A DNA stretch of 64,000 nucleotides from Choricystis sp. odSpoLacu1 (Eukaryota > Chlorophyta > Trebouxiophyceae): NCBI GenBank assembly GCA_958009055.1, contig OY253654.1:310001-374000 (forward strand), written 5' to 3'. The translations under genes and the position numbers were made by a program. Shown here piece by piece: positions 1 to 64,000 of this stretch; positions within the stretch are counted from its first letter, which is position 1, and every line of letters starts with the position of its first letter. The notes under the pieces are model-generated. The model saw only the letters and a program-made list of their open reading frames with translations, did not search any database and was not told where the DNA came from.

Positions 1-378
1 GCGGGGGGGCGCCCGCGACACGCGGGTGGGGCGTGGAGGGGGGGTGACCAACCCTGCCGCCGCCAGGGCGGTGGCTGCGTCGAGAGGGCGGCAGCCACCG
101 ACCGCGGCGCGCAGGGTGGCCAGCGCGGAGGAGGCCGCGGCCGCGAAATCGAGCGGCACAAACGCTCCCGTCGCCGTCGACGGCGCCAGTGCAGGCCCCG
201 CGGTGCGTGCCAGGGACACAGGCTTGGGGAGAGCTGGCGCAGAGGTCGGAGTGGGGGCCAACGCGGCGGCGGGCGTGCCGCCGCGGCGGTGGGTGGGGGG
301 TGGGGGGGCGGCGCGCGTCGGAAGCGGAGAGGGGGACCGTGCCCGCTTGGTGGGGGGGCGGGCTGAGCGGCGTGGCAT
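1..378 (-). CDS. Hypothetical protein, N-terminal part, cut by left edge
   Basis: An open frame of 126 codons starts with ATG at 378 on the minus strand and runs off the left edge without a stop. The N-terminus is basic and rich in Arg, Pro and Ser (MPRRSARPPTKRARSPSP), as in a nuclear localisation signal. After a low-complexity stretch there is an Ala-rich, helix-prone part around LDFAAAASSALATLRAAV. I recognise no family. The gene would be divergent from clpX, with about 320 bases between the two starts. Composition is coding-like, but GC-rich DNA gives many spurious frames, so this is a candidate only. Confidence 0.4.
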   Translation of the reverse strand, partial: MPRRSARPPTKRARSPSPLPTRAAPPPPTHRRGGTPAAALAPTPTSAPALPKPVSLARTAGPALAPSTATGAFVPLDFAAAASSALATLRAAVGGCRPLDAATALAAAGLVTPPPRPTRVSRAPPR

Positions 379-700
379 AGTGACGGCCGCTGAGGAGGAG
401 GCCGCAAGGCCAAATGCGGGCGACGAGAGCGCCAAACCGGGGCGTGAGAGTGAAGAGGGACGAGCGTTTTTTCGACTCACCTCTCGTCTTCGCACGCCAT
501 CGGAGCGCAAAGACACACACGCGCAAGCCACGCGCCACCACCCTATTCGTTCAAGGCCAGCGTGAGCACGCCAGCTCACTGGCCCTCCACACGCCAGCGA
601 CACGACAACGCTGGTGACAGAGGAGCGAGTCCAAACAGCGCGCGCCCCAGTTTTTTCAACGTGGTGTTTTGCGCCACGCTCTTCCAACCCAGACAAAGCC
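379..700. promoter_or_regulatory. Divergent intergenic region before clpX
   Basis: This 322-base stretch lies between the candidate gene at the left edge and the first exon of clpX. It has GC-rich and mixed sequence with no convincing frame of its own. By position it should hold the promoters and 5' leaders of both genes. I see no TATA box or repeat. Confidence 0.3.
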
Positions 701-2781
701 ATGCTGCTGACTCGACTGGTAGCGCTGCGCAGTGTGCAGCGCACGCTTGGGCAGGTGATTTTGTTTGGGAGAGGCGGGGGGGTGAGAGTGTGCCCGCGCG
801 ACGCTGACACTGCAGACATGCATGCGACGCGGCGCGCAGGTTCGCGGCCTCTGCCGACCTGCCTCCCGCGCCCATTCCGCTGCAGCAGCATGCAGCTGAT
901 TGGGCCTGCGTGTCGGGACCGGCGCCCTGTGCACACCGCGCGCAGGCTCCCCGGCTTTTCGTGCGCGCCCCGCGTCTCCTCCACTCACACACCGCTGTCC
1001 CCACCACCCTACCCACCCTCACAGCACACCCACCTCCTGCGCGCCTTTGCCGCCGCCCCGCCCGCCCTCCCCCCCCCCTTCCGGCGGCTCCGACGCCGCC
1101 ACCCCGCGCCGCGGCCTGGCCGCCTCCTACAGTTCCCCCACCTCCCCCCCCCCCCCGGGAGCCCCCGTCGCCCCCGCCGACGCCATCCCCGCCTTTGGCG
1201 GCGGCGTCCCGGGGGGCGGCGGCCGCGACTCGTCGGGCGGGAGTGGGTGGGGGGCCGCGCCGCTCCCCACGCCGCGCGAACTCGCAGCCGCTCTCGACGC
1301 CCACGTCGTGGGCCAGTCCTCCGCCAAGCGCACCCTGGCGGTGGCGGTGTACAACCACTATGCGCGGGTGTCGCACGAGGAGGCGAGGCGGGCTGCGGTG
1401 GGCGGAGGGCGTGGTGGGAGTGTGTCTGACGGCGACGCCGCCCACCCCGACGCGCGCGACCCCGCCACCGAGCCCGCGGCGGGGGCGGGCCCCCCGCCCG
1501 AGTACACGGGGGTGCCGCCGTCGATGCGGGATGGTGTGGCGCCGCGCCCGCGTGGGCGCGGCGCCGCGGCCGACGACGGCGACACCCTCCCACCGCCGCC
1601 CTCTCCCCCCCCCTTTCCCTTCACCCTCGTTTGCCCACCCTGGCCACGCCACCGTGGAACTGGAGAAATCCAACGTGCTGCTGCTGGGGCCGACAGGGAC
1701 GGGCAAGACGCTGCTCGCGCGTACGCTGGCCCGTCTTGTTCGTGTCCCCTTTGTTGTGGCCGACGCCACGACGTTAACGCAAGCGGGCTATGTGGGTGAC
1801 GACGTCGAGTCCGTGCTGCACCGCCTGCTGCAGGCGGCGGGCGGGGATCTCAATGCCGCGCAGCGCGGGATTGTGTACATCGACGAGGTCGACAAGATTG
1901 GGCGCAAGGGGGACAACCCCTCCATCACACGCGACGTCTCTGGCGAGGGCGTCCAACAAGCCCTGTTGAAAATGCTGGAGGGCGCCGTCATGAATGTGCC
2001 GGAGAAGGGAGGGCGCAAGAATCCGCGCGGCGAGTTTGTCCAAGTCGACACGTCGAACATTCTCTTTGTCTGTGGCGGCGCGTTTGTGGGTCTCGACGTC
2101 CAGGTCGCCGAACGCAGGGCCGCCGCCTCCATTGGGTTTGGCGCCCCCGTGCGCGCCCGCGCGCTGCGTGGGTCGGGGTCGAGTGGAGGCGGCGCGGCTG
2201 CCTCGGCCGGCGTCGTGGCCGCCGACGCGGCCGCGCGCTCCGAGCGCGCCGCCGCCGTCGCCGCCGTCGAGCACGCCGACCTGGTCGCCTACGGCCTCAT
2301 CCCCGAGTTTGTGGGGAGGTTCCCTGTTGTCGCAGCGCTGCAGGAACTCACAGCTGGCGACCTGGAGAGGGTGCTGACCGAACCCTCGTCCTGTTTGGCG
2401 GCTCAATACTCTGTCCTGCTCGCGGCGGGGGGCGCCCGCCTCGCCCTGTCCCGGTCCGCGGTGGCGGCTGTTGCCACGGATGCCGCTGCCCGCGGCACGG
2501 GGGCGCGTGGCCTGAGGGCGTCGCTGGAGCGGGTGCTGCAGCCCGCCATGTTTGACGCGCCCGACGTCGCGCGCACGGGCGGCTTTGCAGGCGTTGTGGT
2601 CGACGTCGACGACGCCACAGGCGCCAACCCCACCCCCCGGGCCCGCGTGTTTGCGGATGTGGCCGAGTTTGAGGCTGCATGTGCCGCGGCGGGCGATGTG
2701 GTGGGGGTGGGGGCGACGGGCACAGCGCCCGTGGAGAGCGACTCTGGCGACGCGCCGCCCGCGGCGGCCGCGACGGCGTGA
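701..2781 (+). CDS. clpX: ClpX, mitochondrial AAA+ unfoldase subunit of ClpXP
   Basis: ClpX unfolds proteins for the ClpP protease. Exon 1 (701-754) encodes a presequence-like start, [18 protein letters not shown]. After an intron (755-1024, ending CTCACAG), exon 2 runs to the stop at 2781. Seen in the protein are VVGQ before the AAA+ domain, Walker A GPTGTGKT, Walker [10 protein letters not shown], the GYVGDD segment, [17 protein letters not shown], and a sensor-2 region [13 protein letters not shown]. No N-terminal zinc-binding domain is visible. The frame breaks twice at C runs: C10 at 1069-1078 and C9 at 1605-1613. In both cases one base fewer restores a continuous protein, the second directly before VELEKSN, which is conserved in plant ClpX. 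Family assignment is certain; the exact N-terminus is inferred. Confidence 0.9.
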
Positions 2782-3148
2782 ACGAGAAGACAAAAAACGA
2801 CGCCCCGCCCCCCCTCCTCTTTTGTGTGTGTACCACCACCGTGTTTCATCCGTAGACCGTTTTTTTCTTGCATTGACCCCCCCCTTTGGACCTGTGCGGT
2901 TTTTGCACTCTGCGCGCACGGTTTCCCCCACCCACACCCAACGCCTTAGTTTCCTCCCCCTTTTTTCTTTCCTTCCATCCGCCTTGTGTCCTTCTCCTTT
3001 TCTTTGCCCGCACACTTTCACAACACCCTCTCCCCACCCCCTGTGACACCAACCAAGAGAAAACACACCCCTTTTTCCATTTTGAGTTTCACACAGCTAT
3101 TTGGTTGCCTCTCTCTCTCTCTATTCTAAACCTACACAAACTCCTCTC
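2782..3148. other. Convergent 3' region between clpX and HCNGP-like gene
   Basis: These 367 bases lie between two genes that end toward each other. The stretch is pyrimidine-rich on the plus strand, with CT repeats near 3110-3125. It presumably contains both 3' UTRs. I see no further gene. Confidence 0.5.
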
Positions 3149-3743
3149 TCACTGGTCCCACCGCCGCCGCCGCCCGCCCCCCGCCTTGGCGTCTGCTCCT
3201 CCTGTCGCACTCACAAACTCACGTGGACCGCCCGTCGCGGCAGCCCGCGCCGCCGCGTCCTCCGCATCCAGGGCGGCCCCGCTGTCCGCGTCATCCAGCG
3301 GCTGCGCATCCCAGCTTGCCCCTGGCGGAATGAGGGAGGCGCCCGGGGCCAGCTGGTAAGCAGAAACCGCTTTTTCCAAAAAGGTGGGGTTGGTGTAGGC
3401 TCGCCGCCCCCGCAACTCGTCCACCACGCAGCGGCCGGCGTCCACCGCGTCCAGCATGGCGGTGACGCGGGCGATGAGGGCGGGGGGGGTGGCGGTGGTG
3501 GTGGGTGGAGGTGGTGGCGGCGGGGCGGCCGCCGCGTGAGGCGCGGTCACCGCGCCTCCCGCATCCCCGCAGCCGCAGCCGCTGCCGCTGCGGGCGTCGC
3601 CATCGCTGACCGAGTCGGACGCGGACGCGGGGCAGGGGGATGTGTGGGGGGGGGGGGGTGGCGTCGGGCGGCGCGTCGGCGCGGGGCGACCCGTCGTCGC
3701 TGGCTGAACTGTAGGCGCCCAGGAGGCCGCCGAGGGCGGACAT
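3149..3743 (-). CDS. HCNGP/SAP30BP-like nuclear protein
   Basis: The start is ATG at 3743 (MSALGGLLGAYSSASDDG), and the stop is at 3149. The N-terminus is acidic and Ser-rich, as in the HCNGP family. The conserved core is LRGRRAYTNPTFLEKAV, close to the family pattern in which a glycine-tyrosine-arginine-asparagine-proline segment is followed by a Phe-Leu-x-Lys-Ala-Val helix; an Asp-rich segment with alanine follows. HCNGP proteins are linked to transcriptional regulation and splicing in the nucleus. A G13 run (3646-3658) breaks the frame, and one base fewer joins DATPPP to the acidic part SASDSVSDGDA. The gene is divergent from the TOM6 gene, whose start is only 168 bases away. Length is about 197 residues after the correction. 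Confidence 0.68.
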
Positions 3744-3911
3744 GGATGTGTGTGGGTGTGGCGCAAGAGAGTAGTGGGGGTGGTTGCGCGCGCCCCCACG
3801 GGCCCTTCGTTTGCCTTCGACAATGTGGAGTGTCGACTCTCTTCACCCTTTCGACGCCGTTTTTCCTTCGCTCGCCCATCGGAGCGCCACCGCCGCCCCC
3901 AAAACACCCAC
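3744..3911. promoter_or_regulatory. Short shared divergent promoter, HCNGP-like / TOM6
   Basis: Only 168 bases separate the two divergent start codons, so both promoters and 5' leaders must lie here or overlap the genes. I see no recognisable core element. Confidence 0.3.
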
Positions 3912-4055
3912 ATGTTCCCCACCCGCAAAGCCGACCCGGCTGAAGCCAAACGCACCCTCCGCCTGCACGTGCTCACCCTGGCCGCGTTTTGTGCCGCCTG
4001 CCGCGCCGCGCCGTACGTGCTGCACGCGCTGGCCTCCCGCCGCGCGGCCGCCTGA
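3912..4055 (+). CDS. TOM6: TOM6, small subunit of the mitochondrial outer-membrane translocase
   Basis: This single-exon gene encodes 47 residues. The order of features matches plant TOM6: MFP at the start, a short charged segment with RKADPAEAKRTLR, then a helix ending RAAPYVLHAL, where Arabidopsis TOM6 also has an arginine, two small residues and PYVL. TOM6 stabilises the TOM complex that imports proteins into mitochondria, and it sits in the outer membrane through its C-terminal helix. The match in length and in the order of short motifs is good. Such a small protein is easily missed by automatic annotation. This plant-type form supports a green-lineage host. Confidence 0.8.
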   Translation: MFPTRKADPAEAKRTLRLHVLTLAAFCAACRAAPYVLHALASRRAAA

Positions 4056-4228
4056 ACCTGGGAGTGAGGTAAAAGAGGAAGGTTTGACGCTTCGCGCGCT
4101 CACACGCACACACACGCGTCCGGGGTCCCTCCGAGGCGGCAAGAAACCCACCCCGAGGGTGATTGGGGAAGAAAACATGGCTCGCGTGAAACGGGGGCCT
4201 GTGCGGCGGCCTGGTCGGCGCTCCATTC

Positions 4229-5486
4229 ATGGCCGTGGATGTCAAAGGTCGGCCTGGGGAGGTTTTGGTTGTGGGGTTTTGGGGGGAAGGGTCGGCACAC
4301 GGACCGCGACGCGGGGCGGTCAAAACAAACAAAACCCCCGTCCACCCACGCACCCGACAGCCGCCCGCCTCCGCGCCGCCGCCGCCGATGCCGCCGCCGA
4401 TGCGCCAGCAGACGTCACCACCTGGCTGCCCGACGATGGACCCTACGCGCCGCCCCCCGTCCGCGTGGTGGCGGCGTCTTGGGGCGCGCGCGTGCCCCCC
4501 CCAACACGCTCCCACCCGCCCGGCCCCGGCCTCGTCGCCCCCGGACGCAGGCTGGCGTGGGCGAGCGACCTGCTGGGCGGCGACGGCCTGGCCGGCGACG
4601 CCACGTTTGACGATGGCGACGACGCACCCCCCCTCGACGACTCGCCACCAAGCCCCTCGTCCTCGGCGACGTCGCCAGCCGCCCAGGGTGGAAGCGCGTC
4701 GTGGACGTCGTCTCCAAGTCGACCTACCTGTGGAACACGCGCACGGACGCGGTGGAGTGGGAGGCGGAGGGTGGTGGCAGTGGTGGCGACGGCGCGGGCG
4801 CGCGCTCGCTGGCCGCCCTGGCCGCCGCCGCCGCCGGCGGCTCCCCCCCCGTCGCCATGACGCTGGAGGAGGACGCGCCCGACCCGGTCACCTGGATCGA
4901 TGTCGGCCCACCGTGCGGGATGGAGGTGGATGGAGAGGGTGGGAGCAACGGCGACGACGGCGACGTGCCCGCCCCGACCACCATCGCCGACGCCGACGCC
5001 CCCAACCCCCTCCCCCCGCGCACCACGGCCACCCTGGCGGCCGCCGCGGACGAGCTGGCGGCCGCGGCAGCTGCCGCCGCGGACGGCGACGCCGCCGCAG
5101 ACGCGGAGGAGTGGCGGTCGCTGGCGGCCAGCGGCAAGGGCACGGGGCCCACGTGGGCCGCCCTGGCGACCACCGTGCGTGCGCGCGCGGCCCGGGTGGC
5201 GGCTCGTGCGGCTGCTGCCGCGGGCGCGGTGGCGTGGCCGCCGCCGGTGGCGGTGGCGGGTGGTGGTGGCAACGTCGCTGCCCCCACCGAGGACCCTCCA
5301 TCCTACTCGGTCTCCCTCGTCGTCGACGATAACGACCGGGTGCGCGTCACGCTGGCGCCGCGGCTCGCGGCCCGCCTGCCGGGTGGTGGTGGGGAGGGCG
5401 GGCCGCCGCCCAAGCGGCCGCGCCTGGCGCCCCTGAGCGGGGGTTGGCCGGGCGATGGCAACCAGTTGTCGCGCCGGGCGCAGTGA
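4229..5486 (+). CDS. WW-domain protein of unknown role
   Basis: A plausible model has exon 1 at 4229-4247 (MAVDVK), an intron at 4248-4360 ending CGACAG, and exon 2 to the stop at 5486. Near base 4690 the protein has PGWKRVV followed by STYLWNTRTDAVEWE. The two tryptophans and the central Tyr-x-Trp-Asn fit a WW domain, which binds proline-rich ligands; FNBP4-type splicing-related proteins look similar. The rest is Ala-rich with acidic patches and ends in a basic PPPKRPRLAP, possibly a nuclear signal. The frame changes near a C7 run at 4627-4633, which would need one extra base or two fewer, so the middle is uncertain. No family name is justified. Confidence 0.5.
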
Positions 5487-5757
5487 AGAAGTTCTGGCGC
5501 TGTGGCTCTGCTGCGGCCGGGGTGGCAACGTCATTTAGGGTGGTGGGGCTCTTTCTCTTTTTCAGAGTTTTTTCTTCGATCCATCTGCTTTTTCCTTCCC
5601 TCCGTTCCTGTCAGCACACACAAATATGCCTGTTTTCTTTTCATTCTGTGCACATACACTATCAAAAGGCGCATGTTTTTTTGGTTCTTGGGGTTCAATT
5701 CAGTTTTGACAGTGTTTTCGCTTGACGCTCTCTCTCCAACCCACCCCACCTCTCAAT

Positions 5758-6246
5758 CTAGCCCAGCCCCACCCACCTCGCAATTCCTCTCATTTTGGCC
5801 GCAGCGTACAACACGAACGCAACCACAAAGCAAAACGCCACCAACAACAGCATGTGGTGCGACCGCCCGCGCCGAAACGCGCGCTCCAGTCGTTTGGCTC
5901 CCGCCCTCAGCGCGACGCGGGCTTCATCCAGGGTGGCTTCCAGGGCTTCTGCGAGGCCAGCGTTGGTGCGGGCTTCATCGCCGACGGCCAGGGAGAGAGC
6001 TTTGAGGCGGCCGACGCCCGCGCGCAGGTCTTCCACTTCTGTGTCGACGTCGCCGCCGACAGCAATGGCGATGGCGTCGGGGCCAGTGGCACGGGCGGCC
6101 AGGCCGTCTCTGTGATGAGGGAGGGGAGGAGGGAGGGGGTGAGAGTGGGGGGACAGCGCGTGCGCGCATTGGCGCGAGGTGTTTGCCCCTCTCTGTCCCC
6201 CTGCGCCGGCTTCCACGTACCGACTGTGCCAGCCGTAGTGTGACAT
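5758..6246 (-). CDS. Qc-SNARE of the SFT1/BET1 type
   Basis: Exon 1 (6246-6221) encodes MSHYGWHS, an intron of 111 bases follows (6220-6110, GTACGT to CACAG), and exon 2 runs to 5758. The spliced N-terminus reads HSRDGLAAR, like the SREGLSTR segment of plant SFT1-like SNAREs. A SNARE helix follows (VEDLRAGVGRLKALSLAVGD), then a tail anchor HHMLLLVAFCFVVAFVLY that resembles the plant SFT1 anchor. Such proteins act in fusion of vesicles with Golgi membranes. Because the intron length is a multiple of three, the unspliced frame also stays open, but the intron reading is Pro/His-rich and the spliced form matches the family better. Total about 125 residues when spliced. Confidence 0.78.
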   Translation of the reverse strand: MSHYGWHSRYVEAGAGGQRGANTSRQCAHALSPHSHPLPPPLPHHRDGLAARATGPDAIAIAVGGDVDTEVEDLRAGVGRLKALSLAVGDEARTNAGLAEALEATLDEARVALRAGAKRLERAFRRGRSHHMLLLVAFCFVVAFVLYAAAKMRGIARWVGLG

Positions 6247-6359
6247 GCCGGTGAGGGCGCCCGCGTCGCCCGTGAGGTGAATGCGCGGGCGCGGGGAGGC
6301 GAAGAAAAAACGAAAACGAAAGTGCTTTTTCTCACTCCCGTTTTTTTCGTCGTCTCGCT

Positions 6360-6665
6360 ATGGTAATCGCGCCCCCGCCCGCCACCAGCCTGGCGCGCGC
6401 GCTGGTTGCCGCGCTGGACAGCAGCTGGACAGCAGCGGCCAGCAGCTTGACCAGGTCAGCTGCGAGCGGCCTGCTGCTGATGGGGCGCCGCGACGCGCGC
6501 ACGCGGCGGGGCAAGGTGTTTCGGTCGAGCAACGGCACGACGCGGCCCAAACCCGAGCCGACCCGGGGCACTGGGTGGTGGTCGGGCGCGGCGTCGGTGG
6601 CGGACGTGCCGCCCGTACCGCCTGCACCGCCGCCGGGCGGACCAAACACGCCGCCGGTGGGGTGA
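6360..6665 (+). CDS. Mitochondrial small ribosomal subunit protein bTHX (S31)
   Basis: This single-exon frame encodes 101 residues. The diagnostic part is GRRDARTRRGKVFRSSNG followed by TTRPK, which follows the bTHX/S31 pattern of Gly-Arg-x-Asp, basic residues, Arg-Gly-Lys, Phe and then a Gly-x-x-Arg-Pro-Lys end. About 40 residues of Ala/Ser/Leu-rich sequence with few acidic residues precede the motif, fitting an organelle presequence. The C-terminal extension is Pro-rich. I favour the mitochondrial over the plastid form because of the presequence type and the family's basic core, but targeting is inferred. The gene sits between the SNARE and the threonyl-tRNA synthetase. Confidence 0.72.
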   Translation: MVIAPPPATSLARALVAALDSSWTAAASSLTRSAASGLLLMGRRDARTRRGKVFRSSNGTTRPKPEPTRGTGWWSGAASVADVPPVPPAPPPGGPNTPPVG

Positions 6666-6787
6666 GAGAAGGGTGACCCGTTTTTTCCGCCGCCGCCGCC
6701 ACCGTGTGTTGTTGCTCCGCCCCACTGTGCTTTCATGTTGACAAAAGAAGAAAAAATCAAGGTAGACAAAACCATGCTTTCTCTCTC

Positions 6788-9479
6788 TCACGCGTCACCA
6801 CCCCCCTCCGCCACCGCCACCGCCCCGGCCGCGACGCTCTTGCCGTCGCGCGCGCCGTGTGCCACACCCTCCCCAAACACGCCCCCCGCCAGGCTCTCCA
6901 GGGCGCGCTCCCCCCTCTCCCGCGTCATGAGGGCGACAACGTCGTCCAACGCCCTCTGCCCAAACACCTTGTTGTCCCGGGTGCGCACGTTGACGGTGGC
7001 CGCGGCTTCTTCATCTGCGCCCACAACCAGGATGTAGTTGTACTGCGCCACCTGCGCCTCCCGCACCTTTTTCTGCATCTTTTTGTCGGTGGAATCGACA
7101 TCGGCATAGAAGCGGGCGGCGCGCAGGGTGGTGCGCACGCGGCGGGCGTAGTGGAGGGAGGCCGCGGAGATGGGGACGACCATGACTTGGCGGGGGGAGA
7201 GCCAGAGGGGCCACTTGCCGGCATAGTGTTCAGTGAGGATGGCGAACATGCGTTCCACTGACCCCAGGATGGCGCGGTGCACGATGACGGGGCGGTCCTT
7301 GGCGGCGGGGGTGTGGGCGGCAGCGTCGCCCGCTGCACCAGGTTTGGAGGGCGAGTCCCCAGCCTGCGCCGCGTCGGCCGTCGCGTACGTCAGGTCGAAC
7401 CGAATGGGCAGCTGGAAGTCCAGCTGAATCGTGGCACACTGGAACCTGCGTTTCAGGGCGTCGGTGACAGTGACATCGATCTTGGGGCCGTAGAACGCGC
7501 CGTCGCCCGGATTCTCAGACCACTCGCGGCCACACCCGTCGAGCGCGGCCGTCAGCGCCGCCTCCGCCGCCTCCCACTGCGCCGTGTCCCCCATGGACGA
7601 TTCAGGGCGGGTGGACAGGGCCAGCTTGTAGTCGAGGCCGAGGGTGTCGTAGGCTTGGGCCAGCATGCGCAGGCAGAGGGAGACTTCGGAGGAGACCTAG
7701 TGGTGGGGTGGGGGTGGGGGTGGGTGCAAAAACACGCGTCTCTCCCTGCCTCGTTTCCCGCTCTCTCTCTCTCTCATCCACACACAATGCACGACACAGC
7801 ATCCTCTACTCTCTACTCACCTGGTCCGGCCGGCAGAAGATGTGGGCGTCGTCCTGCTGGAAACGGCGCACGCGCGTGAGCCCCGACAGCGCGCCGCTGT
7901 ACTCATTGCGGTGCAGCACCCCAAAGTCGGCAATGCGCAGGGGCAGGTCGCGGTACGACCGCGCCCTCGCGGCATACAGCAGGCAGTGGCCCGGGCAGTT
8001 CATGGGTTTGAGCCCAAACTCTTGTTTCTCGACGTCGACACAAAACATGTTTTCCTTGTAGTGGGCGGCATGGCCGCTGGTGGTCCACAAATCAAAGTTA
8101 TAGAGGTTAGGCGTCACGACTTCATCAAACTCGTGCTCCCAGTACAGGCCGCGAATGTAGTCCATGAGCGTGTTGTAGATGCGGGCTCCCGCAGGCATGA
8201 AGAAGGCAGACCCCGGGGAGAGAGGGTGGAACAGCGTCAGGTCCTGCGCCGTCCCCACAACCCGGTGGTCGCGCCGCTTGGCCTCCGCCATGCGGTGCTC
8301 ATAGTCGGCCAGGGACGCTTTGTCGGGGAAGGTGACGCCGTAGACGCGCTGCAGGGCGGCGTTCTTGGCGTCGCCGCGCCAAAACGCGGCCGACGCGGCC
8401 GTGGTCTTTGCAGCTTTCAGGTACCCGGTGTGCGGCAGGTGGGGGCCGGAGCACAGGTCCACCATGGGGCCACACCGGTACAGCGTGATGGTGGCGTCGG
8501 CGGGGAGGCCGTCGATGATCTCCACCTTGAACTTGTTTTCTTCAAACATGCCGCGCGCCTCGTCGCGCGTCACCTCCACCCGTTGAAACTGTTGCGCCTC
8601 CTTCACAATGCCCGCCACCCGCTTGTCGATGGCCCCAAAGTCGGCGTCGGTCAGGGTGCGGGCGCCGTCCATGTAGCAGTCGTAGTAGAACCCTTCCTCG
8701 ACGGGGGGGCCGATCGTCAGTTTGACGCCATACCCCTGCTCCAGCGCCTCCCCAAACACGTGGGCTGAGGAATGCCAGAAGGCGTGCTTGCCGTCCGGGT
8801 CGTCAAAGGTGGCCAGGTGGAGGGTGCAGGAGGCGGCGAGGGGGCGGGTGAGGTCCCACTCGGCGCCGTCGACCTGGGTTGAGAGGAGGGAATGAGGTTG
8901 AGAAAAAAAAAAGGGGGAAGCCCGGTTTTGCCAGGCCTCGTTGCACCTCGTTGCACGCCACACGCACACACACACACACGTCTCCCTCACCTTGGCCACC
9001 ACCGCCGCCTTGGCGAGCGACTTGGAGATGGAGAGCGCGATGTCAAAGGGCGTCGTCGCACCCGCGACACCCTTCTTCACGCTGCCGTCCGGCATGGTGA
9101 CGTCGATCTCGACGTTGGCGGCTTTGGCGGCTTCAACCTGGATTGAGGGAAGGGTTGGGGAGGGGGGCGCAGGAGTGGGCGAGGCGCGTGGGGAGGGGAG
9201 AGAAGCGCAGAACGACGCGGCGGCAGCAGTCGCGATGCCTCGTCCTCCGCACCCCCACCCCCCTCTTCCTCTTACCTTGGCCTCCTCTCGCGCCCGGTAC
9301 TGCTCAAACAGAGAGATCCGTTTGGCCACGAACGCCTGCAGCTCGGCCGCGTACTCGGCGTGCGACTTGGAGGGGACCGCGGGTGGCGCGGCAGCAGCAG
9401 CGGCGCGGGGGGGGGCGTCGGCCACCGACAGGGCCGCCATCGCGGGGGCGGGGTCGCCGCCGCAGCAGTCGGCGCCCAT
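6788..9479 (-). CDS. Threonyl-tRNA synthetase
   Basis: This enzyme charges tRNA-Thr. Four exons join in frame: 9479-9276, 9137-8991, 8873-7821 and 7696-6788, giving about 770 residues. Visible parts are a TGS-like domain (VTMPDGSVKKG), the editing domain with HSSAHVFGEALEQ and CSGPHLPHTG, class II motif 2 (FGVLHRNEYSGALSGLTRVR, with QDDAHIF after it), zinc-site MNCPGHCLLY, and a C-terminal anticodon-binding domain (VMVVPISAASLHYARRVR). The chosen start gives MGADCCGG, without an obvious organelle presequence, so the product may be cytosolic; an upstream in-frame extension is possible. All intron borders are GT-AG. No frame break is seen. Confidence 0.95.
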
Positions 9480-9614
9480 GTGGGGGAGATTGTGTTCAGA
9501 GAAAAGGGGCGGAGAGAGAGGCGAATGCCTGGGAACAAAAGGAAAAACGTTCTGCCGACGGCGTCGTTTTTTTTTCATCGACCCCCACCAGCCCACACAC
9601 TCACTCGGCGCTGT

Positions 9615-9765
9615 GCGATCCAAAACTCTCCTACACAGTGAGAGCCGTGAAGGCTACAAGTGAGCACGCACCAGAAGCGTGATCGTCCGCCAACCGCTGC
9701 GGCTTCAGCAAGCACAGGTGTGGGCGTGCCGTTTTTTGTGGGTGCGCGCCGAGAGAAAAAAACAC
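9615..9765. repeat. Tandem repeat unit, copy 1
   Basis: Copy 1 begins GCGATCCAAAACTCTC and ends in an A-rich run before CAC. It shares with copy 2 the blocks CCAGAAGCGTGATCGTC, AACGCTGCGG-like sequence, CAGCAAGCA and CCGTTTTT, in the same order and spacing. The two copies differ by substitutions and small gaps, so the duplication is not brand new. Confidence 0.85.
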
Positions 9766-9779
9766 TGACTCTGTGGTGT

Positions 9780-9923
9780 GCGATCCAACTCTCCAGTGAC
9801 AGCCGTGGGGCTTAAGTTGAGCACGCGCCAGAAGCGTGATCGTCGACCAAACGCTGCGGTTTTCAGCAAGCAGGTGTGTGGGCGAGACCGTTTTTGTGTG
9901 CGCGCCAGGAGAAAAAAAAACAC
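9780..9923. repeat. Tandem repeat unit, copy 2
   Basis: Copy 2 begins GCGATCCAACTCTCCAG and ends in an A9 run before CAC, lying 15 bases after copy 1 in the same orientation. It ends about 70 bases before the GT32 start codon, so it may carry promoter elements. Function is inferred from position only. Confidence 0.85.
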
Positions 9924-9993
9924 CACAACCGCACGAGAGGCGAAGCGCTCCTTTCGGCGCGCGGCCCCTCCCCCTGCCCCCCTCCCCTCCACC

Positions 9994-11353
9994 ATGGGCG
10001 TCGCTCTCACAGCGTCCCCCTCCGAAGCCAAGCTTCCCTTGTGGGCGCGGTCGTCGTCGTCCGACGGCGACGCGAGCGACGCATCGCCGCGACGGCGGCG
10101 CGGGCGCGCGCCCCCCCGCCCGCGCTCCTCCAAGGCGCGCGCCCCCCCGAACCCGGGGCGGGCGCCGTGCCTGCGGTGCTGGGCCATGATTGGGGGGCTG
10201 CTTGCGCTGGTTTCGGTGGGCGTCGCCGTGGCCAGTGTGTGGGTGCGGCCGCTGATGGTGCTGCGCCCGCCGCACGTCGCGCTGTTGTCGGACGCGGCGG
10301 TGCCGGGTGAGTGTGTGGTGGGATGGGGGACGAAATGTGTTGCTGCACGCGGCCTGGGACGACGGGTTGGAGGGGAAGGAGGCGACGGGCGAGCGGTCAA
10401 AAACGAAAAACACCCCCGTTTCACCGGGAAGCTGAAGCAGGGGGGGCAGCGGGGCGCGCGCGGCCGGGCGTTGCATAAGCGGCGCTTCCTCTCTCACTCT
10501 CCCACACCACCCTCACGCAGCCGACCCCCCCCTCGTCCCCCGCGTCATCCACCAAACCTGGCGCGACGCCGACCTGCCCCCCGCGTTTGCGGCGGCCCGG
10601 GCGCGGTGTGCGGCGGCCAACCCCGAGTGGACGCACCGCCTGTGGACGGACGACGACGCGCGCGCGCTGATCGCGTCCCACTTTCCACGCGTCCTGGCCA
10701 CGTACGACAGCTATTGGTCGCCGGTGCAGCGTGCTGACGTGGCGCGGTACGCCATTCTGGCGGTGCATGGGGGTGTGTACCTGGATTTAGATGTGTCGTG
10801 CGAGCGCGCCCTGGACCCCCTGCTGTCCGCCCCGCTCACCCTGCCCCTCACCTGGCCCGCTGGCGTCTCCAACGATGTGCTGGCTGCGGCCCCCGGATCC
10901 CACTTCATGTCGGCGTTGGTGGCACGCGCCCCCTACCATGCCTGGCTGTCTTACATTCTTCCCCACTACGCGGGCGTCATGTTCTCCACGGGCCCCATGT
11001 ACGTCACTCGGGCCGCCCTGACGTGGCCTGGGCGGGCGACGGATGTGACGCTGCTGCCGCCGAGGCTCTATGGAAAGTATGGCCCCCGCGGCGCACGGTT
11101 GCGCGGCGCGGGCGCGCCCACCGGCGCCCTGTTCACCCACCTGCACGCCTCGTCGTGGCATGGCGCCGACGCGACTGCTGCCGTGTGGGTGGTCCGGCAT
11201 GGGGCCAGCGTGGCGGCGGTGGCGGGAGTGGTGGTGGCGACGGTGGCGGGAGTGGTGGTGGCGACGGTGGCGGCTGGCACGGCGGCGCGCGCGGCCGCGC
11301 GCGGGCGCCGCGCGGCGCGGCGCGCGGTGGCGTCGCCCGCCAAGCTTTGCTGA
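9994..11353 (+). CDS. GT32-type glycosyltransferase with DXD motif, type II membrane protein
   Basis: The start ATG at 9994 is in a strong context (ACCATGG). Exon 1 (9994-10306) gives a cytosolic basic segment and one membrane span, AMIGGLLALVSVGVAVASVWV. After an intron (10307-10520) exon 2 (10521-11353) encodes the catalytic part: PRVIHQTWRD, LWTDDDARALI, then DVARYAILAVHGGVYLDLDV with the LDLDV sugar-nucleotide site, and GPMYVTRA. This order is typical of the Gly_transf_sug (DXD) family, which includes OCH1 mannosyltransferases and the sphingolipid mannosyltransferases SUR1/CSH1. It should act in the Golgi. A second hydrophobic stretch with a repeated VAGVVVATVAGVVVATV lies near the C-terminus. 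The donor and acceptor sugars cannot be told from sequence. Confidence 0.8.
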
Positions 11354-11637
11354 GAGAGTGAACTGAGAGACAGAGCTGTCGTGTTTTTTGAATGCATTTG
11401 CAGAGAGTTTTTGTGTGCGGGGCGTGAGAGAGAGTGATCCTTCTAGCCCCCCCCCCCCCGCACACGCACACCCCATCATTTCATGTCCTGTGTTTTTTCC
11501 TTCCTGCGCCCCCCACCCCCTTGCCATTTCATTTCTCTAAAAAGACTCAAACTGTGACATTTTTCCAACCATGCGTTTTCCCTGAGCAAACAGAAAAAAA
11601 GTTTTTCAACCGCGGTCTCATTTCTCTCTCCCAAAAA

Positions 11638-13237
11638 TCAACACTCACTGCCGTCGCTGCCAAAGTCGGCCCTGCTGGCCACCCGCCGCGCTGCGCCGCC
11701 GCCCCCGCGGCCGCCCTTGGTGACGGCGGTGGAGGGTGAGGAGCCGCTCCAGCCTGCGGCCACAGGAGTCAGGCCATTCCCTGCCCCTGCCCCTGCCCGC
11801 TGCGCCGACAGAGCGAAGGCGACGACAGCGGCCACACCCACGACCGCCAGCGCGCCCGCCGCCACGCGGCGGGCGGCGCGGGTGCGGGGCGGTTTGAGCA
11901 GCCCCCCCCCAAAAGCAGGCACGCGCCCGCCCGCCGCGCCGGCGGCCACCAGAGCGGCCGCCGCCGTGGCCCACTCGGGGGCGGGTTCACCGTCGGCTTC
12001 CACGCCCACGTCCAGGGGGCGGGCGTCCATGGGGAGGCCAAAGCCGGAGGTTAACAGCTCTACAATCAGCGCGGCACCAAAACAGTGCGCCTCCGCGTCG
12101 GACGGGGCCCGACCCGCGGACGCCAGGTCGGCGGGCGTGGCAGCGCACAGCGTGGTGGCTGCAGTCGCCAGCTCGCGCAGGGAGGGGGAGGCAGGGAGTT
12201 TTAAGAAGGATACTGTGTGTTTGAAAATTTCGACGCCCCGCAGCTTCAACCCTCCAAGAGGCGGCGGCGGCCTGGGTGGCGCTTCCGCCGGCAACGCACA
12301 GTGAGGAGGCGCGCGAGCGCACACGCTGCGAAGGGCGGCAGCAGCGGCGCGGCGACACCTGGCAAAGTCGCCACCGCCGTCGTCGCTCCCCGGAACACAA
12401 GGGTCCGCCGCCTGCGACGCGGGCGCCGCGTCCCTCGCGGCTGCACGAGCAGCCTCCCGGCCCAAGCCTTCGAAAGAGCGGACGTAGAGGGTCACAGTGG
12501 GCGGGGCCGCGCGCGCGGGGAGGGTGAGGACACCCATGCCCGCAGAGTCCTCTGGGTCGGGCACTTCGATCCGGCCATCCGCATCGATGTCGCCAATCTC
12601 AAACGCGACCTGCAACGATGCCCCCCCCATCTCCACGATGCCGGTGGTGGTGGGCGCGGAGGGTGGAGTGTCGCTGGCGGTGACACGCCCCGTGCGCGCG
12701 CCCTGTTGCGCCAACACGGCTTCATTGGCAGCCAGCCACGCCAACGCCGCCTCCTCTGCTCCCATCAGGAGGGAAGCACCACCTCCTGGGCCAGGTGCGA
12801 AGCCGGCGGCGGCCACCGCGCGCGCCGCGGCCGCCAGCCGCGCGGCCGCGTCAGACCGCGGCAGCGCGCGCAGGCCCGCCGTCGCCAGCACGATGCATTG
12901 TGTCGCCGCAGCCGCCGCGTGTGACGGCAACATGCCCTTGGCAGTGGCCAGCAGGGGGGCCAGGGCGTCGCCGACCGCGTCTGCGTCCAGGGACGACAGT
13001 CCTGGCTCCGCACGGTGCGCCCCCAACTGCGTCAGCACGGGGGGGGCGCTCAAATCTATGCGTGCAGGGAAATTCCATGCATAAACATGCGCCCGGGTGC
13101 CCGTGGACCCGGCGTCCAGGACGATTACGTGGCCGGCGCGCGGGCGGGGGGGGGGCGCGTGCGGCGAGGGCGGCGGGGGGGAGGAGGAGGGCGAGGGCGA
13201 GGACGCACCACGCGAGTGTGCGCGTTGGAGTGTGCAT
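11638..13237 (-). CDS. Apyrase / nucleoside di- or triphosphatase (GDA1/CD39 family)
   Basis: The enzyme hydrolyses nucleoside tri- or diphosphates in the Golgi lumen or outside the cell. The start ATG at 13237 opens a clear signal sequence, TLAWCVLALALLLPPAALA. Apyrase conserved regions follow: VIVLDAGSTGTRAHVYAW (ACR1), VLATAGLRALP (ACR2), LLMGAEEAALAWLAANEA (ACR3) and GIVEMGGASLQVAFE (ACR4). A C-terminal hydrophobic span (AAGALAVVGVAAVVAFAL) suggests anchoring at both ends. A G10 run at 13146-13155 breaks the frame between the signal sequence and ACR1, and one base fewer restores it. No intron is needed. The gene is divergent from ATG1 with 307 bases between starts. Golgi GDPase versus ecto-apyrase is undecided. 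Confidence 0.85.
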
Positions 13238-13544
13238 TTGGGGTGCGCGGATTGGGGGTTTGGGGCCCGGCCGCCTGCGCGCGCGTTGGAGGACAGCGCG
13301 CGCGAAACAAAACGCGCGTGCTCGGTTTTGACACGAAAAAAAAAAAAACGGCGTTCGAGCAAAACAAACGCCGTTGTTCCGCACCGGTGGTGTGCGGGTA
13401 CCGTGCGTCGGCACCCGCACCCCGCGCGCCCGGCCCCACTCCCGAGGCTCGCATTGTGCACGTTCCAGCCCACAGCTGCGCACTTGAGCGGGGGCAGGCG
13501 CGCCAGGCGTGCCCACGCCCGCGCGCCCCACTCACCTCCGTCCA
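13238..13544. promoter_or_regulatory. Shared divergent region, apyrase / ATG1
   Basis: These 307 bases lie between two divergent start codons and should hold both promoters. There is an A12 run near 13337-13348. No repeat or core element is recognised. Confidence 0.35.
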
Positions 13545-15376
13545 ATGTCGACCCCCCCCCACCCCCACTGACACCCCGCCCACGCCGCCACCCCCCCCGC
13601 CACCCCGCGTCATTGGTGCCTGGCGCCTGGGGGCTCGCGTGGGGGCGGGCTCGTACGCGACGGTGTTTCGAGCGACGCACGTGCTCACGGGCGCGTGCGC
13701 CGCGGTCAAAGAAGTTGCCACCGACCGCCTCCCCCCCAAACTGGCGGCCGGCGTCGAGCGCGAGGTGGGCGCCTTGCAAGCGTGCGCCTCCTCCCCTCAC
13801 GTCCTGCAACTGTTCGATGTGGTGCGGGCGCCTGGTCGAATTTTCATCATAACTGAATACTGTCCGGGGGGCGACGTCGCCTCCCTCCTGCGCGCGGGCG
13901 GCCCCCTGCCCGAGCGCGCGGCTCGTGCGCTGGCGGTGCAGCTGGCGGCGGGACTGGCGGCGCTGCGAGCCAGGAGCATTGTGCACCGAGACTTGAAGCC
14001 GCACAACCTGCTGCTCGTGCCGCCGCCCCCGCCCGCCAGGGCGGGTGCTGCTGCCGCCACCACCACCACACCCTCTGGCCCCACCCTCAAGATTGCAGAC
14101 TTTGGCTTTGCCCGCGTCCTGGGCGGCGGCGGCGGCGGCGGCGGCGGCCCAGACCTGGCCGACACGCTCTGCGGGTCCCCACTCTACATGGCCCCCGAAA
14201 TTCTGCGCCACCAGCGGTACGACGCCAAGGCCGACATGTGGTCGGTGGGCGCCATCCTGTACGAGTTGGTGGCGGGCGTGCCCCCCTACGGCGGCGGCAA
14301 CCACGTGGCCCTGCTGCGCGACATTGATTCGCGGCGCGCGGCGCTGCCGCCGTCCGTGGCGGCGGCCGCCTCCCCCGCCCTGTCCTCCCTGCTGGACGGC
14401 CTGCTGCGGCGCAACCCGGTGGAGAGGCTGTCGTTTGACGAGTTTCATGGGCACGAGTGGTTGAGAGGAGGGGTGAGGGGTGGTGTGGCAGCGAACGCGC
14501 GGCCGCTGCCACCCTCGCGTCCCGCCACGCTGCCGTCGTTTGCAGACCATGTGCCCCCCCTCACCCCGCCACGTGCTGCCGCCACCACCGCCTCTGAAGG
14601 CGCGGACTACGTGTTTGTGGACGCCTCCGCGTCCACGGTGGCGGGCGCGGCGGCGGCTGTGAGCACGCCGCGCGCCGCGCTGCGCGGCGGCGCGACCGCA
14701 CACACCTCCCTCGCCGCCGCCGCGCGCGTGGCGGCGTCCCCCCTGCTGGCGGCGGGGGCGGGCCTACTGCTGCGCAGACTGCCGACCGCGACGGCGGCGG
14801 CGAGGGCGTCGCCACGGGAGGCGAGCGTGTCGCCCGCCTCGCGCCGCGAGCCTGTCGCTGCGCCCGGCGCCCCCCCCCGCCGCCGCCCTGCTCTCCGGTG
14901 CGTCCGCCCTGGAGGATGCAGCGTCCCACGCCGCCTCCGCTGGGCGCCCCGCAGACGCGCTGTCGCTGCGGGTGGCCGCCCTGCAAGCGCTGGCGGCCGT
15001 GGCTACCGGCCGCGCGGCGGGGGCCGACGCGGGCGCGCGAAGCGCGGCGGCCGCGCGCGGCGCAGCCCTCGCCGCCCTCGCGTCTGCCGCCCCCCCGCCC
15101 CCGCCCACCACCCCCCTACCCCCCCCCTGGAACCTGGTGTACGCGGCCGCCCTGGCGGACGCGCGCGCGGGGGCGGCGGGCGAGGTGAGCGGTGGCGGCG
15201 GTGGTGGCGGGACCAGCCGCGCGTACACCCGTGCCGCCGCGTTGCTGGGGTTGCTGGCTCTTGACAGTGGCGCGGAAGGCCTGTTTGATCCGCCGCCCAG
15301 GCTGACCAGGGCGAGGGCCACGGCAGCGGCGGCGGTGGCGGCGGCCGTGGCGGAGAGGGTGGCGGCGGGCGCGTGA
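13545..15376 (+). CDS. ATG1: ATG1/ULK-type autophagy-initiating protein kinase
   Basis: ATG1 starts autophagosome formation. The start ATG at 13545 gives MST followed by a Thr/Pro-rich leader and then the kinase domain from RVIGAWRLGARVGAGSYATV. Visible are VAIK-equivalent AAVKEV, EYCPGGDVASLL, the catalytic loop IVHRDLKPHNLLL, DFGFAR, GSPLYMAPEIL, YDAKADMWSVGAILYELV and RRNPVERLSFDEF. These match plant ATG1 almost segment by segment. A helical, Ala-rich C-terminal domain follows, ending AERVAAGA, as expected for the domain that binds ATG13. Two C9 runs (13552-13560 and 14870-14878) break the frame; one base fewer in each joins the start to the kinase and the kinase to the C-terminal domain. 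A TGTAA lies 76 bases after the stop. Confidence 0.86.
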
Positions 15377-16043
15377 GAGAGTTTTGGCCTTGTTTTTGTT
15401 TGCTTTCTCACCATCATTCACTTTCACATTTTTGTACTTGTACCACCGTGTTGTAACAAACTCATGCATTGATTGATTTACTTAGGGTAGCGTTGTTTAG
15501 ATGTTGGGAGGAGGGGGGGGGGGGGGCGGCGCAAGCGTCGGGGGTGGGTGGGTGGGGGGGGGGGGAAACCGGGCCGAACAGGTGTTGGAGTTTTTTTTTC
15601 ATGTGCGGTGGTTTGCTGGCCAAGGGCAGTGAGAGCAGCTGGGGGGAGCTGGGTGGCGTAAAGGCCTGTCCAGTTTGAAACATTCAGTGAGGGCTCGTGA
15701 CAGGTGGCCTTCAGCCGGTCGCTCGACAAATTTGGGCGCCTGTGAAAGCGAAGTTTGTCCATCTCAAAACACTCTCAGTCCCACTTTTTGCGCCGACCTG
15801 TTCCCAGTCGCCCCCCTTCATCGACGCCTGCTGCGTTGCGGTGCGTGTGTGGGGGAGGCAGGAGGGGGCAGGAGGAAGGAGGGGGGCGCCAACCGCCGCG
15901 CTCGCGGAGAGGCGGGTGCAATCGAGAACCGACTCTGTGATAGCTGCCTGCGGCGCCCGCCCGCCCCGCACCGTCCCCGCCCGCCCCTCCTCACCCGCCC
16001 AAAACGCTCCACATTGATCCATGCACAATCCTATCCACACAGC
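15377..16043. other. Intergenic region with G-rich block and TGTAA signal
   Basis: This 667-base region separates ATG1 from the bZIP gene. TGTAA at 15452-15456 is the green-algal polyadenylation signal and could end ATG1. From about 15508 to 15565 the plus strand carries several long G runs separated by short spacers, which could form a G-quadruplex. The rest contains bZIP 5' sequence. No gene is seen. Confidence 0.45.
15508..15565 (+). repeat. G-rich tract, possible G-quadruplex
   Basis: G runs of 3 or more recur many times here, including two runs of more than 10 G and the series GGGGGTGGGTGGGTGGG. It lies just downstream of ATG1. G-quadruplex formation is predicted from the pattern only. 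Confidence 0.6.
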
Positions 16044-16919
16044 ATGGCTGCCGTCGCCTCTGCCAAGCCGCTCCCCCTGCCACCATTTGCGCCGCTCACC
16101 ACCCCCAACGCGTCCGCCTCGTCCGCCGCCACCCTGGAGTCGCTGGAGGGGGCCGACGATGCCTCGGACTTGCTGCCGTTTGAGGAGGGGGACGACCTGG
16201 ACGACGGCGCCCTGGAGTCGCTGCACGCACTGCTGCAGCTGGAGCCGCCCGCAGAGGAGACAGGTGGTGGCGCGATAGGGGGCTTGCCGCCCGCGCCCTC
16301 TCTCCCGCCCGCCATAGCCGCCACCCCGGCCGCGGCCGCCGCGCTGGGCGTGCCCGTTGTGGCACACACCCACCCCCATCCTCCCACCCTGCGCCCCCCA
16401 TCGTCGGCGTCGCGGGGGTCCCCCCCCTCCGCCGTCGTCACGACGGGCGTCGATGGCGCGGCCTCCCTCACCCTGCTGCCCCCCCCCCCTCCCCCTGGCG
16501 GCTCCCGCAAACCGCCCGCCCTGCCCATTCTGGGGGTGCTGGCTGGGGCGGGTGGCGCTGTCGGGGGTGGGTCTGCCTCCACCCCCGCGGCGCGGCGCGG
16601 GCGCAAGCGCAGGACAGACCCTGTTTTGGTTGAAACGGAGGACGGTGTGGTGGCGGTCACGCCCAAAGAGTATCGCCGCCTGCGTCGCCGGGTCACCAAC
16701 CGGGAGTCGGCGCGGCGGATGCGGGCCAAGAGGGCGGCGGAGCGTGCTGCGGTGGCGGTCGAAGCGGCCGCCGCGACGCCCGCCCCTCCCTCTCCCTCCT
16801 CCTCCCCGGCCAACGTCCAAGCTTTGCGCGCCCGTGTTGCTGCTCTGGAGGGCGAGCTGGCCCGCACCCGGGCCGCGGTGGAGGCGTGGCGCGAGGTTGC
16901 CAGCGGGGGCAGTATGTGA
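16044..16919 (+). CDS. bZIP transcription factor
   Basis: This single-exon gene of about 291 residues has an acidic N-terminal half (DLLPFEEGDDLDDGALESL, likely an activation region), Pro-rich middle, and a basic region RRLRRRVTNRESARRMRAKR with the invariant Asn-x7-Arg spacing of bZIP proteins. A short coiled region follows the basic region after an Ala/Pro/Ser insert: VQALRARVAALEGELARTRA. The insert between basic region and zipper is unusual, because the two are normally one continuous helix. A C11 run at 16479-16489 keeps the frame. The family is clear; the subgroup and target genes are not. Confidence 0.8.
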   Translation: MAAVASAKPLPLPPFAPLTTPNASASSAATLESLEGADDASDLLPFEEGDDLDDGALESLHALLQLEPPAEETGGGAIGGLPPAPSLPPAIAATPAAAAALGVPVVAHTHPHPPTLRPPSSASRGSPPSAVVTTGVDGAASLTLLPPPPPPGGSRKPPALPILGVLAGAGGAVGGGSASTPAARRGRKRRTDPVLVETEDGVVAVTPKEYRRLRRRVTNRESARRMRAKRAAERAAVAVEAAAATPAPPSPSSSPANVQALRARVAALEGELARTRAAVEAWREVASGGSM

Positions 16920-17311
16920 GTTAAACGAGTTATCATGCATTTTTTTCTTCTGTTTTATGTTTCCCCTTACCGTATTTTGGGGTACGTAAGCTCAACGCGC
17001 TGCGTCTCGTGTTGGCACACTGCTTTTCCTTCAATTCTGCGAACCTCTTTTCGCCTCCCCCCCCCCCCCCCCCCCCCCTGCAAAAAACGTTCGCTGACAA
17101 AAGGACGAATATTCTTCTTTTTTTCATGGGCCGCTCTCTTGTGTGGCGCCCCTCAAAGTGTCCTGCCTTGTGGTTGCAGAGAGAGGAGGTGGAAGAGTGT
17201 GTGGGCGTGAAAGGAAACGAGCTGGGCGTAATCAAGGGAGAAACGTTTTTCGTCGACGCCACTTTGACGTCTCCGTTTTTTTGCTGGCGAGCCAAACTCG
17301 CGCCTCAAAGC
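16920..17311. other. Intergenic region with C22 run
   Basis: These 392 bases separate the bZIP gene from the next plus-strand gene. A run of 22 C occupies 17057-17078. The frame of the next gene stays open upstream to about 17009, but that part reads as non-coding (Phe, Lys and Pro runs), so the region is taken as 3' UTR plus promoter. Confidence 0.4.
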
Positions 17312-19102
17312 ATGCGCTCGCCACGCCCCCCCGCCGACACGCCCGCCATGCGCCACAGTCGCCCGCCCGCCACCTCCAGCCGGCCGGCGGGCGCGTCGCC
17401 GCCCCCCCCGCGCCGCACGCCGCGCGCTGGCGGAAGCATGCTGGTCAATGCATCACCAGCGCGGGCCACACCCGGCCTCCCCCGCCTCTCCCCCCTGTTT
17501 GTTGGAGCCGCACGCTACGACACCCCGCGTCGCGTCTTGTCGGTGGCGTCTGCGTCCGCCCTGGAGGTGGACGTCGACACCGACGACGAAGACGAAAATG
17601 CATTCCTCCTCGACGACGCGTGGGCCGACGACGACGGCGCCCCCGCCCCGGGCCCTCCCGTCACCATCCTGGCGGGATTCAGGCAGGGCGAGCCCGCGGT
17701 CGTACGGGGCGCGTTGGATGATGCAGGGTTTTCAAGCGTCGCCGTCGTCCCCGCCTCTCACGCCCTCCTCCTCCTCCCCGCCCGGGAAGCCCTCTACACC
17801 GCCCGCGAACCCGACTGGTCTGCGCCCGCGCGTGACGACGCGCCCCGGGGTGGGGGCATCGGCGCCCGGCGGGCCGTCCTGTTTGGTGGGGTGACGCTCG
17901 AACAACAAGCCGCGTTGCTGGCCACTCTCGAGGCAGCCATCGGCGCCCCCGTCTTCCCCGCGGAAGCTGACGAGTTGACGTGGGACACTGAACGTGCGGG
18001 CGACGTGCTGGCGGCCGCGCTGCGGGACGCGGACGCGGACGCCGCGGCGGCCGCACGCGCGGGCGGCCGCGCGCCCCGCGGCGTGCGCCTGCCCCCCGTC
18101 GCGCCCTCGGTCGAGGCGCTGCCCCCTGTCGAGGCGGTGCTGGCGGCGGCCGGCGTCAATGTGGACGCCCCGTTTGAGGACGGAGACGGTGGGGCGGTCG
18201 TGGTGGACGTGACGCCGGGTGGTGGGGCGGACGAAGGAACCGACACCAAAACCGACCCTCCGCCGCCGCCGCCTCCACCACAAGCCGCCACCGTCGCCGA
18301 CGCCGTCCCCACCGACTGGCGCGACCGCGCGGCCGCCAGCGGAGCCGACTTCATGAACGCGATCGCGGGCAACGCGTCCGGCGCGAGGGCGGGGGGGGCT
18401 CTGTTTGGCGCGCCCCCGCCCGAAGACGACAACGAGCGCGACGCCGACGTCGCGCCACCCACCGCGGGCCTCACCCCTGGTGGCGCCTCCGTGCTGGATG
18501 CCGTGGTGGCGGGCGAGGCAGCGCCCCCCCCTCCGGCCGCCGCCACCGCGGGCGACGAGAGGGCGGCGTACCTAGCGGCCGCGATGGCGGCGGACGCCGC
18601 GACCCGGGTGGAGGGCGACACCCCCAGCCCTCCACGCCGCCCGCGCAAGCCGCCCCCCCCCGTCGAGCCGGACGCAACCGACGTGTTCATGCGGTCGCCG
18701 GCGGCGGCGGCAGCGGCGGAGGCGGGGGCGGCGGCGGCACCACCACCCACCACGCCGCGCCCCATCACCCTGGCCCCCGTCGGCCTCAACCCGGGGGAGG
18801 ACGCGCTGCACGACGAGCTCGTCGCCGACCTGGACGCCAAGTTCAAGGCCATGCCGGCCAGTGACAAGGCGGCGCTGCGTGCCCGCATGGTGGAGGAGGC
18901 GCGGTCGCCGACGCGGGACGCGATCGCGGCTGCCATCGCGTGCGGCCTCTCCCCGTCCGAAGTCAAGGCCATGGTGGACGATGCAGCCGCTGCAGCGGCC
19001 GAGGCGGGTGGACTGACAGTGCCGTGGGGCAGCATGGTGGGGGTGCCGCTTGTTCCGACGGCGGAGGAGGAGGCAGAGGGGGAGGGGGGTGGCGGCGGAT
19101 GA
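17312..19102 (+). CDS. Hypothetical acidic, Ala/Pro-rich protein
   Basis: About 596 residues from ATG at 17312; a second in-frame ATG lies 10 codons later at 17348. The N-terminus is basic and rich in Ser/Pro/Arg, perhaps an organelle presequence. Two ordered-looking segments follow: VTILAGFRQGEPAVVRGALDDAGF and, 60 residues later, AVLFGGVTLEQQAALLATLE then WDTERAGDVLAAALRD. Their alternation resembles small alpha/beta DUF3783-type domains, but I am not sure. Another helical region near the C-terminus reads LHDELVADLDAKFKAMPASD followed by helices ending GLSPSEVKAMVDDAA. No catalytic motif is seen. No intron or frame break is needed. Confidence 0.58.
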   Translation: MRSPRPPADTPAMRHSRPPATSSRPAGASPPPPRRTPRAGGSMLVNASPARATPGLPRLSPLFVGAARYDTPRRVLSVASASALEVDVDTDDEDENAFLLDDAWADDDGAPAPGPPVTILAGFRQGEPAVVRGALDDAGFSSVAVVPASHALLLLPAREALYTAREPDWSAPARDDAPRGGGIGARRAVLFGGVTLEQQAALLATLEAAIGAPVFPAEADELTWDTERAGDVLAAALRDADADAAAAARAGGRAPRGVRLPPVAPSVEALPPVEAVLAAAGVNVDAPFEDGDGGAVVVDVTPGGGADEGTDTKTDPPPPPPPPQAATVADAVPTDWRDRAAASGADFMNAIAGNASGARAGGALFGAPPPEDDNERDADVAPPTAGLTPGGASVLDAVVAGEAAPPPPAAATAGDERAAYLAAAMAADAATRVEGDTPSPPRRPRKPPPPVEPDATDVFMRSPAAAAAAEAGAAAAPPPTTPRPITLAPVGLNPGEDALHDELVADLDAKFKAMPASDKAALRARMVEEARSPTRDAIAAAIACGLSPSEVKAMVDDAAAAAAEAGGLTVPWGSMVGVPLVPTAEEEAEGEGGGGG

Positions 19103-19229
19103 GAGCGCGTGAGAGTGTTTTTAGTGTCCTCTTGCCCTCCCTCCCTTGTTTTGGCTGTGATTCCATGCTCCATTCAGTTTGAGCCTCGCTTGGTCTGTGT
19201 GTGTGTGTTTTCACGTTTCTCTCTCTCAC

Positions 19230-19721
19230 TCAAACCTGCCACGCTTCGTCGTCCGCCCCTGCCGCGCTCGCCTCATCCCCCGGCCTCAACAACCGCCACC
19301 CCGAGTCCTGCAGTAGGCCATGAATCTTGAGCAGGGCCGCTTCATACGGTGCCTCCACGTCGGCCGCTTCATCCGGCCAGCGGTGTGAGGCACACTCCAA
19401 CAAACACCACGCAAACCTCGCAGCCTGCATCGCGCCCGCCTCCGCCGCCGCCTGCCCCAGGTCAGCCACGTCGCAGTGCCAATCAGACCCTGGGGCCAGG
19501 GCGCGGTCGTCGGAGGCGAGGGCGGACCGGGCGAAGCGCGTGGTGAGGGTGTCGAGGAATGCCGCGTAGTCGGGGTCGGCCGGGTCAAAGGAGGCGGCGG
19601 CCGCCCAGTCGGTGGAGGGAGGGGCGGCGGCAGTGTGCATGGGGTGGTGTGGGGGTGGCGGCCGAGGGACGGACCGCCGGGGCGGTGGGCGGCGGGGGGC
19701 CGCGGTGGCGGCGCGACGCAT
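19230..19721 (-). CDS. Hypothetical protein, possibly organelle-targeted
   Basis: About 163 residues starting MRRAATAAPRRPPPRRS, a basic N-terminus without acidic residues that fits an organelle presequence. The mature part reads FDPADPDYAAFLDTLTTRF and then a helical segment AGAMQAARFAWCLLECASHR and APYEAALLKIHGLLQDSGWR. I do not recognise the family. An alternative start lies at a Met about 27 codons later (MHTAAAPPSTDW). The gene ends 127 bases from the end of its neighbour on the plus strand and starts 121 bases from the divergent KAS gene. Confidence 0.55.
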   Translation of the reverse strand: MRRAATAAPRRPPPRRSVPRPPPPHHPMHTAAAPPSTDWAAAASFDPADPDYAAFLDTLTTRFARSALASDDRALAPGSDWHCDVADLGQAAAEAGAMQAARFAWCLLECASHRWPDEAADVEAPYEAALLKIHGLLQDSGWRLLRPGDEASAAGADDEAWQV

Positions 19722-19842
19722 GGCTAGCAAGTTGTGTCGAAAAAAAAAACTCACCTCTTTCCTCTTTCCGTCGCATCGGGGGGCGATGCGACGCTCCACC
19801 ACACTCGGCCCCGCTCACTGAGCGACCACACACACACGCCTC

Positions 19843-21366
19843 ATGAGCCGCCGCGTCGTCGTCACGGGGGTCGGCCTCGTCACGCCGCTCGGCCCCACCG
19901 CCCCCGCCACGTGGGCGCGCCTGCTGGCGGGGGAGACGGCGGTGCGAGCGTTGCGGCCGGAGGATCTGCCGCGTGTGAGTGGGGTGAAAGTGGGGGGAAA
20001 GGAAAGGAAACGCTGGGGGGGGCATCCAGTCGCTGCGCCTCCCCCACCACCCACCCCCCCTTTTCCACACAGGAACACGCCGCGGCCCTGCCCTACCTGC
20101 CCTGCCGCATCGGCGCCCCCGTGGACATCGCAGGTCTGGCGTCCCTGCGCCACGCGCCGGCGTGGCTGGTGACGCCACCCCCCGGTGCGACGCGCGCGTC
20201 CACTTTTGCAGTCACCGCCGCCTCGGAGGCGGTGGCAGCCGCCCGCCTGGACATCGCCTCCCTGCCCCCTGGCCGTGTCGCGGTGGCGGTGGGGGCGGGC
20301 ATGCCCGCCGTGCGCGCCGCGGCCGCGCTGGGGGCGGCGCTCTCCGCCCACGCGCCCCACCCCTGGCCCTCCGCCGCCTCCGTCGCCCGCCTGCTGGCCA
20401 GCGGCCCCGCGGCGGCTGTTGCGGCTGCACTAGGCATCACAGGAGGGCCACTGGACGCCCCTGCCACCGCCTGCGCCGCGGGCGCGAGCGCGGTCGCCGA
20501 CGCGGCGGCCGCCATCGCGGCGGGGGAGGCTGACGTGGCGCTGGCGGGGGGGGCGGAGGCGTGCGTGGACGCGGTGACGATCGCGGTTTTCAGTCGGTGA
20601 GAGAGGGAGAGAGAAAGGGAGACAGTGAGTGGACAAGGGTGTTGGGAAGAGAGCAGGGTGTTTGATTGTCTTGCTCTTGTTTTTCTTTATCCCCCAACAC
20701 TCCCCCCCACACAGCATGCGCGCCCTCACCATCGCCTTCAACGACGCCCCACACCACGCGTCCCGCCCCTTTGACGTTTCCCGCAGCGGCTTCGTGGTGG
20801 GGGAGGGGGCGGGCGTGCTGGTGCTGGAGGCGGAGAGTCACGCGGCCGCGCGCGGCGCAACGCCGCTCGCCACGCTGCTCGGCGTCAGCGCCTCCGCCGA
20901 CGCCCACCACGCCGCCCAGCCCCCCGCCGCGGGGGCGGGGGCTGCAGCCGCCATGCGGGCCGCTTTGCAGGCGGCGGGGCTGGGGCCGGGGGACGTGGGC
21001 CACGTCAGCGCGCACGCGACGTCGACCCCCGCGGGCGACGCAGCAGAAGCGGCCGCCCTGGGCACCGTGTTCTCCTCCTCCTCCTCCTCCTCCCGTCCCC
21101 TCGTCTCTGCCGTCAAATCCTCCATGGGCCACCTGCTGGGCGCCGCGGGCGCGGTGGAGGCGGGGTTGACAGTGCTGGCGCTGGTGCACGGGCGCGCGCC
21201 GCCGACGGCAGCGCTCGAGTGTGCGGGCGTGTCGCCACCGGGTGTCATCCTGGTGGGACAGGATGGCGTGGGCGGCGTGTTGCTGCGTCCAGGGTCGGCC
21301 GCGCTGTCCAACAGCTTTGGTTTTGGAGGGGGGAATGTTTGTTTGTTGTTCGCACCGCCGCACTGA
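19843..21366 (+). CDS. 3-oxoacyl-ACP synthase (FabF type), probably mitochondrial
   Basis: The enzyme condenses acyl-ACP with malonyl-ACP in type II fatty acid synthesis. Exons are 19843-19974, 20073-20596 and 20715-21366; all junctions are GT-AG and keep frame. The protein starts directly at the thiolase fold (MSRRVVVTGVGLVTPLG), with the active-site Cys in APATACAAGASA, the first active-site His in VSAHATSTPAGD, and the second in SSMGHLLGAAGAVEAG. The C-terminus has LSNSFGFGGGN. The lack of a long plastid transit peptide and the OXSM-like start suggest the mitochondrial enzyme that serves lipoate synthesis. Lipoate is needed by glycine decarboxylase, which fits the photorespiratory neighbours, but that link is inference. 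Confidence 0.9.
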
Positions 21367-21527
21367 TTCACCGGCGACTGTTTTTATTGTTTTTGGGGTC
21401 TTGGCGCGACACACACTTGTCACACACACGCACGCTCTCTCACTTTCTCTAGAAAGGAAAATAAAAAATGGGGGGATCGGCCCTCTCTCTCTCTCTCATC
21501 TCATCATCAACCCACCTCTTCTCTCTT

Positions 21528-23204
21528 TCACGCCGCCTTCTTCTCCGACCCCAGCCCCACGTCCGCCGCGTTCACAATGGACGGCGACTCGGCGGGGACG
21601 GCGTCCAGGGGCCCATCGACGAACGTGGGGGCGATGTCGTCACCGCTCCCCGTCCACACAGCCGCCCCGCGCAGCCGCCCCGCCACGTTGGCGGCGGCCA
21701 GGGTCGCCATCCCGCCCCGCGTCCACAGCGACGCGGACGCGATGTGGGGCACGATGACGGCGTTGGGGCAGTCGGCCAGGCCGGGGGCCATGGCGGGCTC
21801 GTTTTCAAACACGTCGAGACCCACGCGGAATTCAGGCGTCGCCTTCAAGTGAGCCACCAGGGCCACCTCATCGATGACGGGGCCACGCGCCGCGTTCACA
21901 AGGACGGCGTCAGGCTTCATCTTGCGCAGGCGGGCCGCGTTGATGAGGTGGCGGGTGTCGGCGTCCAGGTTGCAGTGCAGCGACACAACATCCGCGCGTT
22001 CCAACACTTCATCCACAGTCGCCACCCGCGTGATCGTCACCCGCCTCTCCCCCGACGCGGCCAGCAGGTCGCCATAGGCCGTGATGTAAGCCTCCAGCTT
22101 GGTGTTGGGGTAGGGGTCGTAGTAGACGATGTCCATCTTGTGCCCTTCCGCCATCATCCTCGCGTACGCGGCCCCAATCCGCCCCGCCCCGACAATGCCC
22201 ACCGTCTTGTTTTGGAGGAGGGCGCCGACGAAGAGGGTGGGGAGCCAGCCCTTGTACTGACCGGTGCGCATGAAGGTGTCGGCTTCCACGACGCGGCGCG
22301 CGGCGGAGAGGGTCAGCGCGGCAGCCAGTTCAGCCGTCGTTTCAGTCAGCACGCCGGGCGTGTTGCCGACAGGGACGCCGTGGCGAGTGGCGGCGGCGAC
22401 GTCCACGTTGTTGTAGCTGAGGTTGTTTGTGTGTGTGTGGGTGTTGGGCTTGATTTGCGTTTTTTCTTCTTTTTTTCAACGCTTCGTTTGTCCCACCCAC
22501 GCCATCAAACACTCACCCAACAGCGTAGTTGGAGTACACTTTGCCGCCCGCGGCTTTGAGGGTGCCAAACAGGTCGTCACCCCAGTCCTGGTGTGGAAAA
22601 AGAAAGAGGGTTGGTTGATGGTTTGCGTGTTTTTTTGTGTGTGTGCCTCTCCCCTTCCGCCCCACGCCCTCCACCCCCACACCACACTCTCACCTCCGTC
22701 AACTGCCCAATGACGCCGTCGCACTTCGTCCCGATCAACGACTTGATCTGGGGAATGGACAGAATGGTGTCCGGGGCGGTGCACACCTCGACGCGCGCCC
22801 CCGCGCGCGTCAGCAGGTGCAGCCACCTGTCCCCCGGCAGCGGCTTGGTGACGAGGACGCGGTGGGCGCCGGACTCGTTGTGGATCTGTATGGGTGTGTG
22901 TGTGTGGTGGGAGGGTGGTTTATGGGTGTGGGTGTTTTTTTTTTCGCGGCGTGAGAGGGTTTCCTGGCCGACCAATGCGAAGCGTGGGGGCGCGGTCTGC
23001 CCTCTCGCGCGGCGCCGTCCCCATTCCGCACGCCACGAGCCGCTCCTCTCCACTTTCTATCCCACGCACTTCCACGGGCAGGCCGCCCACGGTACCGGGG
23101 GTGCCAGCCATCGCGCGGCACTGGTGCGCGGACGTGCGCGCGGACACGGACGAGGACGAGGGGGTGAAGGCGCGAGCCAGCAGGCGAACGGTGGGGCGCA
23201 GCAT
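21528..23204 (-). CDS. HPR1: Hydroxypyruvate reductase, plant HPR1 type, mitochondrial presequence
   Basis: The enzyme reduces hydroxypyruvate to glycerate with NADH in photorespiration. Exons are 23204-23070, 22885-22694, 22587-22517 and 22416-21528, and every junction restores the plant HPR1 sequence order. Exon 1 encodes MLRPTVRLLARAFTPSSSS, an amphipathic, Arg-rich presequence absent from peroxisomal plant HPR1 and consistent with the mitochondrial HPR1 of Chlamydomonas. Family marks include GVIGQLTEDWG, GNTPGVLTETTAELAAAL, the dinucleotide site VGIVGAGRIGAAYARMM, NAARGPVIDEVALVAHL, GLDVFENEP and the catalytic His in VPHIASAS. The C-terminus lacks the peroxisomal SKL. Total about 428 residues. 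It lies head-to-tail with the SGAT gene, both on the minus strand. Confidence 0.94.
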
Positions 23205-23535
23205 GTGCTGAAGAAGGGGGGCGGAGGGGAGGGGAGCCGCGGGCGCGATGCAAAGAGAGAGAGAGCGGTGTGTGAGAGGTGTGTGAGAGAGAAGAGCCCG
23301 ACGCAGGAACGGGCGGCCGTGCCCTCGCTTCCCTGCCCCCCTCAAAAACCCTCCGACACCCCTCTCTCCTCCCCCCGTGTTGCGCCTAGAAAAAAAAGCA
23401 GTAACATAAAAGAATGGACCCCTCCCTCTCCCTCTCTCTCTCAACCTCTCTCTCTCCCTCACGCTCTCTCTCGCACAATCAACTTCCCGACCGATCACAC
23501 CACCACCACATGTTTTCTTTTTCCCCCATCACCAC

Positions 23536-25260
23536 TCACGCCAGCCCCCCGCACCGCGTGGGGATCGTCTTGGCCGTGTCCGCCCAGTACTTGACAGCGG
23601 CCCCAACCCCGCTGCCGGGCTCGATCCCGACGCCGGAGGCGAGGAGGGCCATCTCGGTGCCCGCGAGCGCCGAGGCCGACATGACCTCGTCCATGTTGCC
23701 CAGGTGCCCGATGCGGAAGACTTTGCCGGCGACCCTGGACAGCCCCACCCCAATCGACAGGTTGAACTTGGCGTACGCGGTGGCCACAATCTTGGCGGAG
23801 TCGATCCCGGCTGGCGTTTCGATCACGGTCAACGAGTCGGAGCGCCAGCGCGGGTGCTTGCACAGCAGCTTGAGCCCCCACGCGTCCACCGCTTTGCGGG
23901 TGCCCTCCGCCAGGCGGTGGTGGCGGGCGACCACGTTGTCGAAACCTTCGGCCTTGAGGAGGGCCAGGGATTCTTGCAGGCCATAGAGGAGGGGGATGGA
24001 GGGTGTGTAGGGCACGGAGCCCGCGGCATTCGTGGCGATCATGTCCTCCCAGTCGTAGTAGCACTTTTTCAGGCCCGCCGTCTTGCGCTTGGCGAGCGCT
24101 TTCTCCGACACGGCCAACAGGGCGAGGCCAGTGGGCAGGGAGAGCGCTTTCTGGGAGCCCGTGACGGCGACGTCGACGCCCCACTTGTCGAATTGGAAAT
24201 CCAGAGCCCCAATGCTCGACACACCATCCACCAGCAGCAGGGCGGGGTGGGACGACGCGTCCATGGCGGCGCGCACGCCGCCCACGTCGGACGTGACGCC
24301 GGTCGTGGTTTCGTTGTGAACCACAGCCACCGCCTTGATCTTTTTGTCGGTGTCGGCCGCGAGCACCTTGGCCAGCGCCTCCTCGTTGGCCCCCTCCCCC
24401 CACTCGCACTCGATGACGTGCACATCCAGCCCCAGCCTCTGCATCATGTCGATCCACAGGTGGGAGAACCGACCGTAGCGGAAGGTGACGATTTTGTCCC
24501 CCGGGGAGAGCGTGTTGGTGAGGGCCGACTCCCAACCGCCCGTGCCGGTGCCGGGGTAGATGAAGGTGGTGCCGTTGGTGGTGCCGAAGATCATCTGAGG
24601 GTGTGGGGAGGGTGGATGGGTGTGAGTGTGTGTGGGGAGAGAGAGAGAAGGTGTGGAGCAAACCAACCGACCGATCTCTTCTCTCGCTCACACCTTGGTG
24701 TCCTCCAAAATTTCCTTGAAGAAGGGCGCAAACCAGGGGTCGCGGTGATTCTGGGAGGGGCGGTCCATGGCGCGCATCACATTTTCGTGGATGTTGACGG
24801 GGCCTGAGGGCGAGGGAGGTGGGAGGAAAGGTTGGTGGAGAGGCAGGGCACCGGCGCACCGTGAGAGACTCGCGTGTGCGAGGTTTGGTTTGCCCCCTCT
24901 CCCCGCCACCTCTCCGTCTTCGCGTCCCTCCCACCATCCCCACTTGCACAAGCAGCACCGTGCGCCCTCGTTGGTGGGCGGGGCGTGAGTCGAGTCGCGC
25001 GTGCCGGGGCGCTGGCGGTTGCCCCAAAGAAAAAAACTAATGTTCGCTCGATTTGGCGCGCCTCTCCCAACCCCAGCCCTCTCCCCCCCCTCCACCAACA
25101 CAAACTCACCTGGAACAAACAAGTGGTTGCGCCCCGGCGGCGAGAACGAGTAGGGCGCGGCAGGCGCGCGCGTCGAGAGGCCACGCTTGCCTGTCGCGGC
25201 CGCGTCAGACGCGACCGTCAGGGCGCGCCTCGTCGCGTCCAGCAGGGCGCGACGCGTCAT
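23536..25260 (-). CDS. SGAT: Serine-glyoxylate aminotransferase (plant AGT1 type), mitochondrial presequence
   Basis: This class V PLP enzyme converts serine plus glyoxylate to hydroxypyruvate plus glycine, supplying the substrate of the neighbouring HPR1. Exons are 25260-25110, 24803-24694 and 24594-23536, giving about 439 residues. Exon 1 encodes TRRALLDATRRALTVAS and further Arg/Ser/Ala residues, a mitochondrial-type presequence. Then come GPVNIHENVMRAM, GTTNGTTFIYPGTGTGGWES, VVHNETTTGVTSDVG, the PLP lysine in VTGSQKALSLPTGLALL, and AGKVFRIGHLGNMDEVM. These follow plant SGAT in order. Plant SGAT is peroxisomal; the presequence here suggests the mitochondrion. It is divergent from the glycolate dehydrogenase gene. 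Confidence 0.94.
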
Positions 25261-25484
25261 GGTTGGTGAGTGTGTGTGTGTGTGTGGGGGGGGAGGGTAT
25301 CGTGGATCACACGCGGGGTAAGGCGCGGGCGCTGTTCTTTTGTTCGTCAGGTGTGAAGCCGAAGGGAGAGGAAAACCACTCACAAAGCGAACAAGCGTTC
25401 GTGTTTTGCTGGCCCGCCCTCTCTCTCGAACGCCGCGCGCCCTCTCTCTCGAACTTCCCGCCTCACCCACCCACCAATCCCCCA
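25261..25484. promoter_or_regulatory. Short divergent promoter between SGAT and glycolate dehydrogenase
   Basis: Only 224 bases separate the start codons of two consecutive pathway enzymes. A GT repeat lies at 25265-25290, and a direct repeat of CCCTCTCTCTCGAAC occurs at about 25417 and 25440. A shared, co-regulating promoter is inferred; no known CO2-response element is recognised. Confidence 0.45.
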
Positions 25485-28400
25485 ATGGACCGAGCGAAAG
25501 CCGCCCGCGCCCTGGCCCGCGCGGCCGCCCGCCTGTCGGACGGTCGGCGCGGGTCGTCGACCGCGACCACGCTCGGTGCCCCCCACCCTCCCCTTCCCCA
25601 CGCCCGTGGCTCGGCCGCGTCCGCCATGCCGGCCCCTGCCGCCTCCCCCTCCGACGGCGCGCCCTCGTTCACGCCGTACGCGCGCACCGCCCCAGTCGAA
25701 TCGATGGGGGTTAACACAGTGGGCGCGGTGTCGGCCGACGGGCTGCCGGCGCCCACGGCCTTCCGCAATGAGGACGGGCACCGCATTGAGGACGGGCGGT
25801 ACAAAGCGTTCCTGGATGACGTGGCGGTGCGGGCCGGGGTGCCTGTCGAACGCGTTTTTACCGACCCTCTGCACAGGTTTGCGTACGCAACGGACGCGTC
25901 CTTCTACCGCCTGGTGCCGCACGCCGTGATTAAGGTGAGAGTGTGTGCGATTGTGGGTGGGAGGGCGGCCGAGGGTGGGTTTGGGGGGCGAAAAGGGCCG
26001 CGCATTGACGCAGCGCGTGGCGCTCTCGAGCAACCTTCCTCCAACGATTTTTTCGGGAGAGCACGCACGAGCGCAGGCGCTTATCCACCCTGCGTGAGCT
26101 TGATCCACGCCTTTCCCCACTCTCACCACCCCCACGCACCCCCTCCTCTCCCATCAGATCGCCTCCGAGGCCGAAGTCGCCGTCATCCTGCCCATCGCGA
26201 CCAAACATGGCGTCCCGGTCACGTTCCGCGCGGCGGGCACCTCCCTCTCCGGCCAGGCCATCACCGACTCCGTCCTGCTGAAGCTGTCCCACGTGGGGAC
26301 CGCCTTCCGCAACTACGAGGTGCATGGCGACGGGTCCCGGGTGACGGTGGAGCCGGGGCTGATTGGGGGGGAGGTCAACGCGATCCTGGCTCGCCACGCC
26401 TCCCGCAACAAGCTGCCCGTCCAGTACAAGATTGGGCCCGACCCCTCCTCCATCGACTCGTGCATGGTGGGCGGCATCGTGTCCAACAACTCGAGTGGCA
26501 TGTGCTGCGGCGTCTCCCAAAACACGTACCACACGCTCGCCGACCTGCGCGCCGTGTTTGCCGACGGCACCGTCCTCGACACCGCCGATCCCGCATCTGT
26601 CGCTGCCTTCGAACGCTCCCACGCCACCCTGCTGGCCGGCGTCTCCGCCCTGGCGGCCAAGGTGCAGGCCGACCCCCAGCTGACTGCCCTTATTCGGCGC
26701 AAGTTTGCGATCAAGTGCACCACGGGTTACTCCCTCAACGCCCTCGTCGACTTCCCTGCCGACCGCCCCGTCGAGATCGTTAAGCGCCTGTTGATCGGGT
26801 CGGAGGGGACGCTGGCCTTCGTGTCGAGGGCCACCTACAACACCGTCCCCGACCTCCCCCACAAAGCGTCCGCCTTCGTCATGTTCCCCGACGTCCACGC
26901 CGCGTGCCAGGGGGCGTCCGTGCTGCGGGACGCGACAGCCGTGGACGCGGTGGAGATGTTTGACCGGCCGTCCCTGACGCAGTGTGCGAAGGACGACGCG
27001 ATGATCAAGCTGGTGCCCGACATGGAGGGCGCGGGCCCCCAGGCCGCCGCCCTCCTGATCGAGTGCCGGGGGGCGACCGCTGAGGCGTTAGCCGAACGCA
27101 TCGACGAAGTCAACCGCGCCCTGACGGCGGCGGGGCTGCCGTTTGGCCCGGCCCCCGGCGTGGACAAACCGCTCGACCACTACGCCTTTTCGCACGACTC
27201 CGGCGTGTGCAAAACCTACTGGGACGTGCGCAAGGGCCTCATCCCCATCGTGGGCGGCGCCCGGGAACCCGGCACGTCCATGCTGATTGAAGACGTGGCG
27301 TGCCCTGTGGACCGGCTGGCAGACATGACGGTGGATTTGGCCGCGATGTTTGAGCGCCACGGCTACGCGGAAGCCTCCTGCTTTGGCCACGCGCTGGAAG
27401 GCAACCTCCACCTCCTCTTTGCTCAAGGTTTCCGCTCCCCCGACGAAGTGCAACGCTTCAACGACATGATGGAGGAGATGTGCTGGATTGTGGCGACCAA
27501 GCACGGGGGGTCGCTCAAGGGTGAACACGGCACGGGGCGCAACGTCGCGCCTTTCGTTGAGATGGAGTGGGGCGCCAAAGCGTACGACCTCATGTGGGAG
27601 CTCAAGGAGATGTTCGATCCGGACTACGTGCTCAACCCGGGCGTCATTTTGAACAAGGTGAGTGGGGTTGGTGTGTGGGGGAGGAGGAGAAAGAGAGAGT
27701 TTTTTTTTTTTGTTTTGTTTTTTGTTTTTCCCACTCACCCACCCACCCCCCCTCCCCTCACACAGGACCCCGACGTTCACATCAAAAACCTAAAACCCTC
27801 CCCCCTGGCCTCCCCCCTCGTCGACCGCTGCATCGAGTGCGGCTTCTGCGAGTCCAACTGCCCGTCCCGCGACGCCGCGCTGACGCCGCGCCAGCGCATC
27901 ACGTCCTACCGCGAGCTGGCCCGCCTGAAAGCGGTCAGCGTGGGCGATCGCACCCCCGCTGAAGCGGAGCGCCTGACCGCGCTGTCGGCCGCGTTCGAGT
28001 ACGCGGGCAAAGAGATGTGCGCGGCCGACGGGATGTGCCAGGTCAAGTGCCCCGTCAAAATCAACACGGGGGACCTCGTCAAGTCGCTGCGCGCGCAGGA
28101 TGCGGCGGCCGCCCCCCGCGCCTCCGCCCTGGCGGACACGCTGGCCACCCACATGGCGGGCGTGGTGCGCGGTGGTGGCGCGCTGTTGAGCGTGGTCGAC
28201 GCCGCGCGCCGCGTGCTGGGCGCGGGCACGCTGGAAACCGTGTCCACCGCCCTCAACAAGTGGTCTGGACGCGTCGTGCCCACCTACAACCGCTACATGC
28301 CGACGGGGGCGCCCCCCCTGCCGGCCAGCGTGCCGTCCGCGTCGACCGTGGCCGCGGCCGACGCGTCGACCGCCGCCGACGCGGCCGCCCAGCCCGCCCG

Positions 28401-29220
28401 CCGCCGCGCCGTATACATGCCGTCCTGCGTGACCAGGATGATGGGGCCTGCCGGGACGGATGCCGTCAAGACGACGCCGCCCGCTGCTCTTGTCTCTCTG
28501 GCGGAGAAGGCGGGGTACGCACTCGTCTACCCCGACAACATCGCCTCCCTCTGCTGCGGCATGATGCTTGGGTCCAAAGGGTTCAACACCGCTGCCGACA
28601 CGGCTGCGTCGGCCGCTGAGGCGGCCCTGATGGCGGCGTCCGAGGGGGGCAAGCTGCCGATCGTGTGCGACACGTCGCCGTGCGTGCAGACGCTGAAAGA
28701 CAAGCTGGCTGGCGGCCCTCTGAAGTTTGCGCTCTACGAGCCCGCCGGCTTTGTGCGCCACTTCCTGGAGCCCCGGCTCGACTTCACCCCGGTGCGGGAC
28801 ACGGTGGCGGTGCACGTGCCGTGCTCCTCCAAGAAGATGGGGGTGACGGCCGACGTCGAGCGCCTGGCGGCGCGCGCGGCACACGCTGTCGTCCCCTCCG
28901 GCGTCCCCTGCTGCGGCATGGCGGGGGATCGTGGCATGCGCTACCCCGAGCTGACGGGGGGGGCGCTGCAGCACCTAGACACGAAGGGGTGCTCGGAAGG
29001 GTGAGTGAGGGTTGTGGGAGGTGGGTGGTGGTGGGTCGCCGCTCTCTTTCACCCTCTTTCTCTTTCTCACCCCCCTCTTCCTCTCACCCACCCACACAGC
29101 TACTCCACCTCGCGCACGTGCGAGATGTCGCTGTCCAACCACTCGGGCATCCACTTCCGGTCCCTGCTGACGCTGCTGGATGAGGCGGCGACGCCGAAGA
29201 AGGCCGAACCGACGGCGTGA
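25485..29220 (+). CDS. GYD1: Glycolate dehydrogenase, fused flavoprotein plus Fe-S protein (GYD1 type)
   Basis: The enzyme oxidises glycolate to glyoxylate in the mitochondria of green algae. Exons are 25485-25934, 26158-27657, 27766-29000 and 29100-29220, giving 1101 residues, close to Chlamydomonas GYD1. After a basic presequence (MDRAKAARALARAAARLSDG) the FAD-binding half shows VTFRAAGTSLSGQAI, KIGPDPSSIDSCMVGGIVSN, IGSEGTLAFV and KGEHGTGRNVAPFVE. The Fe-S half has two ferredoxin-like clusters, CIECGFCESNCP near residue 672 and CAADGMCQVKCPV near 735, and two CCG motifs (SLCCGMML, PCCGMAGD). The same architecture is used by D-lactate dehydrogenases; the neighbouring SGAT and HPR1 genes favour glycolate as substrate. 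The frame is intact throughout. Confidence 0.93.
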
Positions 29221-29623
29221 GCAAAAACGCGGTCAGGGGCGTGTGCATTCCATTGTTTGTTTGTTTAGAGAGAGCGAGCGAGCGAGAGACTTTCCCCCAT
29301 TCTTTTTTTTCCTTTCGTTTTCCTTTCTTTTTTGATCGTGGTGTTTTTTGGTGGGGAGGAGAGAGGAGGAAAGAGAGAGAGCCAGAGCGAGAGACCGCGA
29401 ACGTGTGTTGTGTCGGAAGAGTGGGGGGCGAGCCGGGCTTCCCCGCCGTCCCCCCTCTGCCGCCTCACACCTCGCCTCCAAACCACACCAAACGTAGGGC
29501 GACAGTGCAAACCATCTCAGAGTTGACACATACACACACAAAGCCAGAGAGGCGGTTCGTTGAACAGAAGATCGTTTTTTTTTCGCTCGACTCACACACT
29601 CGCAAAAAAAACGAACTTTTTTA
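29221..29623. other. Intergenic region between GYD1 and AGXT-type gene
   Basis: These 403 bases lie between two co-directional cluster genes. The plus strand is rich in GA repeats at 29265-29290 and 29350-29400. It should contain the 3' UTR of the dehydrogenase and the promoter of the aminotransferase. No gene is seen. Confidence 0.4.
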
Positions 29624-31511
29624 ATGTCTTCCAACAACGCCGCCCGCCGCCTCCTGGCCACCCTCGCCGCGCGCGGGGCGGGCGCCCGCGGCGTGTCGAC
29701 AACCCTCCCCGCGGGAGCCAGCACCGGGGCGAGGCCGGGGGAGGCGACGCCCGCGCTGATCAAGGCGGTCGGGCCAAAGGGCGTGATTGACGTGAGTGTT
29801 TGGGGTGTGGGGGTGACACCGCCCGCCTCCCGCGCATTGCGCAGTGGGCGTGCAATGTGGGCCAGGGCGGCGTGGGATGAGGGAGGGGCGCGGCAGCAGC
29901 CCGCCCCTTTGTGTTTCGATCGGCTTGTGGCTTGCCGGTGCGAAAAACGTGGGCGCGTCCCCGGCCCCTCTCTCCACTGTTGCCCCCCGCCCTCGCGAGT
30001 CCTGTGCATGCATGTGCACACAGTGCGCGCTGGCGGCGGTGTGCGCCGTGCAGGCGTTGGCGTGGCCGCACGCGCGTGTTTTTTTTCGGCGTTGGTGTTT
30101 TTGGTCGACCAAACAGCACGCGCCCTCCTATCGCCCAAGGCTGCGCCGGCGCCCACACTCCCAGCGGCTGCCACACAGTTGTGTAGCGAAAGGGGGGCAT
30201 GGGAGGCAGGAGACCAAAGCGCGGTTGCCAGAGAAGACCGCGCATTTTTCGTCACCCTCTCTTCGAACCACCGCCCGTCACCCTCACCTAACCACCCACC
30301 ACCACCCCAGGTCCCGCCTCGCCTCCTCATGGGCCCCGGCCCCGCCAACGTCTACCCCCGCGTCCTGGCGGCTCAAACGCTGCCGTTGCTGGGCCACCTG
30401 CACCCTCCCTTTGTCAAAATCATGGACGAGATTCGGGACGGGCTGCGCTACGTGTTTCAAACCAAAGACAACACTGTGTGCCTGATGTCGGGCACCGGCC
30501 ACGCGGGCATGGAGGCGTGCATCACCAACCTGCTGGAACCCGGGGAGACGATCGTGGTGGGCAACGCGGGGATCTGGGGGTCGCGTGTGTGTGACATGGC
30601 CGCCCGTTACGGTGCAAAAGTCGTCCCCCTGGAAACGCCCTCCGGCACCACCTTCGACATCGACACGCTGGCGTCCGCGCTGCGCACCCACAAGCCCGCC
30701 GTCCTGTTCTTGTGCCAGGGTGAATCCTCCACGGGTGTCCACCAAAACCTGGCGGGGCTCGGCGACCTGTGCCGCGAGACGGGCACACTGCTGCTCGTCG
30801 ACACCGTGTGCTCGCTGGGGGGCGTCCCCATGTACGCGGACGCGTGGGGGGTGGACGCCATCTACTCCGGGTCGCAAAAAGTGTTGTCAGGCCCGCCGGG
30901 CGCGGCGCCCCTGTTCTTTGGGGAGCGCGCGATGGCCAAACTGCACTCCCGCAAAACCAAGCCCACGTCCTACCAACTGGACCTCAACCTGGTGGGCAAC
31001 TACTGGGGGTGGGATGGACCCCGCACGTACCACCACACGGGTAGGTTGAGGAGTGGAGAGAGGGTTTTTTGTGCAGTCATTTTTTTCTTCGGTTTTTCTT
31101 CACCACCCTCCCCCTCCCTTCCCCACAGGCATGGTCTCCACCTGGTACGCCATGCGGGAAACCCTGGCCATCGTGTCCGACACAGGGCTCGACACCATGT
31201 GGGCCAACCACGCGCGCCTGCACGCCACGCTCTGGGAAGGCCTCCGTTCCCTGGGCCTCCACCCCTACGTCAAGAAAGACGCCGACCGCCTGGCCACCGT
31301 CAACACTATCTCCGTCCCCGACGGCGTGGACTGGGCCGCCGTCATCAAGCACGCCATGGACAAGTTTGGTGTCGAGATCTCGGGCGGTCTCGGCCCGTCG
31401 GCGGGCAAGGTGTGGCGCGTCGGCATCATGGGCTACAACGCCACCGACGCCAACGTGGCCCTCGTGCTGGACGCGTTCAAGGATGGACTCAAGGCGCAGG
31501 GCAAGGCGTGA
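29624..31511 (+). CDS. AGXT: Alanine-glyoxylate aminotransferase (AGXT type), mitochondrial presequence
   Basis: This PLP enzyme turns glyoxylate into glycine, with alanine or serine as amino donor. Exons are 29624-29791, 30311-31040 and 31129-31511, giving 426 residues. The N-terminus SSNNAARRLLATLAARGAGA is a likely mitochondrial presequence. The body follows the animal and bacterial AGXT pattern rather than the plant SGAT pattern: LLMGPGPANVYPRVLAAQ, LGHLHPPFVKIMDEI, MSGTGHAGMEACITNLL, GESSTGVHQNL, the PLP lysine in YSGSQKVLSGPPG, and GVEISGGLGPSAGKVWR followed by GIMGYNAT. It is therefore not a recent copy of the SGAT gene on the other side of the dehydrogenase. Donor specificity (alanine or serine) cannot be read from sequence. 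Confidence 0.92.
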
Positions 31512-31755
31512 AGAGAGAGTTGGTGTTGGGTGGGGAGAGCGAGCGAGCGAGATTTTTCTATTTTTTGTGTTGAGAAACCACCCCCAGAAAAAGCCTTCTC
31601 TCTGTGTGTGTGTGTGTCTCTCTCTCCTACAAAAAGGAATTGTGTCTCTCACAGTCAACGTCGTGGGATGCAAAAAAAATCAAGTGCGTTTATGTGTTTT
31701 TTCGATGGGCAGAAAAGGGACAAGGAGACGAAAAACAAATCAACTAAAAAAGCAA

Positions 31756-33146
31756 TCAACCGTCCGCCAGCACAACGCCCGCCTCCGCCGACTTCCTGTT
31801 CAGCATGGTCGTCACCTTGTCCACGGTCAGCAGCATGACGCCGTTGGCGGGGACGGCGCGCAGCAGGCAGGGGGTGAACCCCCGGTAGAAGCGCTTGACA
31901 CCGCCCTCCGCCCAGAGCGCGCGCGCGGCGGCCAGGGGGCCCGCGTACGCGCGCTGGGCCGGGAAGATCGAGTCCGACTGCACCGCCGACTTGACGACGT
32001 CCACAGGGAAGATGGCCAGCCAGTAGAGGAGGCCACCGATGCCGGCGGCGGAAATGATGGCGGGAGCAGGCAGGTCGGCCGGCGCACATTCCAGCTGCCT
32101 GGCAAACCGGTTCTTCAACACTTCAAACGAGCCCAGGTAGACCGCGTTGGCGGGCGTGTTGCGGACGAGGGTGACGCCGAGGCCCTGTGGAAGGGAAGGA
32201 GGGTTGGGTGTTGGTGTGCGAAAAAACAACAACAAAAAAACATCAACCCACCCTCCCTCTCTCTCTCCCTCCACTCTCACCTGGAACGGCCCCCGCATCC
32301 CGCTCTGCGCCAGCGTTGCCTTCACGCACGCCCCCACCGTGGTGTAGGGGGCGACATACGCGGGGTCTGCCCGCGCGCGCACCGTCTGCACCTGGATCTG
32401 GGACTTGTAAAAATCGATGGGCCCCTCCGCAAACGCGGCCACCGCCCCCGTGATGGCGCCCACCTGGAAGTATTGAGCATCGGTCAGGGGGCGGGCGCCG
32501 TTGCCGGACAGGGCGCGCTTGGCTTCGCCAAACGCGCCAAAGAGGGTGGCGCGGAACACCATTTGACCCGCGAGAGGGGAGGCGACGCCCTTGTAGAGGC
32601 CGCCCACGCCCTCCCATGCCAGGGTCTTGCGCACGCAGTCGAGGACGCCGGCTGGTGGGGAGAAGGGGAAGGTGCGTGAGTGTGATCGCTTCTCGCATCA
32701 AAAACCAGATCACGAAACGCCCATCAAGACCCCCCCACCACCACCCCCCACACGCACAATACACGGGGTTGACACTCGGCTGCGTCTGCAGGCGCACTTT
32801 GACGGTGTCAAACGGGTGGCCGACCAGGGTGACCGCGATGCCGCCTGGGTGTGGGTGATAGAGGAGGGTTGAAGCGTGTGAGTGTTTGTCGGGTGAAGAG
32901 CGTGAGTGGTTTACTCGATTGCGGGCCGCGGTGGCGGGCGCGGCCGCCACCCTTCTGCCCCACGATGAGTGTTGAGCTTGATCATTCGCAATGCGGGCAC
33001 CACAGGGAGCGCGGGTCCAGCGTGAGGCGCCAACCGCCAGACCGACTCGACACAAACAACAAAATCCACGCACCGCACGTCCCGGCAAAGATGTCGTTGG
33101 CCACTTTGGCGGCACCGCCGTGGGGTGGGGGGCCGGGCTTGGACAT
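31756..33146 (-). CDS. Mitochondrial carrier protein (SLC25 family), basic amino acid/carnitine-type branch
   Basis: The protein should move a small solute across the mitochondrial inner membrane. Exons are 33146-33074, 32844-32758, 32651-32281 and 32184-31756, giving 319 residues in three repeats of about 100. Carrier signatures are HPFDTVKVRLQ with EGVGGLYKG (repeat 1), EGPIDFYKSQIQVQ (repeat 2) and FPVDVVKSAVQSD with RFYRGFTPCLLRAVPANGVML (repeat 3). The start FAGTCGGIAVTLVGHPFDTVK resembles the acylcarnitine/ornithine branch, which includes plant BOU, a carrier needed for photorespiration. Position beside glyoxylate and glycine enzymes suggests transport of a C2-cycle amino acid, but substrate cannot be read from sequence. 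It is divergent from the RraA gene. Confidence 0.88.
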
Positions 33147-33299
33147 TGGTGTCAATGCGCTGCGTGTGTGGAGGGGCGGGACGGCTGGAGGCGGGGGCGT
33201 CTCTGCTCACCGATTCGGAGAAAGCAGAGCGAGACTGAGCGTTGCGAAAAACAACCCTCCACACACACTCCCCATCCCCCATTCCACACTGCTGCGCAT
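33147..33299. promoter_or_regulatory. Short divergent promoter, carrier / RraA-like
   Basis: Only 153 bases separate the two divergent start codons, so the promoters must overlap or be shared. No known motif is recognised. Confidence 0.35.
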
Positions 33300-34039
33300 A
33301 TGCTCTCCCTGCGCCGCCTGTTCACGGCGACCACCCTCACGCCCTTGTCTTCCGCCCTGCGCATGATGGCGACTGCCCCCACCACCAACCAGTTCCCCCC
33401 CCCCGACGCGGCCCGCGGCGCGACTGCCGACCTGTGCGACGTGCACTACCCCGACCCCGTGGACGTGGTCGTGGGCGCGCCCAAAGTGCAGATCGCGGCC
33501 CCCGTGTTTCGGTGAGGAAAAGAAGGGAGGAAGGCTGGGGGGGGCTTTTGTGTGTGTGCCGTCGTCGCCGTGGCAACCCACACACTTACACCCCTCCCTC
33601 TCCTCCCACCCACACCCCTACACTTAGCGACTTCGGCGGCCGCCTCGCCTTCTCCGGCCGCGCCGCCACCGTCAAGTGCTTCGAGAACAACCCCCTCGTC
33701 CGCGCCACCCTGGAAGAACCCGGCGCCGGCCGCGTCCTCGTCGTCGATGGCGGCGCCTCCCTGCGCTGCGCCCTGCTGGGCGACAACATCGCCGCCATGG
33801 CCGTGGCCAACGGGTGGTCCGGCATCCTCATCAACGGCTGCATCCGCGACTCGCTCGACATCTCAAAAATGGATCTGGGCGTGAAAGCTCTCGCCACCTT
33901 CCCCCTCAAATCCTCCAAGCGGGACCCGGGGTTGCGCGACGTGCCTGTGTCGTTTGCGGGGGTGACGGTGACGCCGGGCGACTGGGTGTACGCGGATGGG
34001 GATGGCGTGCTGGTGTCCAAAGACGAGTTGACGCCGTGA
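33300..34039 (+). CDS. RraA-family aldolase/decarboxylase with mitochondrial-type presequence
   Basis: Members of this family are 4-hydroxy-4-methyl-2-oxoglutarate aldolases and oxaloacetate decarboxylases; bacterial RraA itself inhibits RNase E. Exons are 33300-33511 and 33628-34039, giving 207 residues. The start MLSLRRLFTATTLTPLSSAL looks like a mitochondrial presequence. The family core is clear: VLVVDGGASLRCALLGDN, the AVANGWSGILINGCIRD segment with the substrate-binding Arg-Asp, and the metal-site region PGDWVYADGDGVLVS. Catalytic residues of the aldolase branch are present, so an enzyme is more likely than a pure RNase regulator. Its place at the end of the photorespiratory block is notable, but its substrate is unknown. 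Confidence 0.85.
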
Positions 34040-34191
34040 GAAAAGGAGATCGCCCCCTTTTTCGTTGCCGGTTTCGTTAGGTCTTGCTGCTGCTGCTGTG
34101 TTATGCGCGCGACACACACACACGTTTGTGGTGAAAGAAAAAGTCGCCCAAACCCCTTTTGGTTCACATTATTTTCACTCTCCTCCTCCTC

Positions 34192-35257
34192 TCACCCCTC
34201 CCGCTGCAGCGCCGCCGCCCGCCGCGCGTGGGCCGCCGCCACGCGAGCCGCCACAGCAGCCCCACCATCATCGTCGGGCAGGGGGGCGGTCGCCAGCAGG
34301 CCCAGCAGGGGGCCCAGGGCGGCCACTGAGGGCGAAAGGGAGGGCAACCGCGCCACCGGCGCGCGGCGCGCAGGCGCCCGCTTGGCGCGCGGCTTGGTGG
34401 CGCGGCGCGGGGGGGGGCGGCGGCTTGGGGTGGGCTGGCGTCGGCGCCAGGCGGGCGGGGCGGCGTCGCGTGCGTTTGGGGGCGGGGGGGGAGGGTGCGG
34501 CAGCGACCTCAGGCGGAGGCGCGGCCGGCACAGCCCCCCCCGCCACCACCGCCGCCTTCAGCGCCGCCACCTCGGCCATCAGGGCCTCATGCCTCACCAC
34601 AGCTGCCACCGCGTCCGCCTCCAGCCGTGACTCCACCGCCGCCCGCCACGTCGCCGCGGCCGCGACGCCGTCGCGCGCGGTGGCCGCCGCGTCGGCCGCT
34701 GCCCGCGCGGCGGCGGCAGCCGCCCGCACGTCCCGCTTGACGTCGTCCAGGGCCGCCGTCACGCGTTCAGTCGTGCGGTCCACGACGCAGGACCGGCTGA
34801 TCTCGTTCAGCAGGGCAGTCGCTGCCGCGCTGGCGCCGCCGCTGCCACCCGCGCTCACGCCGCCGCCGCCATCGCCGCCTGCGGGCCGCGCCGCCGCCGC
34901 GGCAGCACGCATGGTGGCCATCATCCCTCCTGCGCCCCCGCCGCCGCCTGCCGAGGGAGCGCCGGGGCGGGAGGGAGCGGCGCTGTGGTAGGGTCCTCCG
35001 CTCGGCGCCAGCGTCTGGGAAAATGCGTGCAGCGGCACCTGGGAAGCGGGGCCGTAGACGCCACCAGTGTGAGTGGCACCACCACCACCGCCCCACAGGT
35101 GGAGGGGGGCCTGGGAGGGGGCGGAGCCGTCGCCGTCGGGCGCGTGCTGGGAGAGCGCGGCGCGGCGCGGGGGGGGTGGGGGGGGAGGAGGGGGGCCGCC
35201 CACCGAGGCGGCGGCGCCCAGAATGACGGAGGAGAGGCGGCCGTGCAGGGGTTCCAT
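34192..35257 (-). CDS. Hypothetical coiled-coil protein
   Basis: The start is ATG at 35257 (MEPLHGRLSSVILGAAAS). A Gly/Pro/Ala-rich first half is followed by a long helical region: LLNEISRSCVVDRTTERVTA, LDDVKRDVRAAAAAARAAAD, then RLEADAVAAVVRHEALMAEV ending in LKAAVVAG, which should form a coiled coil. A basic Lys/Arg-rich stretch follows. A G9 run at 34409-34417 breaks the frame here. With one base fewer, the tail becomes ATKPRAKRAPARRAPVARLP and a helical end closing at 34192; as written the frame would stop at 34268. I do not recognise the family. The gene is divergent from its neighbour with 111 bases between starts. Confidence 0.52.
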
Positions 35258-35368
35258 AGGAGCGGGAAGGGGGGGAGAGAGGGTGGCGGTGCCGTTGTTT
35301 TTTGGGAGGGACGAAAGCTCACTCCCGTGTTTCCCTTTGTGTGCCACCACCCCCACACGCACACCGCC

Positions 35369-35901
35369 ATGGACACCCCCACCCCCACCCCGCACACCCT
35401 TGCCAACTTCCTCTTCCCCGACGACCTGTGCGCCCTGGCCCTGGCACGCTGCCGGGCCGTGGGTGCCGCGCCGCCCGCGCCGCGCCGCGCGCCGCGTGCC
35501 GTGGCGGCAGTGGTGGCGTCCCCCGCCGCGTTTGACGAGGCGAGGGGGAGAGGGGGGGGGTGAGGGGGGGTCATAGCACACGGCTGGGGTGTGTCCGAGG
35601 CTGGTTGTCCATGCTGGGCGGCGGCCGACTCCCCCCCCTCCCACACACTCAGGCACTCGCCGCTGCCGCGCGCGCCGCCGCCGCGCTCGCGTCGGCCGCA
35701 CCGCCGTCCCCGCCTCGCCCGTCCCCTGCTGCATCGCCCGCGCCGCGTGCTCGGTCTCGGTCGCGGTCCCCCGTGCCGCCGACGCCGGCGTCGCCAAAGA
35801 AACAGTGGGCACCGGTTGCTGCCTCGGCCGCTGACTTTGCGGCGGCCGAGGCCGCGCTGGCGGCCGCCGTTGCGGCGGCGGAGGCTGCCAGTGAGATGTG
35901 A
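35369..35901 (+). CDS. Small hypothetical protein with RS segment
   Basis: Exon 1 starts at ATG 35369 (MDTPTPTPHTLANFLFPDDL, then LCALALARCRAVG). Exon 2 begins after CACTCAG at 35653 and reads ALAAAARAAAALASAAPPSP, then RARSRSRSPVPPTPASPKKQ and an Ala-rich helix ending AEAASEM at 35901. The likely donor is GTGAGG directly after a G9 run (35552-35560); as written the two exons are out of phase, so the run length or the donor is uncertain. The Arg-Ser repeats hint at a nuclear or RNA-linked role, but there is no recognised domain. Confidence 0.42.
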
Positions 35902-35956
35902 GTGGTGTGTTACGACGATGGGTGTTAAAGGAAATAAACAATTAAAAAACTCCTCT

Positions 35957-37130
35957 TCACCCTTTGCGCCGGTGGCGCACGACCACCACGCCCGCCACCA
36001 CCGCCCCCGCACACAACCCCACGATCAACCACCCGCTGCGCGCTCTCTGCTGTGGCATGCGCACTAGTTCGTCCACGTCCACGTCAGCGTGCCAGTTTTT
36101 CTTCATGCCGCCAACGTGCCCGGCGCCCACGACCGCTACCGTGCGCACGACACCCCTGTCCCTCAGGGCGCGGCACACGTGCACCATGTAGGCGTCCCGT
36201 TCGTAGAGGAGGGGGGGGAGGATGGTGGGGAAGGCAGTCTGTGTGTGTGAGAGGAGGGTGAGTTTTTCTCACGCGAGCGTGTGTCAGTCGGCACCCTTTC
36301 CTCCCTCCCTCTCTCTCCCACGCACAACTCACCCCCATCTCCAGAATGGCCGCCGTCACCGCGTCGCCGTCCTCCATGTCGGCCAGCAGCCGCTTCAGCT
36401 CGTCCGCATCCACGGAGAACCCTGTGCACAGGAGCTCAAACAGGAAGCGGCAGCGGTGCCAGGGCGACAAGGCGGCCCAGGTGCGCGCCAGCGTGATGGA
36501 GACGGGGCGGTCGCCCAGCACGACTTTGGCGCCGACCGCGGCGGCGGCGGAGACGGCCACCCTGAACTCTTCCCCGGGGGCGGTCTCCAGGGCGTCGCCC
36601 GCTTGGCCCAACATCCAGGAGTATAGGGCCATCAAGAGGGTGACACGCCCAGCGCGCCAGTCGCCGAGGGCGGACGAGAGAGACCGCGCCTCCGCTTTGC
36701 CTGCGTCGGCACGCAGCATGGCGGACCGTTCGGAGCACAGCTCCACCAGAACGACCTGGGGGCGGAGGGCGGTGATGGCGGCAGCGACGTCGTCGCACGA
36801 CGCGCGCGACACGTGCGCGGTGCCGACGACAAAAAAGTCTGACGTGGCGACGCCCGCCCCCGGGGCGGCGGGCAGGGTGAGGCGGGTGACGGCTTTCAGT
36901 CTGGCTTCGACGTTGGACGGGACAGGGGGTGGAGCCGGCAGGTCGTCGCCGCCCGCGTCGGAGAACGAGGTCGGCGCGTCGTCGGCGAGGGACGGGGCCG
37001 CGTCCAGCAGGGGGGCGCCGCTCTCAACGTCACCGTCGCCTGCCTCAGACGCAGAGTCCCACTCTGTGCCTAGGTCGCTGTCTGACGCGACGGCGTGCGA
37101 GCCCGCGGTGGAGGGGCGGGCGTCCGGCAT
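35957..37130 (-). CDS. TraB-domain protein with C-terminal membrane anchor
   Basis: Exon 1 (37130-36333) and exon 2 (36238-35957) join at EMG|TAFPTILPPLLYERDAYM, giving 359 residues. TraB-family marks are FFVVGTAHVSRASCDDV, VVLVELCSERSAML, a GDRPVSITLARTW segment, and AVVGAGHVGGMKKNW near the end. A Pro- and acid-rich N-terminus precedes the domain. The C-terminus has one span, GWLIVGLCAGAVVAGVVVV, followed by a basic tail. In plants, TraB-domain proteins are reported on the mitochondrial outer membrane, where they support ER contact and mitophagy; tail anchoring here fits that. The fold is related to TIKI/PrgY proteases, but activity is unproven. Confidence 0.85.
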
Positions 37131-37679
37131 CGCGGGGGGGGGGTGGGGGGAAGCAGGAGGAAGGCGAAGGGGGGGGGGGGGGGGGGGAGGGGGCGTGCAC
37201 ACAAGCAGACCAACAGCAACGAAAAGGGGCGCGGTCGCCGGCCGGCTCGCCCGGCGACGGAGGTTGGAGGCTGCGGGGGAAGCACGCGTTCGCAAATGGG
37301 TAAGAGTGGCGCCCGCAGACAGCAGGCGGCAAAAAACGCAGAGCGTGCCGGCCCACACTTTCGCCACTCTCCCCCCGCCATACCGGCCGCGCTCGCTGTC
37401 CCGTGCCCTTTTGAAGTCTCACTGTACAGAGCGAAAACAGTGCTATGGTGTGGGTGATGTATGGTTTTGGATCGCTATGTTTTTTTTCATTTACGATAAT
37501 AATCGGGCAATTATCGTCTACGCGCAACAAGCACTTCAGTGTTTCTTGTGCTTTGGGTCACGTTGACAAGTCGCCCGTGCTAAAGAAAAAAATGATCGAC
37601 GCGCGTTCCTAAAAAACGCGTCGTATTTTTTTTTCTGTGTTGTATCTCCTCAAAAGTGCCCACTCTTCCATTTTTTCAA
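37131..37679. other. Intergenic region: poly-G tract and AT-rich patch
   Basis: These 549 bases lie upstream of the TraB gene and downstream of the Cys-rich gene. A G19 run occupies 37169-37187. From about 37440 to 37680 the DNA is clearly more AT-rich than its surroundings and holds a perfect 8-base inverted repeat (ACGATAAT, loop of 9, ATTATCGT) at 37493-37517, plus an imperfect hairpin around 37594-37620 followed by T9. No gene is seen. Confidence 0.45.
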
Positions 37680-38947
37680 TCACGCACAGTAGCCGTACTT
37701 GTCAGCCCACCCCAGCCCCGACGCGTAGCCGTGCTGGTGCATGGCGGGGTACACGACTTGCCCCTGCACAAGGGTCGCGTCCGACGCCGCCTCCAGCCAC
37801 ATGCACCCACTGTCAAAGACGGACGGCAACGGCGCATACAACGCGGGGTAAATGTCGGGCTTGGCCGTCACGCCCTGCACAACAAACGGGGTGGTCTCCG
37901 CCTTGGCCGCCGCCTTGAGGGCCAGGTCGGCGCACCCAAACTGGGGCAGCGTCCACGACGACTGGTCGGACGGCACGTAGTACGGTTTCCCAGGGTATCG
38001 CAAGTAGTTGGGCGCCGCCAGGGCCTTGCAGTTGTCCGAGGTCGGGAGCAGCGTGCCCCGTAGGTTGGGCCCCATGAACGTGGTAGACAGTTTGAGACAT
38101 TTCGAAGGCGCCTTCGCACACAGCTGCGCAAAGTCGGCGCAGCAGCCGCCGTCGATGCGGAAACGCCCCGGAACACGCTGTAAAAGGTGCCGTTCGTGAA
38201 GCAAGGGATCCATGTCGCTCACGCGCACGTTGGCCAGCAGGTCGGCATTGTCGGTCCACGCGCTCGTGCCCAAGGCCACACTGTTCTCGATCGTGGTCGC
38301 CAGCGGGTTGACTTGGCAAGCCCAGATGGAGACGCGCTTGCTGGCCAGGGCTGCCGCGTTGACTGACAGGAGGCCCTCCAGGATCGGGATGCCGATCTGA
38401 TTGAGCGTGCGCTTGAGCTTGGCGGTCACGGGGTCGGCCGCGTACGTCAAGTGGCAACTCTTGATTTCCTCGGACGGCGTCGAGGAAAAAGGCATGCTGC
38501 TGAGCGCCCGACCAGCCGATGCCTGGGTGTGGGAGTGGGGGTTGGTTGTGGAGGGCGCGTTTCAATCGTCGTCGTCTCACTCTCTCCCTTTTTGTTTCAC
38601 TCACTCGTCAGCGTCGCCGTCAGGGCGCCACCCGGCAGCCCCCCAAATTGAGCTTTGGCGAGGAAAAGGGGGATTGTCAGCGGTTGACAGTTACGCGCGC
38701 TCTTCCTCACACCTCCATTCATGAAAGCCATCTCTCACCACCCCCAAAATCAACACACTCACGCAGCCGAGACCGCGGCCTTGGTGCCGTTGCCCGTGAC
38801 GTTGGTCAGAATCGCAGAAAACTTGGTGTAGACGGTGTCGCCGACCGAGCGCAGCGACGGGAACGGGTCCAGGGCGTTGGCTTCCAGGGCTGCGTCCGAC
38901 GCGGAGGCGGCGACGGTTAGGGCGGCCAGGGCTGAACGGCATTTCAA
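37680..38947 (-). CDS. Cys-containing probable secreted protein, exon structure unresolved
   Basis: The last exon (about 38522-37680) encodes a protein of ordinary composition with many Cys, Tyr and Asn residues: IKSCHLTYAADPVTAKLKRT, RVSIWACQVNPLATTIENSV, GRFRIDGGCCADFAQLC, DKYGYCA at the end. Its codon use is less GC-extreme than that of its neighbours. An upstream exon (to 38763) reads ALEANALDPFPSLRSVGDTV and AILTNVTGNGTKAAVSAA. A middle exon (38652-38605) fits the splice signals, but phases do not match as written unless a G6 run and a T5 run are each one base shorter. The start is not found; an Ala-rich segment before the first exon may be part of a signal peptide. I do not recognise the family. 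Confidence 0.45.
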
Positions 38948-39489
38948 TGAGCGGCCAAAGTTGGCGCGGGAAACGGCTGCCTGAAGGCGGCCATGCGAGA
39001 GGCAGCGCGCGCGCGTGGTTGCGCATGCCTGCGCGTGCGCGCGCGTAGGCAGTGGCCAAAAATGCCACGCCGCCGGCCGCGCAAAAAGATGCCGAAATCA
39101 CCTTGGCAGACAATGCACGCGCAGACGCGTGGGCAAAGGGAGGGAGACAGGGGGGGGGGGAGACGCCGCGGGCGTGCAGAAAAGAGGGGTTGTGTGTGTC
39201 GAGCTTGAGAGAACGCTCGAGTTTTGTTTTCGCGAGCGCGCCGACGCCGCTCTCGACACTCTGCGTCGTGTGCGGGGAGAGCGAAAACCCACGCGTTCCC
39301 CCCCTCCCCTCCCTCCTGTCCCCCCATCGCGGGCCTCGCAGCCTGCGCCAAGGTGCGCGCGCGCGCATGTGGGCGGTGGGGCGTGCAGCCTGGGCCTGAG
39401 GGAGGGGGGAACGAGGCGGCGGCACCGCCCTTGAAACGCGCGACGGCCCTGGCGCCTCCGCCCACCCCACCCGCCTCCCACCCCATAGC
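38948..39489. other. Divergent region before HDAC gene
   Basis: These 542 bases lie between the unresolved 5' end of the Cys-rich gene and the start of the histone deacetylase. The missing first exon of the Cys-rich gene may lie here; the minus strand has a hydrophobic segment around 39020-39090 (ISASFCAAGGVAFLATAYA) that could be its signal peptide. The rest is GC-rich promoter sequence. Confidence 0.35.
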
Positions 39490-39752
39490 ATGAACTCGCC
39501 CACACCCTCCCCCGGCGCCTCGGAAGGCGGCCTGTCCTCCCCCTCCAACGGCGGCAGTGCCACCCCGTCCCAGGACGGCACGCGGTCGCTGTCTGACGAC
39601 GACTCCCGCGGCGGCGACGCGCCCGGTGGCGAGTGGTTGACCGCCGCCGCCCACGACGCCCGCGTGGACGTGCCGCTGGGCGAATGGGATGGGGGCGATG
39701 GGAATGACGACGAGTCGATGGCGACGTCCGACGAGGCGTCGACGTCCGGCAG

Positions 39753-39784
<32 letters not shown>

Positions 39785-41580
39785 GCGGCGCTGCCAACTA
39801 CCTGTTTGGCCCCGTCGCCTTCTGCGCCAACTGCACCGCCCCCCAGTGGATGGTGGGCGCTGCCTGTGACGACTGCGGCCACACGGCGGCGTCCGCGGCA
39901 GCGTTGCTGGAGGGTGGGGTGCCTGCAGCCCCTGCCGCGCCGCCCCCCACCCCACCAGCCTCCATGCTGTTGGCGTACGATGACCGCATGCTGGCCCACG
40001 CAGACACCTCGTCTCGACGTGGCCCCCACCCGGAACGCCCCGACCGCGTGGCCGCGGCGCGGGCGCGCCTGGTGCGCTCGGGCGTCGCGTCCCGCTGCGG
40101 CCGCGTGCCCTCCCGCGCCGCGACTGATGCCGAACTGGAGAGGGTGCACAGTGCCACCCTGGTCGCGGCCGTCACGGGCGTCTCCCACCACCAAGCTGTG
40201 CGGGAGAGGGCGGCCGCCGCAGCCGCAGCGGGCGGCCTGCCGCCCCCCCTCCCCGGCACGCCCCCCTCCCTGCTGCTGCCTCCCGGCCCCCTGCCCGGCA
40301 TCTCGCCCGACACCTTCATCAACGGTGCGACCGACGAAGCCGCCCGCCTTGCGGCGGGGGCTGCGGTGGATGCTGCGTTGGCAGTCGCGCGCGGCGACGC
40401 GGCCTCCGCCCTTGCCCTCGTCCGCCCCCCCGGCCACCACGCCGAGTCCAACACCGCCATGGGGTTCTGCCTGTTCAACAATGCGGCCGTCGCGGCGGCC
40501 GCTGTGAAAGCAGCGTGGGCGGCGGCGGATGAAGGAGGGGAGGGTGGGGTGTCGCCCCCCCCCTCCCCTGACCCCTGCTACGCCAGAGACGGCTCCCTCT
40601 CCCCCCTGACGCCGCCCTCGCCCGCCCGCCGGCCGCGGCGCAGGCGCAAGATTCTGATCGTGGACTGGGACGTGCACCACGGGTAAAAAGAGAGGGAGGG
40701 AGGGAGGTTTTTGGTGTGTGGAGAGGACGGGCGGTTTTGTTTCCCTCACCCTCCTCCCCTCCCCCCACACAGCAACGGCACCCAACACATCTTCGAGTCC
40801 GACCCCGACGTCTGCTTCTTCAGCGTGCACAGGCATGACCAGGGCAGCTTCTACCCAGGCACGGGGGCCGCGACCGAGGGAGGCACTGGAGACGGGCTGG
40901 GCGCGACGCTCAACGTGCCGTGGGTGACGGGGGGCGCGACGGATGGCGACTATTTGGCCGCCTTCTCCCGGGTGCTGCTGCCTGCCGCCCATGAGTATGG
41001 TCCCGACATGATCATCGTGAGCGCTGGCTTCGATGCCGCGGCAGGCGATCCTGTGGGCGGGTGTGCCGTGTCGGCCAGCTGTTTCGCTCACGCCGCGCGC
41101 ACTCTGGCCGGCGTCGCCCCCTGCACCTTCCTCCTCGAAGGCGGCTACAACCTGGACGCCACCGCCTCCTGTGTCGAAGCCATCGTCCGCGCCGCCCTGG
41201 GGGAGCGGCCGCCCCCCCTGGCGGGTGGCGACCGGTCCGGGCTCGCCCCCCGCGGCATCGCGCTGGCCGCCATCCACTCCGTCGCCGTCGCCCAGGCCGC
41301 GCACTGGGGCTGCTTGCGCGGGCTGGCGGGCGTGGCCGCGTACGCGCCGCCCCGGCCGCCACCACGGTTGGCGGGGGAGGCGGAGGCAGAGGTGGAGGCG
41401 GGGGCGACCGCGGCACCACCCGACGAAACCGACGCGCCGACCTCCCCGCGCCGCGACGCGACCTCCCCCCGGTCCTCGCACGAGGGGCGGCCAGTGGGGC
41501 CCCTGTCCCCCCGCCTGCCGCGCCCGGGCGGCCACCGCCCGCCCGCCACCGCGCACGAAGAGGTGGACGCTGGTGTGTGA
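39490..41580 (+). CDS. Class II histone deacetylase with N-terminal zinc-finger-like motif
   Basis: The enzyme removes acetyl groups from lysines, mainly of histones. Exon 1 (39490-40682) and exon 2 (40773-41580) join at the codon for Gly in WDVHHGNGTQ, giving 666 residues. After an acidic N-terminus there is a CxxC...CxxC motif (FCANCTAPQWMVGAACDDCG) like the RanBP2-type finger of plant HDA15. Deacetylase marks: HPERPDRV, VRPPGHHAESNTAMGFCLFN, ILIVDWDVHHGNGTQ, DMIIVSAGFDAAAGDP and FLLEGGYNL. Metal and charge-relay residues (His-His, Asp-Trp-Asp-x-His, Asp in SAGFDAA) are present, so it should be active. Length and finger suggest an HDA15/HDA5/HDA18-type enzyme. A long open frame on the opposite strand is a GC artefact. 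Confidence 0.92.
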
Positions 41581-41716
41581 CGTTTTCTGAGTGTTTTGTC
41601 TTCTTTTTGTTTTGCTCTTACACACTCGTTCTTTCATCCCGGGGAGAGGGGCGTGCGCCTCACGCTCCAACGATCACCCTCCTCTCTCTCTGTCACACCC
41701 ACCCACCCACACCGTG

Positions 41717-43931
41717 GACGGCGGCGGCAGCGTCTCCGCGTCGCCACCGCCTCCACCGGCCGACGCGGCGCCCGCGCCCCCGCCCGCCACCACCCCGCCC
41801 GCCCCGCCCAAGGTGTCCACCCGTCGCGTCAAGAGCGATGGCAAGAACAAGGTCAAAGGCAACTGGGCGACTGAGGAGGATGAACGGCTGCGCCGGTGCG
41901 TGTGTTTGGAGGGGTGTGTGATGGGGCAGAACGCATCGGAAGATGGGTGACCCGCCCGTCCGCGCGTCGGTTGGCTGCCCGTGCCCTGTTTCCTACACGC
42001 GGCGGATGCGGGGGTGGTGTCGTGCGTGTGTGGCGGGGTGGGGGAGGAGAAAAGGGGGGCGGGCGGCGCGCGGGGCGCGAGGGCGCAAAGCCATGCTCTC
42101 CGCACGCGGGCAGTCCCGTGTTTTCAACCACCCGCACTCCATCCACCCCCCCCCCCCCACCCCAGCCTCGTCGCCCAAGTCGGGGAAGGCCAGTGGTCCA
42201 CCCTGGCCATCCACTTTCCCGGACGCATCGGCAAGCAGTGCCGGGAGAGGTGGCACAACCAGCTGCGCCCCAACATCACCAAAGCCGCGTGGAGCATGGA
42301 GGAGGAGACCGCGCTCGTGCAAGCCCACGCGCGCGTCGGCAACCGGTGGGTGGAGCTCGCCCGCGTCCTCCCCGGGCGCACCGAGAACGCGGTGAAGAAC
42401 CACTGGAACGCGACGCTGCGGTGCAAGGACATGAGTGTGAGTGAGGGTGGGTGGGTGGGGGTGAGGAAAGGCGGGCGTGGGTTTTTTTTCTTCGTTGTCC
42501 CTCACCCTCTCTCAACCACCCCCTTCCACCCCCTTCCACAGGGCACGCGCCCACCCTCCGTGCTGCGCGACTACATTCGCAAGCTGCAAGCTGAAGGCGC
42601 CACCCTGAACCCGCCCCGCGTGTTCCGGTCGGGTGGGCGCGCGCGCGCGGCGGCGGCGGCGGCGGCGCCGGTGGCGGCGGCAGCAGCACCGCGCCTGCCC
42701 AACCCCGCCCCGCCCGCCCGGTGCGCGCCACCGCCCGCCGCCGCCGGCGCTGCATGTACGAGGACACGACGTCGGAGGAGGAGGAGGAGGAGGAGGTGGA
42801 GAGCGAGACGTCGGTGTCCAGCGATGGCGACGACGCAACGACGACGACGACGAGCGACGACGAGGGCGAAGATGACGCCACGTCAGCGAGCGAGGACGAG
42901 GGCGCCCGCCAGAAGGCCAATGTCAACGCTGGGCGTGCGGCCGCGGTGCCCCCCATCGCGTTTCCGGAGGCGGTGCTGCCGTCGCCGCCGCGCCGCCGCA
43001 GCCTGCGCGCGCCGCCGCAGACGCAGCCGCCCCAGCAGCCACCCCAACCCCGCCTGCCGCGTGTGCGCGTGCCTGCCCCCGCCCCCGCGTCTCCACGCGG
43101 CGTGGATGACGCGCTGCTGGTGTCGGGGGTGGGCCCGTGCGGCGCCGGCGCCGGCGGGTTGCTGGGGTCGCCAGGCCCAGTCGCGCTGGCCCTCACGCCG
43201 CGCTGCGCGTCAGGGCCGCCGCCCTCCGCCGCACCCACCCGCCTGCGCTCGCCGCGTGGCCCCACCTTCATGACGCCCCCCCCCAAGAAGCGGCCCGGCC
43301 CCCGCACTCGGGCGGCGACGGCGGTCGCCGCCGCGACGCGCCCCGCCACGCCCGCCGGCGTGCCGCGCCCGCCCGCCCCGGGGGGTGACGACGTGGCCGC
43401 CATCCTGGATGCGGGCGTGTGCGTGGCCACGGCGGTCGGGCTGTTTGATCACGGCGAGGATGGTGGCCTGGCGCCAACCGCTGCCCCGCCGCCGTCACCC
43501 ACCGCGTCTGCGCGCGCCCCTGTCGCCGCGTGGCCCCCCTCCTCCGCCCCCTGGGTCCCGCTCCCCGCCCCCCCCCGCCTCGACCTGGACGCCGTCATCG
43601 CGCGCGTCACGCAGACGGTGACGTCCTCTCCCTCGTTGCGGGCGCGCGTGGTGGGACCGGAGTGGAGCGGCGGCCGCGCGCGCGCGCGGCGGCCGGCCGC
43701 GCCGCCCCCCCCTCCAGCCCACCCTCCCTGGCCGCTGCCGCCGTCCGCCTGACCGCCACCGCGGCCGAGTGTGGCTGGCTGGACACAGGGCGCAGCGCGC
43801 GCCTCCCCCTGGCGCCGTGGTGCCTGTTTGAGGGGGTGCCACCGCCGCGCCCGCCGCGCGTGGCGGGCGAGGGGGTGCCGCCCGAGGAGGCGGAGGCGGC
43901 GGCGTTTGTGGACGCGTGCACGAGGGAGTGA
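41717..43931 (+). CDS. R2R3 MYB transcription factor (MYB98/MYB118-like repeats)
   Basis: Exons end at 41895, run 42166-42436, and restart at 42542. Joined, they give two MYB repeats: KGNWATEEDERLRRLVAQVG with WSTLAIHFPGRIGKQCRERW, then KAAWSMEEETALVQAHARVG with WVELARVLPGRTENAVKNHW. The first-repeat ending WHNQLRPNI and the NAVKNHWNAT end resemble plant MYB98/MYB118-group factors. After the repeats comes PPSVLRDYIRKLQ, then an acidic Glu-rich stretch and a long Pro/Ala-rich region. The frame breaks at a (GC)n tract (42637-42649, two bases too many) and at C8 (43705-43712, one base too few); corrected, it ends at 43931. No in-frame ATG exists between the end of the HDAC gene and the first repeat, so the start is unresolved and the start coordinate is approximate. 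Confidence 0.75.
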
Positions 43932-44125
43932 GAGGGATGCGTGGGTTGTGTGTGTGTGTGTGGGTGGGTGTTGAGCACGCAGGTGTGTGTGGGGTGGGGG
44001 GCAGGGGAGACGAGGGACACGAAGACGGGATGCTTTTTTTTGCTTTCGGTTCGCGTGCCCACACCAATGATGAAGGAAGACCAACGACAGCCGGGGGACA
44101 ACAGCCACGAAAACACAGACGAAGA

Positions 44126-44127
<2 letters not shown>
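43932..44127. other. Convergent 3' region, MYB / SOUL genes
   Basis: This short stretch holds GT-rich sequence (43948-43995) and presumably the two 3' UTRs. No gene is seen. Confidence 0.35.

Positions 44128-44157
<30 letters not shown>
44128..44157. repeat. (AC)n microsatellite
   Basis: A perfect AC dinucleotide repeat of 15 units lies at the 3' end of the SOUL gene, a few bases before its stop. Confidence 0.9.
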
Positions 44158-44159
<2 letters not shown>

Positions 44160-44160
<1 letters not shown>

Positions 44161-44981
44161 CACGCCGCTAGCTCCACCCCTCCCGTGACAGACGCCGCCG
44201 CGTTGGGAGCGCCCGCTGGTGTGGCTTGGAGCCAGACTTCATTGTGGCGAGCGACAAACCGACGGGGGCCGTCGTAAAGGGCGAGGCCAAAGCTGCCCCC
44301 CGCCTCAAACGGCCGCCCATCCTGGGTCAAAGCCAGGGCCAGCCTGGCTGCATTGGACATCGCCACCGAGCCGCGCGCCCATCCTCCGAATTGGTAGACG
44401 TAGACTGTGCGGGGTGGTCTGTGTGCAATGGTCACATCGACATCAGGCGACGGCGCGGGCAGGGGCAGTCCGTCCGGCTGGTCCGGCAGGTACAGGGCCA
44501 CGTCAAACGTGCCGTCGGTGCGGGTGTAGTCTGCGTTGGCGTGGAAGGTGAGGACGGAGGGCGGGCCGGAGAGGAGGGGCGCGTGGCGTTCGTTGGCGCC
44601 CGCCGTGTATTGGAGCAGGGGCACGATGCCCCTCGCCGCCGCCACTTCAGCGGTGGAGGCGTTGACGGACGTCATCACCCACGTGCTGGCTTCGTAGGCG
44701 CGCACCTCGTAGCTTTTTTCCGAGGCCAGCACTTTGAACGGCGGGCACAGTCCTCCGTGGCAAAACCAGGCGGGCTCGTCAGATCGCGGCGCCAGCGATG
44801 CGGCGCCCTTGAGCCGCATTGGGGGCGACGACACTGCATTGGCGACTTTGCGGGCGGTCCTCTCGTCGGCGGTGTCCTTGATGGCGGCAAACGAAAACAG
44901 GGCGAGCGCGCCGAGCGAGAGCGCGCGCGCAGCCAGGGACCGGGCGCGGGCGCGGGCGCGGCGGTTGGGGGAGGTCAGCAT
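44160..44981 (-). CDS. SOUL haem-binding family protein
   Basis: This single-exon gene encodes about 273 residues. After a basic N-terminus and a hydrophobic segment (SLAARALSLGALALFSFAAI), probably a membrane anchor or targeting signal, the SOUL domain begins near PPFKVLASEKSYEVRAYEAS. Further marks are AEVAAARGIVPLLQYTAGAN, TVYVYQFGGWARG and the ending FVARHNEVWLQA, which matches the C-terminal Asn-Glu-Val-Trp-Leu pattern of SOUL/HBP proteins. These proteins bind haem or tetrapyrroles; algal members are found in the eyespot, plastid or cytosol. Location here is uncertain because of the N-terminal hydrophobic segment. Confidence 0.87.
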
Positions 44982-45299
44982 GTTGATGTGTGGGTGGGAG
45001 CGCGTGGCACTACTCCCGGGCGCGGACGCGGCGGCCGCGTGTTTTTTTGGGGGGTCCCGCGTCGAAATGCGAACCTTGTGTGCAAAGCATCATCTCGCTT
45101 CCCCCCCCCTTCTCTGAAAAAACGCGCGCCAAAACACGCACGATCCACCTAGTTCTTGCATCCATGTACCTCTCCCCACAACGCACCCTATCGCTCAAGG
45201 TTCTTCAGTGTTGTTAGTAACGCAAAAAAAAAGAAAATACTAACTGGGAAAAAGGAAAAGGCTGCAGTCGCCTTTTCCCCTCCCCACCACCACCATCCA
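44982..45299. other. Intergenic region, SOUL promoter and EDR2_C 3' end
   Basis: Both flanking genes are on the minus strand. The 318 bases contain an A-rich patch at 45218-45262 and no convincing frame. Confidence 0.4.
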
Positions 45300-47297
45300 T
45301 CAACCCACCCTCGGCGCGCGATCCAGGTCCACCCGGCTCAGGTGCACGGTGCCCAGCAACGCTTCCGGCAGCTCGTCCGAGGCCCGGCCTTCGAGGAGGA
45401 CGGCAATCGTGATGTCCAGCGAGCGCAGCGCGCCCTGGACCATGCCCACGACGCGGGCCGCGGTGCGGGAGGAGCCGACGTCGACGTCGACCTCGATGTA
45501 GCGGCGGCGGGTGGTGGTGGTGGTGGTGGTGGTGGTGGTGGTGGTGGTGGCGGGTGCACCGCCGCCCGCGGTTGCGACAACGCCACCACCCTCCCCCTCC
45601 TCCCCTTCCCACTCGCCCACATAGTACGACGTGTCCACCTTCCTCCCCAGCAGCACGGGCGTGTTCTGCCCCACGGCGCTTTTGACGACCCAGGGCCCCG
45701 TGTCGACGCGGGGGACAACCTTGAAGGACGCGTGCCGCGCGCGCGCGCCAGGGGTTTGTGCTGCCGCGCCGCTCGCCGCGCCGCCCGCCGCCACAAACCT
45801 CGCCAGCGCCACGTCAAAGGGATCGAGCCCTGGGAAGCGGGCGCCTCCACCTTCGGCGTGGGGAGGGGGGGCGGGCGAGCCGACGGCGGCGGCCAGGGCG
45901 GCGGCGTCTGCGCCTGCTGCCGTTGCGGCGCGGCGGTGGCCGCTGGTGGCGGCGCCAGACGGCCCCACACCATCCACCGCCGCCGACGCGGACGCGGCCG
46001 ACCTGTCCACTGCCGCCGCCACAGCGGCCGCACCATCATCACGAGATGCAGACGCGACGCCGGGGGGGGGTGCCAGCACGTCTGCTAGCCTGGGAACGCC
46101 TGTCTCCCCACGCGCGCGTGCGTCCGCGAGCGCGGACATCACTTTTTCAACGGGGTCCTCATCAAACGCCCACACACAGACCAGGGAGACGCAGGACCTC
46201 CCCGGCACCAGCACGTGCCACACAAAGGAGAACGGGGCGTTCGTGGCGCACAGGTGCGGGTGGGCGGCCGCGATGTGGGGGACGGGGGCCGGGGTGGAGA
46301 CGATTTCAACCCTCGCGAGGGTACCGCGCGGTTTTGCAGCCAGCGTTTTCACTCGGTCCACCGCGTACGTGCGCCCCCGCACCTTGAACCCTGCCGCCCC
46401 CGGGTCGGCGTAGGACCCGGGGAGCATGGATGTGGAGGCGGGCCCCGCGGGTGGGGCGAGGGGAGGAAAGTCGTGGTCGGCCGACGCGCGGCGGCCGGGC
46501 GAGTGGGCCAGTGCGGCGGCCGCGGACGGCGGCGGCGCGGCGCCGCGCGCGGGGGTGACCAGCGTGGCGTGCGCTGGTGCTGGCACGCCCGCCACCTTGG
46601 CTGCGACTGCAGCAGCCGGGCCTCGCCCCGCGGCCGCCAGCAGGGCGGCGGTGAAGGCTGCCCACGCGATCAAAGGGAGGAGTGCCCTCGACGCAGTCGG
46701 CTCGGCCGCCTCGAAAGCGGCCACCGCGGTCGCTGCCGCTACCGCAGCAGCCGCGCCGCCCTTCCAGGTAGAAGGTAGCGCTGCCGTCGCCATGACGACC
46801 GCGGTCAGCACGACGTAGGCGCCGACCGCGGCCGCGGCGGCGGGGGGCGGCGCGGCGCGCGCGGCCGCGCGCGCGCCGAGCGCGGCGGCCGCGTGGGCGA
46901 GTGCCCAGGGTGCGACCGCGAGGGGGGACCAGGAGGAGGAGGAGATTTTTGTGGAGGCCAGACTGCCGGGCCGACAGTGGCGCAGAATGGTGGCTATGGC
47001 GACGGGCGTGGCCAGCGCGGCGACCTGTTGTTTTTGGGTGGTAGCTAAGGGGTGAGAGAGTTGTGCTTTCTGCGGTCGCGGCACCTCGATTGGTCGACGC
47101 GGGCTGCAGCCTGTTCGCGTGTCCCACCCCAGCCTTGCACAATGCATGCACGTGTGTCTCAACACGAGCGGCGAGCCGCGTCCAGGGGAGCGCGGCCAGG
47201 GAGAAGGGGGGGGAAGCGTGCACAACAACACAAATCGGCAGACCGTCCGCCGCGCCTCTCTTACCAGTGTCACCGCGTCGGCCGCTGTGGCCGCCAT
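45300..47297 (-). CDS. EDR2_C (DUF1336) protein with N-terminal membrane segments
   Basis: Exon 1 (47297-47265) encodes MAATAADAVTL; exon 2 (47024-45300) encodes the rest, 585 residues in all. The N-terminal 190 residues hold hydrophobic stretches (VAALATPVAIATILRHC, VGAYVVLTAVVMATAAL, ALLPLIAWAAFTAALLAAAG). The C-terminal half has EDR2_C marks: FKVRGRTYAVDRVKT, FVWHVLVPGRSCVSLVCVW, FKVVPRVDTGPWVVKSAVGQ with VLLGRKVDTSYYVGEW, YIEVDVDVGSSRTAARVVG and LLEGRASDELPEALLGTVHL. Plant EDR2 also has PH and START domains for lipid binding; none is visible here, and membrane spans take their place. A run of 13 Thr from a trinucleotide repeat interrupts the domain. A lipid-linked membrane role is likely but unproven. 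Confidence 0.85.
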   Translation of the reverse strand: MAATAADAVTLVREARRTVCRFVLLCTLPPPSPWPRSPGRGSPLVLRHTCMHCARLGWDTRTGCSPRRPIEVPRPQKAQLSHPLATTQKQQVAALATPVAIATILRHCRPGSLASTKISSSSWSPLAVAPWALAHAAAALGARAAARAAPPPAAAAAVGAYVVLTAVVMATAALPSTWKGGAAAAVAAATAVAAFEAAEPTASRALLPLIAWAAFTAALLAAAGRGPAAAVAAKVAGVPAPAHATLVTPARGAAPPPSAAAALAHSPGRRASADHDFPPLAPPAGPASTSMLPGSYADPGAAGFKVRGRTYAVDRVKTLAAKPRGTLARVEIVSTPAPVPHIAAAHPHLCATNAPFSFVWHVLVPGRSCVSLVCVWAFDEDPVEKVMSALADARARGETGVPRLADVLAPPPGVASASRDDGAAAVAAAVDRSAASASAAVDGVGPSGAATSGHRRAATAAGADAAALAAAVGSPAPPPHAEGGGARFPGLDPFDVALARFVAAGGAASGAAAQTPGARARHASFKVVPRVDTGPWVVKSAVGQNTPVLLGRKVDTSYYVGEWEGEEGEGGGVVATAGGGAPATTTTTTTTTTTTTRRRYIEVDVDVGSSRTAARVVGMVQGALRSLDITIAVLLEGRASDELPEALLGTVHLSRVDLDRAPRVG
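45511..45550. repeat. Trinucleotide repeat encoding poly-Thr
   Basis: An uninterrupted GTG/ACC repeat of 13 units lies inside the EDR2_C domain coding region and is read as poly-Thr on the minus strand. Its length is probably polymorphic. Confidence 0.9.
46706..46848 (-). repeat. Source copy of an inverted 143-base duplication inside the EDR2_C gene
   Basis: This segment of EDR2_C exon 2 encodes the hydrophobic part VGAYVVLTAVVMATAALPST. Its reverse complement recurs at 47617-47759 with about half a dozen mismatches and no gap, so the copies are roughly 96% identical. Confidence 0.9.
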
Positions 47298-47616
47298 GAC
47301 GTGGCCGTCCGGGTGGGAGGGAGAGTCCCGCACCCGCGCGCGCACACAGGCCCGTGCAAAAAAGAGAGAGACCCGTGGAGGTGTGAAAAAAAGCAGCGCG
47401 CTCAACAGACGTTCTCCTGCCACGAAGTGGACAGAACGCGCCCTGAAACGCCAGCTCCCCCCGGTCGGCTGCCTTGGAGCCGACCGTCAGAAACAAGGCC
47501 TGGGCCGCACAAAATAAAGGCTGATGCATCGGAGCGCAGCGGGGTGCCGTGTCGGGCGGGGCGCGGCCGTGCGCGCCGTCGCCAAGGCGGGGCGCGTGTC
47601 GGGCGGGGGGCTTTTT
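47298..47616. other. Upstream region of EDR2_C gene with hairpin
   Basis: No gene is seen. A perfect 9-base inverted repeat (CGGTCGGCT, loop of 7, AGCCGACCG) lies at 47462-47486. AT content rises near 47510. Confidence 0.4.
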
Positions 47617-47759
47617 GCCCCCCGCCGCCGCGGCCGCGGTCGGCGCCTACGTCGCGCTGACCGCGGTCGTCATGGCGACGGCGGCGCCGCCTTCTACCTG
47701 GAAGGGCGGCGCGGCTGCTGCGGCAGCGGCAGCGACTGCGGTGGCCGCTTTCGAGGCGG
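47617..47759 (+). pseudogene. Inverted copy of EDR2_C gene fragment
   Basis: This is the reverse-complement copy of 46706-46848. On the plus strand it reads VGAYVALTAVVMATAAPPST in an open frame that extends to a stop at 47902, but there is no ATG at the beginning of that frame, only an internal one at 47671. The lack of splice signals and of the EDR2_C domain makes it a gene fragment rather than a gene. High identity points to a recent event. It could still be expressed as part of a chimeric transcript. Confidence 0.8.
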
Positions 47760-47820
47760 TCGCCCGGCTTGGGTCCATGTTTGAAGCCCTGGCCCACGTC
47801 GTCGAGTGCGCGCTCGTCGT

Positions 47821-47957
47821 CAAGTGCGCGCCCCTGTGGGCGCGCACTTGCCACCCCCACCTGGTGGTGGGGGTGGCGGGGTGGGGGTCTAGTTTTATGT
47901 GAGAGTTGTAGAGGTCAGTAAGAGACAGGAAGGACAGACGACACCGGGTGTCGTCTG
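47821..47957 (+). repeat. Array of three perfect hairpins with a CTAG end
   Basis: Three perfect inverted repeats follow each other: 47821-47850 (stem CAAGTGCGCGCCC, loop CTGT), 47851-47876 (stem CCACCCCCACC, loop TGGT) and 47935-47957 (stem CAGACGACAC, loop CGG). Twelve bases after the second hairpin comes CTAG followed by T at 47889-47893. A hairpin 10-12 bases before CTRR-T is the hallmark of a Helitron 3' end, and Helitrons often carry gene fragments such as the one just upstream. The Helitron idea is inference from this arrangement; no 5' end was identified. Confidence 0.55.
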
Positions 47958-48566
47958 GGAGTGGGTTGAGCACGAAGCAAGAAAGTGGAAGCGACGACCC
48001 CACTCTAACAAAAGAAGCTCCTGCTTTCTCCGCTCATTCTCCTCTCGGCACCGCGACGCGGTGTGTGGCTGCACCCCCGGTGGCGCACACACACCCACAC
48101 ACACCACCCCACACACACCACCCGCTGTCGGGAGCGACGCGGGTGGTGTCCGTCTGGCGCGGGCAACGTTCTGCCCGCGCATTCCCTCGCGCCTGTCCTC
48201 CTCGCCACGCCCTCCCCCCCTCCCCTCCCGCCCTCGGCTCCCACCCCCGAGGTGTGACGGGACGCGTGTGCAGCACACGCTCCGCGCTTGCAGCACCTTC
48301 GGTCGCCACCTGGACGCAGGGCGCGGCTTGTTGTTTTCGCGAGCGCTGGCCACAGTCCGCGCTTTACCGACGCCCGCCCTTCCTCCGCCACCCGCCGCGC
48401 TCTCCACCCCCGGGGCGCGTGCACACACGCAGCGCTGACAGCCTGACCTCAGCGCCCACCGGGTCCGAGGCACGCGCCGGCCGTCCGAGGCGGCGTTGAC
48501 ACACACCCATTCCGTGCGCCCGCTGCCTTTTTTCCGTTGCTCTCCGCACCCAGCCACCCACCCACC
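47958..48566. other. Promoter region of RBR ligase gene
   Basis: About 600 bases of CA-rich and GC-rich sequence without a convincing gene. CA repeats occur at 48087-48122. Confidence 0.4.
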
Positions 48567-50378
48567 ATGTCCTCCGCCATCACCATATCCTCCGACACGC
48601 CCCCCTACTACTCCGACTCGGACGACTCGGGCGCGTCCTACGACCTGAGTGACGGCGGGGGCGGCCCCGCCGCCGCGGCCGCGCGCCGCGCGGTGCCTCG
48701 CTACGAGGTCATCGAGCCCGACGGCCTCGCCTCCGCCCAGGACGCCGCCCTGGATGCGGTGGGTTCCCTCCTCGGAGTCAGCCAGGGCGACGCCCGCACC
48801 CTGCTCATCCACTTCCGGTGGTCGGCGGACGCTCTGTCGGCCACGCTGGCGGACAAGGGGGTCGAAGCGGTGTTTGCGGCGGCGGGCGTGCCGCCCCCCT
48901 CCCACACCTCCAACGGCCCCCGCGCCGGCCCCCCTCCCGCCTCCATTGACTGCACCATTTGCTTCTGCCCCGCCGACCCCCACGAAGCCACCGCCATGGC
49001 GTGTGGCCACGCCTTTTGCAACGACTGCTGGCGCGGCCACCTCGCTGCCCGCCTGGAGACGGGCGCCGGCTCCCGCCTGCCGTGCGCCGCCCCCAAGTGT
49101 GGCGCCGCCTGTGACGAGGGCGCGGTGCGGGCCCTGCTGGCGGGGACGCCCGCGGGCGAACGCCACGCACACGCGCTGGCCACGTCGATCGTCGACGACA
49201 ACCCGGCCGCGTGGTGGTGCCCCTCCATCCCGCACTGCGGCCGTGCCCTGCGCGCCCGGGGGGACGCCCTGGTGGAGATGCGGTGTGCCTGTGGTGCCGG
49301 CGCCCTGTGCTCCAGATGTGGGGAGGGCCCCCACGCGCCCGCGACGTGCGCGATGGCGCGCGCGTGGCTCGCCAAGTGTCGCGACGATTCCGAGACCGTC
49401 GCATGGATGGCGGCCAACACGCGCGCCTGCCCCAAGTGCGGCAAGTCGGTGGAAAAAAACGGAGGCTGCAACCTGGTCATGTGCCGGTGTGGCCAACCCT
49501 TCTGCTGGCTGTGCGGCGGCGCGACGGGCGTCGCGCACACGTGGACCGCGATCGCGGGGCACTCGTGCGGCCGCTTCCGGGATGAAGCCGCCGCCGCGGC
49601 CGGCGTGGCGCGCGCCTCCATTCGGCGCTACATGCACTACTACACCCGGTGGGACGCCCACACCAAGTCGGCCGCGCTGGAGGCCGCGCGCGCGCCGACG
49701 CTGGGGGCGCGCGAGGCGTCGCTGCTGGCTGCTGCTGCCGCTGAGGCCGGCGGTGGTGGTGGCACGACCGACGGGAGCCCCGGCACCAGCAGTGGTGGAG
49801 GCGGCGGCGCGGGAGCCGCTGCCGCCGCCTCTGCCGTCGCGGGCACAGGTTGGCTCGCCGCCGCGGCCGCCGCGCTGGCCGACGCGCGCGCCCGCCTCGC
49901 CGCCTCCTACGTCTTTGCCTTCTTCATGTTTGACGGCGGCTCCTTCTACGCCGCCGCCGACGGCGCCCCCATGCCCCTGGCGGATGGCGGCCCCTGCGCG
50001 TCCCAAGCCCTCTTCGAAGACCAACAAGCCGCGCTGGAAGGTGAGGCGGAACGCCTGTCCGGCCTCCTCGAGGCAGCCCCGGGCGCCGTCCCGGGAGGCG
50101 CCGCCGGCCTGCGCCTGGCCGTCATCAACTCTGCCGTCAACGTGGAGCGGCGGGTGCGCCTCATGTTTGACGCGGCGGGGGAGCTGCTGGCCGGGCTGAC
50201 GTGTGGGGGCACTGAGATCGCGGCGTACGTCGGCCCTCCGGGGGCCACGCCGTGGGGTGGGTCCTGGGGCGATGCCACTGGCGCCGCCACCGCCACCACG
50301 GCCACCTCGTCCCTCATACCGGGCGCGGTGGCGGCGGCGGGGGCGGGGCCCGCGGTGAAGCGGGGCAGGGTGAGATAG
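48567..50378 (+). CDS. RBR-type E3 ubiquitin ligase, Ariadne subfamily
   Basis: The protein of 603 residues transfers ubiquitin to substrates by a RING-HECT hybrid mechanism. A short acidic N-terminus is followed by a UBA-like segment (LDAVGSLLGVSQGDARTLLI, HFRWSADALSATLADKG), as in Ariadne proteins. RING1 is CTICFCPADPHEATAMACGH with FCNDCW, the IBR has WWCPSIPHCGRAL and CACGAGALCSRCGEGPH, and RING2 is CPKCGKSVEKNGGCNLVMCR followed by CWLCGG, where the second Cys of GGCN is the catalytic residue. The C-terminal Ariadne domain includes RRYMHYYTRWDAHTKSA and YVFAFFMF. There is no intron or frame break. Poly-Ala and poly-Gly insertions are frequent. Confidence 0.92.
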   Translation: MSSAITISSDTPPYYSDSDDSGASYDLSDGGGGPAAAAARRAVPRYEVIEPDGLASAQDAALDAVGSLLGVSQGDARTLLIHFRWSADALSATLADKGVEAVFAAAGVPPPSHTSNGPRAGPPPASIDCTICFCPADPHEATAMACGHAFCNDCWRGHLAARLETGAGSRLPCAAPKCGAACDEGAVRALLAGTPAGERHAHALATSIVDDNPAAWWCPSIPHCGRALRARGDALVEMRCACGAGALCSRCGEGPHAPATCAMARAWLAKCRDDSETVAWMAANTRACPKCGKSVEKNGGCNLVMCRCGQPFCWLCGGATGVAHTWTAIAGHSCGRFRDEAAAAAGVARASIRRYMHYYTRWDAHTKSAALEAARAPTLGAREASLLAAAAAEAGGGGGTTDGSPGTSSGGGGGAGAAAAASAVAGTGWLAAAAAALADARARLAASYVFAFFMFDGGSFYAAADGAPMPLADGGPCASQALFEDQQAALEGEAERLSGLLEAAPGAVPGGAAGLRLAVINSAVNVERRVRLMFDAAGELLAGLTCGGTEIAAYVGPPGATPWGGSWGDATGAATATTATSSLIPGAVAAAGAGPAVKRGRVR

Positions 50379-50709
50379 AGCGATGAAGAGAGAGAGAGCG
50401 TTTTGGTTCACGAAAAATGCTCAACTTTCTGGGCCCCCCCTTTTCCCCACCACTACGACTTCTTTACATGGTTTCGTGTGTGTGCCTTTCTTTCTGACGT
50501 CCTTTTTCTTTCTGTGCAGCTGTCTGCCCCTTTTTGTTTCGTTTTCGAGCGCACCCCCTCCCCACCGCACACAAGCACCAGAGAGACTCCCCGATTTTAC
50601 CCAAGCACTACGCGTCGCGTGTTACAGACAGACACATGCTCACACACAAAACACAGCGGCTTGCTATCAGTGTTTTTCGTTTGTTCTCACTCTGCGTTTT
50701 TTTTCATGC
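50379..50709. other. Convergent 3' region, RBR ligase / SAC9-like
   Basis: These 331 bases are T-rich on the plus strand and less GC-rich than the genes. They should contain both 3' UTRs. No gene is seen. Confidence 0.45.
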
Positions 50710-53367
50710 TCACTCTCCCTCGTCCACCAGCGACAGCGCCGACGCGCCCGCCGTCAGCGCGCCATCCGACTCACTGGCCGACCAGGTGCCATCAATGGCC
50801 TCCGCCAGGGCGGCTGCGGTGGCTGCAGCGGCGGAGGGGGCGCGGTCACCGTCGCCATCCGACTCACTCGCTGAAGTGTCATGCTCTGGCGGCGGGCGCG
50901 GCGGGGGTGCGGACGCTGCCCCCCCCGCCAGAAAGGCGGCGGCTGCGGCGTGGCGCCCGGCATCCCCCGTCACGTTGGCCCACCTCCGGGCCACCGACAC
51001 GCCGACGTTGCGCACGCGGTCTGCGCCGCGGCGCGCGGCGCGCTCGGCCGCGCGTGCGCCGCCGCCGCCAGCTGCTGCATCGACCGCCCCCACGTCAGCG
51101 GCGGCGCCCGTGATCAGGGTGAGCACACCCGAATGCATGGCCGGGGACGCGGTGTACAGGCGGGCGTGGGCGTCCCCCGCGGCGCGGTGGGCGGCCGCGT
51201 GCGCGGCCAGCGGGGCGGGGGCGAGGGCGGCCGCCACGGCCGCCACGCTCATGCCGGCCACGCCCCATGGTTGGGAGATGGCGGCCGCGCCTGCTTCAGC
51301 CGCGGCGGCCGCCGTCGCGGCGCGGGAGGGGGGGCGGGCCCACGTGGTGCTGCGGTTTGTGTGGTCCACAAAAAAGACGCGCCCGTCCGGCTTGGCCGCC
51401 TCCTCCCACCCGGGTGGCAGCTCGGCCAGAGCTTCCTGCGTGGGAGGCGGGGGCGGGGGGCGGCCCAGGGCGGGGGAACGGTCCAGCGCGCGCGCGCACT
51501 CGGCTGCCGCTGCCAGGCAAGCGAAATAGCAGGCCGCATTCGTCCTGTCCAGCGAGTCGGCGCAGTTGAAGCGCAGGATGCCGGCCTGGCGGGCGGAGTA
51601 GGCCACGGCGCAGTGGGGCCAGGCGCCGTCGGGGGATGGAGGAGGAGAAGAGGGGGCAGGTGTAAGGGTGCCCACTGTCACGCCACCCCCCGCCAACAGG
51701 GGGCGCAGCGCCGACCACAGCCCCTCCACCGCGCCGACTTCGCCCAAGTCTTTGGTGACGGCGTGCCAGTCAAAGTTGATGAGGCGGAGAGGGAGGGGGG
51801 AGCGTGCACGTGTGGTGGTGGTGGTGGCGCTGCCGCGCGCCGCGCGGCGCACGCCCTCCGCGAAGTGCTCCGACAGCAGCAGCTCGTCCCGCCGCGAAAT
51901 GGCGCACCGCAGCAGGTTGATGCAGAGGATGGGGACGGTGGTGGATGGATCGGTGGGTGGGGTGGTGGCGGTGGCGTCGTCGCTCCCTCCACCGCCACCC
52001 TCCCTCCAGCAGTACCGACGCTGCAGCCGCCGAAAGTAGCGCCGCGTCCCGCGGTAGGGGGCGCGGGGAGCGACCTCGATGGCGGCCTCCCCCACGCCGC
52101 CGCCCTTGAGGGCGACCGACCACCAGACAGGGACGGTGCCGCGGCGCCACACCCAGGAGGAGAAACGGACGCGGCCGCTGGTGTCGCCACCACCACCGTC
52201 GTCGCACCACACCACCTGCTCCGCCTCCACCTCGTTGCCCGGGGAGGCGGCCGCGTTGAGGCCGCGCGCCAGGTAGCGGGTGCCGGCGTGCAGGGTGGAG
52301 GCCCGGGTGAGCAGGGTGAGGGTGAGGGGCAGGCGGGGCCCGTCGCCCGGCGCGCCGTCGTCGGCCGCCAGCCTCACACTCGCCGCCGTCCCCTGCAGCA
52401 GGTGGGGGCAGGCGGCGGGCAGCCCTGCGGCGCGCAGGGGGGCGGCCAGGGCTGCATTCCACACAAACTCCCAGGAGGGGGAGGGCACCGGGTCGGCGGG
52501 CGGGCAGGCCCAGGGCGACGGCGCGCCGGGCGCGCCGTGCCCAACGCTGCGCCCCACCCCCCCCCTCCCCGGAAACGGGCGCGTCACGTCCGCCGTGTCG
52601 CAGTAATAGTGCAGGTCGTCCACCCTGAACCGGGACGCGGGCGGCCAGTCGTCGTCGGGGGTGGTGTCGGCCGCCGCGCGGGCGGGCAGGCGCACCCACT
52701 CGGCGGTTTCGACGCGGCGCACCGCGTGCCCCCCAGGGAGTCCCGCCACGCGGGGCGCTGACCGCACCACCAGCAGGGCTCGCCCGGCGGCACCGTAGCG
52801 CGCGTAGCCCAGGAGGGCGGTGCCTGTGGCCAGCACGGTGGCGGCACGCGGAGGGGGTGAGAGGCTTGTGCGCGCGTCGCCGCCGGGCGTCGTCGGCGGT
52901 GGCGGCGGCGGCCAAACCGCCTCGAGTTCAGCCAACGCGGCCGCCTCCGTGGCAAAGGTGCCGACTCCCGGGGCCGGGTCAAACAGGATGGCCCCGGTCG
53001 CGCCGTCGATGTAGGCGAGCTGGGTGTCGTCGCTGTGGTGGTGTGGAGAGGGAGAGGGGAGGGTGAGAGCGTCAATACCCGAGGGGGAGCGAAAAACGAT
53101 GTCCCTTTCTTCCTCGCCGCCTTCCCCACCCGTCTCTTCCGTCTATATCCCTGCATCACCCTCTCTCTCTTCTCCAACTCACCGGGTTGACGCGCTCAAC
53201 ACGATGGCCGCCTCCCCGCGCGCGCCCGACGCAGCCACCACCACCACCGACGACGACCGCTGCGCCGCCAGGGAGGGGGTGGCGCTCGCAATGGATGGAC
53301 GTGGTGGTGACGCTGGCGTGGGCGCGGGAGGCTGCGCGAAGGCGTGGAGGGGGTGGTCGTCGCTCAT
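50710..53367 (-). CDS. SAC-domain phosphoinositide phosphatase with WW domain (SAC9-like)
   Basis: The enzyme should remove phosphate from membrane phosphoinositides. Exon 1 (53367-53183) and exon 2 (53032-50710) give about 835 residues. SAC marks are VWRRGTVPVWWS, YFRRLQRRYCW, ILCINLLR, LRLINFDWHAVTKDLG, and the CX5R catalytic loop RFNCADSLDRTNAACYF. Shortly after the loop a WW domain is inserted: LPPGWEEAAKPDGRVFFVDH ending in STTWARPP. This SAC-then-WW order is the special feature of plant SAC9, which controls PtdIns(4,5)P2 at the plasma membrane and endosomes. Plant SAC9 is about twice as long; the long C-terminal part is missing here or very reduced. No frame break is seen. Confidence 0.88.
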
Positions 53368-53594
53368 TGGGGGATTGGGGGCGGACCGCGGCGGCAACAC
53401 CCACCCCTCCTGTCGTTCGCTGGGATTTCGCGGGATGGACCCTGGCCTTTGCACGGTTAGCGCGCCATGGATTGGGGCGCGTGTGGCAGGCCGCAGACAC
53501 ACACGCCTTTTCTTTTGAGAGAGTCGGGGTGTTGGCATCACTCTGAAACCGCGAAAAAAAACGCATTTGGGGAGCAGCGGGCGCCCCGTCAACC
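53368..53594. promoter_or_regulatory. Short divergent region, SAC9-like / SMP protein
   Basis: These 227 bases separate two divergent genes, both of them linked to membrane lipids. No specific element is recognised. Confidence 0.3.
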
Positions 53595-56500
53595 ATGATT
53601 GATGGGTGGCCCGTGTACTGTCTTGCCGTGGCCGCCGCCGCCGCCGCAGCCCGTGTCAGCGGCGCCAGCGGGGACGCCCCCCTCGCCCCGCTTTTGGCCG
53701 GCACAGCGTTGCTGTTGGCCGGGGCGGCGCTGGGGGCTGCTGCAACAGTGACTGCGTTGGTGAGTGTGTGCTATGTGTGTAAGAGTTTGAGGAGGGGGCG
53801 AGTCGCGGGGGGTTTGCACGCGGGTTGTTGCATGCCCACCCGACCACGCCCCATCCTCAGCTCGGCTGGCTCTTCCTCGCGACCGAGGCAGACCCCCCCC
53901 CCGTCCCCGCCGCCGCGGCCGCCGCCCTGGCCACCGCCCTGCTGGCGACACCACCTCCTGACGACGATGATGGCGATGCAGCCGCGTTGGCGTCCTCCCT
54001 GCTGGCCGCGTCGTCCGCGCCGTCCGCGCGCCGTCCGCGCCCGCCCCACCCGCACACGCTGCGCGGCGAGTACAGTGGCTGGCTGTGGAGTGTACCCACG
54101 TCGTACCGCCCCCTGGCAGAGGCCGCGCTGCCGTGGCCGCCCGCGCCGCCGCCGCGGGGGGGGGCAACACGCTGGTGGGCAGCAGTCCGCGGCGGGCGCC
54201 TGTTGTTGGCGCGCCCAGGCCCGGGCGGATCCTCCGCCTCCTCCCCGCCCGAACTGGTGAGGATACCCTTGCCGGGAGTCCGCGTGCGCGTGGTGACTGA
54301 GTGTCTGATGAGCAAGGGGCCGTGGTGGCGCAAAGCACCCCTCCTGCTGGAGAGGGAGAGTGAAGCACAGGAGGGCACACTTTCCTCCTCCTCCTCCTCT
54401 TCCCTGCTGCCCGAATCGCCGAATTCAGTCTACCTGTACGCATCGGACGGCGCCTCCAAGCAGCAGTGGTACGCTGCGCTGGCCCGCGGGTGCGGCGCGC
54501 CGGATGGTGCCGCCGCCGCGGCCGCAGAAACGACCTACGCCTCCTTCACCCGCTGGCTGCGCGTCATGGGGCGGGCGGGCGCCTATCCCGACGCCGCAGA
54601 CGTGGCAGCCGCGGAGGCGGCTGCGAGGGGCGGTGGGGCGGCCATGCCGCCCCCGCCGCCGCGCGCGCCGCGCCCCGGGGCGGGCGCGGGCGCGGCCGTG
54701 CGGTCGCGTCTGGCCGCGGCAGCGGGGGCGGCGGGGCGGGGGTTGGCCAGGTTGAGGCGGGGTGGTGGCGGCAAGCCACATCCCGGGCCGCCGTCATCGG
54801 GCGGTGGCGGCGCGAGGCGCAGCATCGACGGCAGCGGCAGCGACGCCGCCGGTCGCCGCGCCTCAGTCGACGCGGGGCAGCCGCCCTGCACGCCTCCCCG
54901 CCCGGCCGTCGCTCCCGCCGCCATCGATGCCGCGTGGTCGGGCCCCCGCCCCTCGTCCCGGCGGGCAGCGTCTGCTGTCGCGGCCGCCCTTGATGGCTCC
55001 TCCCCCCCAAACGGCACACCCCCGCCCGACGGCGACGACGCGTCCCCCACCACGCCCGCGTGGCCGCCCCCACCCCCCGGCAGCGTGGGGGGCGCATCCC
55101 CGCCAGACGGGGGCGCGTCGCAACCGTCGCGCCCGCCGGGGTTGCCGCGCGCGTCTTCCGCGGGGCGCCTGTCGCGCGCGCCATCGACAGACTCGCTGGC
55201 GTCCGCCCGGGGCGCCACACGCTCCACCGACGACCTTGGTCGCGACGACGAGCGGCGGGGGCGGTCGGGCGGCCACCGCTCACGCGACCGCACCGGCCGG
55301 CGCTCGCGCTCTCGCGATGAGCGCAGGCGTGACGACGACACCAAGCAGCGTTGCTCCACCGACCGGCCCAGCGGGAGCGACCGCGCGGCCGCCCGCCGCA
55401 GCGCACACGGCCACCACCACCACGCGAGCCGGTCTCGGTCTGCCGATCCGGTGAGAGCAGCGGCTGCTGCGGCCGCCGCCGCTGCTGCTGCCGCCCACCA
55501 CCACCGCGCCCGCTCCTCCTCCCGCCCCCGCTGCGGCGGCGACGAGTCAGACGCGTCGCGCGGCGGGTCGCGCGCGCCGTCCCCCTCGCGCCGCCGCGCG
55601 CCAGGGAGCAGTGGGCGCGCCTCGTCCGCAGCTCAGCCGCCACCCCCTCCCCACCCGTCCGCCGACTCAGCCCCCTTTGACGCCGCCCTCAACGCCTTCC
55701 TGGCGCGCCTGGGGTTTGATCTGTTAAGGTCGCCTGCGTTCGCGGCTGCTTTAACCACCAAGATCGCGACCAAGGTGTCAGAGGTGGGCGTCCCAGACTT
55801 CATGCACGGCCTCACTTTGATCTCGTTTGACGCGGGGGCTGCCGTGCCCAGCGTGCGGAGGGCGCGCGCCCTGCCGCCTCCCCCGGGAGAGCTGTGGCCC
55901 CAAGTGGTGCTGGACCTCGACTACCCGGGCGGCGCAGAGCTCGTCATCGAGACCAAAGTCGACGTCCGCGACGGCGCCGCCTGGGCGGGCGTGGGCCGCG
56001 TCCTGGACGCGGTGGGTGGCGGGGGCGACCGGACGAGTGGCGACCGCCCCCGCTCCGACGCGGGGGGCGACGAGTCTGCGCCCTCCGAGCCCGCCTCCCC
56101 GCGCGGCCCCCGCGCCCGGGCTCTGGATGCCGCCCTGCCCCTGCGCCGCCGGCTGGCGGGCGTGGGGCGCGCCCTGGCGGACGCAGCGGCGGAGCGGCTG
56201 GCGCGGATCCCGCTGCGCGTCCGGGTGAGGGTCGCCCGCCTCTCAGGCCCCGTGCTTCTGTGGGTGCCTCCCCCCCCTGGCGACCGCCTGTGGTTTGCGT
56301 TTATCGAGCCCCCCACCTTTAGGGCGGATGCCGAGCCTGTCGTGGGGGGGCGCGTGCTGAGGGCGGGGTACGCAGCGATTGCGGGGCGTGTCTCTGCCTG
56401 GGCGGGCGTCAAACTCAGAAAGGCGATCGTCACCAACCTGCTCTACCCCGCGTGCGCGGATGTGAGGATTGGGGGGCTGGCCCCCGCGGACGCGCCGCAC

Positions 56501-56863
56501 GCGGGGGCGGGGCTGGTGCTGCCCGCGCTGCCGCGGCGCGCGGCTAAGGCGGTGGCGGCGGCGGCGGCGGCGGTGGCGGCCACTCCTCCTCCTCCGCCAC
56601 CGCCTGCCGCCGACACCGCTGCCCGCGCCCCCAGTGGCGCCGACCTGGCGGCCGCCGCGCGCGCCGCGGCGGCGGCCGCGCCGCCTCTGCCGGCCGACGC
56701 ACCCACCGCGGCCGCGGCCGGGGTGGCAGAAGAAAACGACGCCGGCGATGACGACGACGACGACGACGAGGAGGAGGGAGGGGCAGACGCGCTGCAGCTG
56801 CGCTACTCCTCGTTGCTGGGGCTGGCGAGTGGGGAGGACAAGGGCGTGAATGGTGGTGGGTAG
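53595..56863 (+). CDS. TEX2-like SMP-domain lipid transfer protein
   Basis: Exon 1 (53595-53759) and exon 2 (53861-56863) give 1055 residues. Two hydrophobic stretches at the N-terminus (LAPLLAGTALLLAGAALGAA, LGWLFLA across the junction) suggest an ER membrane anchor. A PH-like region ends in VYLYASDGASKQQWYAALAR. A long disordered, Arg/Ser/Asp/Pro-rich linker follows, with a poly-Ala and His-rich patch. Near residue 680 the SMP domain begins: FDAALNAFLARLGFDLLRSP, KVSEVGVPDFMHGLTLISFD, then WPQVVLDLDYPGGAELVIET. This anchor-PH-SMP order matches TEX2, which carries lipids at ER contact sites. The acidic C-terminus is Ala-rich. Frame is intact, including across a G9 run at 54156-54164. Confidence 0.76.
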
Positions 56864-57020
56864 AAGGAGAGTGTTTTGTGTGTTGTGTTTTTTTGATCTT
56901 TTCAGTTGAATCTCTCTCAAACAGCCACACGCCCCCCGCGCCATTCAAAACTAAACGCGCTCACGCGCGCGCGCGTGTGTAACAAAACCAAAACGAAAAA
57001 AAACAAAGCATGCAAAACCT

Positions 57021-57841
57021 CTATCTACCCTCGCCCCCCTCCCCACCCAACACCCTTGCCCCCCCCATCGCCGCCCGCTCCACCATGTTGGCCACCACGG
57101 AGGGCGGCATGGCGTCCGTCAGCAGGGACTGGGTGGCGTCCAGCCTGGCGCGGCCGGTGGCGAGGGCGAGGTAAGGGGCTAGCAGGGCAGCGACACTCCC
57201 CGCGAGGCGTGCAGTGTTCGCCACGTCCATGCCTCCCCCCCCGCCCACCGTCAGAGCGGAGGGAGGGCGCCCGGGCAGGGCGACGGGCACAGTGGCGAAG
57301 GAGGAGGCGGCGTGAGAGGCGGCGAGGTCTTGCCAGTCGGCGTGGGGGGGGCTGTGGTGGATGAAGAAAGAGGTTATTGTTTCGTTTGTTTTTCTTGTCT
57401 CGTTCTCTCTCTCAGTCTCTCCCTCTATGCATAAACCATCCCTCTCTCACCTGGGTCCATCCCTCGACGCCCACGTGACCGCTTTGTGGTCGCGCGTCAC
57501 CCCGTCGGCCGCGGTGGTGGAGCCTCCGGGCGCGGGGGCGGGGGCGCCGCGCGAGGGGCGGGGCCAGGTCAGCACCAAGGGCGTGGGCGGGGAGAGCGGG
57601 GTGGCGAGGGTGAACCTGTGTGGGTGGTGGGGAGGGTTTGGTCGGGAAGGCGCGGCAATTCGCTGCGAGCGCCCTCCCGCCTCCGCCCCCTCCCCCACAC
57701 TCACTGCACCACCGTCGCGCCAGGCACCCGCGTCAACAGAAACTTGGCGCACCGCCGCGCCCCGTCGGACGCGCCCGCGTCGCCGGTCAGCGCGGATGCG
57801 AGCGCGTCCAGGGCAGCGGCGTCGGCGTCGACGGGCGCCAT
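57021..57841 (-). CDS. Hypothetical protein, possibly GAF-like
   Basis: Three exons (57841-57705, 57615-57451, 57351-57021) join in frame and give 210 residues; each intron is GT-AG. The protein starts MAPVDADAAALDALASALTG and has VPGATVVQFTLATPLSPPTP, DGVTRDHKAVTWASRDGP, then ASSFATVPVALPGRPPSALT followed by a helix LAPYLALATGRARLDATQSL. A beta-rich segment followed by a Phe-x-x-Val-Pro-Val...Gly...Ala-Leu strand pattern resembles a GAF domain, but I cannot confirm it. Clean splicing with preserved phase supports a real gene. Function is unknown. Confidence 0.52.
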
Positions 57842-58104
57842 TTGTGGGTGTGAGCGCAGCGGCGTGGAGTGTAGGCAGCGCGCGCCAATGCGCGTGGAAA
57901 GAAAAAGAGGCAAGCCGCGGCCGCAAAGCTACAGAAAAAAGGGAAAACAAGACTAAAAACGCAAAAAAAAATCCTCTCCGCCACACGCACTCCCCTGACT
58001 GTCCGCTGCCTGTCGGCAACAATACACAGCTCACGCTCTGCGGCGAGGACTGTGGAGTAAGTGGAGGCGGCGGTGGGGCGCCCCCCAAAAAACAACCCTC
58101 TCGA

Positions 58105-59739
58105 TCAGTGTTGGCTCCACTGAATCGTCTTCAAGTCGACTCCCTCCTGCACGAGCTCCCACAGCGGGCTCATCTCGCGCAGCTTGGTCACGCGCGCCAC
58201 GGTCAGCGCGGCGGCGCGGTCGACTTCGGCAGCTGTCGTGAAGCGGCCGAGCCCAAACCGCACGCTCGTGTGCGCCATCTCTTCATCCACGCCCAGGGCG
58301 CGCAGCACGTAGGAGGGTTCCAGGGAGGCGGAGGTGCAGGCCGACCCCGAGGAGACGGCCAGGTCTTTGAGGCCCATGAGGAGGGACTCGCCCTCCACGT
58401 ACGCAAACGACAGGTTGACACAGGACGGCAGCCGGTTGCTGGCCGCCAGGGGGGGCCCATTCAGCACGACGCCGTCCAGGGCCTCCGTGATGGAGGCGTG
58501 CAGGCGGTCGGCCAGGGCGCGGGCGTGGGCGGCGTCGGCGGCCATCTCGCGCGCCGCGATCTGGGCGGCCGCCCCCAGCCCGACAACGAGGGGCGTTGGC
58601 ACCGTGCCCGACCGCAGCCCCCGCTCCTGGCCGCCCCCGCTCATTTGAGCCTCCAGGCGGACGCGGGGGCGGCGGCGGACGTAGAGGGCGCCGACTCCCT
58701 TGGGGCCGTACAACTTGTGCCCCGAAAGCGAAAGCAAGTCGATGTTGTCCGCATCCACGTTCACAGGCACCTTGCCCGCCGCCTGGGCGGCGTCCGTGTG
58801 GAAGAAGGCGCCCGCCGCGCGAGCCAGGGCCCCGATTTCGGCCAGGTTTTGGAGGACGCCGATCTCATTGTTGGCCGCCATGACACTGACCAACGCCGTC
58901 TCCCCCGGGCGCAACGCGGCTTTGTAGGCGTCCATGTCCAGGGAGCCGTCCGGGTGGACAGGCACGTACGTCACGTCAAAGCCGCGGGCTTGGAGGGAGC
59001 GGCACGCGTCCAGGACGCACTTGTGGTCGGTCACACATGTGATGACATGTTTTTTTGATCCCCCATAGAAGCCCGCCACCCCCTTGACCGCCAGGTTGTT
59101 GGCCTCGGTCGCGCCAGACGTGAACACAATCTCCTTGGGGTGGGCGCCAATCAGTGAAGCCACGTGGGCACGTGCAGACTCGATTGCGTCTTCGGCTTCC
59201 CACCCGTACACGTGGGTGCGGGAGTGGGGGTTGCCAAAGCCGTCGGTCAGGTGGGGGAGCATGGCGTCCAGGACGCGGGGGTCGAGGGGGGTGGTGGCCT
59301 GAGAGTGGGGGAGTGGTGGTGGTGTGAGTGGTGGGCGGTCGAGGGGCGGTCGCCACCTCTTCTTCTCCTCTCTCTCCACTATCACACACCTGCATGTCCA
59401 GGTACACGGGAGCCCCCGCCAGGCGGATGCCTTTGGCCTCGATTTCGTCGGGGCCGAGGGGGGGGTCGGCGAAGTCTGGAGGAAGGAAGAATGGGGGGCG
59501 TGCGTCTGTGGGCGGCGCCACCGCGCGGGCTGGCATTCCCCGCACACAACCAACCCACTGAGCCTGCCACGCAAGCACGGGGCGGGCGGGCGCGGGCAAC
59601 AGCACTCTGTCCACAGTTTGCCCTCCCACTCACCAGCGACTGCCGACGCGGCGCCATGCGTCGCGGCGCCGCCGCCCGCGCGCCGCGCGGCGGCTGCCAG
59701 GGCGGCACCGGCTGCGCGGCGGGCAAGTCCGGTCAGCAT
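58105..59739 (-). CDS. NFS1: Cysteine desulfurase NFS1, mitochondrial
   Basis: NFS1 takes sulfur from cysteine for Fe-S cluster assembly. Exons are 59739-59634, 59475-59390 and 59298-58105, giving 461 residues. The presequence is [20 protein letters not shown]. Marks of the group I desulfurases: [83 protein letters not shown], the PLP lysine in [17 protein letters not shown], and the catalytic Cys loop [17 protein letters not shown]. The C-terminus [18 protein letters not shown] is typical of eukaryotic NFS1. The catalytic residues are all present. It also bears on the cluster, since glycolate dehydrogenase needs Fe-S clusters. Confidence 0.96.
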
Positions 59740-59896
59740 TTGGGGCTTGAGAGGGTTTAGGAGGGGGGGGGAAAGGGTGCGGCAAACAAACGCCGACGTG
59801 GGTGTGTGCCTGCACAGACCCTCCAATTCCTTTTTCTCTCTGCGCCTCGGAAGCCAAGCGCGCACACAACCTTGGCCCCGCGTTCACCGCCAAACA

Positions 59897-59898
<2 letters not shown>

Positions 59899-59928
<30 letters not shown>
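59899..59928. repeat. (AC)n microsatellite before a start codon
   Basis: A perfect AC repeat of 15 units ends four bases before the ATG of the next gene, so it lies in its 5' leader or core promoter. Confidence 0.9.
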
Positions 59929-59930
<2 letters not shown>

Positions 59931-59931
59931 C

Positions 59932-61398
59932 ATGCGCCCCACTACCGTCGCCCTGGCGGCCACGGCCCTCGCCGCCCTCACGCTCGCGCCTTACGCCCAC
60001 GCCCAGTCGCGCTGCGTCACGTACTACGTCGCCGCCCCCGCCGCCCCCTTCACCTACAAGGCGGGGTTCGACAACGCCAAGTGGCCCAAAGACTGCGACA
60101 CGGAGGGCATCAAGTGAGTCGTGCGGGAGGGGAGGAAGGTGGCCCGCACACATGTGCCGACCCTCGCGCGTGTGCATTTGTTTGGTTTTGGGAGTCTTTT
60201 TTGTGGGGGGGGACGCGCGCGCGCGCCCCCACCTCCTGCCGCCGACGCGCGCAGTGCTGGCTTGGTGTGCTGGCGCGCGTGACAGGGGTGGAGAAGCGCG
60301 AGAGCGTGGGCAGGGGGAGCTGACGCGCACCCACACACCGCGTGCCCGCGAGACGGACACCCGCGCACCGTTTTTTTTTTTTCCTTCACCCTCTCTTCCC
60401 GCCCTCCCCACCCCTCCCACCACAGAATCTCCAAGCTCTACATGCAGGACGCCTGCATCGACACCCGCTCCAACTACTTCCCCACCGGGTCCCCCTCGTG
60501 CGGGGCGGCGGGCGCGGCGGCCGACACGTCGACATCAACGTGCGAAGCTGTGCGTGATGGTGGGCCGCCCGGCACCTGGATCACCGCCTCATCTGTGGTC
60601 AAGCCCGGCTCGTCGGCTGCGGCCACCGCGTTTGACTCGGGCAACGTGAGTGTTGGATGGTTGGGGAGAAAAAAGAGAGAGGACAAGGGTGTTTTTTTAC
60701 CCGACCCGAAACAAAAACAAAAACAAACTCACCCTTTCCCTCCCCCCTTCATCCTCCAAACCCTTTTTCCTTCCCAGGTCTGCACCTCCACCTCCAAAGC
60801 CTACTTTTACATCCAGTGGGACCCGACGCTCTGCCCGGGCAAGCAGCCTCCTGCGCCCCGGCTGGTGGCTCAAACGGGGGCCAACTACAAGGGCCCCTCC
60901 TGCAAGCGCAAGGGCGAGTCCATGACGCAGGGTCGGGCGCCTGCGACTGCGTACCGGGGGGGGGACGTGTCGTCCACCCAGAAAAAGGGAGGCTTCTCGT
61001 TTTGGTGGGCCATTCTAATTGCTGCGGGCATTCTTGGCATGTGCGCCCTCGTCGCCGTCCTGGCGCGCCGGGCTGCTGCCAAGCCGCCGCCGGTCGTGGG
61101 GACGGGGGGCGGGCCTGGCGTCCAGATGGCGGGTGTTCCCCCTCCTCCGCCGCCAAGCGGCGGAGCAGGGATGATGGCGGGCGGCCCCCCTCCCCCCGGC
61201 GCCTACGTGCCTGGGGGGGCGCCCCCGCCCCCGCCTGCTGTTGGCGGCGCTGGCGCTGGTGGCGCTGGTGGCGTCCAGTACTCGTTTGCGCCGGCGGGTG
61301 GCGCGGCAGGTGGCGCCACCCCGGGTGTGCCCCTGACGGGCGCCACCGATGGAGGGGGCAAACCGCCGGGCGTGGGGGGCGGCTACCCCAAGATTTGA
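59932..61398 (+). CDS. Single-pass membrane protein with Cys-rich ectodomain
   Basis: Exons 59932-60113, 60426-60645 and 60778-61398 give 340 residues. A signal peptide (TTVALAATALAALTLAPYAHAQ) is followed by an ectodomain with spaced cysteines (SRCVTYYVAA, KDCDTEGIK, YMQDACIDTRSNYF, SPSCGAAG, VCTSTSKAYFYIQWDPTLCP). One membrane span, FWWAILIAAGILGMCALVAV, leads to a Pro/Gly-rich tail with PPPPPP and Gly-Gly-Ala repeats. It looks like a type I surface or vesicle protein. The pattern resembles that of algal membrane proteins of unknown role; I cannot name a family. The tail could bind SH3- or WW-type domains. Confidence 0.66.
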
Positions 61399-61704
61399 TG
61401 GGCGTGTGTGTGTGTGTGTGTGTGGATGGATGGGGAGAGAGAGAGAGGGTGGGTTTGGCAAAAAGGGGCGCAGCGCGTAAACGTGCCGTTTCCCCCTTTT
61501 ATTTTTTTTTTCATCCTTTTTCTTCCCCTCCCTACTGTGCATTATTGGGTGCGATCGTGCAAGCACACACCAAGAATCCTTTGCGACTCGCGGCACAAGG
61601 ACACAGGTCAGCCGAGAGGGGTTTGAGAGAGCGAGATAGGAAAAAAAACATTTCTTCGCTTCTCACTCTTCCTCTCCGAAAGAAAAAACATCGAAACAAA
61701 CAAC
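61399..61704. other. Intergenic region before RPN7 gene
   Basis: These 306 bases hold a GT repeat just after the previous stop, GA-rich sequence, and the RPN7 promoter and leader. No gene is seen. Confidence 0.4.
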
Positions 61705-63203
61705 ATGACCGACGCCACGGCGGCCGACGCCTCTGCCCCGGAGGATCGCCAGGACTGGAAGCTGGAGGTCGCGGACAAGGTGAGCGAGGCAGGGACGGGG
61801 GTGAGGGGGGGCGCGCCGATCGGGTGTCTGTGTGCGAGTGCATTTTTGCTCACTCTCCCGCCCCCCCCCCCCCCCCCCCCACCCAGAAATACGCCTACAA
61901 ATGCAGCGCCGACGCCAAGGACAAGGCCAAGCTGCAGGTCGACATCCTTGATGCCCTGTTTGCGCACGGTGAGTGTGGGAAGAGAAAAAACCAATGGGAG
62001 AATCGCGCGCATCGGGGGGCGAAACAAAATATGCACGTGCCCCCGCCTCCCTCTCACCACCACCCCTCCACACACAGACGCCACCGCTCTGTATGAAGCC
62101 ACCTGCACCGAGCTGGGCTGGACCCCCGGCCCCTCCAAGCTGGCCTCGATGCACGCCGCGCTGGCGACCCGCGTCGCTGCGTTCGAGGCTGCCGCCACCG
62201 AGGCCGAGGAAAACGAGGGCGACGTCGAAGTGCGGGACGCGCTGGTGGGCAAGGCGGCCGCCCTGGCGGACGCGGGGGACAGGGAGGGCGCGGAGAAAGC
62301 TTATGCTGCTGCCGACGCCAAGACCGCGGGCGCGGGGCTCAAACTCGACTCCGCCCTCGCCCTGGCCCGCCTGGACATGGCGTACGGCGACTGGCGGGGC
62401 ATGAAAGCGCGGCTGACGGCGGCGGCAGAGTTGGCTGAGTCGGGGGGTGACTGGGAGCGGAGGAACCGACTCAAGATGTACGACGCGGCCGCCGCCCTGG
62501 CCACCCGGGACGCGGAGGGCGCCGCCAAACTGTTGGTGGACGGCATGTCCACGTTCACAGCGTGAGTTGAATGTGGTGGTGGCGTTTCTTTGTTTCTTTT
62601 CGTTGTTCCTCGCGTCGCAACCAACCCACCCCTCCACCCACCACCCACCACCCACACAGCATCGAGCTCTTCTCCTACGACACCGCCGTCTTCTACGCGG
62701 TGGCCACCGCGGTCGCTACCCTGCCCCGCCCCGAGCTGAAGGCGCGCGTCGTCGACGCTCCCGAGATCCTCGCCGTGACGTCGCGCGACCCGCCCCTCGC
62801 CTCCTTTGTCGCCGACCTGCACGCCTGCCGCTACGCCCATTTTTTCTCCGCGTTTGCGGCCCTGCTGGACAGGGTCGCCGGGGACAGGTTGCTGGGGCCG
62901 CACGCGCGGCACTGGGCGCGGGATGTGCGTGCCGCGGCCTTCCGTCAATTCCTCGAGCCCTACAAATCGGTCACCCTGGCCGCCATGGCGGCCGCGTTTG
63001 GCGTGTCCCCGTCCTTTGTGGAGGGCGAACTCGCCGACCTGGTGGCCGACGGCCGCGTGGGCGCGCGAGTGGACGCGGTCGCAGGTGTTGTCCAAGCCGC
63101 CCGCACCGACGGCAAGGCGGCCGCCTACGCCGACGTGCTGGCCGCGGGGGATGTCCTGCTCAACCGGCTGCAGCGGCTGGCCAAGGTGGCGGACGCGGAG
63201 TGA
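61705..63203 (+). CDS. RPN7: 26S proteasome regulatory subunit RPN7 (PSMD6)
   Basis: RPN7 is a structural subunit of the proteasome lid. Exons are 61705-61779, 61887-61968, 62078-62561 and 62660-63203, giving 394 residues, close to the usual 389. The order of motifs matches the family: DATALYEATCTELGW, a helical-repeat region with ALADAGDREGAEKAYAAADA and LDMAYGDWRGMKARL, RRNRLKMYDAAAALATRDAE, ELFSYDTAVFYAV, and a C-terminal PCI domain with AFRQFLEPYKSVTLAAMAAA, FGVSPSFVEGELADLVADGR and RLQRLAKVADAE. Intron 1 ends in a C20 tract (61861-61880) before ACCCAG. The frame is intact. Confidence 0.94.
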
Positions 63204-63270
63204 TGTGTGTGTGGGGTGGAGTGTGTGCAAAGCAAAAAAACGGTGTGCGCTCTTTTTCAGTTCTCTCTCT

Positions 63271-64000
63271 CTACAAATCAAACGCCACGCTCTCCCCTGT
63301 GCGCGGTCCCACCGTCACCGTGGCCACGTGGCGTCCGCTGGGGGCGCCGTCGTCCGCCGCCAGCCGCACCCGCGTCGCCGCGTGCGGGCGCCACCCCTCC
63401 CCCAGCGCTGGGCGAGGCGGCCCCGCCGGTCGCCCCCAGCCACCGCCTCCACTCAGTTCGTGCACGGTGGTGATGGCGGGGGCGTGTGCCCAGGCGGCAG
63501 CGGCTTTGAGGGCGCGAGCTAGAGAGGAGGCAACGCCCGCGCCCGCCGTGTTGCCGCCCAGCGTGCCGTCCAGCGCGGACGCCGCTGAATCCAGGATGAT
63601 GAGGGTAGGTGGTGTGGATGCTGCTGCGGCCGCGGCCAGCCCTGCATCCAGGGCTGCCGCCGCCGCGCGTCCATCCTCTGCAGGCAACACGCTCACCCGC
63701 TCCAGCGCGGCCGCCACGCCCGCCCGCCGGGCCCGGGCGTCGGGCTCGGCGTGTGCCAGTGTCATATCCACCAAAGCCGCCACCCGGGCCGCGGGAAAGG
63801 AGGAGGGAGGGGAGGCGAGCCACAGGACACACCCGCCCCCCACGACCGCGCGCGCGGCTGCCACGGCACACACCGCCGTCTTGCCGGCCGCGGGCGCGCC
63901 AAAAAGTTCGGTGATGACGCCGACACGCAGGCCGCCCCCTAGGAGGGCGTCCAGAGGGGGGAGGGCGAGTGGGAAGCGCGCGCGGCGCGACGCGGAGAGT
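63271..64000 (-). CDS. RAD51 paralogue (RAD51D-like), cut by right edge
   Basis: The minus-strand frame is open from the right edge to a stop at 63271, about 243 codons. It contains a RecA-type ATPase: LPPLDALLGGGLRVGVITEL followed by Walker A GAPAAGKTAVCA, a Walker B-like segment TLIILDSAASALDG, and near the end RPALGEGWRPHAATRVRLAA. The last pattern (Pro-Ala-Leu-Gly, Trp, then Thr-Arg-x-x-Leu) is typical of RAD51 paralogues, where the DNA-repair ATPase core ends; RAD51D is the nearest type I recall. The N-terminal part with the linker and any helix-hairpin-helix domain lies outside the window. The gene is convergent with RPN7. Confidence 0.8.
   Translation of the reverse strand, partial: LSASRRARFPLALPPLDALLGGGLRVGVITELFGAPAAGKTAVCAVAAARAVVGGGCVLWLASPPSSFPAARVAALVDMTLAHAEPDARARRAGVAAALERVSVLPAEDGRAAAAALDAGLAAAAAASTPPTLIILDSAASALDGTLGGNTAGAGVASSLARALKAAAAWAHAPAITTVHELSGGGGWGRPAGPPRPALGEGWRPHAATRVRLAADDGAPSGRHVATVTVGPRTGESVAFDL

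What the first reader, a model, noticed from the sequence alone, without database searches (positions are those of the whole stretch)
21528..34039. Photorespiratory gene cluster in a eukaryotic nuclear genome
Six adjacent genes: hydroxypyruvate reductase, serine-glyoxylate aminotransferase, glycolate dehydrogenase, AGXT-type aminotransferase, a mitochondrial carrier and an RraA-family enzyme. The first four are consecutive or parallel steps of the C2 cycle: glycolate to glyoxylate, glyoxylate to glycine, serine to hydroxypyruvate, hydroxypyruvate to glycerate. All four have predicted mitochondrial presequences, matching the green-algal mitochondrial C2 cycle. In model plants and Chlamydomonas I know of no clustering of these genes. 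Gene identities are read from sequence; the cluster as a functional unit is inference.
Basis: partly seen in the sequence, partly recalled or inferred. Interest (0 to 1): 0.87.

Follow-up and report, generated by a model that had tools for sequence, protein, structure and literature searches.

The report
Green-algal photorespiration gene cluster
Six neighbouring nuclear genes of a tiny green alga encode enzymes that recycle a wasteful by-product of photosynthesis, plus a membrane carrier of unknown cargo; clusters of this kind were already reported in green algae, and the carrier is the part worth testing.

Summary
Window 21528-34039 holds six complete, intron-bearing genes with gaps of 153-403 bp: HPR, SGAT, GYD, AGXT, a mitochondrial carrier and an RraA-family protein. 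The host is a chlorophyte with a compact genome (14.6 Mb, window GC 70%, two rbcS genes). The other C2-cycle genes I sought lie on other contigs.

The clustering is not chance. Carrier, AGXT and HPR share contigs in other green algae far more often than a length-offset control allows. Carrier and HPR have consecutive locus tags in Chlamydomonas schloesseri and Astrephomene; carrier and AGXT do in Parachlorella. In C. reinhardtii, GYD1, SHMT2, AGT1 and HPR1 are all on chromosome 6. Linkage is incomplete, and GYD, SGAT and RraA could not be tested in relatives this way.

It is not new in kind.

The best lead is the carrier. It is conserved across the green algae listed, differs from this genome's BOU-like carrier, and has the carboxylate-type RN pair at contact point II. 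I propose that it moves a photorespiratory carboxylate, perhaps glycolate in and glycerate out. No transport, targeting or expression data were available.

The parts
21528..23204 (-). HPR, hydroxypyruvate reductase, 428 aa, exons 23070-23204, 22694-22885, 22517-22587, 21528-22416
23536..25260 (-). SGAT, serine-glyoxylate aminotransferase, 439 aa, exons 25110-25260, 24694-24803, 23536-24594
25261..25484 (.). 224-bp divergent intergenic region between SGAT and GYD start codons
25485..29220 (+). GYD, glycolate dehydrogenase type (FAD + Fe-S), 1101 aa, exons 25485-25934, 26158-27657, 27766-29000, 29100-29220
29624..31511 (+). AGXT, alanine-glyoxylate aminotransferase type, 426 aa, exons 29624-29791, 30311-31040, 31129-31511
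31756..33146 (-). SLC25 mitochondrial carrier of unknown cargo, 319 aa, exons 33074-33146, 32758-32844, 32281-32651, 31756-32184; contact point II is R185-N186
33147..33299 (.). 153-bp divergent intergenic region between carrier and RraA start codons
33300..34039 (+). RraA-family protein with basic N-terminus, 207 aa, exons 33300-33511, 33628-34039; D-X20-R-D at residue 123

Best explanation
This is a green-algal nuclear gene neighbourhood for the mitochondrial half of the C2 cycle, inherited vertically and packed tightly in a compact genome. GYD oxidises glycolate to glyoxylate and passes electrons to the respiratory chain. AGXT (alanine donor) and SGAT (serine donor) turn glyoxylate into glycine. 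SGAT yields hydroxypyruvate, which HPR reduces to glycerate. GDC and SHMT, which join the two halves, are encoded elsewhere. The carrier most likely moves a photorespiratory carboxylate across the inner membrane. RraA may act on a 2-oxo acid. Shown here: gene identities, adjacency, recurrent linkage of carrier, AGXT and HPR in other green algae, and carrier residues. From papers: mitochondrial glycolate oxidation in Chlamydomonas and an earlier cluster of the same pathway. Inferred: co-regulation, mitochondrial targeting in this species, carrier cargo, RraA role.
For: Gene models and families. Exact shared contig lengths between homologue lists (contigs of 3 kb or more): carrier-AGXT 9, carrier-HPR 9, AGXT-HPR 8, against means of 0.02-0.04 and a maximum of 1 over 1000 length offsets (lists). 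Consecutive locus tags: carrier/HPR in Chlamydomonas schloesseri (HYH02_000122/000121) and Astrephomene (Agub_g14609/g14610); carrier/AGXT in Parachlorella kessleri (009574/009575). Chlamydomonas uses a mitochondrial glycolate dehydrogenase (PMC7020209 and PMC11548211, passages). Two rbcS genes in this genome.
Against: No expression, localisation or assay data. Linkage is incomplete: carrier-HPR 7 of 10 informative assemblies, carrier-AGXT 6 of 13 (6 of 16 if three rows dropped as paralogues are counted as misses), AGXT-HPR 4 of 11 (hand tally). Pedinophyceae YPF-701 has all three on different contigs. In C. reinhardtii SGAT is on chromosome 1 and GYD1 is about 135 locus steps from HPR1. GYD, SGAT and RraA linkage was not tested by sequence outside this genome. 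The AGXT tree does not resolve which relatives' copies are orthologous to the window's. AGXT and RraA N-termini have a low amphipathic moment. Some bacterial relatives of GYD sit beside lactate permeases or DctM transporters, so D-lactate is a possible second substrate.
Confidence: 0.7

Rival explanations
1. The four enzymes form the real neighbourhood, and the carrier, RraA or both are bystanders with unrelated cargo and function.
For: Neither has an assigned substrate. RraA's best NCBIfam match, above its cut-off, is the bacterial ribonuclease E activity regulator model.
Against: For the carrier: consecutive tags with HPR in C. schloesseri and Astrephomene and with AGXT in Parachlorella, and linkage to HPR in 7 of 10 informative assemblies. 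RraA shares a 153-bp divergent intergenic region with the carrier and has a basic N-terminus, which is weak evidence.
Confidence: 0.25
2. Chance adjacency in a gene-dense genome.
For: The genome is compact (14.6 Mb), so short gaps are expected.
Against: Four consecutive genes of one pathway are very unlikely by chance (about 1e-7 if some 15 pathway genes were scattered among an assumed 7000; my rough estimate, not a tool result). Linkage of carrier, AGXT and HPR recurs in other green algae.
Confidence: 0.03
3. A bacterial operon acquired by horizontal transfer.
For: GYD has full-length relatives in many bacteria (37 loci, 34-48% identity in the best segment).
Against: All six genes have introns and lie on mixed strands. 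Every named hit that I recognise in the 120-row lists for carrier, AGXT and HPR is a green alga. In 10 neighbour ORFs from 6 of the 37 bacterial GYD loci I saw lactate permease (2), DctM (2) and other genes, no AGXT or HPR; the other 31 loci were not examined.
Confidence: 0.02

Closest known systems
Photorespiration gene cluster of Picochlorum (Foflonker et al. 2016) and the conserved green-algal neighbourhoods of Foflonker & Blaby-Haas 2020 (PMC7826186)
   Same: Clustered photorespiration genes in green-algal nuclear genomes. The 2020 paper recaptures five earlier clusters, photorespiration among them, and reports significant co-expression in C. [quoted passage not shown]
   Different: Cluster membership is not in the text I could read (Table 1 is blank in the held text; the 2016 paper is not held), so I cannot say which of the six genes are shared.
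Chlamydomonas reinhardtii chromosome 6 photorespiration loci
   Same: Five of the 17 genes in PMC8320531 Table 2 carry chromosome 6 numbers: GYD1 (as GDH), GDC-H, SHMT2, AGT1 and HPR1. AGT1 and HPR1 are 16 steps apart if numbers rise by 50 (recalled); C. incerta shows a tag distance of 16 for AGXT and HPR.
   Different: Loose linkage; SGAT on chromosome 1; GYD1 about 135 steps from HPR1. The window packs four enzymes into 10 kb.
BOU (A BOUT DE SOUFFLE), the photorespiration-linked mitochondrial glutamate carrier of Arabidopsis
   Same: SLC25 carrier tied to photorespiration (PMC8146403, passages).
   Different: BOU has RE at contact point II (PMC6769469, passages); the cluster carrier has RN. 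This genome has another carrier on C2 that reads RE there; I call it BOU-like from recall of BOU, not from a comparison run here.
RraA / HMG aldolase family (PF03737)
   Same: 156 bits to PF03737, 205 bits to TIGR01935, above its cut-off; a D-X20-R-D motif (its meaning is recalled).
   Different: Spliced eukaryotic gene with a basic N-terminus, beside glyoxylate enzymes. Activity unknown.

Membership tests
Conserved green-algal photorespiration gene neighbourhood | Several C2-cycle genes adjacent in a nuclear genome | tested here: met
   HPR, SGAT, GYD and AGXT consecutive.
Conserved green-algal photorespiration gene neighbourhood | Same gene pairs near each other in another class of green algae | tested here: met
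   Carrier/HPR consecutive tags in C. schloesseri and Astrephomene; AGXT/HPR 16 tags apart in C. incerta. Only three of the six genes could be tested, and not all assemblies show it.
Conserved green-algal photorespiration gene neighbourhood | Same member genes as the published cluster | not testable with these tools
   Membership is not in the held text; the 2016 paper is not held.
Conserved green-algal photorespiration gene neighbourhood | Co-expression of members | not testable with these tools
   No expression data for this genome.
Chlorophyte mitochondrial C2 cycle | Glycolate dehydrogenase of FAD + Fe-S type | tested here: met
   FAD_binding_4, FAD-oxidase_C and Fer4_8 in one 1101-aa protein. 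Orthology to C. reinhardtii GYD1 was not tested.
Chlorophyte mitochondrial C2 cycle | Mitochondrial location of the enzymes | tested here: inconclusive
   Basic N-termini on five of the six proteins, low amphipathic moment for AGXT and RraA; no localisation predictor or experiment.
BOU-type glutamate carrier | Amino-acid type contact point II, R[DE] | tested here: not met
   RN in the window protein; over 121 aligned rows the first position is R in 120 and the second N in 118, D in 2, R in 1. Parachlorella has RD.
Carboxylate-type SLC25 carrier | R[QHNT] at contact point II | tested here: met
   The window's RN aligns with RN of UCP2, named as contact point II in PMC6769469. The rule has exceptions: UCP2 and AtUCP1/2 have RN and also move aspartate or glutamate.

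The most novel reading that the evidence does not exclude
The cluster carrier is the missing mitochondrial carrier of the green-algal C2 cycle, exchanging glycolate in for glycerate out (or a nearby pair such as glyoxylate, hydroxypyruvate or pyruvate). A mitochondrial RraA protein manages glyoxylate by reversible aldol condensation with pyruvate, or removes a related 2-oxo acid. The neighbourhood then encodes an import, conversion and export module.
Probability: 0.22. Interest if true: 0.75.

Novelty: new member of a known kind. Interest (0 to 1): 0.45.

Why it matters
Chlorophytes oxidise glycolate in mitochondria, so glycolate must enter and a product must leave. In the passages I read (after the search) no mitochondrial carrier was named for this, and a 2021 review calls even the plant mitochondrial glycine and serine carriers unknown. 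A conserved carrier linked to HPR and AGXT gives a single-gene candidate that can be tested in Chlamydomonas. The window also shows how tightly pathway genes can be packed in a very small green-lineage genome.

Tried and rejected
Horizontal transfer of a bacterial operon: disfavoured by introns, mixed strands, the named hits and the bacterial neighbours examined. Carrier as the BOU orthologue: set aside on contact point II and on a second carrier with RE on C2. Second AGXT copies as extra clusters: the C14 copy lacks a basic N-terminus, and its flanks were fetched but not searched for families; the C17 piece lies on a 26-kb contig whose first 9 kb have 41% GC, probably foreign. Host as Medakamo hakoo: 15.8 Mb, 18 contigs and 72.7% GC in PMC9871001 (passages) against 14.59 Mb and 19 contigs here, so left open. 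Papers naming Cre06.g295400 or Cre06.g295500, the presumed neighbours of HPR1: none found. Rfam on the window at gathering score: no match. Structure prediction was not run; contact points were mapped by sequence alignment.

How the synteny tally was made: only named assemblies with both proteins among the 120 listed hits were counted, plus one unnamed EukProt set whose ids share a numbering style (same species assumed). Left out of carrier-AGXT: Coccomyxa elongata, Micractinium tetrahymenae and C. viridis g10976, because the listed AGXT falls in a clade of unlinked paralogues (partly circular, hence 6 of 16 is given too); Monoraphidium neglectum (short contigs); Chlorella vulgaris and Auxenochlorella (the two hits seem to come from different assemblies). 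Haematococcus was counted as a miss although its hits may be from different assemblies. Left out of carrier-HPR: Volvox and Scenedesmus (different assemblies or strains) and unnamed g-numbered EukProt ids. A first count missed one carrier contig of 3,357 bp; one search repeats it with all lengths.
Full report
What is there. The window is part of a green-algal nuclear genome: G000, 14,593,115 bases in 19 contigs, window = C6:310001-374000; window GC 69.7%. Two RuBisCO small-subunit genes lie on contig C6, so the organism is taken to be photosynthetic. Every named hit that I recognise for carrier, AGXT and HPR is a green alga (120 best rows each, many unnamed). One HPR hit, P0253, is 97% identical over 69% of the query and sits on a 134,879-bp ENA contig, so a very close relative has been sequenced elsewhere. 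No call named the species.

Gene models. HPR (-) 21528-23204, 428 aa, 4 exons; SGAT (-) 23536-25260, 439 aa, 3 exons; GYD (+) 25485-29220, 1101 aa, 4 exons; AGXT (+) 29624-31511, 426 aa, 3 exons; carrier (-) 31756-33146, 319 aa, 4 exons; RraA (+) 33300-34039, 207 aa, 2 exons. All 14 introns run GT...AG and no model has an internal stop. The models rest on reading frames and homology; no transcript data were seen. Families are confirmed by Pfam, NCBIfam (run on SGAT, GYD, AGXT and RraA) and PDB sequence searches (GYD not searched there). SGAT also resembles BhcA (542 bits, below that model's cut-off of 650), but its best solved match is a serine--glyoxylate aminotransferase. SGAT/GYD and carrier/RraA are divergent pairs with 224 and 153 bp between start codons.

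N-termini. In the first 30 residues HPR has 5 basic and 0 acidic residues, SGAT 6 and 2, GYD 7 and 2, AGXT 4 and 0, RraA 3 and 0; the maximal amphipathic moment is 0.54, 0.59, 0.55, 0.27 and 0.32. The first three look like mitochondrial presequences; AGXT and RraA are weaker. Chloroplast targeting is not excluded.

Rest of the pathway in this genome. SHMT is on C8 in two places, GDC-P on C5, GCV_T on C13 (274 bits) with a weaker match on C8 (75 bits), Hydrolase_6 genes (PGP candidates) on C15, C12 and C10. Glycerate kinase was not sought. RraA has no second copy. AGXT has a paralogue on C14 and a fragment on C17. One strong FMN_dh match stands on C4; in Chlamydomonas the GOX-like protein prefers L-lactate (PMC7020209, passages). 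So the cluster holds four C2-cycle enzymes, not the whole cycle.

Linkage in other green algae. The protein search gives no genome context, but it prints the longest contig's length and, for some hits, a locus tag. Exact length matches between the 120-row lists for contigs of 3 kb or more (46 carrier, 55 AGXT, 55 HPR distinct lengths): carrier-AGXT 9, carrier-HPR 9, AGXT-HPR 8; all three on 3 contigs. With lengths shifted by 1 to 500 bp either way, the means are 0.021, 0.034 and 0.041 and the maximum 1. Several matches are long contigs, where sharing a contig is weak evidence by itself. Tags are stronger. Consecutive: carrier/HPR HYH02_000122/000121 (C. schloesseri), Agub_g14609/g14610 (Astrephomene) and gene10018/gene10019 (an unnamed EukProt set); carrier/AGXT N2152v2_009574/009575 (Parachlorella kessleri, HPR at 009589). 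Near: AGXT/HPR ABPG77_007851/007856 (Micractinium CCAP 211/92) and HXX76_011954/011938 (C. incerta); carrier/AGXT CVIRNUC_003943/003932 (Coccomyxa viridis) and WDW38_005150/005173 (Sanguina). That tags follow gene order is an assumption; for the WJX-tagged assemblies they seem not to, and there I used contig length alone.

Counts with the misses (hand tally). Carrier-HPR linked in 7 of 10 informative assemblies (misses Elliptochloris, Pedinophyceae YPF-701, Ulva). Carrier-AGXT linked in 6 of 13 (misses C. eustigma, UWO 241, Astrephomene, YPF-701, Monoraphidium minutum, Haematococcus, the EukProt set); 6 of 16 if three rows set aside as paralogues are counted. AGXT-HPR linked in 4 of 11 (misses Elliptochloris, YPF-701, M. 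minutum, Astrephomene, Scenedesmus PABB004, Botryococcus, the EukProt set). The tally is post hoc; exclusions are under Tried and rejected.

AGXT tree (47 rows). In Coccomyxa viridis and in Micractinium, the linked copy falls outside a well supported clade that holds the unlinked paralogue. The window's AGXT groups only with two metagenome proteins (99/89); its deeper place is unresolved and the bootstrap had not settled. So that the window copy is orthologous to the linked copies is likely but not shown by this tree.

Chlamydomonas reinhardtii. PMC8320531 Table 2 (passage) lists 17 photorespiration genes; five carry chromosome 6 numbers: GDC-H Cre06.g253350, GYD1 Cre06.g288700, SHMT2 Cre06.g293950, AGT1 Cre06.g294650, HPR1 Cre06.g295450. 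SGAT is Cre01.g005150. If numbers rise in steps of 50 (recalled), AGT1 and HPR1 are 16 steps apart, the tag distance of AGXT and HPR in C. incerta.

What was known. Foflonker & Blaby-Haas 2020 (PMC7826186; outline, section 5 and passages) compared ten green algae, found 317 conserved neighbourhoods and recaptured five clusters reported before, one for photorespiration (Foflonker et al. 2016). They report significant co-expression in C. [quoted passage not shown] which four is not said in the text I saw. PMC12198440 (passages) repeats that Picochlorum SENEW3 has a photorespiration cluster. I could not see which genes those clusters hold. Hence 'new member of a known kind'.

The carrier. All 121 aligned rows (window plus 120 hits) keep R87, F91, E129, P131, D133, K136, Q138, R286 and P289-A290-N291. 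At contact point II the first position is R in 120 rows and the second N in 118, D in 2, R in 1. PMC6769469 (passages) gives contact point II as G[IVLM] for nucleotides, R[QHNT] for carboxylates and R[DE] for amino acids, and says that BOU has RE while UCP2 and AtUCP1/2 have RN. The window's RN aligns with the RN of UCP2. Because those RN carriers also move aspartate or glutamate, the class call is a lean, not a proof; and Parachlorella, where the carrier is next to AGXT, has RD. The best-scoring other carriers of this genome are 42% (over 133 residues), 33%, 34% and 32% identical, and the one on C2 reads REVPGN at this place. The carrier is therefore a distinct green-algal type. Mitochondrial C2 chemistry needs glycolate import and product export, which is why I propose that pair; exchange of glutamate, alanine or dicarboxylates for the amino-group supply is the main alternative.

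RraA. It carries D-X20-R-D, which I recall as a signature of aldolase-competent members of this family; no paper on it was read. A glyoxylate-related aldol reaction is speculation.

GYD. Its relatives in prokaryotes (37 loci) include, in 10 neighbour ORFs from 6 loci, lactate permease (2), DctM (2) and other genes. D-lactate is thus a possible second substrate. Orthology with C. reinhardtii GYD1 was not tested.

Verdict. A real, non-random, partly conserved photorespiration neighbourhood, of a kind already in print, with a good candidate carrier attached.

Noticed in passing
G000:C17:1-9000 (L034): The first 9 kb of this 26-kb contig have 41% GC against 68-71% in six other stretches fetched, and hold an AGXT-like piece; the contig is probably from another organism.
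   Followed up: partly
G000:C15:189127-205098: A Hydrolase_6 gene (phosphoglycolate phosphatase candidate) and the genome's second FAD-oxidase_C gene lie about 15 kb apart.
   Followed up: no
G000:C2:907627-908433 (L035): Another mitochondrial carrier, BOU-like as far as I recall BOU, with RE at contact point II.
   Followed up: partly
G000:C6:144327-144668 and 259155-259496: Both RuBisCO small-subunit matches found are on the same contig as the photorespiration cluster.
   Followed up: no
window 58105-59883 (-): An open frame with a weak class V aminotransferase-like match to AGXT (36.6 bits).
   Followed up: no
window 19728-21366 (+): A beta-ketoacyl synthase gene (for its first part) ends 161 bp before the end of HPR, convergent with it.
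   Followed up: no
ENA contig of 134,879 bp behind P0253: It encodes an HPR 97% identical over 69% of the query, so a very close relative is in a public assembly.
   Followed up: no
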